From Dactylonectria macrodidyma (taxonomy: Eukaryota > Ascomycota > Sordariomycetes > Hypocreales > Nectriaceae), in assembly GCA_020744425.1 (NCBI GenBank), contig JAGMUV010000023.1, positions 1,054,001 to 1,118,000 of the forward strand: a stretch of 64,000 nt of DNA. Direction: 5' to 3'. The position numbers were made by a program, and so were the translations under genes. The notes beneath the pieces are model-generated. The model was not told the DNA's origin. It ran no database searches and saw nothing but the letters and a program-made list of their open reading frames with translations. Shown piece after piece: positions 1 to 64,000 of this stretch. Within the stretch, counting starts at the first letter, position 1. Each line of letters begins with the position of its first letter.

Positions 1-1258
1 AAGAGTTTAGAGGAAGTCAGCGTTGACTGTGGATGAAATGATGAGAGCTGTCAGTAGCAGGCCAAGGAGCACTTATATCAACATTCGTGGGGACAAAATG
101 GGCTATTTTCCTGGGAGAAAAAACTCTTATCGGACCCAATTCAATAGTTACGCTGGAGTGGACTACCACGAAGCAGAAGCGCATGTAAAACAAACATTAT
201 GAGCCGGGCACAGCCCCCTTCGGCGAGGCAAATACGGACAAGCCAGGGCCTCGACATGTAATCAGTTCGTCTCCTAATATTAATTTGCAGGTTGAGTATA
301 CAGAAAGGTACTTGATGCCTGTATCTCGCCTGACAACCCAACCGTTAGCCCAGGGATAAAGTTTCTCTGTGCATACCGCTCAACAAGCTGCGCTGTCAGG
401 TAGATATGAAGGTAATTCCATTCGAGGTGATACAACATGAGTCTGGGTAGCAAGGGGACCAATGATGATCTGAATCTACTCCGTCGCGGAAATGAGCGAC
501 CAATTTCCCCTTCTGGCGCCACCAAACACTGCCACAAGCACTGCCCCAAGCATTTGCCTAGTGCCCGGATGAAGCAACAATCTGTAGACCGTCCTCGGCT
601 AGAGAAAGGTGACTTGCAATGCAGCTACAATCTCCGCCTTGTCCCCGTACCAACGGTCGAGACTCCTGGTGCCAGCGAAGCCGTCTCGATCGTTAGCAGA
701 TGTCCGAATGAACGGAAGAACGAGAGAATATGTCCCAGACCCTTTGTTCGCACACAATCGCCCCTTCGTAAGATCCAACAGAGATTTCTCCTGGGCGAAA
801 ACGCACCAGTGGCATATGAATTTAGTAACGACTCCCTCTACCACAGGCTCCAACCACTCCAACACGAATCGAGAATGCAACAAAGGCCCGAGTCCGACGT
901 TGACACACCCAAGCCGGCCGACGAGTGCCTTCATGCCCATTGCCAGATAACCGTGGTTGACTTCTCGGACGTTAATATTGCCGAACACAAGCTGGATGAT
1001 GATAGCATCATCCAGTTCCTGAGAGTACCACAACCTAGCTGGTCCAAATGCCGATAGATCAGCGTTCATCGACCGAGCTGGAATGTTATGGAGGCTCTTG
1101 GAAAGCACAAACAGCTTCGCAGCCTACAGACCGGGGATATCTTGAGCTCACAACTCCCGTCTGGGGTTGACTGGTGAGCAGGTATCGTATCGGAATTGTC
1201 TATATACTGATGATTCTTTGCGAATAGGCACGACGACCATGCATTCATCACTCTCACG
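1..1258. other. No confidently supported gene
   Basis: Open frames exist on both strands here (for example 437-1057 plus and 599-1108 minus), but they overlap each other and neither shows a domain, signal peptide or splice pattern I recognise. The minus frame at 599-1108 followed by the minus frame at 280-549 could be two exons of an unknown protein, because both have a fairly protein-like hydrophobic pattern, but I cannot support this. No repeats or RNA genes were seen. Confidence 0.4.
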
Positions 1259-2161
1259 ATGCTGAGACTAGTTCGCGCCTCAACCAACCCTACTGAGAAG
1301 AGCCGGCTCGCATTTAGAAAGTCCTCTATCGCCCTAGAACAGGTCTCTCTCATCATCACCTCCGATAATACGATCATCACCCTCTTCAAGAACTCCGCCG
1401 CCGATGTCGATAACCTTATACTCAAGATGCTCAACTCCTCCACGATCCTCCGACAGTCTTGCGACGCTTCTATGCTCGGTCAAGTAATCATCAATATCAT
1501 CATCGACATGGCCATCCTCGTACAAACTGCGCACTGGGACATCATCAGTAGCATTGAAATGGATGTGCTTGGACGGCCAAGCTTTGAACAGACTGAAGAT
1601 ATCTATTCCATCTGGAGTGAGACTGCCAAGTTGCGCAATATTATCAAGCCGATCGCGAATACGATTCATGCTATGTGCTACCACCGGTCTGTGACAGCAA
1701 GGGGGAAAATGACGGAGTGCCTGCGCCATCCCGTCAAAGGCGTGATTATTACACCGCTGGCATCATTACACCTTGCGGGCGCCATAGGTCGTTGCTTGGT
1801 TATCGACGACAATTTGAGCTACATGACCGAAGCGACAGAAAGACTGATGGACCTAGTCTTCCACCACGCAATCGCAGGTTACCGGGTCGAGGAATTGACG
1901 AGATTCACGGCCGTAGGAGCCCTGTTTTTGGTCACGACATTCCTGACCAAACATTCGTATCACAGGCTCAGCCATTTACGTGCCGCTGGGATAGCTATTG
2001 TGGGAACAGTCTTGATTCTACAAGGATACATCATCTGTGGGCTCCTAACATTGGTCTTTCGCGCTAGATATATCCCGTCCGCGATGAAACAAATAATGGA
2101 TCAAACAGCCATGTTTCTGAAACAGTTCAATCGTAAAGAAGCCCCAGCCACTTTACGCTAG
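1259..2161 (+). CDS. CorA-like divalent cation transporter, degenerate, GMN motif lost
   Basis: A 300-residue frame matches the C-terminal two thirds of a fungal CorA-type Mg2+ channel. The cytoplasmic helices (about residues 25-205, including SDNTIITLFKN and the segment LRNIIKPIANTIHAM) align closely with the split copy at 5460-9414, which carries SDNIVIALFEN and MRSFIQPIVNIINAM. Two hydrophobic stretches follow at about 215-235 and 240-268. The pore signature expected after the first helix (TGYFGMNF in this family) reads TKHSYHRL, so the selectivity motif is absent. The N-terminal basic domain found in full-length relatives is missing too; the frame begins directly in the coiled region. It lies tail to tail with the CorA gene at 2337-4212, with about 175 bp between the stops. 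It is probably a decaying paralogue. If expressed it may form a membrane protein without Mg2+ selectivity. Homology is confident; function is doubtful. Confidence 0.7.
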   Translation: MLRLVRASTNPTEKSRLAFRKSSIALEQVSLIITSDNTIITLFKNSAADVDNLILKMLNSSTILRQSCDASMLGQVIINIIIDMAILVQTAHWDIISSIEMDVLGRPSFEQTEDIYSIWSETAKLRNIIKPIANTIHAMCYHRSVTARGKMTECLRHPVKGVIITPLASLHLAGAIGRCLVIDDNLSYMTEATERLMDLVFHHAIAGYRVEELTRFTAVGALFLVTTFLTKHSYHRLSHLRAAGIAIVGTVLILQGYIICGLLTLVFRARYIPSAMKQIMDQTAMFLKQFNRKEAPATLR

Positions 2162-2336
2162 AACTTCGATGTTGAAGCAGTCACAAAACCCGATTCTCCA
2201 TCTGTTGCCTATAGTTTTTAGCTAGTCTAAGTCTCTACTCTTACAGAATATTACAACCTGTGACTCCGTTTGGCTTCTTATTCAGTCCAGGGAGTCGGCC
2301 AGTGGACCCCAACTACACCGTCTATAGGAACATCCT

Positions 2337-4212
2337 CTATATAAATCTCCTGCCCCTCGCGGCCAGGAGACAAATGAGCGCGAATAGAGTAACGGCGCTG
2401 ACAATGCCCAGAAAGGCATATACATTGTTGAGATCTTGCCAAGGAACCGGCACGTTCATTGCGAAGAGACCGCTGATGACGGTCATACCCAGGACGACCG
2501 TAGTAACAACGGTGACAAGTCTCAGAAACTCGTTGGCCCGATTTCCTTGGCCAATGTTGTCGATGGACAGTTGATTCAGGTAGTTGCTGTGCGAATGTGC
2601 AAGGATCTTTTCAAAGTGACTCAGATTATTTATCATGGTCACGACATGGTCTTGGACGTCGCTTAGAAAAAGTCCTATATCCATCTGGGGCGTAACGTTG
2701 TAGTCTTCATTGCATCGTTTGGTGAAGGCGCGCAGGACATCTGCTTTGCCACCCAGCAGACGCATGAGGGACATAATATTCTTCCTTGCCGTGCCGATTT
2801 TGCGACTAAATTCCTGGACGTCATTCGATCGGGCATTGAATACCTGGTCTTCTATCATGCCAGTTTCGCGTCCGATTCGGTCGATCGGAGGAGCGAAGGA
2901 ATCCACAATATCATCACTATAAACTATTAAGCCCTGTGACACATAGAAAGAAGCCCATGTCTGAGAAGAAAGCTTACATCAACGCATAGCAGATCCAATC
3001 ACTGCTCAGCAAAACGTGTTCCTTCAGCATGGAAATTCGCGACTGAACCTGTGAGGCATGGGTGTTGGGTACGAAGCTGAAACTGATTGTGCCCTCACGA
3101 AACACCACAACGTACACATTGAAGGGTGTATAGTTGACCCTATCAGGTTTCCCCATATGCTTGAAGGACCTGAAGCAGGCAAAATAGTAAGACGGGAATA
3201 GTTCGATCTTCTCGTGGCTCTCCTGGCTGCGTATATCCTCAATGGTCAAAGGGTGGATACCGAAAGCCATGCAGATGGTTCGAACTTCTTCTCCGGTTGG
3301 ATTGTTCATGTTGAGCCACCAGACTCCACCGAGCTCTCCTTTGGGAAAACTGAAAAGGCTCCTAACATCTTTGCCAGGGGAAACGAGGTCACTGAGCTCA
3401 GCGGCGTGGATCGTGGATCCCAAGGTGGAGGAAAAGAAGCTGAATCGGTTAGGATCCGTGCGAAACTGACGTGCATCAGCGAGTCTCTGGGCTACATCTT
3501 CTTCCTGGTTTGCTCGAGTTGCCTCCTCAAACCGGATATTGATGAAGTCTCCATCCGCAGTCGCCACAGGAAGGCCGTGTTGAGGGGTAGATCTAGACTG
3601 GAGGCTGGAGAAGACATTACGAGCAGCCTGCTCAGGCTTTCCCAACGTCATCAAGGTCTCCAAATAGTCAAAGTCGATGTGGAGTCTGTCTCTTTGATGC
3701 TGCTTCTGGACAGGACAGCAAACATCACCTTCCGCAGATCTGTTAGTTGCCAGACTAGCTGCATTGCGATCGGCAACGCGAGGTAGGCCACGGCGCCAGC
3801 GGTCGCTTCCGAGGGATGTAGTGTGGACAGGTCCCTCCTCATTGCCCCACGTTCCACCATCTCGTTCCTCGATACCCGCGGGCTCAGAGGTCGACTGTTC
3901 CCGGCGACGCGTTTCCGCGGAGTATTTTGGAGAAGCGGGGCGTCTCCTAGATGAAGCAATCGTAGAACGGTGGCTGGCATTCCCGCCTGGGCGGACTTGA
4001 GGGGTATCGTCGCCCACTTCACCTCTTTCAGGGCCGCCGGAACAAGCGGTAGAACCCTTGACCCGATCTATGTCGAGAGGTCGTGTGCCATTGGAGCTAT
4101 TCGAGGTGCTTCGACGAGGGTGCGGAACTGCGATAGCCTGACGATGATCATCCAGGTCAGGAAGTTGGGCGTCGCGTCCAGCGTTGGACATGATATCTTC
4201 GCCGTCTGACAT
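2337..4212 (-). CDS. CorA/Alr1/Mnr2-type magnesium transporter (AMN variant)
   Basis: Two exons, 4212-2978 and 2916-2337, joined across a 61-bp GTAAGC..TATAG intron, give 604 residues. The splice rebuilds the family sequence DWICYALIDDIVDSFAP. Roughly residues 1-230 are Ser/Arg/Gly-rich and probably disordered. The CorA cytoplasmic domain then shows WWLNMNNPTGEE, FGIHPLTIEDI and the heptad-rich helix MRLLGGKADVLRAFTKRC. Two membrane helices lie near 543-563 and 575-598. These proteins are pentameric Mg2+ channels of the plasma membrane or vacuole. The pore signature, normally GMN, reads AMN at about 564-566 (GLFAMNVPVP); the codon is GCA. Because GMN is almost invariant and needed for Mg2+ selectivity, transport may be altered. 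The reading frame is otherwise intact. It is head to head with the disrupted CorA at about 4985, with some 770 bp between the start codons. Confidence 0.88.
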
Positions 4213-4984
4213 GTTGTGTGCCCTGTAACCAGTTTAAGCAAGGGCGTGCAGTCTTCCAGGTTTATAGAGTGCCCGATGAGGATGAAATCTCGTCAAGTGA
4301 TATATAGTAGAAGATAGATCGAAGCGACAAATCGTTGGTTGGGTGCTTTGTGGTTTGTCAAGGAGGCTCCTTTGGCGACTGTGGAATAGCCCGAGACTTG
4401 GGCAAGGGAAGAGAGAAGAGAAATCGCATCCAGTGTGCCTGGGGTACGTTCTGCAGCGGCCGATCCGCGGGGAGGTGGTAATACAGCGCCGGTTGTATTG
4501 AATATTGATATGGCATCAAATATAAGGATTTCCAAATTTGGCCAACATTCCCTCCAGCGGAATTCCAGCGGAATGGGTGACGAGAGGTTTGAAGAGGGAT
4601 CAAGCTCGATCAAAAACATGGTGGTGACCACGCTACCACAGCACTGCCCCAGCACGTGCATTTCGATGACCTGAACCTTTAGGGGGGGTAGCTGGCGTAG
4701 GCCATGGTCCGCTTATTTCCTATTCAGGCCAAGTTTCTCATGCCAAGCTATACCATGCTCTAGGGTATTGATTGGCTGACAAACAGTGGGGCTACCCCAG
4801 CACTACCCCAGCACTACCCCAGCACTACCCCAGCACTGCCCCAGCACCGACCCATCACTGCCACGATCTTGAGACGCGACGACTGGTTGAGATTTTGGAT
4901 GGGATATATGACATTACACTCTCACCCCCGCGCGGTGACCCTGTCTTGATATCCTCTGTATGTCTGAAGCACAATAGACTTACA
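4213..4984. other. Divergent intergenic region between two CorA loci
   Basis: Shared upstream region of the minus-strand CorA gene (start 4212) and the disrupted plus-strand CorA (possible start 4985). It contains the 11-bp minisatellite listed separately and an isolated related copy near 4635-4655. Short open frames at 4293-4661 show no recognisable domain. No clear TATA box was picked out. Confidence 0.5.
4789..4850. repeat. 11-bp minisatellite, unit CCCCAGCACTA
   Basis: About five to six head-to-tail copies of the unit CCCCAGCACTA occur, the last ones diverging (CCCCAGCACTG, CCCCAGCACCG). Degenerate copies of the same motif also appear near 4635-4655. The array sits 135-195 bp upstream of the likely start of the disrupted CorA gene, so length changes could affect its promoter. 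Confidence 0.85.
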
Positions 4985-5656
4985 ATGTCGAACGCCTATA
5001 AATCTCCGCTGGGACTCCACCCAACAACGCCAGACCCCTCGGACGAGCCACGAACATACCCACCCCACCGTCGCATCTCACGATCCGACACGGGGCTTTC
5101 GTACGCTGGAAGGCTGCGACACCGCAATACGCGCGTATCCTCACATTGCAGAAACTTGTCTATATTGTCGACCCAAAGAATGAGCCGGAGGGTTCAATCA
5201 GCGATAAGAGTACAACGGGGCTCTTGAGAAGGCTGACGGGGATAGTTACACCGAAGGCTAAGTCTTCCCACCCAGATACGACCGCGGAAACCGGGGACAC
5301 CACGACGTCCAGCAGTGGTGCCTATAGGGGTTCGCAACAAGCTGATATCACCGGGACGACGGGGAAGGATCCGCTGCGAACACTGCATAACTATCATGCC
5401 AGCACAAACTCTTCACGAACAGAATTCATGGAGAAGCACTCGGCCCTCGCATCCAGAAAGCTTAACCGTTATCGCCGAACAGGTCTCAATCTTCCTCACC
5501 TCTGACAACATCGTCATCGCCTTATTCGAGAATTCCGCAGACGACATCGAAGTTCCCAACCTCACTCGACTCAATTCGCCGTCTACGATTCTCCAGCAAT
5601 CTTGCGACGCCTCCACGATCAGCCAAGCGATCATCGACGTTATCATCGACATGGCC

Positions 5657-5664
5657 ATCCCCGT
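5657..5664. repeat. Left 8-bp target-site duplication of hAT-1 (ATCCCCGT)
   Basis: ATCCCCGT directly precedes the element terminus CAGGGCTCC and is repeated at 9013-9020 just after the other terminus. Eight bases is the characteristic hAT target duplication length. In the host CorA frame it covers codons for Ile-Pro and part of Val. Confidence 0.95.
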
Positions 5665-5714
5665 CAGGGCTCCTAATAGTGCAACCGTTCGGTTTAGAGA
5701 CCTCAAACTGATCC

Positions 5715-5905
5715 ATTAGTCCATTTGGCTTGGCCACACTAAACTGCCGACCCGTTTGACTTAGCCACACTAAACTGCCAGTCCGCCTGACTTGGCCAAA
5801 CTAAACTATCAGTCTGCCTGAGAAACGCAAACTGAACTGTTGGTCTGTTCATCACGGCCAAACTAAACCAACAGTGCAAACTGTGGTCTACACTATTAGT
5901 CTGAA
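5715..5905. repeat. Left subterminal repeat array of hAT-1
   Basis: Five or so imperfect units of roughly 30 bp carry a core like CACACTAAACTGCCAGTC followed by a YGCCTGA-like end. Related units occur near the right end in the same orientation. Subterminal repeats of hAT elements serve as transposase binding sites. Confidence 0.75.
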
Positions 5906-8208
5906 CAAAATAACCCGACTTGCGGCCTGCCCTCCTCGTACCTGCCACGCTGCCTCCAAAGCTCCCAACGCCGTCGTCGAATTGCCTCACCCGCCGCCTT
6001 GCTAACCCCTTTCCTGAATACTAAGCATTGGAGATAGTGCTGGCGGCTGCCGTACATAGCAACACTAGACACACTTAGACAACCGCGCATCTGACAAAGC
6101 AGAAATCTTACCTCTGATGGGACTATCAGAACGCTACTATCCCAGGATCGTAAGCATTCCAAGAGATTCAACGTTTCGATATTCATAGCTCCTCGCTACT
6201 CTATTACCGAGAGTTTGGCCTTAGAGAAGAGTCGCTCTGTCTCAGTAGACATCGGCGCAATCGACAGAATGTCAATGGCCATTAAAGATAAGTTAGGGAA
6301 CCGCCGTCGCTGCGCTGGTTCCAACCACCATTTCAGCGGATCCGATACCATAATCACAGGCTCATGGCAGTACGCTTCGTACTCGTCGTAGTCCATGTTG
6401 AAAATGGTAGCCTTTTGCTCTTTCATCCACACTTTATACCCATTTAGTCGCCTTGTAGTTGGCTCCTGTGCAAAAACTGGTCGAAGAACAGGCAAGGAGG
6501 TGGTTGATTTGTACGCCTCCCTCCATAGCTCGCCTACGCGGGCTTTAGCCCTCTCAATCCATTCAGTCTTGCCCTCCCAAGTCTTCTCCATATATGCCCA
6601 CTTGAGGGAAGGATTCAACACCGTCGCTGCTGAATAGACCGGCGAATCTTCCGTCAATTCATAGTAGTCGGCCAGTTTTGCCCACGCGGTCTCCATCATA
6701 GTTGCTAGGTGGGGGATGGTAGTGGCCTTCTTAGCCGCCTCAATGTGATGCAAGAGATAGTCCATGGCAGGCAGAACGTCAGAGATAGAAATCCCCATGC
6801 CTTCATTGGCTATTGTAGCGTCATAAAATGGCTCGAGAAATTTATAAGTCTCCGCCAAAGTTATCCAGTCAGCTAGAGTCAGAACATCGTCCTGCAGAGC
6901 CGGCTCCTAAGCACAAAATACAGTAATAGCTTGCCGGATTTTAGGCCTGAGGACCCATTCGACCATGCCATACCACGAATTCCAACGAGTGTCATTATCG
7001 CGTCGTAGCCTTAGACCGTCGGTAAGACGAGTAAACGTTTGAAGTCGCTAGGGGGTCCAAGTAATATAGACCACGATATTATACAGCTTGCCTATCGCCC
7101 CTCGCTTTCTCCATTGCTCAACTTCCTCGTCAGATGGCCCGTAGTAGGAATCAGTTGTGGGTAGTCGCTTTCCAATGAGGAACTCCATCACAGCCAGATT
7201 AATGATATGGCCGAAACAGCGAAGTCAGTAAGGAAGAGGATCGTAGAAAACATCGAACTCCTGTTCTAAGTCGTCGGAGATTTTGTCAATCATAGTATTC
7301 ATATTAGTAGCATTATCCATCATAAAGTATCCAACTTTTAACGCTATTCCAAATTCTCGTATGAACTCCATAATAGCTTCTGCCATGTTCTCGCCACTGT
7401 GCTGTCCTTCCAATTCCTTTATCCTCACCACCAGTGACTGCAGGCCATGATCTTCAGTAACGAATTGAACTGTGAATCCTATTACGCCAAAACAATTTAG
7501 CGATGTCCAGTTATCAGGAACAATGTGGATTGATAAGAGGGCATTCTATAGAGCTCGCTTTACAAACTCCTTTTTATTATCATATCCCCATTGTAAGTCA
7601 TTTTTAACCGTATCACCAGACCTCGGGAGGAGATCATCAGCGGCCGGACGAATATACCGGATAAAGTCACAAAAGGCCGGCTACTCAACATAAGCAAAGG
7701 AAAGGCTGCAAGCTACTGTGTATCAACAGTACAATTCGCGCAGAGTAGCTGGGTCTAGGGCATCTTCCTCTGCCATCGCCTTGCGTTTCTTAGTAGAGGC
7801 AAGACTTTCATCGGCCAGGAAGGCAGTGATGTCTCTAAGGCGACTTTGCATCACTTCCCGCATAGTCTCTTACCTTCCAGAAACCATGATCTTATGCTCT
7901 ATCCGCAAATAATTAACAATAGCGGACGACCCACTAGAGCAGTTATATTTCTTCGCTCTTTTCTTATCAAAGCAGGGTTAGCAATGCCACCATTTCATTC
8001 CATTAGAATCGACCCAAGCTGCCGGAGTACCCTTCCCTTCTTCGCTTCGACAGTACCGCCAGATGGGAGACGTCTTTTTGCAGGGCGCACTAGAGGGTGG
8101 CGAAGATGATGGTGATAATGCTGTATGAGCAAGAAGGTCGGAGTCAACCGTATGGCTGGTACTGCCAATAGCACTGGCAGTCTCGGAGTGATCCACGCTA
8201 GAGGACAT
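5896..8208 (-). pseudogene. hAT transposase (BED zinc finger, RNase H-like core, C-terminal dimerisation domain)
   Basis: One reading frame of about 770 codons runs from the ATG at 8208 to about 5896 without frameshifts but with several in-frame stops, for example 7978-7980 and just after 6198. From the N terminus: a Ser/Pro-rich leader; a BED-type zinc finger (SPIWRYCR.., WVDSNGMKWWHC, then SSGSSAIVNYLRIEHKI after the 7978 stop); a catalytic-core segment (GYFMMDNATNMN, near 7300); and the hAT dimerisation domain, with DPLKWWLEPAQRRRFPNLS near 6330 and IAPMSTETERLFSKAKLSV near 6220, continuing past a stop into MNIETLNLLECLRSW at about 6150. The enzyme would cut and join element ends. The stop at 7978 is TAA where a Gln codon CAA is plausible, a RIP-type C-to-T change. 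Confidence 0.92.
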
Positions 8209-8809
8209 GATTCAGCAAAGACAGCACGTAGACAATAAGGTGGCGATCACAGGAGTTTGGTAGAGCAGAATTGTTAAAGAGACCAGGTTGCTTGTAGCAC
8301 CTTTGGTCTGTCGACCTCAAGGGTAGTGGGTATAGATATAGGCTGTACAACTTCCTCCCAAGGCACTTGAGAGTCGATGACTACAAATATACAGGCCAAG
8401 CCGCAGGGGCTGAAATCAACCAACCGCTTCCAATCGTTGGATCCGGCCACCCATGCTTAGTAACCAGCCAATTCAGAAGTCCTAGAGATTGGTTTGGACT
8501 ACAGGCTCCAAGTCGTTCTTAGATTCCGCCTTCAACTTCCCGGTTTAGCACTTATCAAGTCCGCTGGCCAATGATTGGCCACAGTAAAAAGTTAGGTTCG
8601 CTACTGAATATAGACACTATTTAAGACGATTATATCAGTAGCGTAATACCTACGTTACAATAGCTTAACACAGCTAAACTATTATACCCGCTAACATGTC
8701 TTAGCGCCCTATTGGAAATTTCCCCAGCGCGCTAGACGCGACTTAATACGCGTTAAGCCTAGACGCACTAATAGTAGGACTATTAGTCTGCGACCCTCGC
8801 ACTGCACTA

Positions 8810-8960
8810 GTAGTCAGTCTGGTCAAGTTCACACTAGACCATCAGTATGGTCTGAAGGCTTGCACTAAACCAGCAGTGTGGTCTGAAGGCTTGCACTGAA
8901 CCAGCAGTATAGTCCGAGAAACGTACACTGAACCAATAGTGCACGGACTATTAGTGTGCA
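8810..8960. repeat. Right subterminal repeat array of hAT-1
   Basis: At least three units of about 28-30 bp contain a core such as TTGCACTAAACCAGCAGT followed by GTGGTCTGAAGG. The core resembles the left array in direct orientation. The repeats stop about 40 bp before the terminal inverted repeat. Confidence 0.75.
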
Positions 8961-9012
8961 CTGCAGTGTGCACTAATAGTGCTCTTAATGGTGCGCACTA
9001 TTAGGAGCGCTG

Positions 9013-9020
9013 ATCCCCGT
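9013..9020. repeat. Right 8-bp target-site duplication of hAT-1 (ATCCCCGT)
   Basis: Identical to 5657-5664. The CorA coding sequence resumes in frame immediately after it (GTG then GCAGCC: Val, Gln, Ala, Ala). Confidence 0.95.
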
Positions 9021-9480
9021 GCAAGCAGCCTACTCGGACATCATAGGTGATATCGAGATAGACGTGCTCACCCGGCCTGATCTCCACCAGTCCAAGAATT
9101 TGTACATCATCGCGTCCGAGATCAGCAAGATGCGCAGCTTCATCCAACCCATTGTGAACATCATCAACGCCATGCGCGACCACAAGTCGGTGGCATCGCC
9201 CAGGCAGCAGACGCCACAAGACCTGCGCGACCCGGCCAAAGGCGCCATCGTCACACCATTGACATACATGTACCTCGGCGACGTGCTGGATCATTGTGTG
9301 CTCATTAACGATAACTTGGGGCAAATCACCAAGGCGGTAGATGGGATGACTGATCTGATCTTTAACACGATTACAGCTTACCAGAACGAAGCTCTGAAGC
9401 AGTTAACAATATGATGATCATCTTTTTGCCCATGACATTCTTGACCGGTTATTTTGAGCACAACTTCGACCCTTTCCCTG

Positions 9481-10595
9481 AAGATAGACCACAGTTTTAT
9501 ATAATTCTAAGTAATTTTAATTATAATAAGAAGAAATATTCTAAAAAATTGCTTTAATATATAAATAATATAATAATTCTAAAAAATTGCTTAACTTACA
9601 GACTCTTAGCCTTTGGCTGATTATATCTCTTATACTACCGCTCTAAAGTGCAAGTGGTGACGTAGTATTTTAGGTGCTAGGTTTATAACAGGCCCCCCTG
9701 TTATACCAACGCACTAACAGCTCATGCCAAAAGTTTTTCGAGGGAAAGGTGAATTGGGAGGGAGAGGGCCCTAGGCGCAGACTATCCATCGACCCTGTTC
9801 TGCGTCTCTCTGATGGGTTCATTCTCCGCGAGGCAGGACAGGCTTGAAGAAACGGAGAAATTCTTTAGACAAGCTAATGAGGGAGTAAAGAGAGTGCAGA
9901 GGAAACATACAAGGAGACTATGTTTAACAAGGCGAGCCTTGCTTCGGTGCTCTCAAGTCGAGGCAAGCATGAAGATTCTGATTGCCAAGACCATTCATGC
10001 ACATTCACTCTACATTATTGGTTGCCAACGCCAGTCCAGAGCCGGACCCCATGGTCTGCCGTAGTAAGGCAATGATGAGTCACAATCCGTTTACAAACAC
10101 GGCAGCGGTTCACATACAATTTACCGCACCGCAGACCCAATAATGCAAACTGACTGAATCTGCCTACATGCCTGTCCTTGCTTGCAATCCCGTATCCACA
10201 GAAGGTTGATTCGATGGCGGAAGGACCGGTACAAACCTGGTGGGTGTCAAAATTAGTTTCAAGGCGCGGCTCGAAGCTTGCAGCTAAAACACAATGTTGG
10301 CTTCCGACCAATTAACTCGACCGTCGGAGGCTTTGTCGTGTTGCAAAGAGAAGAACTGAGTGAGTTACTTGGACATGACCCTCCGATTTCTCCAGGGTAG
10401 CGACGGTCAGTCTCTCAAACCACTGTTATCATCACTGTCTAATCCCATATCGGCCATAGGCGCACACTGCCTGTTGGTTGGATTGAAAACCAACCTAGCC
10501 TTATTTTTATTTCTAGGTATTTGTTCCTCTCTGAGAAGCCGCTTGTTTTCCTCGACGAAACCGCGACAGCAGATCCCGAGAGTACCAAATATCAT
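9481..10595. other. AT-rich spacer without a recognisable gene
   Basis: From 9490 to about 9610 the sequence is very AT-rich and contains a repeated CTAAAAAATTGCTT-like motif (near 9540 and 9580). The rest contains only short open frames (for example 9813-10064 plus) without a recognised domain. Confidence 0.5.
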
Positions 10596-10920
10596 TCAGG
10601 GGGTGGAAACTCCAATAAATACTACCAAAACGGCGGCATACGTCGCCACCACACCGAAAAGCTCCTGATATAAAGAACCGGAGGTAAGCAACAAAAAGAG
10701 CGAAAATCACTATCGCAATGACCACTGTAATTATGGCGGCATTGACACTTCGATAAAATCCTTTGGTCATAACAATCATCGGAACCAGCACGGCAAGGCC
10801 AGCCACAAGAGCCATTCCGATCCGCTTCCACATTTCACAAGAGCGACTAAGATGCTTCGCACTGGCATAAGAAAATTCCAGGGACCGTAATGGCTCCAAG
10901 TCGCTCTCAACTCAGGATTA
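10596..10920 (-). pseudogene. DUF6594 membrane-protein remnant
   Basis: The minus strand from about 10915 encodes DLEPLRSLEFSYASAK, then WKRIGMALVAGLAVLVPMIV and a second hydrophobic segment. This is the C-terminal pattern of the fungal DUF6594 family (two to three membrane helices, unknown role). At about 10660 the frame breaks. One base away the expected third helix continues as FGVVATYAAVLVVFIGVSTP and ends at a stop at 10596-10598, the usual end of the family. The N-terminal 150 or more residues are not present upstream. It is therefore a truncated, frameshifted fragment. The family assignment rests on the helix pattern and recalled family sequence. Confidence 0.65.
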
Positions 10921-12325
10921 ACCATCATTCAGAATATCTACGAATGGCGCATTAGCTCTATCCCTAATGAAGATGAAGGGCAGAATTACTACCCTGTACT
11001 ACATTATGTCCATTATTTACCATCCCATCCATTGCATTTTGCAGGCCTACCGCGGTCTGTAACGCAGTGTTTGCTCCTACTGGGTAATCGAATATTAGTC
11101 TGCAGATTTTTTCTGGTGGACCAGTGAGCCTTATGCTTACGATATTTCTAGATCAGATCTTCCACTTCTAACAGTTTCCAGCTGCTATAGGGCTTTATTC
11201 TTCGTTTATATTTATAGATGCCGATAAGAGCATACTCCATGCGCATTCGGCTAATATATTGTAAAGCTCACAAACGCCCTTCGGCATCTGGAGGCAGCTG
11301 ATGGCCTTGTGGCTGGTACATGGTCTTGAAGTTGCTCTGCCTTGATGACAAGCCGAAAGGGAAGAGCACTAAATGTAGAACCGTAAGATGGCGAGCGAGT
11401 ATGTTTAATTTTCATATTCGTTTAAAAGAAGCTGTTGAAGATCTTATAGGACTCAGACATCACGGTATTACGTATGAGTGAACCCGAGACTCCTGGACGT
11501 CATGAAATTCAATGACACTGGTGTGGTCGGCATCTCCGGAAAGCTTCGGTGTCTAGCCCGGGGATGCATTCATAAAGTGACAAGTCCCTTCATTATAATA
11601 CACCTAGTGAGCTGTTGGCAGCATCTGAGGATGTTGAATGGTGGCACAGCATGCAGGTGAGACCCGATCACGCCTGCTTTTCACATGCAGCGGCTTTGCC
11701 TGCCCTTGCTCTTGGCGAGTTCACTGGCTTGATCCGACCCGTTAAGAAACCCCTTGGTCGGCTTCTTCGAAGTTTCGATGGCATTTAAGTTGAAGCTATA
11801 AAAGCTTACGTTGATGGGATTTCATGCCCCGGAAGCCGGATATCATGTGAAAATTAGTTCATGGATTCCTCTGAGTCGGTCGATGTAGTTTGGCCCCTAT
11901 GTTCCTACGCCATTACTCTTCTTTGGTCGTCTGGCAAATAGTAATTAATTTTGTACGGGGAAATTTTCTACACTAATAGGACACGGGAAAGTGAACTGGA
12001 AATTAAATCTAAGGGTAAGCGGCAATTCGTAGGATCTCAATAATTAGAGATTGTAAATATTTAAAACTTGGTGAGGTTACTGAACCCATTCTTACGGCTT
12101 CATTGATCTAACTTTTCCTACAGAAGTGCACTTGCTTGTGGCTTTGCATTAACTTTCGTCGTCAAGCGGTTGTCATTTGATGTTCCCACCAGGACAGGGT
12201 TGACTCTTCTCCCTTCTCCTCCCAGGATCAATAAGGATGAAATGTTGAGTGGCCACAGATACTAGACAGGCGACAACTGTCCGACCCTTAGAAGCAATGC
12301 CTCCATAATCCCTTAGATAACTATC
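10921..12325. other. Gene-poor spacer
   Basis: Moderately AT-rich sequence with stops in all frames. The longest open frame is about 60 codons (11478-11660). No transposon ends, RNA genes or tandem repeats were recognised. Confidence 0.5.
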
Positions 12326-12814
12326 TCATACGAAATCTAAGCAATTTCCATCCCCGCATAGTCTTACTGCAGCATAATAAATGTCTGCGATGCCCATGCA
12401 AAACATTCGTCTCACCAGCTCGCCAAAGCCACGGTACTTGCCACATTCGTTATACAGATCCATCTTGAAGACATCGTCAATACGCAACCTCCTGGCTTCA
12501 GTAAGCCTCCCTTGCGCCCCCACGTTCTGATACCCGAAATCGTGGCGTCTGCAGCTTGGTATGAAGTTGAAACCAGCAGGCATATCAGGAGACCAGGAGC
12601 ATTCATTAGATGACCAGTCTAAGCAGGAAGGATTCCGGGCGTCCCGAGCGCGGCTAAAGGTGTCCATATCGACTTCAAAGAGCAGTCTGTCGACTTCAGC
12701 GGCTGTGCATCTGTCTTGCCGTGCGACGTTGTATGATGAAGTAGACTCATCTACAGCTGGAGAAGCGGCTGAGACCGCGGAAAGAGTGACAAAAAGCCAG
12801 AAAAATAGCTTCAT
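12326..12814 (-). CDS. Secreted phospholipase A2 (fungal/bacterial-type PLA2 fold)
   Basis: A single exon encodes 162 residues. Residues 1-17 form a signal peptide (Met-Lys-Leu start, hydrophobic core, Ala-rich end), so the enzyme is probably secreted. The core shows DRCTAAEVDRLLFEVDMDTF, CSWSPDMPAGFNFIPSC and the catalytic His-Asp pair in SCRRHDFGYQN (His91, Asp92). A second conserved block follows (RLRIDDVFKMDLYNEC). At least eight cysteines suit disulphide bridging. Enzymes of this family hydrolyse the sn-2 ester of phospholipids using Ca2+. Length and architecture match the small fungal group-XIV type. It stands alone, with about 1.4 kb and 2.5 kb of gene-poor DNA on either side. No frame damage is visible, so it is likely functional. 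Confidence 0.9.
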   Translation of the reverse strand: MKLFFWLFVTLSAVSAASPAVDESTSSYNVARQDRCTAAEVDRLLFEVDMDTFSRARDARNPSCLDWSSNECSWSPDMPAGFNFIPSCRRHDFGYQNVGAQGRLTEARRLRIDDVFKMDLYNECGKYRGFGELVRRMFCMGIADIYYAAVRLCGDGNCLDFV

Positions 12815-12839
12815 TTTGAAACGTAGTATAATATTCTAG

Positions 12840-15329
12840 TAAGAAGACAGGTCCAATGGGTTGGTTTTGTCTAGTCACATATGAGATAGGGGGCGGCATT
12901 CGTCGCCAGACGTGACGATTATATAGTCAGTAGCACAATTTGTCAGAAGGCTCTTACCTTCGCCGATCGACGTCAGTAACTCGTCATGAATAAACATTCG
13001 CAGGAAAGCTTGAAGGAAAAATTAGAGGCGCATCTCAAATTCAATCAACGGTAACAGATGTGAGAATTCGCATGGGGGGGTCGTACTGGAGGCTGATGCA
13101 GACGCGCGACGCTAAGCCATGAATAGCCCTGAGGGTAGGCCTCCCGCAGAAGCATCAGTGGGCTTCCCACCTGATGGAGAGGTAGCAGAGACACGCCAGC
13201 CATCTGCACCAAAGCAAAAGCGTCAACTTCCAGGAGGTATCGTCAATGCAGGTTGGCCTTAGCTCTTGCGGCTAGTTTTCGGAATGACAGCACTGTACGG
13301 GCAATTTCACATGTTGGCGCCGATCCTTGTATATCGAAGCCCCTCTTGGGTCGTGGCTCTGGACGGTAGTAGCATGTGATGCAGGCTTACGCATCCCAGT
13401 ATTAACCTTGCATACTTTGGGGAAAGCGTCTAGAAATCAAGCCTTGGACAGTTGGAAATAAAGCTATGAATGTTCTTATATAATTTTACGAGATGGAGGT
13501 TCCAGACCGCAGGAATTTCTAACCAATCAGGTCGTTTTGTGGGAAGACGCCCTGGTCCGCACCCCCATTTTGTATGGCCCCGCATGAGTTGCTCGGCCAG
13601 AACAACCAAAAGATTTGTTATAATAAGTGTGAGCTGGATGCACGGAACTTTCCATATGCACGATTTGGTCAGCAAGCTGTCATTCATACGGCTTTGCAAC
13701 GACACTTGCCGAAGCAAGTGCCTACCATGGAAATTACCTGAATATTGAGGATTGGTTCAATCAGCATCTTGGTGTTGACAACTCGTTCTCAACTACCGGG
13801 CTGCCTGGGACCAGGATTGTCAGTGCAACCGGCTTCATGCAGCAAAAATATACTCCTCATCTGGGTCCTCCAGAAAGCCCCACTTACCTAATGTTTGCAT
13901 CGCTCAATTCTAAGGGCAAACCTCTACTGTCACACAGTCTGGTTCTGCTGCTAGTGGGGCCACGTTATGCTCGCGGAGACAGCTGTCTCCGTGAGTAGCC
14001 TTTTCATCACATGCAAGTTGCAGGGGAAGTGACAACCATTGCCTCTACTGAGATATTTCTATAACGATTGACACCTTGCCTGCTCTCTGTGGAGATAGTG
14101 CGTATTGGATTTTTGAGGTGGTAGGATGATCCAACTACATATGATCTGCAAACTTTCCGTTGGTGGTACTGTAGTCCACCAGTAAACATATACAACCGTC
14201 GATGAGGGAGGAGCTCCTTTGCGGTGCATTTTCCATAACATCAAGTCGGACCGTAAAACCTTAATTCCTCTTCCGCCTTGGCCCGTCCCGCCGCTAGCTT
14301 TGCCGATGATTCAAGCGGCGCCGCGTTAAAATAGATCGTTATGGAAGTCATAGAGCAATGCCTCACTACCAGGTACTACGTCTCGTTGAGGCCTCTGTGA
14401 AGGAGGGTAGCCTTTCCATTTGACGTAATATTCCAGTCTTGCCTTCCAATATCGATTATTGGTTACCCGTGAGTTCAGTACCTTTCCCACTACCTATTCT
14501 TGGCTTCCTGTGTTGTCCTGTTCTATTCTGACCCGTGGCTGTATTGGTTGGCCTTGGCCGGGGAGTGAGTCCGCGGCTGCTTAGCAGCTTATGGGCACGA
14601 AACCCTTTCAATTGCGCCAGCTTTTAGCATCCCTAAAGAGTATAGCAGCGAGTCTTTGCGCAGGAAAGCCGCAAAACAACTGTCGTCCAAGATTATACTG
14701 GATGACACTATTGCTAATGATGACGTTACCGAGAATGATCTCCTTGCCGCTGGGGCCGAAGGGAATAGCGCTGCTGATACCTACTATGAGGGCAAGTTTG
14801 ACATATGGGAGGCTTGCCTGACAATTAGTAGCGACTGCTGCCGCATTTTCCTATACCCGGCATATGCGTGAGAACAACGTTGTAGCGGCCGATGTCTAAC
14901 CAATGCATGCATAGAGAAGTCGGCGGGGTTTGCTAAGCAGTCTAGGGATACGAATAGTTACATTATTTCGTATCACAAGCCACAATGACAAATTCTCAAA
15001 TCAACCTTTTCGTCCTTCAAAATCAGGGCAAAGGATATGTTCGAATGTAGATCCTTCCTAGAGTCTTATGTTCTCACATGATGCCTTTCAGCCTGCCGAG
15101 CCACACGTAGCATTAAGCTCTCAATCCCTCATTGGCATAGCTGCCATAGCATGTAATAAACATAGACCAACTGATTATGGCCTATCATCAAGATACCTAA
15201 AACAGTGCTTCATGCTTTACTAGGCTCACCCCTCCGCGATAGGTCCGTACGCCGAAAATTCAACATTGTTGAGAAAGAGACATCCAATTTCGTTGCTATA
15301 CATAGCATCATTCATTACCACACCTTCAT
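12840..15329. other. Gene-poor spacer
   Basis: About 2.5 kb with only short frames. Frames at 13430-13717 (minus) and 13470-13748 (plus) overlap on opposite strands and neither is recognisable. A frame near 14591-14871 is acidic and of unknown nature. No terminal repeats or RNA genes were identified. Confidence 0.45.
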
Positions 15330-15925
15330 CTAGGGCCCGAGGATATCTTCTGCCGCCTTCTCACTAACTATGTAGACTGGCACCACGATATCTAAACCTA
15401 GAATCCGGGGGAAAACGGACGCATCTATCACCCGCAAACCCTCCGTTCCCCTCACTCTAAACTTAGAGTCTAGAACTGCCATCGGGTCACCATCCTCCCC
15501 AATAGGGCAGGAACAGCTGGCATGATGGCTCCAGTTCTCATTCTTCACACAAAATCAGCCAGGCTAGCCTCGAGGACTTCCGGTCCTGGCCACACCTCCT
15601 CGAAGCCGCCAGCAAGCGAAAAACCACCTTGGAACATCCAGCGTGACAGCTTCATACCTTCGACAAGGGCCTGTACGTCTTTGGCGGCGGCTGCCGCATC
15701 GTGAAAGTAGTTGAAGTCAATCTGAGAGACGTCGCGCGGGTCCGAGGACCGAAGAGTCACCGTGCCTGCCCTGTTGCGAGCGTGGGATTTCAAGACGATC
15801 CAGGTCCAGTGGCGCGCATCAGCTGGGTCGAGGTCGTGAATAGACTGTGATATGTAGTCTATTTTTATGGAAACGTTCATTTCCGAGAGCGTAAGTGGCC
15901 GGCTCGCTGCCAAGATAATACTCAA
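15330..15925 (-). pseudogene. GMC oxidoreductase C-terminal fragment, frameshifted
   Basis: The minus strand encodes the C-terminal substrate-binding half of a glucose-methanol-choline (GMC) FAD oxidoreductase. Hallmarks are DARHWTWIVLKSHARNRAGT, SDPRDVSQIDFNYF, then SHHASCSCPIGEDGDPMAVL and LRVIDASVFPRI. The active-site His of the SHHASC motif is kept. Two frames are used: 15925-15545 ends at a TGA created by an extra GT dinucleotide (GATTTTGTGTGAAG). Removing two bases restores DFVKNENWSHHASC, which continues in the frame ending at 15330. The FAD-binding N-terminal half (GxGxxG) is absent; upstream of 15925 the sequence is unrelated. The gene is a dead 3' fragment. Confidence 0.88.
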
Positions 15926-16218
15926 GGCTTCCGAACCATCGGATCTTCTTTAGTCTTATTAAGAATTTGCCCTATGCCTCATTGATACTCCTCAGAAGTG
16001 TTGCAATAATGGACTCAATCCCCTTTTGTGTCTTTTTAAAGTCTTCTTTCTCTAAGTAGTCGAACACAAGATATACCTAGAGATAAGTGCGGTGGGTCTC
16101 CTGTAGTCTTTTCTCTAGGTGGCTCTTGATTTGGGCCAGCCCGAGTGCGCTCGCAGGAATTAATGACGGATGCACCATCGGAGACCGTTCACTCATGGTT
16201 TGTATAAAAGCATGGCAA

Positions 16219-16430
16219 GAAAGGTAAGGAAAGAAAGAAAGAAGAAAGGAAAAGAAAAGAAAGGAAGAAAAGAAAGAAAGGGAAAACTTAAAAGGAAGAG
16301 GAAAGAGAGAAAAAGAAAGAAAAGGAAGAAAACTTCCCTTTCTCTCTCTTCTCTCTCTTCTCTCTCTTTTTCTTTTCCCTTCTTCCCTTCTTCCCTTTCC
16401 TTTTTTCCTTCTTCCCCGTTTCCCCTTTTT
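16219..16430. repeat. Polypurine tract followed by polypyrimidine tract
   Basis: From about 16219 to 16335 the plus strand is almost purely A/G (GAAAGGAAGAAAAG-like). It then switches to almost pure C/T until about 16430. The two halves are therefore broadly complementary and can fold on themselves; either half alone could also form triplex DNA. Confidence 0.9.
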
Positions 16431-16480
16431 ACCTCAAGTTACCCAAGTTACCCTAGGTCAGCGCTATTTAGCTGCAGACC

Positions 16481-16515
16481 GGTCATCAAGTGGCAGCGGC
16501 TGCCGCTTGATGACC
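16481..16515. repeat. Near-perfect palindrome (hairpin), 35 bp
   Basis: The left arm GGTCATCAAGTGGCAGC is the complement of the right arm GCTGCCGCTTGATGACC except for one position. The flanks CGCTATT (left, near 16463) and AATAGCG (right, near 16521) extend the symmetry after an interruption. No gene is attached. Confidence 0.85.
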
Positions 16516-17158
16516 GCGGAATAGCGGTTAGAACACTACTAATCATAGTAGCCCCTTATAAGGGCGATAAGCGGTCCGAGCATAGAGAGGGCACGGAAGG
16601 AAGAACCTTTCGTCTCTTCGTTCCTCAAGGAACAGCAAGGACCAGCGTGCGACTGCGCATATACTAGCTATTTAGGGAACCACTCAGGGAACCAGCACAA
16701 GCCTCTTCTCCTTGGCGTAGGCTTAGCGGGCTTGCTGGCTCACAGGCATCTCTTCGGCGACCCCGCAACCACAATTACATTCCCAGGCCGTCCCGAACTC
16801 TCCTGTTCCTCTGCCGTCCCATCTAACTGGCCCATATGGCTCACCGCCTCCCCCAGTGCCACTCCAACCCGGCCAAACAGTGGGGGTAGGGGCCGGCTCG
16901 GCACGCGGCATCCGTGGGCCAGCAGGACTTCAACACCAACCCCGGCGCTACTGAAACCTTGACCCCCCCCCCCCGAACCTCCGTTGTCCAATGAGAGGTC
17001 AGTGCTATATCTCTGCTTCTTTGTTCGCTTCTCCCAAATAGTGGGAAATCGCGCTGGTGCCTCAGTTTTTCTGGCGGAGTTGATTTGAGCAAAGAAATCT
17101 CACGTCGTAATCTTCGCCCAATTCTTCAATTGACAACATCAGTTTCTGTCAAGCCACC

Positions 17159-18812
17159 ATGCTCCGCGAGATCGCCTACGCCCTGCTGGGTGTAGTTGTC
17201 CTGGCGTATGCCCTAGAATGGTCGCTAAGTCTCTTCGATGATCCTCGTGAGCCGCCGCGAATAGTATCCTGTGTGCCGTTGATTGGGCATCTTCTTGGTA
17301 TGGTGCGGTACGGCGTCTCATACTTCAACACGACTAGGTACCTCAACCTATCGCCCAGATAGCTTCATGTTGCGATTTTCGGGAAGCTAACGCAATATTC
17401 CAGCAAGCAAACAAGAGCAGAGATTTACACCATTAACATATTCAACGCAAAGCTCTACATCTCCAATACACAGCGTCTAATACCGCTAGTGCAGAAGGCT
17501 TCCAAGACGCTCTCATTTCGTCCGTTCATGCAAACTGCCACAAAATTGTTGGGCGATGTAACTGACGAAACCTACGAGCTATTTGGCGGGGAGTTGGTTG
17601 ACAAGTTTAGCCAGGCCATGAGGACGAGTCTCGCTCCGGGTCCTCATCTGGATGAGCAGAATATGAGAATGGGCCGGCGCGCACTCATTGATGTGGATGC
17701 TCTGGTTCAGTCAACCTCTTCTGGAAGCTCTACGAAGATCTCGTTGCTGCAATGGACGAGACATATAGTGATGCAGGCGAGCAGCTGCGGTGTCTATGGC
17801 CAGGAGCATCCATTCCGCAATCCGAAGGTGGAAGCGGCGTTCTGGTAAGCCCGCAATTGGTCAATGATGGGTTTCAAATTATTTGGGTAGGCTAACTGCA
17901 ATTAGGACATGGGAAACACACATAGCAGCTCACATGACGAAAACAGATATTACACGCAAGGGCTACGCAGCTCGAGAAATTGTGTTTGATGCCTTTCGAG
18001 AGTACTACAAGGTAATTCCGGAAGACGCTTCGTTGGTCGTTTGCGAACGACTGCGTGTGTTGCGCGAAGGTGGTGTGTGTGAAGAGGACGTATGTAAGCA
18101 AGAAGCCACTTTCGGTACCGCAATCTATGCGAACACTGCTCCCACGATGTACTGGACCATCTACGAACTTTTCTCTCGCCCCGGTGCCCTACAAGAACTT
18201 CGAGATGAGATTTCTCGCGAGGCGGTCAGTGGAACGAAAGAAGAAGGCTTTGTGCTCGATGTCGCGGCACTCAAGACCAAATGCACTCTGTTGCTGTCCG
18301 TGTTACAAGAGACACAGAGAACGAGGCACATCTTCGCCATGATTCGCAAGGTCATGTCTGATACACTGTTGGATGGCCAATATATGCTAAAGGCTGGACA
18401 CTACCTCCAGATGCCCGGAAATCCAATTCACACCAACACAAGTGTATGGGGTCCCACGGCAGGCGCGTTCGATCCTTATCGATTCATGCCACAAGAAAGC
18501 GGCGACCGCAAAGCAAGAGATCCCAGCAGTTTCGTAGCATGGGGCGCACCACCTCATCTCTGCCCTGCTAGGCAGTTTGCCGCGACTGAGATTATGATCA
18601 TAGTGGCTTTACTCGCGATGAGAGTCGATATTGAACCCGTTGGCGGCGATGAGTGGGAGAGAAGTCCGGCTCTGGAGACCGGAGAATTTGTCTCAGTGTA
18701 CAACCCAAAGAAAGATATTAAAGTGGAGGTGGGAGGACGGGAGCAATGGAGAAGCACTTGGACTCTGAAGATGGGCGAGAGCAAGACTCGAATTTCTCTT
18801 GCTTCGGGATAA
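17159..18812 (+). CDS. Cytochrome P450 monooxygenase, CYP7/CYP8-like fungal type
   Basis: Three exons (17159-17337, 17404-17844, 17906-18812) with introns of 66 and 61 bp (GTACCT..CCAG, GTAAGC..TTAG) give 508 residues, a normal P450 length. The start has a strong context (GCCACCATG). Residues 2-20 form the membrane anchor, followed by a proline-rich hinge. The I-helix reads GTAIYANTAPTMYW, the ANTxP style of the CYP7/CYP8 clan rather than the usual acid-Thr pair. The K-helix ExxR is ETQR (about 342), the next block is FDPYRFMP, and the haem loop is FVAWGAPPHLCPAR with the ligand Cys near 425. The residue two after Cys is Ala where Gly is usual. Fungal relatives are often named oxysterol 7-alpha-hydroxylase-like; the true substrate is unknown. 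The frame is intact. Confidence 0.92.
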
Positions 18813-19638
18813 GGGGGGAGGTGTAGTGACGTGAACCCGGAATTTTGTTTGGCACGCTTGGAACTATACTTCTCAGATGAGTGATGAGTCGAACGGGTCA
18901 TGGTTCTAGGCAGTCTTGATCCTTCTAGGCAGACATGATTCTCATGTTAGGTAGCTGCTGCTGCCTGCTCCAAGAGAACGCATTTCCTTCTTTTCTAGCT
19001 GTTATGTAATGTGTTTAAAGACGTTACTTTCTCAACAGATTAGTTAGAAATCAACAGCTTCGACAATTTCTACAGCTTCAGTTTCTCCTCACAGAGTTCG
19101 ACAGATGATCTTGCCATTTCTCACTAGTCCGGAAGCTGGGTGCTCAAATGAGACAAGACTAAAGCCAATGCCTATGAGTCCATGACTGGTCCAGAGGCAA
19201 GGTTAGAAATCGATCGATTTGATCGTCAATCGCCTCGTACATCTGTATGTATGTATGTATGTATGTATATTTTCGTCTGGGCTGGCCCCCCACTGGGTCA
19301 CAGGACGTGCTAAGTTAGAGTCTACTATCTACATGCTACCTGTGGGCAACAATTCCGTAAGGTGCAGGCAAAACCCCTATCCAGCATGGCATCGGCTCAG
19401 AGGCGCTCCTTGTCAAGCCTATTCCCCGTCAGCAGGATGTTCAGGCGCGGTAGTGAAGCCGCAATATCAACCAGTTTTTATAAGGGGACCGAAGAGGGAC
19501 CATTGGCGTGGCTGCACGGGGCGGGCTCAAGTAGTCCCAGACGGCAGGAGGGTGGTGAAACACCCCTCAACCGACCGAGCCCCGTCTTGTATCGGATAGG
19601 AAGGGTGCATTGTGATGTGAATAGAAGCTCTTGATTTC
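18813..19638. other. Spacer with a GTAT microsatellite
   Basis: 3' flank of the P450 and sequence before a Copia LTR. About seven copies of the tetranucleotide TATG/GTAT occur at 19241-19269. Open frames at 19219-19634 are unrecognised. Confidence 0.5.
19241..19269. repeat. (GTAT)n microsatellite
   Basis: About seven uninterrupted copies of TATG in a CTGTATGTATGT.. run. Confidence 0.9.
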
Positions 19639-19812
19639 TGTCTAACAGCGGGCTCGCAGCGGCTCTATATATAAGGTGCCCTCATCACCATATGGGCTAT
19701 GATAAGGTTTTCTTAAGACCGGATCCCTTGGATTCGGGTATTCAAGACCGGCTTGCTAGAGATTCGGGCCTTTGAGGCCAGGCCGCAGTCTCAACAGTTG
19801 ATAGATGTGACA
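19639..19812 (-). repeat. Copia 3' LTR, 174 bp
   Basis: Read on the minus strand, the segment starts TGTCACATC at 19812 and ends TTAGACA at 19639, i.e. TG..CA ends with inverted TGTC/GACA tips. Immediately inside the element, the minus strand reads GAAGGGGTA, a polypurine tract of the kind that primes plus-strand synthesis. Degenerate Copia pol sequence continues beyond it, which fixes it as the 3' LTR. No matching 5' LTR was found within the window. Confidence 0.7.
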
Positions 19813-20650
19813 TACCCCTTCAGGTTAAATTGGGATTTAAGCTGAATAGATAGGAAATATTGGAAAATGGCCCTTGTTGGAAGGACGGTTGTTATGTAGT
19901 CTAGGAAAATAGGTATAGGAAATTGAGAGAAAACATTGATAGAAAGAAATCGGGCTCTGCTAACCCTCGTCATCTGTCTCTATCTGTACCTCGATTAGGC
20001 TTCTGATATTAATAAGTCCTAGCTATCTGATGAAGAGTTTAAATTTCTGACTAGGTAGGGGCTTAGTTAGACTTTCTGCTAGTATCTCTGCTGTTTTTAT
20101 ATATTTGACTTAAAATAATCTATTAAGATAGGACTGCTGGGCCTAATAGCTGTGGATATTAACATGCTATAGGGCTGTTCGAATCTACGGCATCTACGAG
20201 GTGATAAGCCGGATCGTCTATTAGTTATTACACTAAATAACTAGCTCCTGGCTTAGCTAAAGGTCTAGCTGTTAGAATAGCTGTTAGATAGCTAGGGCTT
20301 CCTTAGCTGTGTGTGTGAAGGTAAGGGGCTCGGCTTCTGTGGACAAGGTTATGACTGTATCCTGTTTCCCGGCTTTCCAGCTGATAGGTCCGCTGAATAG
20401 GATTATTATCATCCCTTAGGACGATTTCAGGGTCTTCGCGTCGTCTGCAAAGGTTGCGTCTGATGCAACTAGGAATTCGAGGTCCTGATCTGTTTGATCA
20501 GCCAGGCCCGTGGCGGCTGCTGGTCCGGCTGCTGATCTGGCTGATAATCCGGCCGTTAGCATTGCAACTTGAATAACTGTTAGACCAGGGCTTTGGCTAT
20601 TGAATTAGATAGCTAGATATCAGGTTATGTAGAGATAGCTGATGACCTCA
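19813..20650 (-). mobile_element. Decayed Copia retrotransposon, pol 3' end
   Basis: The minus strand between about 20600 and 19960 retains scattered Copia RNase H and tail motifs, for example YIKTAEILAESLTKPLPSQK near 20060-20110 and RLITSR-like sequence near 20200. These are interrupted by many TAA/TAG codons and small shifts. The sequence is AT-rich with frequent TA dinucleotides, as expected after RIP. The 5' two thirds of the element are missing or unrecognisable beyond about 20650. Confidence 0.7.
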
Positions 20651-22564
20651 TCTGTAATCTAGTAATAGTCTTTTGTTCGATTAAGTAAGTGTTCTGCTAG
20701 CTGGGTTGTAGCCTTAGCTATATAAAAATAGATATACTTCTCTAAAGCTAGAGATTTAAGCTTTTAATATCTGATTTTAAGGACACTCTTATTTAGTAAT
20801 TTATATAGTTTCTATCATAAGCTAGATGAGATCAACTCAAAAGGTAATACCACTATATTGCGAGAATTCTATGATGGAGAGGAAAGAGAGAAAGCGGGCA
20901 GGCGCGTAGATGCGTAGACGCGTTGATAGTCCCCGTGGCCTGCCCCGTGCGCCCTAGTTACATATCGAACCCACCCTAGGTCCAGCACTCCAGACGCTCT
21001 CGTCATATAATATATATATTAACCTAACTAAATATTTTACTCTGCCGCCTTAGTTATGTTGTTTAGAAACCGTACGCCATAAATTTAATCCATAAATTGG
21101 GCTCCTTCGACAGCGCCTTCTAATAATCACAATTCCGCTGCAGCCTGACGCAGATAACCCTCTGGGCAGGGCAATCCGTCTAGATGATTCATATACCTAG
21201 CCCACCGCCATGAGGATAGCTTCTATGCCTTTACGGTCGATTTTTATACTACGTCATGAGACAGCCCAATCAATCCTCCCCGTGGTCTTGGGTTAACAGT
21301 CTGTCGACATGAGAACGGCGCTGGTTGTCCTACCCTAGAGGACTGCTTATTTCTACAGTGCGATGCTAGACACACGAAGAAGCAAATTACCTTCCTAAAA
21401 GAAACCATTGTGTAGAGCATTGATGAATAGTGTAAATTTGCCGGAAAGTTCTGGAACTGATGTTATTGTGATTATCGAGTTTCTTCAAAACCATAAATGA
21501 TAGATGCTGTTGCTAAATTCGCGTCTTGCTATCTCATTGATGAATTGAGATCTGTGATGAAGTACGGTGGCTAAGAACACGAAGTTCTCCCACGTGAGAA
21601 AAGTATTGCATTCAATAAATTGGTATTAAATCTCAAATATTTTAAAACTCTTTGGAAGACCTACTTTACGCACCTTTCGCTGTTCTCCTGAACATACTTT
21701 GCTTTTTTTAGTGGAGGAGCAGTGGCATAGTTACCTGTAGCAATTGCAATTAGGACCGGCATATATTTCAGTTATATATCAACGATATACTTTAGGGTCT
21801 CATTTCTAAGAATCTCTATGACAAACCACTGCAAGTAGCTCTCCGGAACTTGCTGTCTGGGGAAGGCCGGAAGGGGATGGAGGGTGGTGTGTGTCTGTGA
21901 GTGAGTGTGGGTGTCCGCTTCTGTCGGCCTAGCTTGTGCATGCAGATATAAGTGCTATGTAGCTTACGGGTGCCTGAGCATGTGTTAGCCAGAATTGTCG
22001 GTTGCGGTCGCAGCGTTTTGCAGCAAGAATCTATCCACACGATTCGTGAAAATTTAGCTAAAATGCCGTGGCTTGGCCAGGTAAACCACCTGCGAAAGCT
22101 TCCCATGCCAATGAACCTCGTGGCCAACATTTTTCACAGTTGGTTTGTTTGTCAGCTTGGACTTACAATAAGGCGTTTTTGGGAGCTTTCTCCCGGCCGG
22201 GTCGGGGGGTCCGGTGGCGATATGACATGTGTATTTGCGGGTTTTCGGGCTGCTCCGGGCGGCCCGAGCCTATAAGTCTCCGGACCACCCCAACAACTAA
22301 CGTGCTGATACAACGCGTGCGTACCCTATTTGACCCAACATATGGTTGACTGAGTGCCAAAAATATACGATGGCTTACGTGGCCTCCTTCTCCTCCCTAT
22401 GCCTGCCAGAAGATCTCTTCTTAACCGTGCCTCCGGTCCCGAAATTCTTGGAATCTCCTACCATAGAGAGCATGTCTTTTCCTCTTCGGTCTCTCTGATA
22501 TCTCAATCTCCAAACGCGCAACTCCCACCAAGGGAAAGCTCTTCCATCACACTGAATAAGCATT
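20651..22564. other. AT-rich spacer and ABC transporter upstream region
   Basis: 20650-20850 and 21000-21080 are AT-rich, perhaps more retrotransposon debris. 21800-22350 is less AT-rich, but its overlapping frames on both strands show no domain. The ABC transporter begins at 22565. Confidence 0.45.
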
Positions 22565-25500
22565 ATGGATGCAAGCAAAGCCGTTGAGAATACTAGGATA
22601 CCAGTGGAGGATGGAAGTTCTGAGATTCAACTCGTATCCTTGACGAGGGGCGACGGGGCGGCAAACAACGCCAAATCCAGGCCGGAGAGAGAGCCAGGAT
22701 TCATTGACTACATCGTTCGTTGGCACTTTTCCGCCATGCCACCCGCAACGTACTCACAACTCGTTCTCAGCGCATCTTCTCTTACGCTACGAAGTGGGAC
22801 ATTTTCGCCTATATCGCTGCCGTGTTTGCCTCCATCGGCGCAGGCATTGTAAGGCCGGGCTCCATTCCTAAATGCTATAGCCATCTTTCAGCCTCTTATT
22901 CACAAGCTAACACCGCTTAAAGACTCTTCCTCTTATGAACATTGTCTTTGGTAGGCATGTTTCTCACTCGACTGTGTCCAAGTACTGACAATGGGCCTAG
23001 GGAGGCTGGTGGGCGGCTTCAATTCCTACTTCTCGCCTACCTCTACTATGACAGAGGCTGAGTTTAAGGACAACCTAAACAAGCTATCGTCAGAAACCTC
23101 AATATGCTGGTTTTGTTCCTCATTGTTAACACTTAGTCTTAGGCTATATATTTTTATCCTCTTCCTGGGTCGTTTTACCCTCAGTTACATCAATAAGGTT
23201 ACAATGTCGAGCCGTTTGTCTCTATACGCATGCTTACAGTTGACAAGGTCTGCTTCAGAATGATTGGAATTCGACTGTCGGGTGCTATCCGATTGCATTA
23301 TCTACAAAGCCTCTTCAGTCAGACAATCCATACCCTAGACTCGATGCCCTCAGGGACCGCCACCGCAACCATCACCACGACGGCGGACACTCTGCAGATG
23401 GGTATATCGGAAAAGATGGGTACCTTTATTGAGTACTCAGCCACCGTAATTTGTTCAATCGTCGTGGCTTTCACATACAGCTGGGCTTTGGCTTTGGTCA
23501 CCGCCTCCACCATTCTCTTTATGGCGTTGGCAGTCGGAATCATTGTCCCATTCATAATGAAGGGCTACACAGCTAGTACCAAGGTGAGCCATAGGTATTC
23601 TTGGTTGGGAATGCGAATTAACTAGCGGTTACAGGCAGAAGCAAAGGCAGCCGCTGTTGCAAGCGAGACTTTCAGCAGCATCCGTATGGTTGCCGCTTGT
23701 GGCGCGCAAGAGTACATGGCCAGTCGGTACTGCGCCTGGATGGAGAAAGCAAAATTGACGGGGAAGTCAACGTCTCCTTTCGTGGCTCTCCAGTTCGGTC
23801 TCAGTGTAAGCATATGCCCATGTTGTGATGGGATATTCTCTTCTCACGCCAACAGTGGTTCGCTATGTATTCTGCATTTGGCCTCGCCTTCTGGTATGGC
23901 ATTAAGTCCTATACAGAAGGTAGGATCGATAACCTTGGCACGGTTCTCATGTACGTGACTGGCATCGTCTGTATTATTTCTTGTCGGAGAGATTGCTTAC
24001 TCTTCCACAGCGTCATTATGTCGTTCTTGCTTACTGTCATTTCGCTCGAGAAAGTATCGGCACCGCTTCTTGACATCGGCAAGGCCACTGTTGCTGGCTG
24101 TGAATTCTTTACAGTCATCGACGCCCCCCGCCCACACACGGGATCTCTCAAGACGCCTGATATATGCGCTGCGAGAGATATTGTCTTCAAAAACGTCACT
24201 TTCGCATATCCTAACAGGCCATGCACCAAGGTGCTCGACGACCTCAACTTAACACTTGAAGCCGGAAAGCTGACTGCAATTGTGGGACCGTCGGGCTCAG
24301 GAAAGAGCACCATCGTCGGCCTCGTCCAGAAATGGTATACCCTCCAGGACCAACATGCCATTGAGCAGGTCATGGACGAAGAGAAGAGACAAAAGGCCAG
24401 AAAGAAAGTGAAATCCGCCAAAGGAGCCACGGAAGCAGATGGAAAACCCGATAAGGACGATGGCGACGGTGCCTTAGAACCGCCTCCGGTGGAAGCAGGC
24501 CAAGTCGTTAAACTCAAGGGCTCCATTTTTGCTTCGGCCCACTCTCTGGATGATATTGATCCTAAGTGGTGGCGGTCGCAAATCGGGCTGGTTCAACAGG
24601 AACCATTCTTGTTTAATGGCACCATCTACCAAAACGTCGCACATGGTCTAGTTGGTTCTCCTTGGGAATCGGAATCTGAAGGGAGGAAGAGACAGCTAGT
24701 CAAGGAGGCGTGCAAGGAAGCCTTTGCAGACGAGTTTATTGACCGTCTTCCAGATGTATGTGCCCGTATCACATCTGCTTAATCATGCTGACGATTTCAA
24801 GGCCTATGATACTCACGTCGGCGACGGCGGCGGAAAGCTCTCAGGAGGACAGCGACAGCGACTAGCCATCGCCCGAAGCATCATCAAGCAGCCCAAGATT
24901 CTCATCCTCGATGAAGCCACCAGCTCCATTGACGTCCGAAGCGAGCGGATCGTTCAGGCTGCCCTGGATAAAGTCTCGCGAAATCGAACAACCGTTGTTA
25001 TTACCCACCGCCTGTCCACTATCACGAAGGCCGACAGAATCATCGTCCTACAACAGGGACGTGTTGTTGAGGCCGGTACTCACGAAGGCCTCCTGGAGAA
25101 TCCTGAAGGGGTATATTACGGCCTTGTGCACGCACAACAACTCTCACTTGGCGACTCTACTGAGAGCAGCGACGATGATACTGAAGAAGATTTCCACAGT
25201 ACCCGCAGCCGAGAAACGAGCGTGGCCGTGCCCGGCACAGAGATGTGCATTAGAAAGCCAGTTGAAAAGAAGAAAGGCCTAGCTCAAAGCTATATGAGAC
25301 TCCTTCGCGAACAAAGGAGCCAGTGGCTACTTTGCGTTCTCGCTGTGCTCTTTACCATGTGTGGTTCAGGTAGAGTGCAACTATCTCGCCGCAACTTAGA
25401 TCGGGACTGATAGGCCACATGACAGCTTCCACACCTCTGCAAGCCTATCTCTTCGCAAAAGCAGTTGTAGTCTTTCAGGGAGAGGGGCAGCAACTTATTG

Positions 25501-27383
25501 ACAATGGAAACTTCTGGTCGCTAATGTGGGTGGTTTTGGCCATTGGAGTGGGTATATCATTCTTCTTCATGGGATTCATTACCACAAATCTTGCCTATGT
25601 AAGTCGACGTAATTTTTTGCCATAATTTCAAAGTAAAGTCAAGACTGACCAGATTTCTAGTACATATCGACCACGTACGGGACCCAGTACTTCCGAGCCA
25701 TCCTCTTTCAGCAGATGCCATTCTTCGACCTCGAGGAAAACTCACAAGGTACCCTTGTATCGCGGGTCGCAGTCGACCCCAAGTATCTTCAGGAACTCTT
25801 AAGTATTAATATGGCTATGGTTTTCTTTGGGTAAGTGAGAAATATCGTTACGTTTCGGTAACACGCTTCATGAGAGATCTGCCAAAATAAAGACTCAGTG
25901 GGCGAGAGATGACGCTGACAGACTAGGACGTAGGGCCTTCAATCTCGTGGGATCTATCGCTATCTCATTCGCGTTTAGCTGGAAGCTAGCACTTGTCGCT
26001 CTCTGTGCAACCATGCCCATTGGTTTAATCTCTGGCTTCTGGCGACTCAAGTACGAGATGCAATTCAACGAGATGAATGCGGCCGTTTTCGCCGAGAGCT
26101 CAAAGTTCGCAGCAGAATCTATTGGAGCCTTTCGGACTGTCACGTCTCTGACACTCGAGGACGTGATCTGCACTAGGTACCAAATACTCCTGCAAACTCA
26201 TATCAGCGCAGCCGCCAAAAAGGCTTGGTGGGTAAGCTTGATCTTTGCATTCTCAGATAGCGTTAGCCTTGCCTGCCAAGCTCTCATCTTTTGGTACGGC
26301 GGCAATCTGTTAGCGAGACGCGAACTAAGTGTGCTCAACTTCCTGATATGTTTTATGTCTGTCATCCACGGCGCAGAAGGCGCGGGCCAATGCCTTGGAT
26401 TTGGGCCGAATGCTGCCCGAGCAAACGCGGCAGCCAACCGAATCAGAAACGCGGAGGAGACGTGTCTTGTGGACAATATCCAGGACACGGAACGCATACC
26501 TGACACAGCTAGCGGTGTGGGAATTCAGCTTCAGGACGTGCATTTTAAGTATCCTACTCGAGACTTACCAGTGTTCAAAGGTCTTAACGTCACCATTGAG
26601 AAAGGGCAATTCGCCGCTCTTGTTGGCGCCTCTGGATGCGGAAAGAGTAGCATTATATCGTTGCTCGAAAGGTTCTATGATGTCCAAGGAGGGGCAATTC
26701 TCGTGAACGGAAAGAATATTAAGGACCTGAATGTTTACGAATACCGCAAGAGCTTGGCTCTCGTTGCTCAGGAATCGGCCCTGTTTCAAGGTGAGAATAA
26801 CCCCCCAGTCCGTTGCATCAACTACGATCCAATAGACGAGACTAACTCCTCCGTACCGCACAGGCACAGTCAAGGAAAACGTCCTCCTCGGGGTTCATCC
26901 AGAGACCACCACCGATGACCAACTTCACCAGGCTTGTCGCGACGCTTCTATCCACGAGTTCATCGCCTCGCTCCCAAATGGCTACGCTACCGTCGTCGGT
27001 AGCAACGGTGTCTTGCTCTCGGGTGGCCAGAAGCAGCGCGTTGCTATCGCGCGTGCACTGATCCGCAATCCTGATGTCCTCCTTCTCGACGAGGCCACGA
27101 GCTCTCTCGATTCGGATTCGGAAAAGCTTGTACAAGGGGCGATTGAGAGAGCCGGCAGAGGCCGAACGATGCTCGTCATCGCCCACCGCCTTGCGACCGT
27201 ACAGAATGCCGACATCATCTTTGTGCTCGGAGAGGGTAGGATTGTGGAGCAAGGAAGTCACGAGGAGTTGCTGAAGCAACGGGGAGTTTATTGGCATATG
27301 GTGAGTATCGATTGAAGAATGTGAAAATGTGAAATCCGTCTAACGTGTTTGGGAAGTGTCGCAGCCAGGCCCTTGATCGGTGA
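22565..27383 (+). CDS. ABCB (MDR/Ste6-type) full ABC transporter
   Basis: Fifteen exons assigned by frame and family sequence: 22565-22714, 22771-22848, 22923-22950, 23001-23088, 23143-23197, 23248-23583, 23635-23805, 23856-23950, 24011-24755, 24802-25369, 25426-25598, 25661-25830, 25922-26790, 26864-27300, 27357-27383. They sum to 3,990 nt, 1,329 residues, with no stop. Order is TMD1-NBD1-TMD2-NBD2. NBD1 has Walker [10 protein letters not shown] (about 426), LSGGQRQR (about 594) and [15 protein letters not shown]2 has GASGCGKSS (about 1118), LSGGQKQR (about 1226) and [12 protein letters not shown]. It is an ATP-driven exporter of drugs, peptides or lipids, probably in the plasma membrane. 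NBD1 carries about 50 extra charged residues between Walker A and the Q-loop. The last exon is only 27 nt and completes CRSQALDR, matching the family end. It faces the Zn2Cys6 gene, with stops 580 bp apart. Confidence 0.93.
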
Positions 27384-27961
27384 ACTCGATCAGCTTGTGG
27401 CCCATTCTTTGATAAAGTCGGATACTCTCCCTATCAAGCATGTAAGGTAGCTTCTAATGTTAGGAATCCCGGCTTTGGTTATAATAGTTAGCTTTTATCA
27501 AGTCCTAATACGATGAGTCTTGGGTTAGAACGCTGGCCTTTTTTCATGCTCCTCACGTAGGGCGGTATAGCCTCCTCACCTGCGAAAACATGTTTAGTAT
27601 TAACGCATATCGTCTATGTTGTGCCGGATCTCTCTCTTGATATCCTTAATTTCCAAGTCGTCGCTCCAAGTCGTCGCTCCATCTAAATGTGTGTGTTCGG
27701 GTTTCTCACCTATAGTAGTCCTGATTTGAGGAGTTCTCAGAGAAAAAATCTTTCACCCAGTGAGTTCCATTTTCATCTATATAACCGTTCTTGTCCCATT
27801 TGCTCGCAGGTTGAAAAGGAAGTCATAATTATGGAAGCTCTTGTTTTCTGACTAAGGTTCGAAGACAGGCTACTTATGCCTTACAAGGCGATGTTGCAAG
27901 CCCATATTGCCTATAGAACCGACGCCAAGTCCTATATCGGATTCAAGTTAGCCCAGCTATG
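27384..27961. other. Convergent intergenic region
   Basis: Lies between the 3' ends of the ABC transporter (plus) and the Zn2Cys6 regulator (minus). No open frame of note. A short direct repeat (AAGTCGTCGCTCCA, twice near 27657-27683) is present. Confidence 0.6.
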
Positions 27962-30374
27962 TTAGTTGTTTCTCGAGTTCATATCCCCTCCGAGGTAACT
28001 CGCAAAGCTGGTCTGCGGAAGTTGGCCGCCGCTATCCGCCAAAGAATCCCCCCACGAGGCCCAATTGGGTTCAGACGGCCCCGATCCCTCCACAAGATGG
28101 TCCAATGGTGATAATTCCTGCATCAACGTTGATGGTGGAACCCATGACGACTGCCAGCTAGCCTGACAATCGAGGGCTAAAAGTGCCTCCTGCAGTTGAT
28201 CGATAAAAGGTGGTTTCTCAATTCTCTGGCCTGCTTGAGTGATAGCTGTCTCGCGAGTGTTCCAAGATCTCAAGGCGTAATGAGCTTGAGCGATGTTCTG
28301 CTTCTGGGTCATATCGAAAAGTTCAGGGTGTTGGTGGTATATTTTCTCGACAACTTTCCAGCCGCGATCAGACAGTGGCCCCGTCGGTCGATGGTGGAGT
28401 TGTCCAGTAAAAGCTGCAAACATGTCTAGCCGGAAGTGCAACTTCATAGACCACTCGAATTTGCACGCTGCCATCTGTTCGTAGGCCTCACATCCGTGTT
28501 CGAGACTGGCGACTAGGGTCCTGAAAACATTTTCCTCGGCACTGGAGGTCTCCAAACCCGATCCTGGCCGCTCGGGGCACGGAGCCATCCCGTCTAGCTT
28601 CTTTATAAGCATCGGTCGAAGGCCGAGAGCGGCGACGTGAGCATTGCCCGCCTTGGGGTCCACGTATTTCTCTTCAAGTTCCCGGACGGCCCGATCCAGT
28701 TCAGCTGCTGCGCCGGAGGCCTTTGCAAGAGTCGCCTGGACTCCGTCAGCAATGCTCTTGCCGCCCGAGGCCTGCCGCGAGATGGGTTCCCCCAAAGATG
28801 GCATCTCTCCTGCAGGGCTGGCTGCTGCTATTGAAAGTTTGTAGACCCGATGCAGAATGAGGCAGAATGCCATTTCCGTCGGTCCTTGGCGTTGATATAG
28901 CGGCTCTGTAGAATTTGGGAATAGATCTGCGTCGTTCAAGTTCAGGGGCTCCTTGGTGTCCCAATTCATAGGTAGTAGAGATGGGCTCAAGCCAGACGCC
29001 ATAGCAAGAGTCGAGTCCAGCACAACAATCTGCCACCATATTCTCCTCCGCATCTCGGTTTCAAAGGGCTTGAGGTTGAGAAATTCGCCATCGCGGTGGT
29101 ACCCTGCCTTCTGTGCGATTCGCACGATGACACCGCTAATGATCCAGGCCCTGTATCGATCGTGCCGGCCTTGAAGTGACCACTGGTCCGTAGGGTCAGC
29201 CGCACATACAGTCGACGGATTGAATCGGACTACCGTCAAATAGAGGCATCAACGAGAAGTGAAAACCGGCTTACCAGGAAGAGTATCAAAGCTTGCAGAA
29301 CAGCCATGTCGTAATTTTTGAGAAAATTGAACCTGATCAGGGATAGTTTTGCGCCAAGAGTAAATCTATGCACGGCCGTATCCCGAGACATATTAAACAT
29401 TGCCGCACATTCATCGTCCGAAACTGATGTAATCGCGATGGCGTATATAGAGAAGAGGAGGGCCTGTTGCGGCAGACTTACGTTGCTTATCTTGGCTGCT
29501 GCTTCCATGACGTACGGTTGGACGGTCGGTACATGAATTACCTTGCCGAGAGGATTGACTCTGTCTAGGAACAACTGCCAAAGACGAAACACATGAACAG
29601 GATCAGGCTGCAGGTACTCGGCACGAATTGTCGGGTCGTCCCCAGAGAGCAGCAAGTCCACACCGCTGTCATGGATAGCGTCCTCGCAGCTGGTGGCACC
29701 GACAGCTCCGCGGTCCTCCGTGTCAACAATGTCCCGCATGCCTTGCAGCTACAAACACTCGGTGTCAGCAAGGCGTCACGAGGCTAGGAGACAAAACAGG
29801 CCGACACACACACCCACCTCGTCGTATATGCTGGTCCAGATGTGAGAATCCATGAACCGGAGCCCGCTCTCATCTTGGACCATCATGCCGGCAGGTCTGG
29901 GTGACTGAGGGGAGCCGTCACTCGAGGGTCGGGAAACCGGGGGTTCCGGCTCGGGAGCACCGTGTGTAGAGGGTGTTAGGGGAAAATGTGCCTTTGCGGA
30001 ATGCGTTGCTGCTCGTTCATCCGTACCCGCGCATTGCAAAAGCAGCCCCTCACAACGGGCCAGGCGTTCTCGAAGGTCTTGATTCGGGCGCCGGCGTCGA
30101 CGTGGCGGCGTTGGAACACCGGGCGTACAGGGAACATTGGCCTGGCGACACCAAATGTGAGACGGTTATCCGTTTGATGGATGCCATCGCGGGAATGAAG
30201 TCGCACAGGACGCGGTGCCGGAGCACGGCGTTTTGCGACGGAGTGGCAGTGGTATACCTTGACGCAATTGGAGCATGGCTCTTTCCGGTCGCACTTTATC
30301 TTGCGATGCTGGCAAATGGCGCATGCCATGACCCGAGAATACCTCTGCGGGGCGGATGCTGCATCTGCCGACAT
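27962..30374 (-). CDS. Zn(II)2Cys6 fungal-specific transcription factor
   Basis: Four exons on the minus strand (30374-30258, 30141-29818, 29748-29275, 29182-27962) with introns of 116, 69 and 92 bp give 711 residues. The zinc cluster has the six-Cys spacing C-x2-C-x6-C-x5-C-x2-C-x6-C (Cys18, 21, 28, 34, 37, 44). It is split by the first intron between Lys39 and Ala40, and splicing rebuilds CVKANVPCTPG. A basic linker (TPPRRRRRPNQDLRERLARC) follows. The fungal-specific middle domain shows VHVFRLWQLFLDRVNPLGKV, VRIAQKAGYHRDGE and PFETEMRRRIWWQ. It would bind CGG-type sites in the nucleus. It lies tail to tail with the ABC exporter, so local co-regulation is possible but not shown. The third acceptor (at 29183) was chosen because it alone keeps frame and family sequence. 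Confidence 0.92.
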
Positions 30375-30955
30375 GGCTCAGGTGTTATACGCTTTCAGGT
30401 TCACGGGCTGATAGTATGCCACAATCGGTGGTTGAAGGTAAGTACCGAAAGGGGCGGCGGCGGGATGTTGTCAAAGGGAGGCTGAAGCATTCGGCGCTGG
30501 AGGCAATTGCAAGACAAGACATGCCCTGGCTACTTACTGGTGCTGTGGCACAGTACCGGTAGTTGGGGGGGAAGCTTTACCTGAGGTAACTACAACCTAA
30601 CTACCTTGGCCGCTCCAACTACCTTAACCGTACCCTCCTTTCCTGTCATGTTCATCCGTCTTACTGCGATCCAGGCACTCATGGCGATCTAAAGCCCGAT
30701 CCATAGGGTATAGCCAGCGACTCGTTCTGGCGGCCGACGTCAGCTTGCGAAAGCGTTGAAGTGGGCACCACACCTAACTTAGAGGCTTCTCCTTGTAATA
30801 CCCCAAGCTGATGGTGGACCTAGTGGACTGGTGAGTGTGGGTCTTCGGGAAGTTCGGGTTGCCCCGAGCAGGCCGAGCTCCTGTCACGAGCTCTTATTCT
30901 GTGAGGCATCTGATTGGGTGTGTGTATGTTCTTAATTGCGTCGAATCCCCGCTCT
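30375..30955. other. Upstream region of the Zn2Cys6 gene; spacer
   Basis: Includes the regulator's 5' flank. An ACTACCTTGGCC / ACTACCTTAACC pair near 30600-30630 is a short imperfect direct repeat. No additional gene was recognised. Confidence 0.5.
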
Positions 30956-31258
30956 GAGTCCCTGTACACCCTTTATGCTAAAGTAGCTCTCTCACTCGTG
31001 GCCATTGCCGTTGCGGTTGGCTCATCTATCCAAATTGCACTCTGCGTCAGCCCATTGACAATTATGGCAGGATGGGCACTGCAAAAAGACTTGGAATTGA
31101 CATTTGATCCTTTTGAAATGGCCACCCTTGTGGGTGCTGCTCTCTTGGTAAACTTATTGGTCCTCAGTGAGCAGAGTTCAAGCCTGCGGGCAAGTGGATT
31201 GAAGGGGGCATTGATTTGCGCATGTTACGTGATATTTGGGCGAGTAATTCCAACCTGA
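30956..31258 (+). pseudogene. Ca2+/H+ exchanger (CAX) C-terminal fragment
   Basis: The frame contains VAVGSSIQIALCVSPLTIMAG, then WALQKDLELTFDPFEMATLV and a further hydrophobic segment ending in a Tyr-rich helix. These match the last three helices of CAX/VCX1 antiporters, which move Ca2+ into the vacuole in exchange for protons. In intact proteins this is preceded by an acidic region and eight more helices; none of that is present upstream, where the sequence is not CAX-like. The expected metal-binding GNxxE-type repeats are absent from the fragment apart from the GSSIQIA block. It is a 3' relic. Confidence 0.75.
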
Positions 31259-33659
31259 TTGACAGAATAAATATTAATGAATCAGTCTGGGAGCGTATCT
31301 TTCCCCCTAGCCCAAGTAGTGAGGGTCCTTTGGAGGAAAATGACCGGCAATCTCACAGGCTAATTGTCTTGGCTATTGATGAGAGGTTGGTTTAAGTAAG
31401 CTCTTTAGAGAGTTGAATGTTGTCATCATCACCCTTAGCAGATTGTGGACGCGTCTTCTGTATGGATCAGTTGTGTATGGATCAGTTGTGACTGAGTGGA
31501 ATGCAAATTTAACAGTTGTATTGTGCGTCTTCAAGAATCAATCCACGTCCCTCTTTGCTACCGACACATAAAAAATGCGAATTGAACAATATGAGCGTGA
31601 TTCCTCTAGGCAACTTCTACTCCGTGAATACCAGCTCAACAGGAACCAAGTCGCCAAGTCTCAAGCCGCCTCGGGCTTCTTTCCATAAATGGAGCAACTG
31701 TCAAAGGTCAGTTTAAATCCACAGAGTCCAGCTGAGTACTTACATAGGCCAGTAGGCATGAATCTTCGGATGGTCCAATTCTTTCCTTACGTCAGCTAAG
31801 AAGATGGTGACCTCTCCATGAGACCAGCCAAGGCCTCTAGTGAATAGCACTAAAGTCAGTGCTTCCAGAGCGGCAAAGGTGTTTCGTTGTTCTATGCACT
31901 GAGCTGTTTATATTTCTTGTCCTTTGGCTAGTGAGTTGGACGAAGAGATACTTCCAGAGAAAGACACCACGCCACACAGCTGCAATAGCTACTCGCGTGG
32001 GCCGTTAGTTGCAGGGTCCAAGGGGATGAGGTGAGAGGCAACTTCCACAAGGGATTGGCACTCAACCAAATGCACAATGGAAATGCGATTGAGACTGATA
32101 TGCGATCGTATGCCGCTGCACAAGTCCCTGTGGAAATGGAAGAGGAAGAAAGTAAATTGCTGAATGTAAGCACAGCCTGTACTGAGCTGCGAAGACTGAA
32201 TTGTTCCTTGAAGGAGGGACTTGATGCCCAATCCTTTATACCCCCCACTGGCCCCTGTATGTCACATGCCATCATGGGCCATCTCACTAGCGGTTTGTTG
32301 GCTAATTAAAATAACTGTTAATTTAGTATAAACTTTACTTATAACAGCTATATTATCTTAAGAAATCTTTATTTATATTACTTCATTAGATCTACTGTTA
32401 AGATTTAATAATAATCTCTACTCTTAATAGGGTAACATGAATCAAGTAAAACTCTATTGCTCAAGGGACTAAGTTTGATGTCAATCTCACTTCACTAAAT
32501 CATCGTGAGTTTAAGCATTTTTACAATACTCACACAGGAGCGGCGGATGGCAAAACATTACTTAAACTCTGCTGGAGACGTAGAGCGGAATAAAACAAAA
32601 AAATTTTTACCTCAATATGTTGAACTATTGATCGAATGGCAATGGCACCTCTTTTATCGACAAGCAAGCAAGGAGCGGCAAGAAGCCGCAATTAAACTTG
32701 AAAGAAGGGCCCCAAGGCCCCCAGCTTGAGCGCGAACAAATGCATGAAGGAGAGGGAGATCCTGAGGATGAGCCCGGGTAGGATGGACCCAAGCAGGATT
32801 GAAGCCCTGAAGGGTCTGATGGTGAGCAACACACTGTTATAGTAGAGGACTGGGACTAAGCTGAAAAAAGTACCAGAATACGACCATAAGCAGGCTGAAG
32901 ACGAGGACCAAGCCAAAGAGGACACCGACGCCCGCGAGCAACAAGACGCAGACGAAGATGGTCAGACGGCAGTCGCATAAGATTTCCAATCTGAAGAGCG
33001 TTCTCACGAGAAAGAACGAGCCGGCTCTGAGGCTCCGAAGCGCCATGCTCCTGTGGCTAAGCCCCACAGCAATACAAACGCCAGGAGAGTCAACAGCCGG
33101 ATAAGCATATGCCAGGAGCTAAGAGCGATGGAAATGGACAAACGATGACTCCTTTACTGAATCGTTCGGGTGTTTGTTAGTCAAGGCACCCCTTACCTAA
33201 GATACGAAGGTCAGGGGATGGTCGATATTGGGCCCCCCAATTAACTGCCGGAGCGGGCTAGGCCAACAGCGTTAGTCACAAGACAAATATGCCGTCCACG
33301 AGGAAAGGTAGCCCTCAGCCGATGGGGTCACGCGCTCGTAAAATAAGATATTTCTCAGGATCAGAAAGGGTTCATTTTTTTAGATAAAGATTCAGAGACA
33401 TTCAGGAAAATAAATCAGTTCTGATTTACTCCCAGGGTTGAGCTCTAATTCCCATAGCCTACACATCCCTTTTTGAGCGCATTATCGATAACAACACTTG
33501 CCCCGCCGCTAGTCCTCTTCAGTCGACAAGTGCCGAAGCAACGCAAGGGGCAAATTACGTCAGATGATCCGCCAAATCTTCATCAACTCCCAAGACTCTG
33601 AGCCATTTTCCCATCGGGATGCACCTCAAACTGCCTTGGCGCTGCAGTTGCCTGCCAAG
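31259..33659. other. Spacer with unassigned coding-like fragments
   Basis: Contains AT-rich DNA (32300-32420). A 32031-32309 plus frame (LNQMHNGNAIETDMRSYAAA..) and a 32505-32729 plus frame (RMAKHYLNSAGDVERNKTKK..) look like degraded protein-coding sequence, the latter followed by charged, Pro/Arg-rich frames with stops up to about 33150. They may be transposon gag or accessory remnants; I cannot name the family. The antiporter promoter lies at the right edge. Confidence 0.4.
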
Positions 33660-35433
33660 ATGACGCACGACATATGGGCAATTCCGCTTCAACTGACAAA
33701 CTTCAACATCGTCGTGGCACTTTTAGGAGGCTTCGTCTCTCTGTTTGGCCTAGTTTCGTATCTGCTGAAAGAGAACTATTATCTCTCCGAGGCTCGTGCG
33801 TCGTTCTTGGCCCGCCCATGTTGGCTGAACAGCGTTGAGGATCACTAACATTTCTGAGAAATATAGTTATTGCGCTCTTGGCAGGCGTCGCATTTGGACC
33901 AAACGGCGCCAACTTCATTCGCCCAGACGACTATGCCCAGTGCTATCGCTACGGAACCTCGGAGACGGACTGTCGAGATAGCCTCAATGCCATTACACTC
34001 AACTTCTCCCAACTAGTGCTGGGCGTTCAGCTCGTCCTCGCGGGCGTACAGCTTCCTAGCAAGTACCTCCTCAAAGAATGGAAGCCCATCTTCCTGCTCG
34101 TCGGCCCCGGGATGACATGCATGTGGATGGCTACGAGTGTCCTTGTTTGGGGCCTCGCCGGACGACCTAGTTTTCTGCATGCGCTCGCAGTGGGTGCGTG
34201 CGTGACGCCCACGGATCCTGTGCTTTCGGCCGTTATAGTCAAGGGCAAGTTTGCGGACCATAACATCCCCAAGGATCTTCAGAACCTCATCGTTGCCGAG
34301 TCGGGCGCTAACGACGGCCTCGGCTATCCGTTTCTCTTCTTTGCCCTGTACCTCATCAAGTATGTCGGCTCGGGGGCTACATCCGGCGGCGCGGGCGATG
34401 CCATGGGCCTTTGGTTCGCCTTCACCTGGGGATATACCATCCTTCTGAGCGTCTTGTACGGCGCTTTTGTAGGGTGGATTGGCAAAGAACTGCTTCATTG
34501 GGCCGAGGAGCGCAACTACGTCGACCGCGAGAGCTTCCTCGTCTTTGCGATCTCTCTCGCATTATTTGTTTTAGGTACGTGCGGATTGATCGGGACTGAC
34601 GACGTCCTCGCTTGCTTCATCGCGGGCAACACGTTTACGTGGGATGACTGGTTCCGATTGGAGACGATGGATGATTCCTTGCAGCCGACGATTGACATGC
34701 TCCTCAACGTGGCTATCTTCTTGTGGTACGGCGCATTCATCCCTTGGGAACTCTTTAATGAGAACTCGATCATCTCCATATGGCGGCTCGTCATTCTTGG
34801 TCTCCTAGTTCTCCTCTTAAGAAGGCTGCCGTGGGTGTTTGCTATGCACAAGTGGATTCCTCAGATCGAGCAGGCCAAACAGGCTGTTTTCGTTGGCTTC
34901 TTTGGTCCTATCGGCGTCTCAGCCATCTTTTACTTGTTTATCAGCCTGGATTTTATTCAAGAGCACCTCAGCGACGAAGAAAATACCCCTCGTGGCGATG
35001 TAGAGAACCTGGGAGAGATGATACGCATCATAGTCTGGTTCCTTGCTACCTGCAGCATCGTGAGTGCAATGCACAGCATCTCTACACGAGGCCTTGCTTA
35101 CTCACAGCGCATTAGGTCGTTCACGGACTTAGCATCCCGCTAGGAAAATTAGGATACCTCGCACCAAGGACATTGAGCCGTGTGGTCAGTGAAAGCTTGA
35201 GCGATGACCTGCGCGCGGTGGAACGTCGACGAAGGATTCCGCTGATTGGGAGATGCCTCGCTGGGCTCGGCAAGGGCGAGGTCGACTCGAGAGCTGCTGG
35301 TCCGCCCCGTGGTCCTATCGTCATTATGGGCGCCGGTCCGCTTCGAGCTACGCCAGCAAACCGTATCGACGGGTCAGGGCCAAGCACTCCACAACGGGAA
35401 CGTGAGATTCGATTCCCGGACGAGGTCCTATAA
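33660..35433 (+). CDS. Na+(K+)/H+ antiporter, CPA1 family
   Basis: Three exons (33660-33795, 33867-35059, 35116-35433) with introns of 71 and 56 bp give 548 residues. The first splice rebuilds YLSEALIALLAGVAFGPN; the second joins LATCSI to VVHGLSIPLGKLGYLAPRTL, the typical end of the membrane domain. About twelve hydrophobic helices are visible. The ion-binding Asn-Asp lies in AESGANDGLGYPFLF, and the conserved TPTDPVLS block precedes it. The C-terminal tail (RRRRIPLIGR .. EREIRFPDEV) matches fungal plasma-membrane Na+/H+ exchangers of the Sod2/Nha1 group that expel Na+ or K+ for H+. The tail is short compared with budding-yeast Nha1. An in-frame ATG at 33564 is possible, but the later one fits relatives better. 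Frame intact. Confidence 0.93.
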
Positions 35434-36124
35434 CAGCGCTATGGCGACAAGCAAGCGATTTGTCACTTTAAATGCAATTCCCCGATTGTCTTAAACACTG
35501 TGCTGCCTCGATCAGTGCAGCAGGGTAAAGGCTTCGAGTCTCGATTGCAAGAGCATCCAGAACCTTGTTTGACACTGAGATTTCTGCTTCAATGACGTGA
35601 GAAATGAGCGTCAAGCGAACTTGAGAGATGGGGATAATAAGCGGATATAGCAAAAGCTCCGCCTATATATAAGTATAATATTTACTATCAAGATCTTAGC
35701 TAGAAATTTTACTAGAGATTCTAAACTAACTATAAAAGGTAGCTATAAATAGCTATATAAAAACTTATTCACTAATGAGAATGAAGCTAAGATGAGGAAC
35801 TATAAGCCCCTTCGCAGAATCCCCTCTTGCAACTCAATCTATCGAGGAGTCGTGGTTGTTTAAGAGTTCGTCCTATGCGATAGGACACGTGTAGAACGGT
35901 ACGGTTGGTGTCAAGACTGCCAAAAAGGAGCCTTCTCTGATACTGAAGCAAGCCCAGGAACGATCGATAGTGACAGGACTGCAGCATTCTGCGATGCGAT
36001 TCAAAATTCGACCACGATGGCAGCTGTTGCATCTCGTCTTTGGTGACAACGATTCCAGTCGGACATCAAGGAGAGTTTGTGGAACTTCAGTCGTCGTCAC
36101 TCGTGCAATGATGGCGCTGTGAGT
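35434..36124. other. AT-rich spacer
   Basis: 35645-35780 is strongly AT-rich with repeated TATAAAAGGTAGCTATAAA-like motifs, probably RIP-affected repeat debris. No gene recognised. Confidence 0.5.
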
Positions 36125-37325
36125 CTAGATCTTCGACCAGCGCAGAAGCACTGCGACAGCAATGACTGGCAACAGGCTCACTAACTCTCCCAGTCCGGCA
36201 AACTCTGAAGGAATCCTCGCGTTGATAAAGGCACCGGTAGCAAGAAGAACTGCGAAGATGTTGTACATGAGACTCTACCCAAAGTTGAACTTGATGCGGT
36301 TAACGGATTTCCGACTCGCGTTCATCATAGTTAGAATACCAGCCAGGGAAGGACGCGTAAGAACAATATCTGCAGCGGATTGCGCGATATCTGTGCCTTC
36401 GTTCATATGGACGCCGATAGTAGCCTGTGTGAGAGCAACGGCATCGTTCGTGCCATCGCCATAAAAAACGACAACTGGCTTCTTGCGATCTGTGGCAGGA
36501 CCGAGGAGAGTCTGTATGTAATCCTTCTTGTCGGCAGGCGAGCTTCTAGAGCGCACATTGTTACCAGGAATGCTAAGCTTGGATGCCAAGGTCCGAACTG
36601 CTCCGCCATCGTCGCCAGAAACTACATGTACTGAGATACCACGCTTCTACAAGGTTTCAACCGTTTTCACAGCATTAGGTCGAAGTTCGTCCTTAAGTCC
36701 ATAGACCGCCTTAGCTTATTGTCGATTGTAAAGCAGAACACAGTGCAGCCTTGAACAAGCATCGGCTGGACGAGTTCATGGTCTGACAAATTCAGCCAGC
36801 GAGAGTTGCCAGCTCGAAGTTTCTGTCTGCCCAGGGTGGTTTTAACACCTTTATCAGTCCAACTCTTCGGCTCAGGAACAGTCGAAGTCATGATTCCGAT
36901 GTTCTTGAGGCGGGCAGCTACAGCAACCGAAACCGGGTGTCGACTGTTTTCAACCAGACCCAGAAGAAGTGGAAGTTTATCCTCATCGACGCGCTCGTTT
37001 CCAACAACGGAGAGCTTTCCTCGAGTCAAAGTCCCCGTCTTGTCAAATACGATGTGCGAAGTCTTATGGGCGACTTCAATAGCGTCCGCAGACTTGAAGA
37101 TGATACCCCGTTCTGCCGCGGCTTTGCTGGCAATTATAATGACTATCGGAATAGCTAATCCAATTGCATATAGGTAAGAGGTAATGAGAATAGTGATAGT
37201 ATAGGTAATGGCCTGAATAGTAGCTTCAGATCCTTTATAACTACGGATAGTTATACCTACTATAACCCAGATAATAAATGTAATAATCATTAACGCTACT
37301 ACTATTTTTGTTGAACAGGAGGTAT
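36125..37325 (-). pseudogene. Copper-type P1B-ATPase 3' half, RIP-damaged
   Basis: The minus strand from about 37325 to the stop at 36125-36127 encodes the second half of a heavy-metal (Cu+) P1B ATPase. It shows AERGIIFKSADAIEVAHKTS, FDKTGTLTRGKLSVVGNE, HPVSVAVAARL (ATP-binding His-Pro), then after a frameshift near 36700 VVFYGDGTNDAVALTQATIG and DIVLTRPSLAGILTMMNASR. A TGG-to-TAG stop at 36275 interrupts NFG.SLMYN, after which the last helix continues to WSKI. The ion-binding CPC motif in the sixth helix reads YLY: the codons are TAC-CTA-TAT, each one transition from TGC-CCA-TGT. The metal-binding N-terminal domains and first helices are missing. The pump cannot work. It is probably the remains of a duplicated Cu-ATPase. 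Confidence 0.88.
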
Positions 37326-40300
37326 GTGTGAGTGGTCACGTGTGAGTCAGGGGTCCCGAGATTGCATGTGGATACAGGCGATATCTCAGGGGCAGAGAGA
37401 ATTCGAGGGAGGACAGCAACAAGGATAACAGAGAATCAACTGATCTGACATCAATGGACCGAAGACCCGTACTGTCTGACAATTTCTTTAACAAAATACT
37501 CTGCACCCATAGAGCAAGGAGCAGATGACTCACAGGCATCAATATGACGAAGACGGAGACAAAGAGTAGACAAGCGAGTAGCTGTGCCTCTATAGAGTAC
37601 GGTTAAGGATACGCGGGTTCTCAAAGAGCAAGAATCCGTGGCCGTGGTGGCAGAGGACTGGGTATCATATCATGCATAATGGTGTCGGCAAAAGGCTCCT
37701 TGTAATTAGCCCTTCATCCTTCTCACTATGGCACTTGCATGGAGCAATCAGTGAGGGATTTGTGCTGTTCACGAGAACCCCCTATTGCTAAGCTGAATTG
37801 GTAACCCACGACCTTTTGTATTGTACCGTGCTAACTGAATTTCCAGCACAGAGATGAGGAGGTATGGCTTCCTGGGAATTTCCGTCATCTCCGCCTATAA
37901 GTGGGGTCTTTGCTAACCACGGTGAAAGTGGATTTCGTGATGCATGGACACTGGGGACCAGAATGCTTGCCTCAGCCCCCAGCCATCAGCATAGAGCATG
38001 GTCTGTTGACCCCATAGCAGGGAGGTGAAGATTGGAGAGGGACTGCCTCAGTCATCATTGGCGGCCTCTTGACGCCACAGCCGATTGTCCAGATCGGGAG
38101 GAAAGCGAGTCAAGGAGACTTCTACTCACGCTGGGTGGGGTGCCAATAAAGAACGCACCCTCTCACCCGAGCTGTTGGCAAGGGCCTACGGGCGCCACAG
38201 GGCTAGGGCCGTCTTGGTGGACCGGCTTGGCTTTCCAAGCGCGAGCCGAGAAATGCTTGTTTCGTTCTTCCGCAGTATAGACTCTCGTCCACGTCGATCT
38301 CCCCGTGTGGAGGCCGGCTAACGCGTTGACCGGGAGGAGATTATTGGCCGACACGTTGATAAAATTGTCACATGTTGCGGGGGTAAACCCCTCAAGTTTT
38401 CTAATGAGAATGGAGCGGGACCATGAATGTGCCTTTCAAGGTCATAGTGACTTCAAGATGGAATAAAGGCGATGATGAACGAGCCCTGTATCCCCACCGA
38501 ACCGGGTTGGCCAAGGTGATCGATTCTAGCCGCGCACACGCTCTTGAAATAAAGAGTTCCTGGATCGTTCGTCCAGTGTTGTAGCGCCATCATTTCTACC
38601 TTCTCTTCTCTGTCCAAACAATGTGTCACACTCGTGACCAGCATAGCCATAGCCATCTCAACGCTCTCACCATAGGAATCCCTATGACTCGTCGATATAA
38701 TCGTTCCAAGATTCCTCGGTGTCGAACTGAGCATGAGCAAGAGTTGTCAATTTTGATGGAAGAAGATGGAGAAATCTTTCCGCACTTTTGGTACGTCTGA
38801 GTTCACAACTAAGCGTCCTAGTTGCAACTACCCTTCAGTCTCATGGGCATTTCACTAAGCAAGCACCTGGATGCTAGTTTGACCTGTGAGAAGGAGTTCA
38901 TCCCCCACGATCATATGTTCCTATTCTGCTCTGAAGAGTACATTTTAAACCCCCTCTCCCCACATTCCACGGCTGCGCATCCCAGGATGGTACTGACAAT
39001 ACGCAAACAGTTGTCGGAGAATTGACCAAGCAACAATCCCAGCACCTGCAGCTTCTGCGTGTCATCACACGACCTACAATTATCCTTTCTACTCCGCATT
39101 AACCCCTGCACCCAGAGACATCATTCCACAGGCATCACCGTCGCGGCCTACGATAGGGCTTCCAAATTCTATATCAGCCCCTTTAGGGATTGGAAGTGAG
39201 AAAAGCACCTATAACGACACATCAGCTGCAACAGGTGTCCAATCCGTTGTAGCTGTCCTTAACTTGGCTCGGAAAGCAGCGTTAGTTTTCCACGCACCAA
39301 AGGGTGGAATAGTTAGACACCCCTACGACGGGGCCAACGGCGGGACTAATGTAGACAAGTCATAGAAAACCGACCTAGAAAGCAGAAGGTCCTGATACTC
39401 AAGACTCACGCGGGTTTGGCGAAGCATACATTGTCCACATGTGATTGTGTTGGGTGCTTCTCTGTAAATGATCCAACGAGCGGTAGCCTGAAAGGCTAGT
39501 AATTGACTAGGCGACGTTACTCACGCAGATTGTCGAACTGCGGTGATAGTTCGATGCGTTGACTCCATGTAGAGTAGCGTGCAGCGTGAGGTGTGATAAG
39601 TCAGTAACAGAGCTCAATTGCAAAACAAGATGCAGAGGATGTGACAGATGTGAAATTGTCTATTTCTAGTAGAGGCGAATGAGGCCTCAACCCTATCAAT
39701 TCTGGGGGATCGTACACACAATATTCTCTGCGCGGCAGAAGAATGTATCAGGTATTGGAGCCATTGTATACTAAAAGAGATGCGTATGATTATCTTTCTC
39801 TTGCTTGTGTCTGTGGGAACAGACCCAGGTAATTTACCATGGACATCATGTACGACCAGGCCCATTCAGCGTCAGGAGTCAAGTGAGTTGTGACAAGCGA
39901 CTGCACCAGCGTTCAGAGGGAAAATCTCGAAAAGGGAGAAGGTGTGTGTGGACCTCGAGGGCGAATGCCAGCTCGAGATTACCCTTATCTGAAGCCTCAA
40001 GCTCAAGGCAGCGGGATATATGGCGACGGAAGAAGGTCAGTTAAGACGATACAACGCTTCCGCACCAACAACACAAAGAAATTTGAAGGCTTGTCTCCTG
40101 TGCTTCTAAATCCCTCGCACACCAGGATACCTCGGCAACCACGTGCAAAATGCTAGGGACGGGCGGAGCCAGCGCGGGAACTTTTGATGTCTCACACTTT
40201 CACCCTACGTAATTGATCGCGTGGTCGGTTGTGAAATATCACAAAGGTCCAGCCCAGTCTTTTTGTCTCCGCATAACCATCAGTAAATATGCATCCGCTT

Positions 40301-40809
40301 TATTGTCTGGTTGGATCATGTTGTCGCATGGCTTGCCGTGGCCCGAGATGCAGGGCGGGATCAAGACATTGATCGACTGGAGAGACACATTGTGGATTGT
40401 ACTGAATACTTATCTTCGTACGTGTCCTGCTGGTTTGCAGCCCGAAGTGGCGTGGTAATGCGAGGCGCTGCTGATGGTCATTGTGTATCGTACAAACGAT
40501 GAGAAATCACTTATTCAATAGATCTTTTGGATCGGTAACCAAAACTAGCCTCTGCTACAAAGCAGTACCCTGGCTGTGATGACACATGAGAGTTGGTGCA
40601 AAGCATTTTGAGATGCAGGCAATAGGCAAACATGGCTGCCAGGCAACGGCACAACAATGTTGCAGTGACTTCTCGACTTGTCACCGCTACATGCCAAACA
40701 TAGGTCATTGGAGCCATGCCATGAATTACTTTTCCAATCTGCGAGACGCTTATAATCCTGTCTCCGGCGTCTTTTGTGTCCCGAATAACTTCGAGCCCGT
40801 CACAAAAAT
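37326..40809. other. 3.5-kb gene-poor region
   Basis: No recognisable gene. Minus-strand frames at 37336-37542 and 38453-38740 and plus frames near 39890-40156 and 40213-40458 are short and unassigned. The sequence is not strongly AT-rich, so these may be older decayed genes rather than RIP-affected repeats. Confidence 0.45.
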
Positions 40810-41493
40810 ATGGCTGACAGCCACGAGACGTTGTCAACTCCCGACAGGACACGAATGACGGTATCTATCGTTCTGGTAATTATTTTTGCACTTATTATCG
40901 GCGGCCTCATATGCATCGCTAGACCAGGTTCACCCCTTGGAATTCTTCAGGACAGAAGGCATAATTCCACGAATGCCACCACCACTGTCAACACCACTGG
41001 CGGCCTAGGCCGGAACACTGTGCATCATATTCCATTAGTCGTCTATCGTGCCCGGCCGAGCCGTTTAGGGGGTTCGACTACATTCAAGACGGAAAATATG
41101 ATGTCTGGACATCGGCCGTGCGACGGCGGGATACAGATTCCAAGAGAGGTCTTCACACGAGACTCAAAAAAACCAACTCGGAGAGAGTCAGAGCCAAGAT
41201 GCAGCCACCAATCTGAATGTCCTATTTGCACGGAAGAATTTGTTGATGGCGTTTTGCTGCGATTATTGCCCTGTGGGCACGTATTCCACCCAGCGTGCAT
41301 CGACCCATGGCTTGAGCGGCGCGCTCGCACCTGTCCTCTGTGGTATGCTGTCACCGGATTGCGAGAAGAATGCTGGCGTTACTGGCGTTCTGGACTGACG
41401 ACTTGGTCTAGTCGGGCAACTTTCAAGTGTACCTTTCCCCACAATTCTCTGCAACCACCATGCGAGCATCGAGCAACCACCACGACGGGATGA
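40810..41493 (+). CDS. Membrane-anchored RING-H2 finger protein (probable E3 ubiquitin ligase)
   Basis: Two exons, 40810-41342 and 41412-41493, are separated by a 69-bp intron (GTATGC..TCTAG, with a CTGAC branch-like site) and give 204 residues. Residues 17-37 form a single membrane helix. The RING-H2 domain has Cys137, Cys140 (CPIC), Cys155, His157, His160, Cys163, Cys175 and, only after splicing, Cys178 (TG|T). The conserved aromatic Trp is in CIDPWLERRART. Proteins of this type recruit E2 enzymes to ubiquitinate membrane proteins. The intron is a multiple of three and has no stop, so an unspliced message gives a 227-residue form in which the eighth zinc ligand becomes Trp. The C-terminal tail is short. 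No partner gene is obvious nearby. Confidence 0.85.
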   Translation: MADSHETLSTPDRTRMTVSIVLVIIFALIIGGLICIARPGSPLGILQDRRHNSTNATTTVNTTGGLGRNTVHHIPLVVYRARPSRLGGSTTFKTENMMSGHRPCDGGIQIPREVFTRDSKKPTRRESEPRCSHQSECPICTEEFVDGVLLRLLPCGHVFHPACIDPWLERRARTCPLWYAVTGLREECWRYWRSGLTTWSSRATFKCTFPHNSLQPPCEHRATTTTG

Positions 41494-43073
41494 TGGCCGT
41501 CGACAACCAACCTATAACACGGTGTTCGCTAAAAATGGGGCACGCTGTACTTTGGGGGCTTGATGGCAGATTGCGACTAACCCTTCGCAGTATGGCGAGT
41601 GAAGCGGGGAAGGGAGTTGTTTTTGTACCCGAGGGAATAAAACTATTGGCATTGGTGAAAATCCGATGGTAAGGCTTTCATCACCAAGTACTCTGGCGTG
41701 AAATGACAACTTCCACTCCATCAACCTAGGCTTTCCGGGCGGACAGACTGGCGGATTCTTGACTTCATCGACGAGTCCAGACCTCCGGGGGGGGAAACCG
41801 TATAGCTTGACCCGAGAGCAGCTAGCCAGCCAGCCGGTTTTTGAGAACCCGCTCATTTCTGTTCGAAAATCATGATTTCTCGCGCATCCTCCCTCCCCTC
41901 GGTCTGGTGTCTGTATGAGGGATTTTGGCCAGAGATGAGGGGTGAAATGGTAATGGAAATTGACGATTGGATACCCTTAACAACGTTGCGGGGATGATGG
42001 CCGACCCGAGTTAAGACGACGGGCTCGTCCAATCAAGGAGCTCAATGGCGCCGAGCACTGCCACTGCCGAATCTGGCAGCTTGGCCGCAGACGCTATGGC
42101 CAATGCCAAGACGGCTACACCCACGTCCAGATCTTGAAACCAGGCACCTTAATCCTACGTGAAATTCCTGACGTGACGTAGGCACGACGAGGCGAAACGA
42201 ACGAGACGGCTTCTTTTCCAGTTTCCCATCTTTTTTTTGCCCTTGTCTCCTGCCAGCTGGACAACTTCTAACACATGGCAAGGTACTTGAAAAGTTCCAT
42301 CGCCTCCCCACCAAAATAGTCGCACCAGTGGGCGAGCTTGTCCGTCTTCGTCAGAGGCGTCAACCCTCATCAAGGACGGGTCAGAAAATTTCTCAAAGCC
42401 GATGACACCCCCCGCACATTGCCATTGTGACACAATTACCCCTAGTCGAAGCTCCTGTGGAAATCAAGCACGTGGGGGCCCCCCTCGGGTATCGAGTACC
42501 TCTCCAAATTTGGCATCCCGAGCCAACCACCAAGTTCTCAGCACAAGGGGGGCGGAGTGCGTAATGACAGAAACGCTGGCATCCCCATCCAGTTAGCTAT
42601 GGGTCATTCATCATTTCCGCGTGCAAGCGCCAGCTAGCGAACACGAAGGCTTGAGCCCCTGCATTATGAGCGAGCATGGAGTTGTTAAGGCTCCCTAGGC
42701 TACCAGGTCGGGACATCACCTACACAATCTCTTGCTGCTGGGTGGCTCGTACCGTTCTGTATAGCACGGGTAGACACTACACCGTATTTCATTGCGCTGC
42801 AAGCCATGGCCAACAAATCTATGAGGTATTTTCCTTGGCGTTGCATTGCATCGGTATTTGAGGGCCAGGAGGCCTCCTGGATAGCAACGAGGAAAGGCAG
42901 AAGAAACCACGAGTTACCTATGTACCAGTGCAAGTTCATACTCAAACCTTTCTCACTCTGACAATTGCCGATCTTGTCTCTGCAGCACCCCTCCTTGCAT
43001 CTTCACTTCCTTCCAGCCACCACCCTCACCTCTACAACCTTGCATCAGACACACCGCCGCAACAACAACCAAG
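41494..43073. other. Spacer and ATPase promoter
   Basis: 1.6 kb of moderate GC with overlapping frames on both strands, none with a domain. 42928-43073 is C-rich/CA-rich, as in fungal 5' leaders, and ends in AACAACCAAGATG at the ATPase start. Confidence 0.5.
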
Positions 43074-43490
43074 ATGCCTGACCCCGACATCCAGCCCAAG
43101 GAGGCCGATCTGGAAGCTGCGAATAATCTTCGCATCACCTTCCAGGACGGTCTCGGCAGGGATGGCGCATCCAACGACCCGGACGCATCCCATGGACGCT
43201 CTCGCACCCGGTCGTTATCTCGCCATCGCTCCCGCTCGCGTTCCAGCTCTCGCAACCGCATCCAGACTACTTCGCCGTACTCAGGCGTCCAGATCGAATA
43301 CCGTACCCTGTCCATCCAGGTGACCGAGGCAAAACAGAACGACGACACGCTCGAAGACGCCAAGGACGCAAAAGGCCTCAAGAACAAAGATGACGAAGAC
43401 TACTTCGCCAAGCTTCAATACCACGAGCTACAGGTTGAGCAACTATGCCAACAGCTCAACGTCAGCCCTGGAGTAGGTCTCTCAGAGAAT
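43074..43490 (+). pseudogene. N-terminal part of Na+/K+-type P-type ATPase, cut by hAT-2
   Basis: Starting at ATG 43074 (context ACCAAGATG), 139 codons encode a cytoplasmic N terminus. There is a Ser/Arg-rich stretch (RSRTRSLSRHRSRSRSSSR) near residues 43-63 that could be phosphorylated, the family block GVQIEYRTLSI and YHELQVEQLCQQLNVSPGVGLSEN. The coding frame runs into the transposon and stops at 43503-43505. The continuation lies at 46656. Joining 43490 directly to 46656 gives GLSENAAAVRLGRDGNNSLP in frame, so the insertion alone broke the gene. The pre-insertion protein would have been 1,100 residues. Confidence 0.93.
43483..43490. repeat. Left 8-bp target-site duplication of hAT-2 (CAGAGAAT)
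   Basis: CAGAGAAT precedes the terminus CAGCGCTCATC and recurs at 46648-46655. It encodes part of Ser-Glu-Asn of the ATPase. Confidence 0.95.
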
Positions 43491-46400
43491 CAGCGCTCAT
43501 CATAAATCAATCAAATCAACTTTAGGGTAAAAGTTAATTTGTTTAATGGGCTTCCGATCTAAAGTTGATTTATTTGATTTGATTGGCCCCTCTCAATCAA
43601 CTGTATAAACGACCTATATACCTAGTATATGAAGGTATTTCGCCTACCCCAAGTCTTAATTACCTACCTAACTGCCTAGCTTTACCTTGCTGTATCAGAC
43701 CCAGTTCCTCAGGCAATGAACTCGCTCTAGCATATCCGCGCCTATTAAGAGCCTTTAAGATATTAGTGTCAGCTTAGCCAGGCTGAACTGTCTCTTGCAG
43801 TCAGTCGCCATCACCAGAATAGCAAAGACATCTAAGGCAAAGCTGCTTAATATCGGGAATAAAGGCTTATAGTCTCTCCACTATTAGATCAGCTCCTGCG
43901 TATCTTATAGCTTAAGACAGAGGTACTTATCCAGCTCGCTAACACTGCCGCCCATTATAAATATCTTTCTCATTCTACTATTAATCTATTAAGTATAGTA
44001 GTCATCCTCCTTACCCATTTTCATTAATAAAGGAGCGGACTTAGACTATTCTTTGTCCTTCTACTAGCTAGTATAATACTACTGCGCGAAGTAGTCCTTT
44101 ATGCCTGCCTTCACATCACAAACCCAGGCCAATTACTCCTCAGTAACCCAAGTAGCCTCTAACCAGCTAATGCTGAATCTCAAATAAAGGATAACTACTG
44201 CTATAAATAAGAAAGACTCTCCAAGCTTACTATAATACTCATCCAGCTTCTTCTAGCCATTATTAATAGATGCCCGGATATATGCTCAGTGGTCTGCTTA
44301 TAATAAGCTCTTCTAGAAGACCTCATACGCTAGTAACTTATTAAGCGCCGCATATTCAGTCTAAGAGCGCTCTAGCAATGCAGACACCATGAATCTTAAC
44401 ATTTAGCTTTACTATTAAGATACATAAACCTCATCGTCATCAAAGCGAGCAGGGCGACAACGGGCACGGGTCGGTCAGGTTTTAGACTCCATTAGGGGCG
44501 TAGACGCTATTCTAATCGGCTTAAGGTCATCTAGATTCATCACCCTTATTATCTTAGCTATAACCTCATTATAGAAGCCCTTCCAGTCCTTAAAATGCTT
44601 AAGTAGGTATTCCATCCCTACTAAAACTTCCTAGAGGCGCCCGTAGCCGTCGCCTTTACCCTAGCCTTAGGTTCGCATCGTCTGAAGGTATAGAGGCGTA
44701 AGAATCTCATTAACCTCACTAAGAACGCGCTAATCCTCATTAGATAAGATATTATTAGCAGGGATGCGTTTTACTTTATCTTACTTGCCTTCGAATATAA
44801 AGATAAAGGCCCTAATATCAGTCTGCTTCTGTAGAGCCCTCTTAATCATTATATAAGTAGAATTCTACTGCATTTCATTATTTAAGATGACCTTAAGCTC
44901 AGTAGTTAATTCTTTATAAAGACAGTATCCTTCGTACTCCTGCTTATAAGTAATGCGCTTAAAATATTCACTATGCTAAGGTAATAATTAAATGAACTTA
45001 ATAATATTATAGAGCTTCTTAATTAGACCCTTTAAATGCTAATAATGAAGATCTTACTCTAGAAGACCTCTTATACTATTAATATCTAACTCTAGCTTAA
45101 AAGAGTTAGTGTCTTTATTAAAAAGAAACGTATGGATAATAAGGTTAAGAACATGGCTATAGTAATGCATCTAATGGGCCTTAATATTAGCAGGCTTAAT
45201 CGAAGGGTTAAGCAGCCTATAGAAGTAGTGTAAATACGTATTATTTATAGCTAGGTTATTAGAAATAATAGTCCTAATCTGTCCTTAAATCTCCTATAGT
45301 TAAATAATATTAAATAGTGTATTAGTAAGGTTCTTATTACTATAAGTACCTAACTAATAATATAGAGCGAGCAACCTGGACTATTAGTACCTAAGTTTAT
45401 TTATAAAGTGTGTAAAAACAGCTATTATTATAAGGCAGTTTAGTAATGTCTAGAGATCAAAGCTAATATGAATTTTCATTAGAGCACTGCCTAGTTCCGC
45501 TTTAATAATATCCCTCTTAGAGTCAAAGATCCTCTATAGCTCTTTAGAAATAGAACTACTACTCTAAGGAATCTAAAGCGCTAATTTATAGTCGAACTAA
45601 TAAAAGAGCTCCTTTAGAAACCTATGCTCAAATATTATAAATAGCACATTACTATTAATAATAAACCCAATACTTAGTTCTTATATAGCTTTAACCTTTG
45701 CTCTTAGTATTATACTCTAGTTAAGCCACAGTCATTTAGTAGTTATATAAGAGTAAAGATTAATCGCACTATTATCACTAGGGCTTAACTGGCTCGCTAG
45801 AGTAATCCAGTAAGCTCTGCGCAAGTCAGTAGATAGATACAGTATATTAGTATAGGGGATGAATACATACTTCTGAAGATAATCTACTGTAGAGGATATA
45901 GCTTATACTAAGAAAAATTCTAGTCAACCCTTTATATTATATTAACTACAGCACTACACATAACCGATTGGCTGCTCCTAGTAATTCAATTCGACGAAGA
46001 ACATACTATGCGATCTAATCCAGCTTTTTCTGCCTTTTATACCCTTCCGAACTAGTAAAGCTTCTTAAATAAAGCGATAGTTTTTCTAGATAACCTTCAG
46101 TAAATCCTCAATAGTCAGGTTAGCAAGCAGCTCTCTAACAGCAGCCTCCTCGAGCTGCTGGGCTATAGTCTTTAGTTATAATAGTTACAAGAATGCAGAA
46201 AGAAAGAGTGAAGTAGGGCAAGGCATTAAAATCTCTAACAGAAGACTCGCCAGTAAAGAGAGCGCTAGTAAGTCTAGCATCTTATTACTAGTATTATATA
46301 GTGTTAATAGCGAAGTTAATGCATTGCAGTAAGATATAGAGTGTGTCAGCCGGTCTAGGGTTTAGTATAGGTTAGCCAGCAATAGTGAGTACTAATCAGA

Positions 46401-46647
46401 CTATGACTTTATATAGGAGTAAGAAGTATTACCTATCTATAGCCATCTTATATAGGGTAGGACTAGCATAGAGCAGACCATATTAATCCTTTTAGACAGT
46501 TTAAATATAGTATAGCACATATCAACTTTATCAAATCATATTAACTTACAAATCGCTAGAATTGATTTAATTGAAGCGAGGAATCGGCTAGGTTGATTGA
46601 TTTGATTGGGGTGATTGATTGATTGAGTTGATTTATGATGAGCGCTG
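43491..46647. mobile_element. hAT-family DNA transposon (hAT-2), 3,157 bp, RIP-degraded
   Basis: Perfect 20-bp terminal inverted repeats (43491-43510 and 46628-46647, starting CAGCGCTCATCATAAATC) are flanked by the duplication CAGAGAAT. The interior is very AT-rich, with abundant TA dinucleotides and stop codons, yet its minus strand still reads as a hAT transposase. The termini share their first eight bases, CAGCGCTC, with the right end of hAT-1, so the two belong to related families. Just inside both ends lie short AATCAATCAAAT-type repeats. The element sits inside a P-type ATPase gene. Confidence 0.96.
43600..46230 (-). pseudogene. hAT transposase, heavily RIP-mutated
   Basis: On the minus strand the C-terminal dimerisation domain is readable around 43960-43780: WRDYKPLFPILSSFALDVFA then VMATDCKRQFSLAKLTL, and further down ADMLERVHCLRNW. 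Near 46050 a BED-finger-like part is seen (GYKRQKKLD.. followed by ELLGAANRLCVV). TAG/TAA codons occupy positions where Trp or Gln are expected, consistent with TGG-to-TAG and CAG-to-TAG change. No large deletion is evident; the overall span fits a transposase of about 800 residues. Exact start and end are not resolvable. Confidence 0.8.
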
Positions 46648-49541
46648 CAGAGAATGCCGCTGCCGTTCGCCTTGGGCGAGATGGCAACAACTCGCTGCCG
46701 CATCCCAAGACCAACTATATCAAGAGAACGCTCAAGTACATCTTTGGTGGCTTCTGTTCCGTTCTTTGGGTCGGCGCCATTATCTTCTTCCTCTGCTGGC
46801 AGCCCCTGAGCAACCCCCCTTCCGCGCAGAATCTGTCTCTTGCTGTCCTTATCCTCATTGTCATATTCCTCCAAGCTGGCTTCTCCGCCTTCCAGGACTG
46901 GTCTACCGCAAAGACCATGAATGCCATCCTCGACCTGCTGCCCTCTTATGCCCTGGTCAAGCGTGATGGGGACCTCAAGAGCTTGCCCACCATCAGCCTC
47001 GTGGCCGGCGATGTCGTTCATCTCCAAGTTGGCGATAAAGTCCCAGCTGATCTCCGCCTCATCAGCCACTCTGGTGACATCCGCTTCGATCGATCTGTTC
47101 TTACCGGCGAGTCGGACGAGATTGAGGGCGCCGTCGACCCGACCGACCGAAACTTCCTCGAGAGTCGCAATATCGCCTTGATGGGTACTACTGTCATGAA
47201 TGGCAATGGTGTCGGTGTGATCGTTCTTACTGGTGGCCGAAGCGTCATGGGCCGTATCGCAAGCTCGACCGCTGGTGTCAAAGACTCTGCTGCCCTCATT
47301 CAGCGAGAGATCACCCGCTTTGTCAAAATCATCGTATGCATGACCATCTTCCTTGCCTTGCTCATCTTAGTAACATGGGCTGGCTGGCTGCGCGTCGACC
47401 ATCCTGGCTTCATGAGTGTCCCCTCCATGCTTGTCAACGTCATGGCTTGCGTCGTGGCTTTCATTCCCGAGGGTATGCCTGTTGCTGTCGCGTTGACACT
47501 CATGATGATTGCCCGTCGGATGAAGGCCGTCAACGTACTGCCGAAGGGACTGTCTACTGTTGAGACACTGGGCTGTGTGAATGTCATCTGCTCGGACAAG
47601 ACTGGCACTCTCACACAGAACCAGATGTATGTTAACTCTGTCGCGTTCGTCGATCAAAAACTCGACTCTGCTGACGACTTCCATCATCTACATGAGGGAA
47701 GTGAGCCGAACCAGGCCGCGGCAGCGATGCAGCGAGCGTCCATCCTGTGCAACGACGCATCGTTTGACCCGACCACGATCCATCTTCCCATCCACGAGCG
47801 AGCAATCCAGGGCAATGCTACCGACAGTGCTGTCTTTCGGTTTGCTGCATCTGGTACTTCGGGAGATAGCCTGAAGAAGGCGACTCCCCGCGTCTTTGAA
47901 GTCCCTTTCAATTCTAAAAACAAGTGGATGCTGGCACTCTTCCAGTCGGATGATGAGAGTGGAAGATACCGCGCCATCATCAAGGGTGCTCCGGACATTC
48001 TTCTCCCTGGCTGCACTCGGTACTGGTCCTATGAGTCCAATTCGGCCCAACCTCTTGACGACGAAGCCCGTCGCAAGTTCCAGCACATCCAAGACGAAGC
48101 TTCTCGCCGGGCCGAGAGAGTCATTGTCCTGTGCGAGAAGCTCATCACTCCTCGCAGCGTCGCTGGAACCAACGCATTCAGTGACGAAGTTTCTCACTCC
48201 GCCATTCAAGATCTCACCATCGTTGGCATGCTTGGTATCATTGACCCGCATCGTCCTGAGATTCCTGCTACTGTTGAGCAATGTCGCCGCGCTGGAACTC
48301 GCTTTTTCATGGTCACAGGTGATTACGCGCTGACTGCTGCGGCGATTGCTCGCAACACAGGCATCTTCACCGGGAGCGGCGATCCAGACACGATCGACAG
48401 TCTCCAAGCTGGTATTGGGAACAGCGAAAAACCCAAGTCAAAGAGGGAACGGGCTCCATTGATTAAGCGAAGCCTGCTCATGGAAGGCTCAAATCTCAGT
48501 CGTCTGACCCAAGAAGACTGGGACATCGTTTGCGCCTACGAAGAAGTCGTCTTTGCACGAACGACTCCAGAGCAAAAGTTGCGAATCGTAACTGAGCTGC
48601 GCGCCCGCGATAACGTCGTAGCTGTTACTGGTGATGGAGTTAACGATGCTCCCGCACTGCGCGCCGCCGACGTTGGAGTCGCCATCGTCACGGGCAGCGA
48701 CGTTGCCATCGAGGCGGCAGACCTGGTCCTTCTCGATCGTTTCGACTCCATCATTGACGCTATTCGCCTCGGTCGTCTTGTTTTCCAGAATCTCCAAAAA
48801 GTCATCTCCTACCTCCTCCCAGCTGGCAGTTGGTCAGAAATTTGGCCCGTCATCCTCAACGTTTTCTTTGGCGTACCCCTTCCACTGAGCGCATTCCTGA
48901 TGATTATCATTTGCGTCTTCACCGATCTATTCCTCAGTCTTTCTCTCATTATGGAGAAGGAAGAGTTTGACCTATTATCGCTGCCTCCTCGCAACCACAA
49001 GCACGATCATCTGATCAACGCCAAGATCTATACACAAGCGTACCTCTTTACGGGCTTCATGGAGACAATCACCGCCCATGCGATGTTCTTTCTCTACATG
49101 TGGAAGTATGCCAAGATGCCCGTAAGCGAACTGTTCTTGCTTTTCGAAGGGTATGCTGAGGGATATCGCGGCTACACCCAGGATGAGCTCGTGCAGTTTA
49201 ACAACACCGGACAGTGTGTTTATTTCGTCACGCTCGTTTTCTTGCAGTGGGGAAATATTCTTGCTGTGCGGAACCGAAGGCTGAGTATTTTTCAGTCTAA
49301 TCCGCTTACGAAGGAGAAGCGGAACCCTTGGCTAGTTCTCAGCATGATTATCAGCCTGGTCATTGCCATCTTTGTTACAGAGGTACCGGGGATTCAGAGG
49401 CTTTTCGGAACCGCTTCCGTGCCTATTGAGTTCTGGTTCATCCCGATCCCCCTGGGCCTTGGTATTTTATGCGTGGATGAGATCAGGAAGGTTATTGTGA
49501 GGCAGTGCCCAGGCTCGTTCTTGGCTAAGATCGCATGGTAA
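46635..49541 (+). CDS. P-type ATPase (Na+/K+-ATPase-like, type II), 5'-truncated by hAT-2
   Basis: A 968-codon frame in which the first seven codons come from the transposon terminus and its duplication; ATPase sequence starts at 46656 (AAAVRLGRDGN). It keeps the whole catalytic unit: TM1-TM2 (GGFCSVLWVGAIIFF..), actuator motif LTGESDE, TM4 FIPEGMPVAVALTLMM, phosphorylation site ICSDKTGTLTQNQM, nucleotide-binding KGAPD, DPHRPE, MVTGDYALTAAAIA, TGDGVNDAPALRAADVG and C-terminal helices (GVPLPLSAFLMIIICVFTDL..). Fungal members pump Na+ or K+ across the plasma membrane. The N-terminal 139 residues are on the far side of the insertion (43074-43490). The tandem ATGs at 46635 and 46638 lie in the terminal repeat, so a shortened but catalytically complete protein could be made if transcribed. 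No frameshift or stop in 2.9 kb suggests the insertion is recent. Confidence 0.93.
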   Translation: MMSAAENAAAVRLGRDGNNSLPHPKTNYIKRTLKYIFGGFCSVLWVGAIIFFLCWQPLSNPPSAQNLSLAVLILIVIFLQAGFSAFQDWSTAKTMNAILDLLPSYALVKRDGDLKSLPTISLVAGDVVHLQVGDKVPADLRLISHSGDIRFDRSVLTGESDEIEGAVDPTDRNFLESRNIALMGTTVMNGNGVGVIVLTGGRSVMGRIASSTAGVKDSAALIQREITRFVKIIVCMTIFLALLILVTWAGWLRVDHPGFMSVPSMLVNVMACVVAFIPEGMPVAVALTLMMIARRMKAVNVLPKGLSTVETLGCVNVICSDKTGTLTQNQMYVNSVAFVDQKLDSADDFHHLHEGSEPNQAAAAMQRASILCNDASFDPTTIHLPIHERAIQGNATDSAVFRFAASGTSGDSLKKATPRVFEVPFNSKNKWMLALFQSDDESGRYRAIIKGAPDILLPGCTRYWSYESNSAQPLDDEARRKFQHIQDEASRRAERVIVLCEKLITPRSVAGTNAFSDEVSHSAIQDLTIVGMLGIIDPHRPEIPATVEQCRRAGTRFFMVTGDYALTAAAIARNTGIFTGSGDPDTIDSLQAGIGNSEKPKSKRERAPLIKRSLLMEGSNLSRLTQEDWDIVCAYEEVVFARTTPEQKLRIVTELRARDNVVAVTGDGVNDAPALRAADVGVAIVTGSDVAIEAADLVLLDRFDSIIDAIRLGRLVFQNLQKVISYLLPAGSWSEIWPVILNVFFGVPLPLSAFLMIIICVFTDLFLSLSLIMEKEEFDLLSLPPRNHKHDHLINAKIYTQAYLFTGFMETITAHAMFFLYMWKYAKMPVSELFLLFEGYAEGYRGYTQDELVQFNNTGQCVYFVTLVFLQWGNILAVRNRRLSIFQSNPLTKEKRNPWLVLSMIISLVIAIFVTEVPGIQRLFGTASVPIEFWFIPIPLGLGILCVDEIRKVIVRQCPGSFLAKIAW
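46648..46655. repeat. Right 8-bp target-site duplication of hAT-2 (CAGAGAAT)
   Basis: Identical to 43483-43490. It directly abuts the right terminal repeat and the resumed ATPase frame. Confidence 0.95.
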
Positions 49542-49985
49542 ACGGAATGTAAAAGGATAGGAAAAGGTGAGCCAGTTTTGATATCTTACGCTATTCTGTA
49601 AGTAGATAGGGTTTTATTTTATCAACTCTGGATCCCACTTACTTGTTTTTATAATTATTATAAAATGACATTTGTAAATAAACTTAGTATTTAAATTGCA
49701 TTAAATTTCGTCATATTGAAAAGTGAAAACACGCAATTAAATATGAAAATAATATAAGATAAAATGCCTTTTTAAATTCAGGTCTTATATTATATTATTC
49801 AGTATGTATTTTTTTTTTTTTTGGCTTATAAAACGTCCTCAGGGAAAGATTCAGATTATCTTTTTACACGTAATACATCTCAGTAGTAGCATTGCCTCCA
49901 GCCCCTGAATTAGTCCGCGCAGCAACTATACAAAATCCAATTCGTAGCCTATTCGCCGATTCCATTTCAGCAAGGTTGCTTATAT
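49542..49985. other. AT-rich intergenic region
   Basis: 3' flanks of the ATPase (plus) and the HET gene (minus). AT-rich with a T16 run near 49808. An imperfect inverted repeat of AATATAAGA-type sequence is visible near 49750-49800. No gene. Confidence 0.6.
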
Positions 49986-52166
49986 CTATTCTATCCGGAT
50001 TTGCTGCCACGCTCTCCCAAGGTCCATTGCTTCACCATCCATCATCCCGTGAACAAAGCACTCGCCAATAATTTTATAGTAACCGGACATCTCCCTGATA
50101 GCAACAGGCACGCTACAACCCCGTATAATGCAAATCCTAAGAAGGTTGTCAGCTGCGTCTGGGTTGAAATCAAAAATGAGCGGGACATACCTGTCTCCCG
50201 CGCATGCCTCTCTGGGAGCCAGTCCGAATAGCGACAGACCCGATGATTTGAACAGTTGTCTGCCTATCACCGTCGAAAGCACAAGTCGTCGGTATCTGGC
50301 CACCTCAGCCATTGCGTTTTGGTCTATCTGCCGGAGTATTCCCCGAATGAGCTTGATGATGGCATCGGAAAACTGGACCTCAGGTTTGCCGCCCTTGTCA
50401 ACCTGTATGAATGAGAGATCCAGAGCCCCCGTTTGGCAAATCTCCTCGAGACGTCTTACAATCTTGATCTGCTGATCAGGGTGTCGAACCGCAAAGTTGA
50501 ATCGCTCCCAGCGTTCGCCTGGGGTAAGACGTGAGTTGGAGTCCTCGCTGAAGACCCTTTTTAGTTCCAAAACCACGCCGTCAGTGGTGTTAGAGAAGAG
50601 TCGAAAGTGCGACCCTTTGAAGAACGCGCAGCCACAGAGGCGCTTGTACGGAGTGGAAACAGTGCTTCCATTTTCGTCTAGGCCGGCAACCAGAGTCTTC
50701 CAGAAGTGATCCGGTGGGTCCTGCGTTGTATCCATCCATCCTGCGAACTTGGGCCATCCATTCGAGATGGCGTCTGGGTTAGCGCATAGGGTGGATGCTA
50801 TTGAGTCCAGTGTGAAGGCATCCAAGATGAGGCTCGTGGGCCCGCGAAAGAGCGTGGTCAGGCAGGGCACACGGGATGAACCCGAGGCCCTAAAAAGTGG
50901 TGCCTCTGCAGTTCCAGTCAAATCCCTCTGCCGGATCTCGCGATGCTGGTCATCTATAGTCGAGTGGTTGGTCGAACGTCGAAACCTAATCCAGGAGATA
51001 TCCATCTTCCATAACGCCCAGTATCGCAGGATGATATCTATGCTACCACCAGAGGCTTCAATTGCACCGGTAATCATGTCTTTGTACACCTCTAACGCAG
51101 TCTTCTTGTAATCTACGTCGATCCTCGAAGACGGCTTGGCAAATTGCTGAAGCGCATAGACCGTATCCTGCCCCTCCTGACATCTAAAGCTTGTGCACAT
51201 AGTAAGAAGGTCTTCCAGGGGGTGAAGACCCACCACTGATCTCGTTTGCCGGTGCGTGCCCTCCACGAATTCGCCATCAATCAGTCGGACTAGGTTGTGG
51301 GCATTGGACTGATAGAACGCCTCAGTAGTCAATCCTATGTCAGGATCGTAATCCGATGTTGGTTTATCAGCAACCAAGTCTTCGTGGTATTCATGGAGGA
51401 GCCGTATTACACGACACATATCAGCCCATTCTGCGGAATGAGCGCGCCCTAAACCATCGGCAGCGACGAGGATGGCTCGTTGGGCTAGCGTGACTTCTTG
51501 AATGATCCAGCGCCGCCCGAACCATTTACAGACAAGAAGGTCTCGCAAGTGACTCCTAGTTTCTTGGTTTGCTGACGTCTGATACCGTCTTTTCATGATT
51601 TCTTTCAAGTCTTGGATAGTAGCCGAGTTTCTGACAAGGCTGATTGTATGTTGTGGAGAGGGCAGCTCGAGCCAAATAACAACACACTTGGCACAGCTGA
51701 AGATGGTCGCCATTTTGGTGACCTGAGCTGATTTCTCGTCGGAGTCTTGTTGATTGATGCATATGGTATCTATCCACAAATGCCTGATTGCGACTTGGTC
51801 GCGAAGTGCGGCGAGGGCTTTCCGAATCGTCGGTTTAACTTTGACGGAAGATTGTAGCACGGCGGCATCCTTAACAAGGACAGTCTCTGTTGCGTGCTCG
51901 TCCCCCCAGCACCAAGAAAGTGCCTCATAATCTGTCTTAAGGTCTGTCGGAACGATGGAAAGCTCGAGTGGATCATTGGTTTCCCCAGGATGTAAATGGA
52001 TTAGTCGGCTCAGGCCACATTCTTCAACGGCTGGTACTGATATGGTTTCGGGATTGTCGCATGGTCCATCGAGGCAGCGGAATAGTCCCTTATTTAGCCA
52101 GCGAGGATTCTTGCAAATCAGAGGCGGCGAAGAAGACGATGGAAGCGTTGGAGGTGTCTGTGAGCG
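49986..52166 (-). CDS. HET-domain (heterokaryon incompatibility-type) protein, 5' end disturbed
   Basis: One frame is open from 52166 to the stop at 49986 (about 726 residues). The HET domain starts with DYEALSWCWGDEHATETVLV (about 51930) and continues HLWIDTICINQQDSDEKSAQ, FSCAKCVVIWLELP and CKWFGRRWIIQEVTLA. Proteins with this domain trigger programmed cell death after fusion of unlike hyphae. The remainder (about 400 residues) is not assigned but contains TVYALQQFAKPS, typical of the region after the domain. The frame has no ATG before the domain; the first in-frame ATG, at 51860, would remove the first HET motif. An ATG at 52185 (or 52170) is one base out of frame and precedes an A7 run at about 52173-52179, so a small indel or a missed intron is likely. 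Possibly a pseudogene. Confidence 0.85.
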   Translation of the reverse strand, partial: RSQTPPTLPSSSSPPLICKNPRWLNKGLFRCLDGPCDNPETISVPAVEECGLSRLIHLHPGETNDPLELSIVPTDLKTDYEALSWCWGDEHATETVLVKDAAVLQSSVKVKPTIRKALAALRDQVAIRHLWIDTICINQQDSDEKSAQVTKMATIFSCAKCVVIWLELPSPQHTISLVRNSATIQDLKEIMKRRYQTSANQETRSHLRDLLVCKWFGRRWIIQEVTLAQRAILVAADGLGRAHSAEWADMCRVIRLLHEYHEDLVADKPTSDYDPDIGLTTEAFYQSNAHNLVRLIDGEFVEGTHRQTRSVVGLHPLEDLLTMCTSFRCQEGQDTVYALQQFAKPSSRIDVDYKKTALEVYKDMITGAIEASGGSIDIILRYWALWKMDISWIRFRRSTNHSTIDDQHREIRQRDLTGTAEAPLFRASGSSRVPCLTTLFRGPTSLILDAFTLDSIASTLCANPDAISNGWPKFAGWMDTTQDPPDHFWKTLVAGLDENGSTVSTPYKRLCGCAFFKGSHFRLFSNTTDGVVLELKRVFSEDSNSRLTPGERWERFNFAVRHPDQQIKIVRRLEEICQTGALDLSFIQVDKGGKPEVQFSDAIIKLIRGILRQIDQNAMAEVARYRRLVLSTVIGRQLFKSSGLSLFGLAPREACAGDRYVPLIFDFNPDAADNLLRICIIRGCSVPVAIREMSGYYKIIGECFVHGMMDGEAMDLGRAWQQIRIE

Positions 52167-54308
52167 TCATCTGTTTTTTTCCCATGAGTGAGTAGAAAAG
52201 GTCGCCACTATGACAACCTTTGTCACGACCCGAGTTGGGACCAGGCGGTCACAACCGGCAGAACCATGGCATATCCACTTTTTTTCCCCTAGAACAAACG
52301 GATGGCAACGTCAAGGATCGCGCATACGATCCTACCCGCCTTACGATGCATCACAAACCACATAGTATAAAATACTACGTCACCCCATGCACATTGGAGC
52401 GGTGATGGGGTGCATGGGGTAGCCTCAGCCGAAGGCTGTGTGTCCGCGGGCCGGGAAGCTATTACTACTAGTGCATTATCTACGTACATTCCAGGCAGGT
52501 TGTAGTTTGATTAGCAGATTTCCTCCTGCTAATGAAGTCACTTGCTGGTTTAATTTGGTTACAAGACGGGCAATGGACTCCAAAATCAGATCCAGGGCTC
52601 ATATTACCCCTAGAATCGGAATCCATCCTCAGTCGTACGGTGCATCGGGATCGATAATGGAAGAAAGGTTGCTTGGCCAAGCAAACGAACAGATCGCCAG
52701 GCAAATTTGGCGATAGTAAACAAAGAAGTAAACAAAGAAGCAGGACAGATGGTAGCTGGCGGATACCCACTTTTTCTAGAGCCGCCAACCAATCCAGCCT
52801 TCTTTAGCGACCGGCAATACAAATTCTGGACCAATCAGAAACTTTTAGCCAATCTTGCACCAAACCCTCATATTCGGAAAACTTAAGAACTGATGTAGAG
52901 TCAGCCTTCGGCTGAATAAGCACATTCATTTAGCACTTTTATAGAAACATAACTCGCCAGCTATTAACTCACTTGGCTACATTAAGTCGCCTATTCTACT
53001 ATTACAGACTGCGACTGACATTGTTCACTATGACGTCTTAGTCCTGTTAGAATAGATCGTGCGCACAGTCATGCACATGATCAGGTGACCTCGGTCGGGC
53101 GTGTGACCACCGAGGGCACGCTGAGCACAGCCCGAATAAGAAGGCAGTGAATGCTGCATATAATACCCCTAACTGCTGCGGGGTCAGCCTAGATGATGAG
53201 ATGCATAATACACACACATGTAGGCTCTCAATGACTAAGGTACTATGCATGCTGCCTAAATCTAATAATTAAGAGTCTTATATGCAATCATATCTACTAG
53301 CAATTACCGCTTTAGGCAGCAGGCTGTCTACGAGCGCCTGATGAGCAGTTGCTGAAAGCATGATGACTGTTATAAGCACTAAGCTAGTTATAGACGAAGA
53401 TTGGATCACGTGGTTCAAGACTCTGAAGACTATTGTTAGATATGTCAGAGGCGAAAGTTGCCACCTATTGCCACCTATTGCCACGAGGCTTAGCAATCAG
53501 CTTCTAGCTGATTCTATACAGAAGAGAAAGAGTATATAAAGCTTGTCCTGAAACCTTAAGGCATAGGGGAAAAAGCACAGAATATATAATTTTTACACCC
53601 TAATATTTGACAATTAAGAGTCTTACTGCCTTAACCCATTTTAATATCTTTTGAATCCCTCTATTATATCTATGATGCTACATAGAAAATCCCAGAAAGA
53701 AGGTCTTATAGCTACTCTTATAAAACCTGGGGACTTCCCGGACTGGGAGTACGAATTCTTTCTTTAGGTTGACCTTCTAGGTCTATAATTCAGCCCGAAG
53801 GGCGTTTTACTCAGTCAGAAAGAATTGAGCATAAAACCTCCTCTGATTGGCTAATTGGCCTGGCCTTGCTCAACTCGTGCGCGAATTGGTCGGCTGTTAA
53901 CGCCACCAAATGAAGGCCTCGCCAGAAACCACCCCCTGAGCGTTGACTAGGTAATAATAACTAGCGAGCTTAGCAAACTCTCCAAGAGCTTTCAGTTCTT
54001 CTTTTCTTCCATGCAATCAATTTGTTGGGTTGCTAAGCACGATCCTGACTGAATAACCCCCGTGCCCCTTACTCCTTCCACTAACTTACATAGCGGCTGC
54101 TTCCCTTTTCTGTCGAATCTATCAAACCCATCAGGTTGCTAACAGTATCTAGGTTGACATATTACCTCCGCAGCCAGCCTACCTCTCAAGATTCTCCGGT
54201 TACCCTGCCTCCGGGAAGCAGTGCAGTTTCCTCCCTGATCATTCAGACCTGATCTAACTACCTCAAAGACAGCCTCTCCATCGAGATCTATCACGGTATT
54301 AGACGTAA
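52167..54308. other. Spacer with repeat remnants
   Basis: From 52231 the sequence begins TGTCACGACCCGAG, an LTR-like start; a possible end lies near 53023. An 8-9 bp string CACTATGAC occurs on both sides (52206 and 53025 areas), but proper termini were not established. Between 52480 and 52600 the minus strand encodes a cysteine motif listed separately. 53450-53500 has a triplicated TTGCCACCTA-type repeat. No complete gene. Confidence 0.45.
52480..52600 (-). pseudogene. Cysteine-rich fragment resembling the Helitron ORF N terminus
   Basis: The minus strand encodes HCPSCNQIKPASDFISRR then TTTCLECT: CxxC, Lys-Pro, Phe, CxxC. The Helitron protein beginning near 54309 carries the same arrangement (NCHTCKQDLPEVEFRSV then RDCASCRARRR). 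The fragment is isolated and lacks the rest of any protein. It may come from another Helitron or transposon. Confidence 0.45.
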
Positions 54309-57300
54309 GCCGTCGCAAAGCCCCCCTGCCCGAGCGATATCCAGCAGTCTAGGTGGGTAAGAGGTGGATACATATACGGCCAAATAGAGGACGATATACC
54401 CCAGGCAGTTCGAAACTGCCACACCTGCAAGCAAGACCTGCCCGAAGTCGAATTTCGAAGCGTCAAGGACCCTACGAAGTTTACAAGGGACTGTGCTAGC
54501 TGTAGGGCACGCCGAAGGGAACGTGTAGCCGAATCCCGAGCCGCCGTTGCCGCCATGCGGAATATCGCCTTGAGGCTATCGCCACACAGAGCCACGAAAA
54601 GGACCGATTCTGTAGCTAACCTGACGCCTCCAAGGCGGACTGCGCCAACGCCTGCGTCTGTGCACGGCTCACAACCTCCTGCCACGCCTGCTTTATTCCG
54701 TAGCCTGGCGCCCGCACTCCAGGGACTGCCTAGACCTCTGCTGGGCCCATCTACCCCAAGCACGGTGGAGGGACCTTCCCCTATCCCTCCTACCCTTAGC
54801 CTGCCAAGAGTAGTTCTGGGCACGCCGATTCCTCAAACGCCAATTCCTGAAGGCACTCTTCCAACGGCTCCTGTTGTGCTAGGCACGCCTATACCACAGG
54901 AATCGTTCCCTACCACTCCTTCATTACTGCCACAGGGTCATCGCCGCGGCCGCTATGCACGTCAAGGCATTTTTAACCCACGGCCACGGCCACAGCCTCA
55001 AGAGCGACAGTTCGATCAGATAGTTGATCCACCTTTTACAGGGGACCTTAACTTGCCTGCCCTTAGTGAGGAGGATCAGGCCCTTGTGCGGGAGTTCTAT
55101 ACTGCCCTGAACGACGACAAGATGCATAGTTGCATTCGCTGCCGGGAGCATTGGTTCGATATGAAGCGAAATAGCTTGCAAATCTGCAGCCGCTGCATTA
55201 GTCGAGACAAGGAAAGAGCCCCTGACGAGCCCTACTTCTTTAGCGCTACGAATAACCTTGACTTTGGGGAAGTCCCTGGCAATTTACCTGATCTAACGAT
55301 GGTTGAGGAGATGCTTATTACTAGGATTCACGTACACGTGAAGGTCCTACAGGTACGTGGCGCTCAATATAAATACCGCGGCCACGTTGTCCACTTTCTT
55401 CGCAACGTTGGTAGGCTATTTGAAGAGCTCCCAGTCCTACCTGAAGAGCTAGATATCGTACTCCTGCGGCCTCCTAATATGGAGGGCGACCCTCGCTTCC
55501 AGCAGCAGTTTGCTCGCGATTTCCGGGTACGCCGCTCATGCCTGTTGATTTGGCTGCATTACTTACAGCGCCACCACCCGGGCTATCGCGATATCGTCGT
55601 GAGCCAGGATCGCCTGCAACGGCTTCCTCTTGACGGCAGCATAGTTGATTCCGTTGCTAGCCAAGTGGCTGACATACCTGACGGCGAGGTCCCCCAAGGC
55701 CCTGTTGAGGAGGTAGTAGAAGAGGATCCTTACGATGCCGACGCATCAGCGATCCCGAATTTGCAGGTTACCGATACCGAATTAAACGCCCTGCAGTCCC
55801 GATTCCTTAATGGTACCCCTGACCCTGAGCGTATGGCTGATCTTGAGCATATGCCGCTTGGCGCGCAGGCTCAACACCAGATGCCGTTGCCTTCCATTCG
55901 CAGGACCCCTATCAACGAATTCAACCGTTCCCAGCCGCTGTTAACGCTCGCATTCCCTACCCTCTACCCTGACGGCAAGGCGGACTTCGTGGAGCCTCGC
56001 CTACGGAGCATCACGTACCAGGACTACCTTGCACATGCGATGAGATGGCAAGACGGACGTTTTGCCCGCCATAAGACGTGGCCCTTCGTCGCCCTCAACA
56101 CGCTGTTACGTGCGCAGGTCCGAAAGCGAAGCAACTACTTCGTCAAGCAACACGAAGGCCGCCGTCAAGCCCTTACACGCGCTAACCTAGAGGAAGCGAT
56201 GGCTAAGCCTGACGAGCCAGAGGCTCAGGCACTGATCCAGTCGATCACGCGCCAAGCCGCTGTAATCAGGGGCACCCGGCCGTATTAGTATAAGCAAAGG
56301 AAGGAATTAGAAGCATATGCCTATAATCTAAGTAGGCCTGGCCTTTTCACTACTGCAAGTACAGCTGATTACCACTGGGAATCCCTATACCGTCATATGC
56401 CTCGATTCTATGAGTGGCAAGCAGCTCCTGAGGCGAGCCGGATGGCCCTGTCCCGGCAACTACTGCGAGACAACGCCCACATCGCCGCTTACCACTTCCA
56501 TAAGCGTTATACGCTGTTTAGAACTATTGTCCTGAAGCAGAAGTTTAACCTAACGGACTTTTGGGGTCGCTACGAGTGGCAGGGCAGGGGGTCCAGTCAC
56601 CACCACGGCCTCTATTGGTTAAATAGCCATCCAGACTTAGATCCTGACAATGATCAGTCCCGGGAGCGATTCGCCCATATCTAGGGATATCACATATCTG
56701 CTGTTAACCCAGAGACTCAGCGAATACAGGCGCCTAGGGAAGGGAACCCCCTGATCCTTAATCTATTACAGCAGCCCCTTACCGTTAGGTTCCTATCAAT
56801 AGTAGTTAACCGCGTGCAACGACACCGCTATAGTAACTATTATATGCAGCTCAATAAACATACCAAGCAGGTCGAGTGCCGCTTTGGATTTCCTCACGGG
56901 CAACGCCTACTAGCCTCCCTAGACAAGGTTCCTCATTCTAAGCACTGGAGCTTCAGGGGCGAGCGGAATGATAGCCAGATTAACCACTATAACCGCTTGC
57001 TTACAATTGCGTGGCTGGCCAATACAGATATCTCCCCCTGCACGAGCCTACAGCAAGTAATCGATTACGCAGCTAAATACTGCTCCAAGTCGGAAAAGAA
57101 AAGTGAGTCTTTTGCCCAGATTGGGAAAGCCCTGATGCCCCGGGTCAAGGACCATAACCCCCTTATTTCCTTCACATCAAAGCTCCTAAATCAGCTAGTT
57201 GCTGAGCGGGATTACTCAAAGCAGGAGGTTTGCCACTTGCTCCTCGGCCTGCCGTTACAGGAGGGCTCACGAACCTGCCTATATGTTGATTGCCGTAATC

Positions 57301-59405
57301 CTGACAAGCATTCCCGCTCCCTACGGCTCGACGGCGATGAGGTTAACGAGGCCCCCAACGTCTACGAAAAGTACTATCGACGCCCAGAAGCCCTAGAGGA
57401 CCTGACCTATGTTTCCTTTCTTAAATACTGGAATTTCCGCTCTAGGGACCCTTCTATGTGGAAGCAATGGCAGCCAGGCAACGTTAACGGCAGGCCTCGT
57501 GTATTGGTCTACTTTCCTCGCTATCAGGCTGATCCAGAAGGTCAACAGTGGCCAGATTACTGCCGCGTAAAGCTAACATTGAACCACCCACATCGTCGGC
57601 TTGATGAGCTCCTCACATTTGACGGCCAGCGTTTTAATTCTCACGCTCAGGCCTTCTCCTATTGTTGGCAGCACCACAGTCATGGTGATGACCATTACGG
57701 CTGGCCAAAAGAGGCTCGACTACAGCCTCAAGAGGATCAGTACGAGGCTCTGCCTGTAGAGGAAGAATTTGATGACGAAGACTGGATTCGTCTCGCCGCC
57801 CTTTTACCTGACAACCCCCTTACCCAGGAAGGTCTTGACCTACTTGGCCGCCGCGATATCGACGTTAATTACGACTGGACACGGCATGTAGGTACTTATC
57901 CGGAACTTCGAGACAGTTACTGGAAAGACCTTATCGCTAGCCACCCTATAGCCAACGATGTGGAGGTCCTTGGCCCTCACTGGCGTGATCAGCTGAACCC
58001 ACAACAACGGCTCGTGTACGACACCTTCATAGGCCACTTCCAGGCGCAAAGTCTTACTCAAATCCTTCTCCACGTTGACGGCGGTGGTGGCACAGGCAAG
58101 TCCTTCCTTATCAAGGTGCTATCCTCCCATCTCCAGGCGGCTGCCCTACCGAATCCTAGCCCTATTTGTCGCGTAGCGCCAACAGGCGTTGCGAGTAACC
58201 AGATACAAGGCAGCACCATTCATTCATTGCTACGCCTCCCAGTAGGTGGTACTTTTACCGACCTTCCCCCAGCCGACGCGGCCGCCCTTCAGTCCCGCCT
58301 ACGGCACGTCAAATACCTCGTTATCGATGAAAAGAGCATGCTAGGGCTTGAGCAGCTAGCGCGGATCGATTCCCGCCTGCGGCAGGCCTTTCCACAGCGT
58401 AGCCTCGAGTTCTTTGGTGGCGTGAGCGTCTTGCTGGTGGGCGATTTCTTCCAGTTACCACCCGTCCGGCAAAAGCCGCTGTATTCGACTAGCACCAGCC
58501 TGTCTCCGCTGGAAAGGAGAGGGCAGGTGGCCTACCGGTTATTTGACCGCACCGTCTTCCTGACCACGGTGCAGCGCCAAACTGGCGATGATCAGGCCCA
58601 GTTCCGTCAGGCATTGCAGGAACTGCGTGAAGTTCAGTTATCTATACCGTCATGGAACCTCCTTAGTAATCGGGTACAGGCCAAGCTAACACAGAGCGAG
58701 ATTGACAGCTTCAGGGCCGCTTTGCGGGTGTATTCTACAAAGGCCCGGGTCAACGAGTACAATTACGAGCATATGGTGCACCTCAACGACCCGGCAGTAC
58801 AGGTGGAGGCAAAGAATCGGGGCAACGGCGCGGGGCAGGCGCCAAGCGACAAAGCTGGCAACCTATCTAACAGATTCCCTGTTGCTAAAGGCGCCAGAGT
58901 GATGCTTACGACTAATCTATGGCAGCCAGTTGGCCTAGTTAACGGTGCGCAGGGCACTGTATACGACATCGCCTGGAACGCAGGCACTAACCCATGGGAA
59001 GAACCCCCGGCGGTTATTATGGTGGATTTCGATAGCTACGACGGGCCGCCGTATCTAACAACGAACGAGGGCAGGAAAATCGTACCCATCCTTCCAGTCA
59101 CGCGTGATTTCCTAGTGGGCAACGAGACCTGCGCTCGCACGCAGTTTCCCCTGATCGTGGCGTTTGCTATCACCGTTCACAAATGCCAGAGCCTAACGAA
59201 GGATCAAATAGTTACTGACCTCGCCACACGCGACTTCCAGGCCGGTATTAGCTATGTTGCTGTCTCACGGGTAACCTCGCTGCAGGGCTTACTCCTTGAG
59301 GCGCCTTTCGATCGTCAGAGCCTCTATAACCACACGCCCACGGAAGGTTCATGTGCCTGTGTTTCCTACGTGCTGCGTTTACGGCTAACTATAAGGCAGG
59401 GATGA
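54309..59405 (+). mobile_element. Helitron Rep-helicase (rolling-circle transposon), two in-frame stops
   Basis: One frame of 1,699 codons runs from 54309 to the stop at 59403-59405. It is interrupted only by TAG at 56286-56288 and TAG at 56682-56684, both where Trp is expected (PY[W]YKQRKELEAY, FAHI[W]GYHISAVN). Order: Cys motif CHTCKQDLP..CASC, Pro-rich linker, Helitron_like_N domain (SNYFVKQHEGRRQ.., LLRDNAHIAAYHFHKR), HUH nuclease motif SSHHHGLYWL near 56590, two-tyrosine motif VIDYAAKYCSKS near 57060, and a Pif1-type SF1 helicase. The helicase shows Walker A GGGGTGKS (near 58085), VIDEKSML, FGGVSVLLVGDFFQLPPV, TVHKCQSLTKDQIV and YVAVSRVTSLQGL. The first ATG in frame is 54555, downstream of the Cys motif, so the real start is lost or spliced. 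Element ends were not fixed. Confidence 0.93.
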
Positions 59406-59790
59406 AGATGCGCCTCGTTGACCAACAACGCCGTCAGGCTCAACAGCTGACCGAGCCACCGTATCCACCACTCTACCTTGACTAGACGACGTCTTCCTAT
59501 AAGCTACATAGAAAGGGGAGGTTCGATATATAGTATATAGTTAGATTCGGCCTCTCAGGAAGCGGTAGAGGAACCCCTGACTATCAGCCAACTCCCACTG
59601 CAGGCTTGACGCGGCTTTAACAGCTAGTTGCGCCGCAGGCGAAAGGGGGGGTTCTAGAAATCCCCCTATGAAAATTGAATTGCAGGTATACGGTATTACC
59701 CTTTGGGCTGGATATTCAGCCGTTAAGCCCCTTGCCTTGGCAACTTAACGGGTGTTCGAAGTATTTTAGTACTTTAAAAGGAAGATTTTC
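59406..59790. other. Helitron 3' flank
   Basis: Contains a small GC hairpin (CGCC-GCA-GGCG at 59631-59641) followed 12 bases later by CTAG (59654-59657), resembling a Helitron 3' terminus. The next base is A rather than the T expected at a Helitron junction, so this is only a candidate. A second imperfect inverted repeat, GGGGGTTCTAGAAATCCCCC, spans 59647-59666. Confidence 0.4.
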
Positions 59791-62700
59791 CTTAAAGAGG
59801 AACTGGCCTTCCTAGATATCAGAAGACGTAAATACACTAAGATAATAGCAGTATAATGGACCATTCGATTAGAAATACCTAAGACTGAAGGGTCTAATTC
59901 AGATAACGTATAAGAGATAACTAATAGAATATAGTCTCTATCTGACCTAATTAAACAAGGTCAGAAGAGCTTCTAATAGGACCTCTCCTTCTATCAGCTT
60001 TAAGAAAAGTCATTAGAAAGATAGAGGAAGTCTTTAAAAACCCTCTAAGACTGGATTATCCGAACTATTTCTCCTAATTATATCCGGACCTGTTATTAGC
60101 TACGCAAGTCGATCTATGAATAGTACTATAATCTCTATGCCCAGTGCAAGAGGTTAGAAGCAGACGAAATACGAAATGCTTAAAACATATACTTAACCCT
60201 TATAAAAACACCTCTAAAGACCATAACTTAAGCACTCAAATAGTTAGAAGAGTGGGAAGAAGCCTTAGCTAAAGGATAGTAATAAAAGGTCCCTAAGACC
60301 CTCTTTTATAACTCTTAAGTATATAACTTCTTTAATATCTTTTTATAACTTCTCCTTACCTAGATAGCAGCCTATAAAATTAGCTAATAAAACCTGATCT
60401 AAGATGAATCTCTTATCTATCGAGATCTAGTAAACGCCTTCTAGAATAAGCTTAAAAATGCAGAGGCCTTACGGGGCCTAGGTCGTATGGGAAAAATCTC
60501 TTAAAGTGCATTCTCTGCGAGCTTTGCTAGGGAGGACCCCTAGGATAATAAACCAGAGAACGCTCGTATTATTAAAGGTCAGTACTGTTTTCTAAAGAAG
60601 GAAGGGTAAAGGACGAAGCGCTAAAGGCCTCCTAAAGAATAGGATAAATGCCCGGTATGTGGCCTACCCTATGTCCTTAAGAAATGCTTCTATGTTTTTC
60701 TAAATATAGCTTAGAAAGGGTTTAAGCCTTAAGAAAAATTTCAGATAAAGGTAAGAGAAGCCCTTAAAGAAGACCTAGACCTCTAAGCATAAGTAAAAGC
60801 TCTTACTTAGAAGAAGTCTAAGAACTTACTAAAACCAGCTATTAAGAAAACCTCTAACTAATAACTATATAGCTGGCTTATTACTAAAGTCAATACTGCA
60901 TTTACTGCCTAGAGTAATGACTATCCCTTATGAAAATCTCAAATCCTAGACTTTAGAATAACAATCTTAATTACAAATAACCCTAATTGACTAGCTAATC
61001 TCTAGCCGGCCCTTCTAAATGACTTTATCTAATTAAGTGACTAAAAGTTACTAATCTTAGGATATAGAATAATAATAGTCAGGCTAATAAGAACTTAAGC
61101 CCTATTATTTAAAGATATAGCCTACTATCCCTGACTCTTTATAACTCTAGTCTCCTTATATTAGCTATAGAAGAAAGGACTCTATTAAGATAATAGACAT
61201 GATCTAATAACCCTCCGTCATTCTAATTAGATAATTGCCTGCCTGATTAAAGACCTATACGGTTAATATATTATTAAATACTAACTAGCAGAGATAACCC
61301 CAGCAGTTTAGACAGCCCATAAGTTCACCTCTTATACTAAGAGGGCTCCTTTAGTAAGAGAAGCCATCTGCTAGCATAACTGCTTAAAGCATCTAGGACT
61401 ATAAGCTCTTAAACACTTCATCTTAGTATCTTAGGGGGTGCGAATTTAAGGACTAATAATAGTCAAATGTAATGCTTATAGCCTATTAAAGATTAAGAGA
61501 TAAGTCAGACAGGCTCTAAGGTAGTCTGACTAGAGAGCTGGCGAATGCATTACTATCGATTTCTATAACTATAAAGAAGGGATAGGTGGCTATACCTTAT
61601 AGATATTGCTTACCTGCTGATTAATGGGTTATATTTAGGATTATTACCTTATATCTTAAATAATAGAGGCTATAATTATAGTCTTTAAATCTTTCTTTAA
61701 ATACTTAGAAGTTTAATATAATATTAAGGTTAAAGTCATTAAATATAATAATAAGATTATAAAGGTTAAACCATAAGTTAGAAACTTTATATAGAATAGA
61801 GCTATTACTATTAAGCCCTTAGCACTATATAGCTAAGTATAAAACGGCGGTGCTAAACGCTTAGGGAGTGTAATAAAGGATAAGGAAAGAGCTATGCGAA
61901 CAGGCGCTAGGTTCTCTTATTAGCTATAGCCAGAAATCAGTAGAACAGCAGTTTATTTATATAACTGAACGCTAAATTATAAATCAGGCTAGAAAACACT
62001 ATACGATTAATTATATATTATAATAGCTAGAGCTAGAGGAATTCCATAACTAGTAAAATAGCCTAATTAAATATATCTAAAAGCATTTAACTATAAGGCC
62101 TATACTATAACCCCTAAGGTATAATAAAAGTTTAATCGCAAGATATAGCTTAAGCTAAAAGGATAGATCGGCTTCTTAGTTAGATATAGATCTTTAAATA
62201 TCTATAGGATCTGGGTCCTTATGATTAATCGAATAGTAAGTACCTAAGATATTATTTTTAATAAAGATAAGGGCTATAACGGAGACTGGGAAAGCTTTAA
62301 GAATGACCTTTTAGAAGCAGACCTAGAAGAAATTATATGAATTGCATCCTTTTAATAAGACGAACCGATTAATCAGCCAGAGACTGAAGACTGCATTAAA
62401 GTGGATTTTCCTAAAGAGGAAGACTTAAATGAACTTATAAGAGATCGTCTTATAATAGTAGTAATTAATGAAATCTTATAGGCAAAGAGGGCAGAATATG
62501 AAGACTTCCTCATGCCTCTAGATACACTACTATCTGCCCTACTCGTATAATTATCTTAAAATATATTAAAATAAGGGAATAAAATGATTATATAGTAGGC
62601 GGCTTTTCTAGCTAGAACTAAATCTTTTCTATAAACCTTAATAGAACGGAAGATCTGTAAAGGAGTAAAGGTATATAGAAATACACTACTTTTAGTACTA

Positions 62701-64000
62701 ATAAAGCATTAAGATCTTATAGGATATCTATTAAGAAACCTCTTCTAGAAGGCTAAAGAAATCTATCTTTAAAGTCATAAGGAAATGAGGTCATAGACTA
62801 AGATCTGAGCTAAGGACCCTCAAGCATCTGATCGATAGGTCCTAGGCTATATATAGGTATATGTTTATAAAATAGATAAATATGGTTACTTTTAGAAATG
62901 CAAGGCCTAGCTAGTGGTTTGAGGAGACTAATAAGCAAAAGGGAAGCTGTAAGATATATATGTAGTTACCTTAGCCAGAAGGTCCTTTCAGACCTTAATA
63001 GCTATTATAGCAAAGTTTGATCTAAAAATGATCTAATATAATATAGTTAATACATTTATATATGCTTTAATTAATTAAAATATCTTTATGCAGATGCCTC
63101 CTAGCTATAAGAAGGCAAGAACTATCCTAAAGCTTAATAAAGCTCTATACAGACTGAGAGTCTCCCCCTTACTATAGTAGAAGGAGCTTTCTAAGACCCT
63201 CTTAGAGCTAGGCTATAAACCAGTTCTACACGAGCCTTACTATTTTAAAAAAGAAGGAATCCTCTTTTTTATATATATTAATAATATCATTCTAGCCTAT
63301 AGGAAAATATAAAAAAATAAAGCTAAAGACTTAATCAGATAACTCTAATTAAGATATAAACTAATAGGTAGTAACTTTATATAATAGTTCTTTAGAATAG
63401 AAGTCATATAGGACTGACCTATAAGGAAGATCTGACTATCCTAAGCAGCCTATATTAAGAAAATTGCAAACCTAGCTAATAAAGGAATAGCTATAGTATT
63501 AATAACTCAGTTAGAGCTATAGCTTATAATAGGGCTAGCAACCCTAATAGAAATTTAACGATATTAACGTAAGATCGGATTAATCCTCTATATTACAGTC
63601 AATATCTGACCTAATATAGCCTTTACTATCTCCAGATTAGCCAGATTCCTTACTAATCTAAGTTAAATACACTAAGAAGCGGCTGACTGTATTATCCACT
63701 ACTTTATACATATAAAGAACCTAGCCCTATCCTTCGGAGGGCCTGGCGGTCTTAGCATTGCTAGCAATGCCTCTTTTACTAATAATATAACTGATCGGAA
63801 GAGCTCGCAGGCATATACTATTAAGCTATTTAACGGACTGATCAGATAGAGAGCTAATAAATAAGACACAGTCATAACATTAATAATAGAAGCAGAGCTC
63901 CTAGCCCTAGCACAAGCAGCTAAGGAATCTCTCTTTATGAGCCAACTGCTTAAAGAACTAACAGTTCAACTGGATAACTTGACTATCCAGATTGACTATA
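59790..64000 (+). mobile_element. Copia retrotransposon polyprotein, RIP-inactivated, runs off the window
   Basis: A single frame can be followed from about 59940 to 64000 without any frameshift, but with dozens of TAA/TAG codons. Gag: YYNLYAQCKRLEADEIRNA (60125) and LVNAF.NKLKNAEALRGLGR (60430). Zinc-knuckle-like KCPVCGLPYVLKKC at 60648. GAG-pre-integrase: DNRHDLITLRHSN and QHNCLKHLGL-type sequence near 61200-61400. Integrase: CNAY..LSKIKR-like (61475) and ITIDFYNYKEG near 61550. Reverse transcriptase: MPPSYKKARTILKLNKALYR (63094), PYYFKKEGILFFIYINNIIL. RNase H: SNASFTNNITDRKSSQAY and EAELLALAQAAKESLFMSQL near 63890. Stops sit where Gln or Trp is expected (CAG/CAA to TAG/TAA, TGG to TAG), the RIP signature. 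The 3' LTR is beyond the window; no 5' LTR was recognised. Confidence 0.9.

Follow-up and report, generated by a model that had tools for sequence, protein, structure and literature searches.

A hAT transposon of 3,157 bp interrupts the 5′ coding part of a P-type ATPase gene in Dactylonectria macrodidyma, with exact ends and a target duplication in the host gene. It lies in a 64,000-nucleotide stretch of one contig, called the window below. We regard the insertion as probably an ordinary recent hAT disruption of the gene, the element having been mutated by RIP and the allele being null or strongly hypomorphic. The observations behind this reading are the C>T-only divergence of the element, the presence of unmutated sister copies, the continuity of the protein in relatives, and the loss of conserved pump segments. 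The features discussed are as follows, in window coordinates.

43074..43490, + strand: first 139 codons of the P-ATPase gene, matching the N-terminal parts of P0002 and P0003
43483..43490, no strand: left copy of the target duplication, CAGAGAAT
43491..43510, + strand: left terminal inverted repeat, 20 bp
43491..46647, − strand: hAT element, RIP-mutated, transposase frame broken (PF05699 found in the unmutated same-length copy L013)
43659..46400, − strand: stretch matching the 914-codon transposase frame of unmutated copies (element coordinates 169-2910)
46281..46647, no strand: transposase upstream region, 367 bp, abutting the downstream pump half (first Met of the transposase at 46280, reading leftward)
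46628..46647, − strand: right terminal inverted repeat, 20 bp, whose outward (+) reading carries ATGATGAGCGCTG
46635..49541, + strand: stop-free downstream frame; in-frame ATGs gained at 46635 (for 968 aa) and 46638 (for 967 aa, P0001)
46648..46655, no strand: right copy of the target duplication
46656..49541, + strand: 3′ remainder of the original P-ATPase gene, with 961 codons, a stop and the P-type domains
47595..47615, + strand: phosphorylation motif DKTGTLT, read off the sequence

An exact insertion into a conserved gene

The ends of the element at 43491-46647 are identical, as inverted sequence, over exactly 20 bp, and the 8-bp duplication CAGAGAAT flanks them at 43483-43490 and 46648-46655; an initial annotation of this DNA had held that these two features bound the insertion to the base, and we agree. 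When the 64-kb window was searched with the terminal 20-mer, allowing three mismatches, only the two element ends matched (0.01 matches expected in shuffles). Joining 43074-43490 to 46656-49541 produces 1,101 codons with a terminal stop only, encoding a P-type ATPase of 1,100 residues. That excision would give back a pump of this length had also been proposed, and it is borne out by the single frame of the joined flanks and by the near-clade relatives, all 17 of which are continuous through the insertion site ('...GLSENAAAVRLERDG...') where aligned. This alignment took in 17 of the 21 listed relatives (P0002-P0022) and compares protein models. Because the insertion is missing from these aligned models, it appears to be lineage-specific. 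As the allele stands, the reading frame of the 5′ part continues a short way past the junction to a stop at 43503-43505, giving a peptide of 143 aa.

A hAT family with unmutated members

The genome searched comprises 77.3 Mb and holds at least 42 matches to the element, a lower bound for the family; six of these, the window copy included, are full length at 3,157 bp. All six carry the same 20-bp terminal repeat at both ends, and three have an 8-bp target duplication. The copies L013 and L014 are identical in sequence and share a frame of 914 codons without a stop, or 874 aa counted from its first ATG; in L013 this frame contains PF05699, the hAT C-terminal dimerisation domain, at 63 bits. The longest stop-free stretch of the window copy is 80 codons in any frame. 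The hAT identity proposed earlier holds up on the 8-bp duplication, the short inverted ends and the dimerisation domain of the unmutated same-length copy, in all of which the element is like the hAT superfamily; unlike an intact hAT, the window copy has been altered by RIP and lacks a long frame. To judge by these features the element belongs to the hATs; its copy in the window is dead, and unmutated family members are present in the genome.

With such members present, the allele might be unstable: a transposase supplied in trans could, in some nuclei or strains, cut the element out and leave either a restored gene or a footprint. The window copy retains both of its 20-bp ends, and L013/L014 have the long frame and the dimerisation domain; but the transposase activity of L013/L014 is putative, silenced DNA may be a poor substrate, and the assembly, with its one ortholog, contains no empty allele. 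We consider instability very unlikely.

The interrupted pump

The protein database entry for this gene, P0001, is the 967-aa form. Pfam finds PF00122, PF13246, PF00702 and PF00689 in it, the P-type core plus the C-terminal membrane domain, in keeping with the earlier statement that the 968-residue form has the catalytic and membrane parts. Among 120 listed of 7,766 homologues, three are shorter than 1,000 aa: P0001, P0028 and P0076 (named 'partial'). The three closest full-length relatives among the matches listed measure 1,102-1,105 aa and are likewise uninterrupted at the site as protein models; the nearest named relatives among the same matches belong to Ilyonectria, Fusarium nematophilum and Cylindrodendrum, at 90-92% protein identity. 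The genome itself has one ortholog (48 of 68 candidates scored), the next best match being an IIC-like paralogue on C1, 31-50% identical by stretch, with 50% for the best stretch.

The designation 'Na+/K+-type' in the initial annotation proved too specific. NCBIfam TIGR01106 (IIC) is still the best-scoring model, at 655.6 bits, which misses its cut-off of 946.1, and two full-length relatives are also under that cut-off (671 and 674 bits). The acids of the animal cation sites are Glu327, Glu779, Asp804, Asp808 and Asp926. When the pump is aligned to 9kcg, a human Na,K-ATPase, it retains residues equivalent to E327, E779 and D808, and differs at the other two, with Cys in place of D804 and Asn in place of D926. 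The pump is best described as a conserved P-type ATPase of filamentous ascomycetes, apparently IIC-like and of the 'NK/PAT' type, with IIC as its nearest class.

What the insertion removes

It had been claimed that the insertion trims only a regulatory Ser/Arg-rich N terminus. The loss goes further, to the first 136 residues in P0003 numbering (E137 and N138 are restored via the target duplication), and includes the conserved segments 68-88 and 107-139 and part of PF00690. Across 48 relatives these two segments have mean identities of 0.78 and 0.70, set against 0.757 for the core. The Ser/Arg-rich stretch itself, 43-67, stands at 0.68, and the variable lost stretches 1-42 and 89-106 stand at 0.37 and 0.34. 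PF00690 (Cation_ATPase_N) scores 47.3 bits in full-length P0003 (115-181), and 21.1 bits in the 967-aa form, with a cut-off of 20.4 and a match that begins at profile position 24 of 69. About one third of the Cation_ATPase_N domain, by this measure, is gone, together with the conserved stretches.

A predicted structure, which is a weak model (mean pLDDT 64, pTM 0.43) and was used for N-terminal confidence only, places residues 1-118 at pLDDT below 50 and residues 121-140 at 72-79, with a helix at 120-126. In sequence, P0003 can be aligned with most chains of solved Na,K-pumps starting at residue 113 or before, and model residue 117 is where most of the structural alignments begin (Z 32.2 for 3wgu_A, but with an rmsd of 22-26). 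Besides the tail, some 20 residues of the N-terminal domain of the pump are therefore lost, from a part of that domain that is probably ordered. A literature search on N-terminal deletion of animal Na,K-ATPase returned no relevant title, and one on autoinhibition listed other kinds of P-type pump.

RIP rather than age

The window copy differs from L013 at 470 of 3,157 ungapped positions. All but one of these differences are C>T or G>A (469), the other being T>C, and there are no transversions and no indels. Mutated sites are most frequent in CpA (262/430, 61%) and CpG (167/374, 45%), and far rarer in CpC (26/366, 7%) and CpT (14/434, 3%). Comparison with L011 gives 452 C>T or G>A among 457 differences and 5 others; comparison with L012 gives 443 among 462 and 19 others, 5 of them transversions. 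Of the RIP indices of the element, one passes its threshold (1.39), one misses it (0.90), and the composite passes (0.49). The host flanks stay under the quoted thresholds, at 0.91/0.92 for the left 300 bp and 0.44/2.0 for the right 300 bp; there may have been slight RIP leakage into the left 300 bp. Matches to PF00145 (cytosine methyltransferase) occur at two places in the genome, in open frames of 1,334 aa and 449 aa. The near-exclusive C>T change and the preference for CpA are like fungal RIP, and the two genes with a cytosine methyltransferase domain are candidates for its RID/DIM-2 type enzymes. The heavy mutation of CpG (167/374) is unlike RIP in Zymoseptoria, where 240 of 242 mutations in one duplication lay in CpA (PMC10294615).

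We read the divergence of the window copy as a RIP pattern rather than as age. Ordinary divergence is very low, with no transversions relative to L013, and this suggests a young insertion, its timing estimated by way of the sister copies. Were the window copy the ancestor of L013 or of the other copies, however, the insertion might predate their divergence.

No complete source copy for the mutation pattern of the window element was found among the 28 other loci compared (many of them fragments, some overlapping). The nearest full-length copy, L010, has 382 of the 470 mutated states in common, yet shows 299 further differences. The L009/L010 overlap exceeds that expected under independence in every context (CpA 237 versus 202 expected, CpG 134 versus 112), which may reflect a common first round of RIP. 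These comparisons bear on another objection, that the element was misplaced into the pump gene during assembly. The element is repeated, and two identical C15 copies with exchanged flanks may mark an assembly error; but the target duplication at the pump gene is perfect and none of the 28 other loci compared has the mutation pattern in full, and we hold such an artefact to be extremely unlikely.

For a true and recent insertion, the openness of the downstream half is expected. In an unselected frame the probability of no new stop is 0.98 to 0.78 at 0.0003-0.003 substitutions per site, or 0.92-0.44 when frameshifts are added at an assumed 0.1 indel per substitution. The open frame therefore says nothing on function, since the element looks too young for decay, and with an insertion this young a substitution-pattern test of the downstream half is weak. 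Our version of that test, a count of invariant columns standing in for dN/dS of 46656-49541 and having little power, found P0001 unchanged at each of the 323 columns that do not vary among the remaining sequences (the other 17 near-clade members have 0-2 changes). Where columns are almost invariant, P0001 departs three times, each time conservatively (V195I, L615M, F834L). P0001 has four near-clade singletons, the other members having 0 to 26. Unchanged invariant columns would fit a working protein and, equally, one killed very recently.

Start codons in the terminal repeat

The stop-free frame downstream of the insertion spans 46632-49541. As the initial annotation noted, this half is open and acquires ATGs inside the transposon end, at 46635 and 46638, for a product of 968 residues. 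Every one of the six full-length copies has the same outward ATGATGAGCGCTG, with its ATGATG, at each of its ends, and an in-frame ATGATG would be a 1-in-3 outcome for any coding insertion of this hAT family.

The possibility remains to be weighed that an altered, N-truncated pump of 968 aa is made, with divergent or spurious transcription from the transposase upstream region and translation from the repeat ATGs. Its strongest point, in our view, is that the element end facing the pump is the upstream side of the transposase. Rightward TATA-like strings lie there at 46295, 46410 and 46449, but among the six full-length copies they are confined to the two that RIP has mutated heavily; for this reason they look like by-products of RIP and no evolved promoter. 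The in-frame ATG at 46638 has A at −3, the same strand holds only one other ATG within 300 bp upstream (46403, opening a 22-codon frame), and all catalytic domains are retained; the cut, on the other hand, enters an N-terminal domain that is conserved and probably ordered. DNA mutated by RIP is often heterochromatic and tends to be silenced in related fungi, and the new ATGs adjoin 3 kb of it, which would predict silencing here as well. We judge an expressed truncated pump unlikely.

There is a laboratory precedent for such a product. Ac/Ds is itself a hAT element. The yeast SATAY study reports that some essential genes can carry MiniDs insertions in their 5′ coding regions, a tolerance that its authors speculate arises via spurious transcription, and that truncating Pib2 at its N terminus gives a semi-dominant gain of function (PMC5466422). 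In principle, then, working N-truncated proteins can come from such an arrangement. The case described here is like those in that a hAT-type element sits in the 5′ coding part and the downstream half may be expressed N-truncated; it is unlike them in being a natural, RIP-mutated element, where MiniDs is an engineered laboratory construct. A full natural counterpart of MiniDs, in which hAT ends bearing an outward stop-free ATGATG and an end with an outward-firing promoter together start an altered 968-residue pump released from its conserved N-terminal region, seems to us improbable. If the downstream half were expressed, a transposon end would here be producing an N-truncated ion pump in nature, and the hAT family could be tested as a portable start signal with the help of its six full-length copies.

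The claim that the insertion makes a deregulated pump rather than a null allele is left unsupported, given an uninformative open frame, a 1-in-3 ATG and the loss of conserved N-terminal parts; it is not refuted either. The locus shows clearly that a frame next to a transposon can be open and yet tell nothing about function.

Splicing could, in principle, rescue the gene, if the element were removed as an intron to leave a near-full-length pump missing a few residues. Within the ranges tried there are 14 in-frame donor/acceptor pairs, and a host donor-like GTAGGT at 43473 joins in frame with the AG at 46651 (1,095 aa). That in-frame acceptor is a GAG, however, and the donor, the best available, would shift the frame if joined to the better acceptor, CAG at 46649; a single branch-like motif, at 46541, was found in 46500-46700. 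Introns of these fungi are typically far shorter than 3.2 kb. We rate this reading as very improbable.

Consequences of a probable recent disruption

We return to the reading we prefer, a recent disruption with loss of the pump. A hAT with unmutated genomic copies inserted, probably recently, into this single ortholog within its 5′ coding part and duplicated 8 bp. RIP would then have mutated the copy where it now stands; less probably, RIP came first and the transposase of another copy moved the mutated element here. The single-copy host gene beside the element would have been spared. The native promoter would now give at most the 143-aa N-terminal peptide, and the downstream 961 codons, lacking promoter and start, would most likely yield no working pump. 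The downstream frame would still be open for want of time since the insertion, and the in-frame ATGATG would be an accident of the terminal repeat. A null effect is, on the sequence, the most likely outcome.

The best NCBIfam model puts the pump in the same IIC-like group as NK1 and NK2 of Beauveria bassiana; the mutations there are engineered deletions, unlike the natural transposon insertion here. Neither vacuolar pH nor the phenotypes examined there changed much on single deletion of nk1 or nk2; the nk2 mutant had lower Na+ at pH 9 and lower K+ at pH 7, and germination was lightly delayed in the other mutants, nk2 excepted (PMC7588218). Because single deletions of IIC/NK genes had little effect in Beauveria, a null allele may be tolerable in nature, and by this analogy the disrupted pump gene is most likely dispensable. 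A relative from Beauveria brongniartii, P0092, is 69% identical.

RIP context and paired copies of the hAT element

The element that splits the P-type ATPase (pump) gene, at 43491-46647, is strongly mutated at CpG alongside CpA (CpG, 167/374), as is L010, another RIP-mutated full-length copy in the same genome (CpG, 250/374). This heavy mutation of both dinucleotides differs from the pattern at one Zymoseptoria duplication, reported to be nearly pure CpA (PMC10294615).

Two unmutated full-length copies lie on one contig of the same genome, C15:

G000:C15:534198-537354, +, hAT copy L013
G000:C15:454530-457686, -, hAT copy L014

Their sequences are identical and their orientations opposite, with ~77 kb between them. 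The 8-bp flanks are swapped: read in element orientation, one copy has CTCAAAGG on the left and CTTGACAG on the right, and the other has the reverse. Such an exchange would mark either recombination between both copies, leading to an inversion, or an orientation error in the assembly.

Pump-related sequences elsewhere

A stray pump-gene fragment was found on another contig:

G000:C39, near 129702-129794, fragment L039

Over 86 bp (~30 residues) it shares 85% identity with pump-gene sequence from the 3' part, and its frame contains a stop. Among the listed protein homologues, P0028 (951 aa) has a short N terminus similar to that of the pump's truncated form; its longest contig is 7,322 bp. This short protein is perhaps a gene model lacking the first exon.

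Other genes and mobile elements in the window

12329-12835, -, small phospholipase A2-domain protein (PF09056)
49989-52166, -, protein carrying a heterokaryon-incompatibility (HET) domain
6196-6906, -, another hAT transposase, a remnant with PF05699
54309-59405, +, Helitron-like element

The HET domain gene lies immediately 3' of the pump gene, in convergent orientation. The Helitron-like element contains long ORFs, encodes Helitron_like_N, DUF6570 and PIF1 helicase domains, and is adjoined by an AT-rich, RIP-like block at ~60-64 kb.
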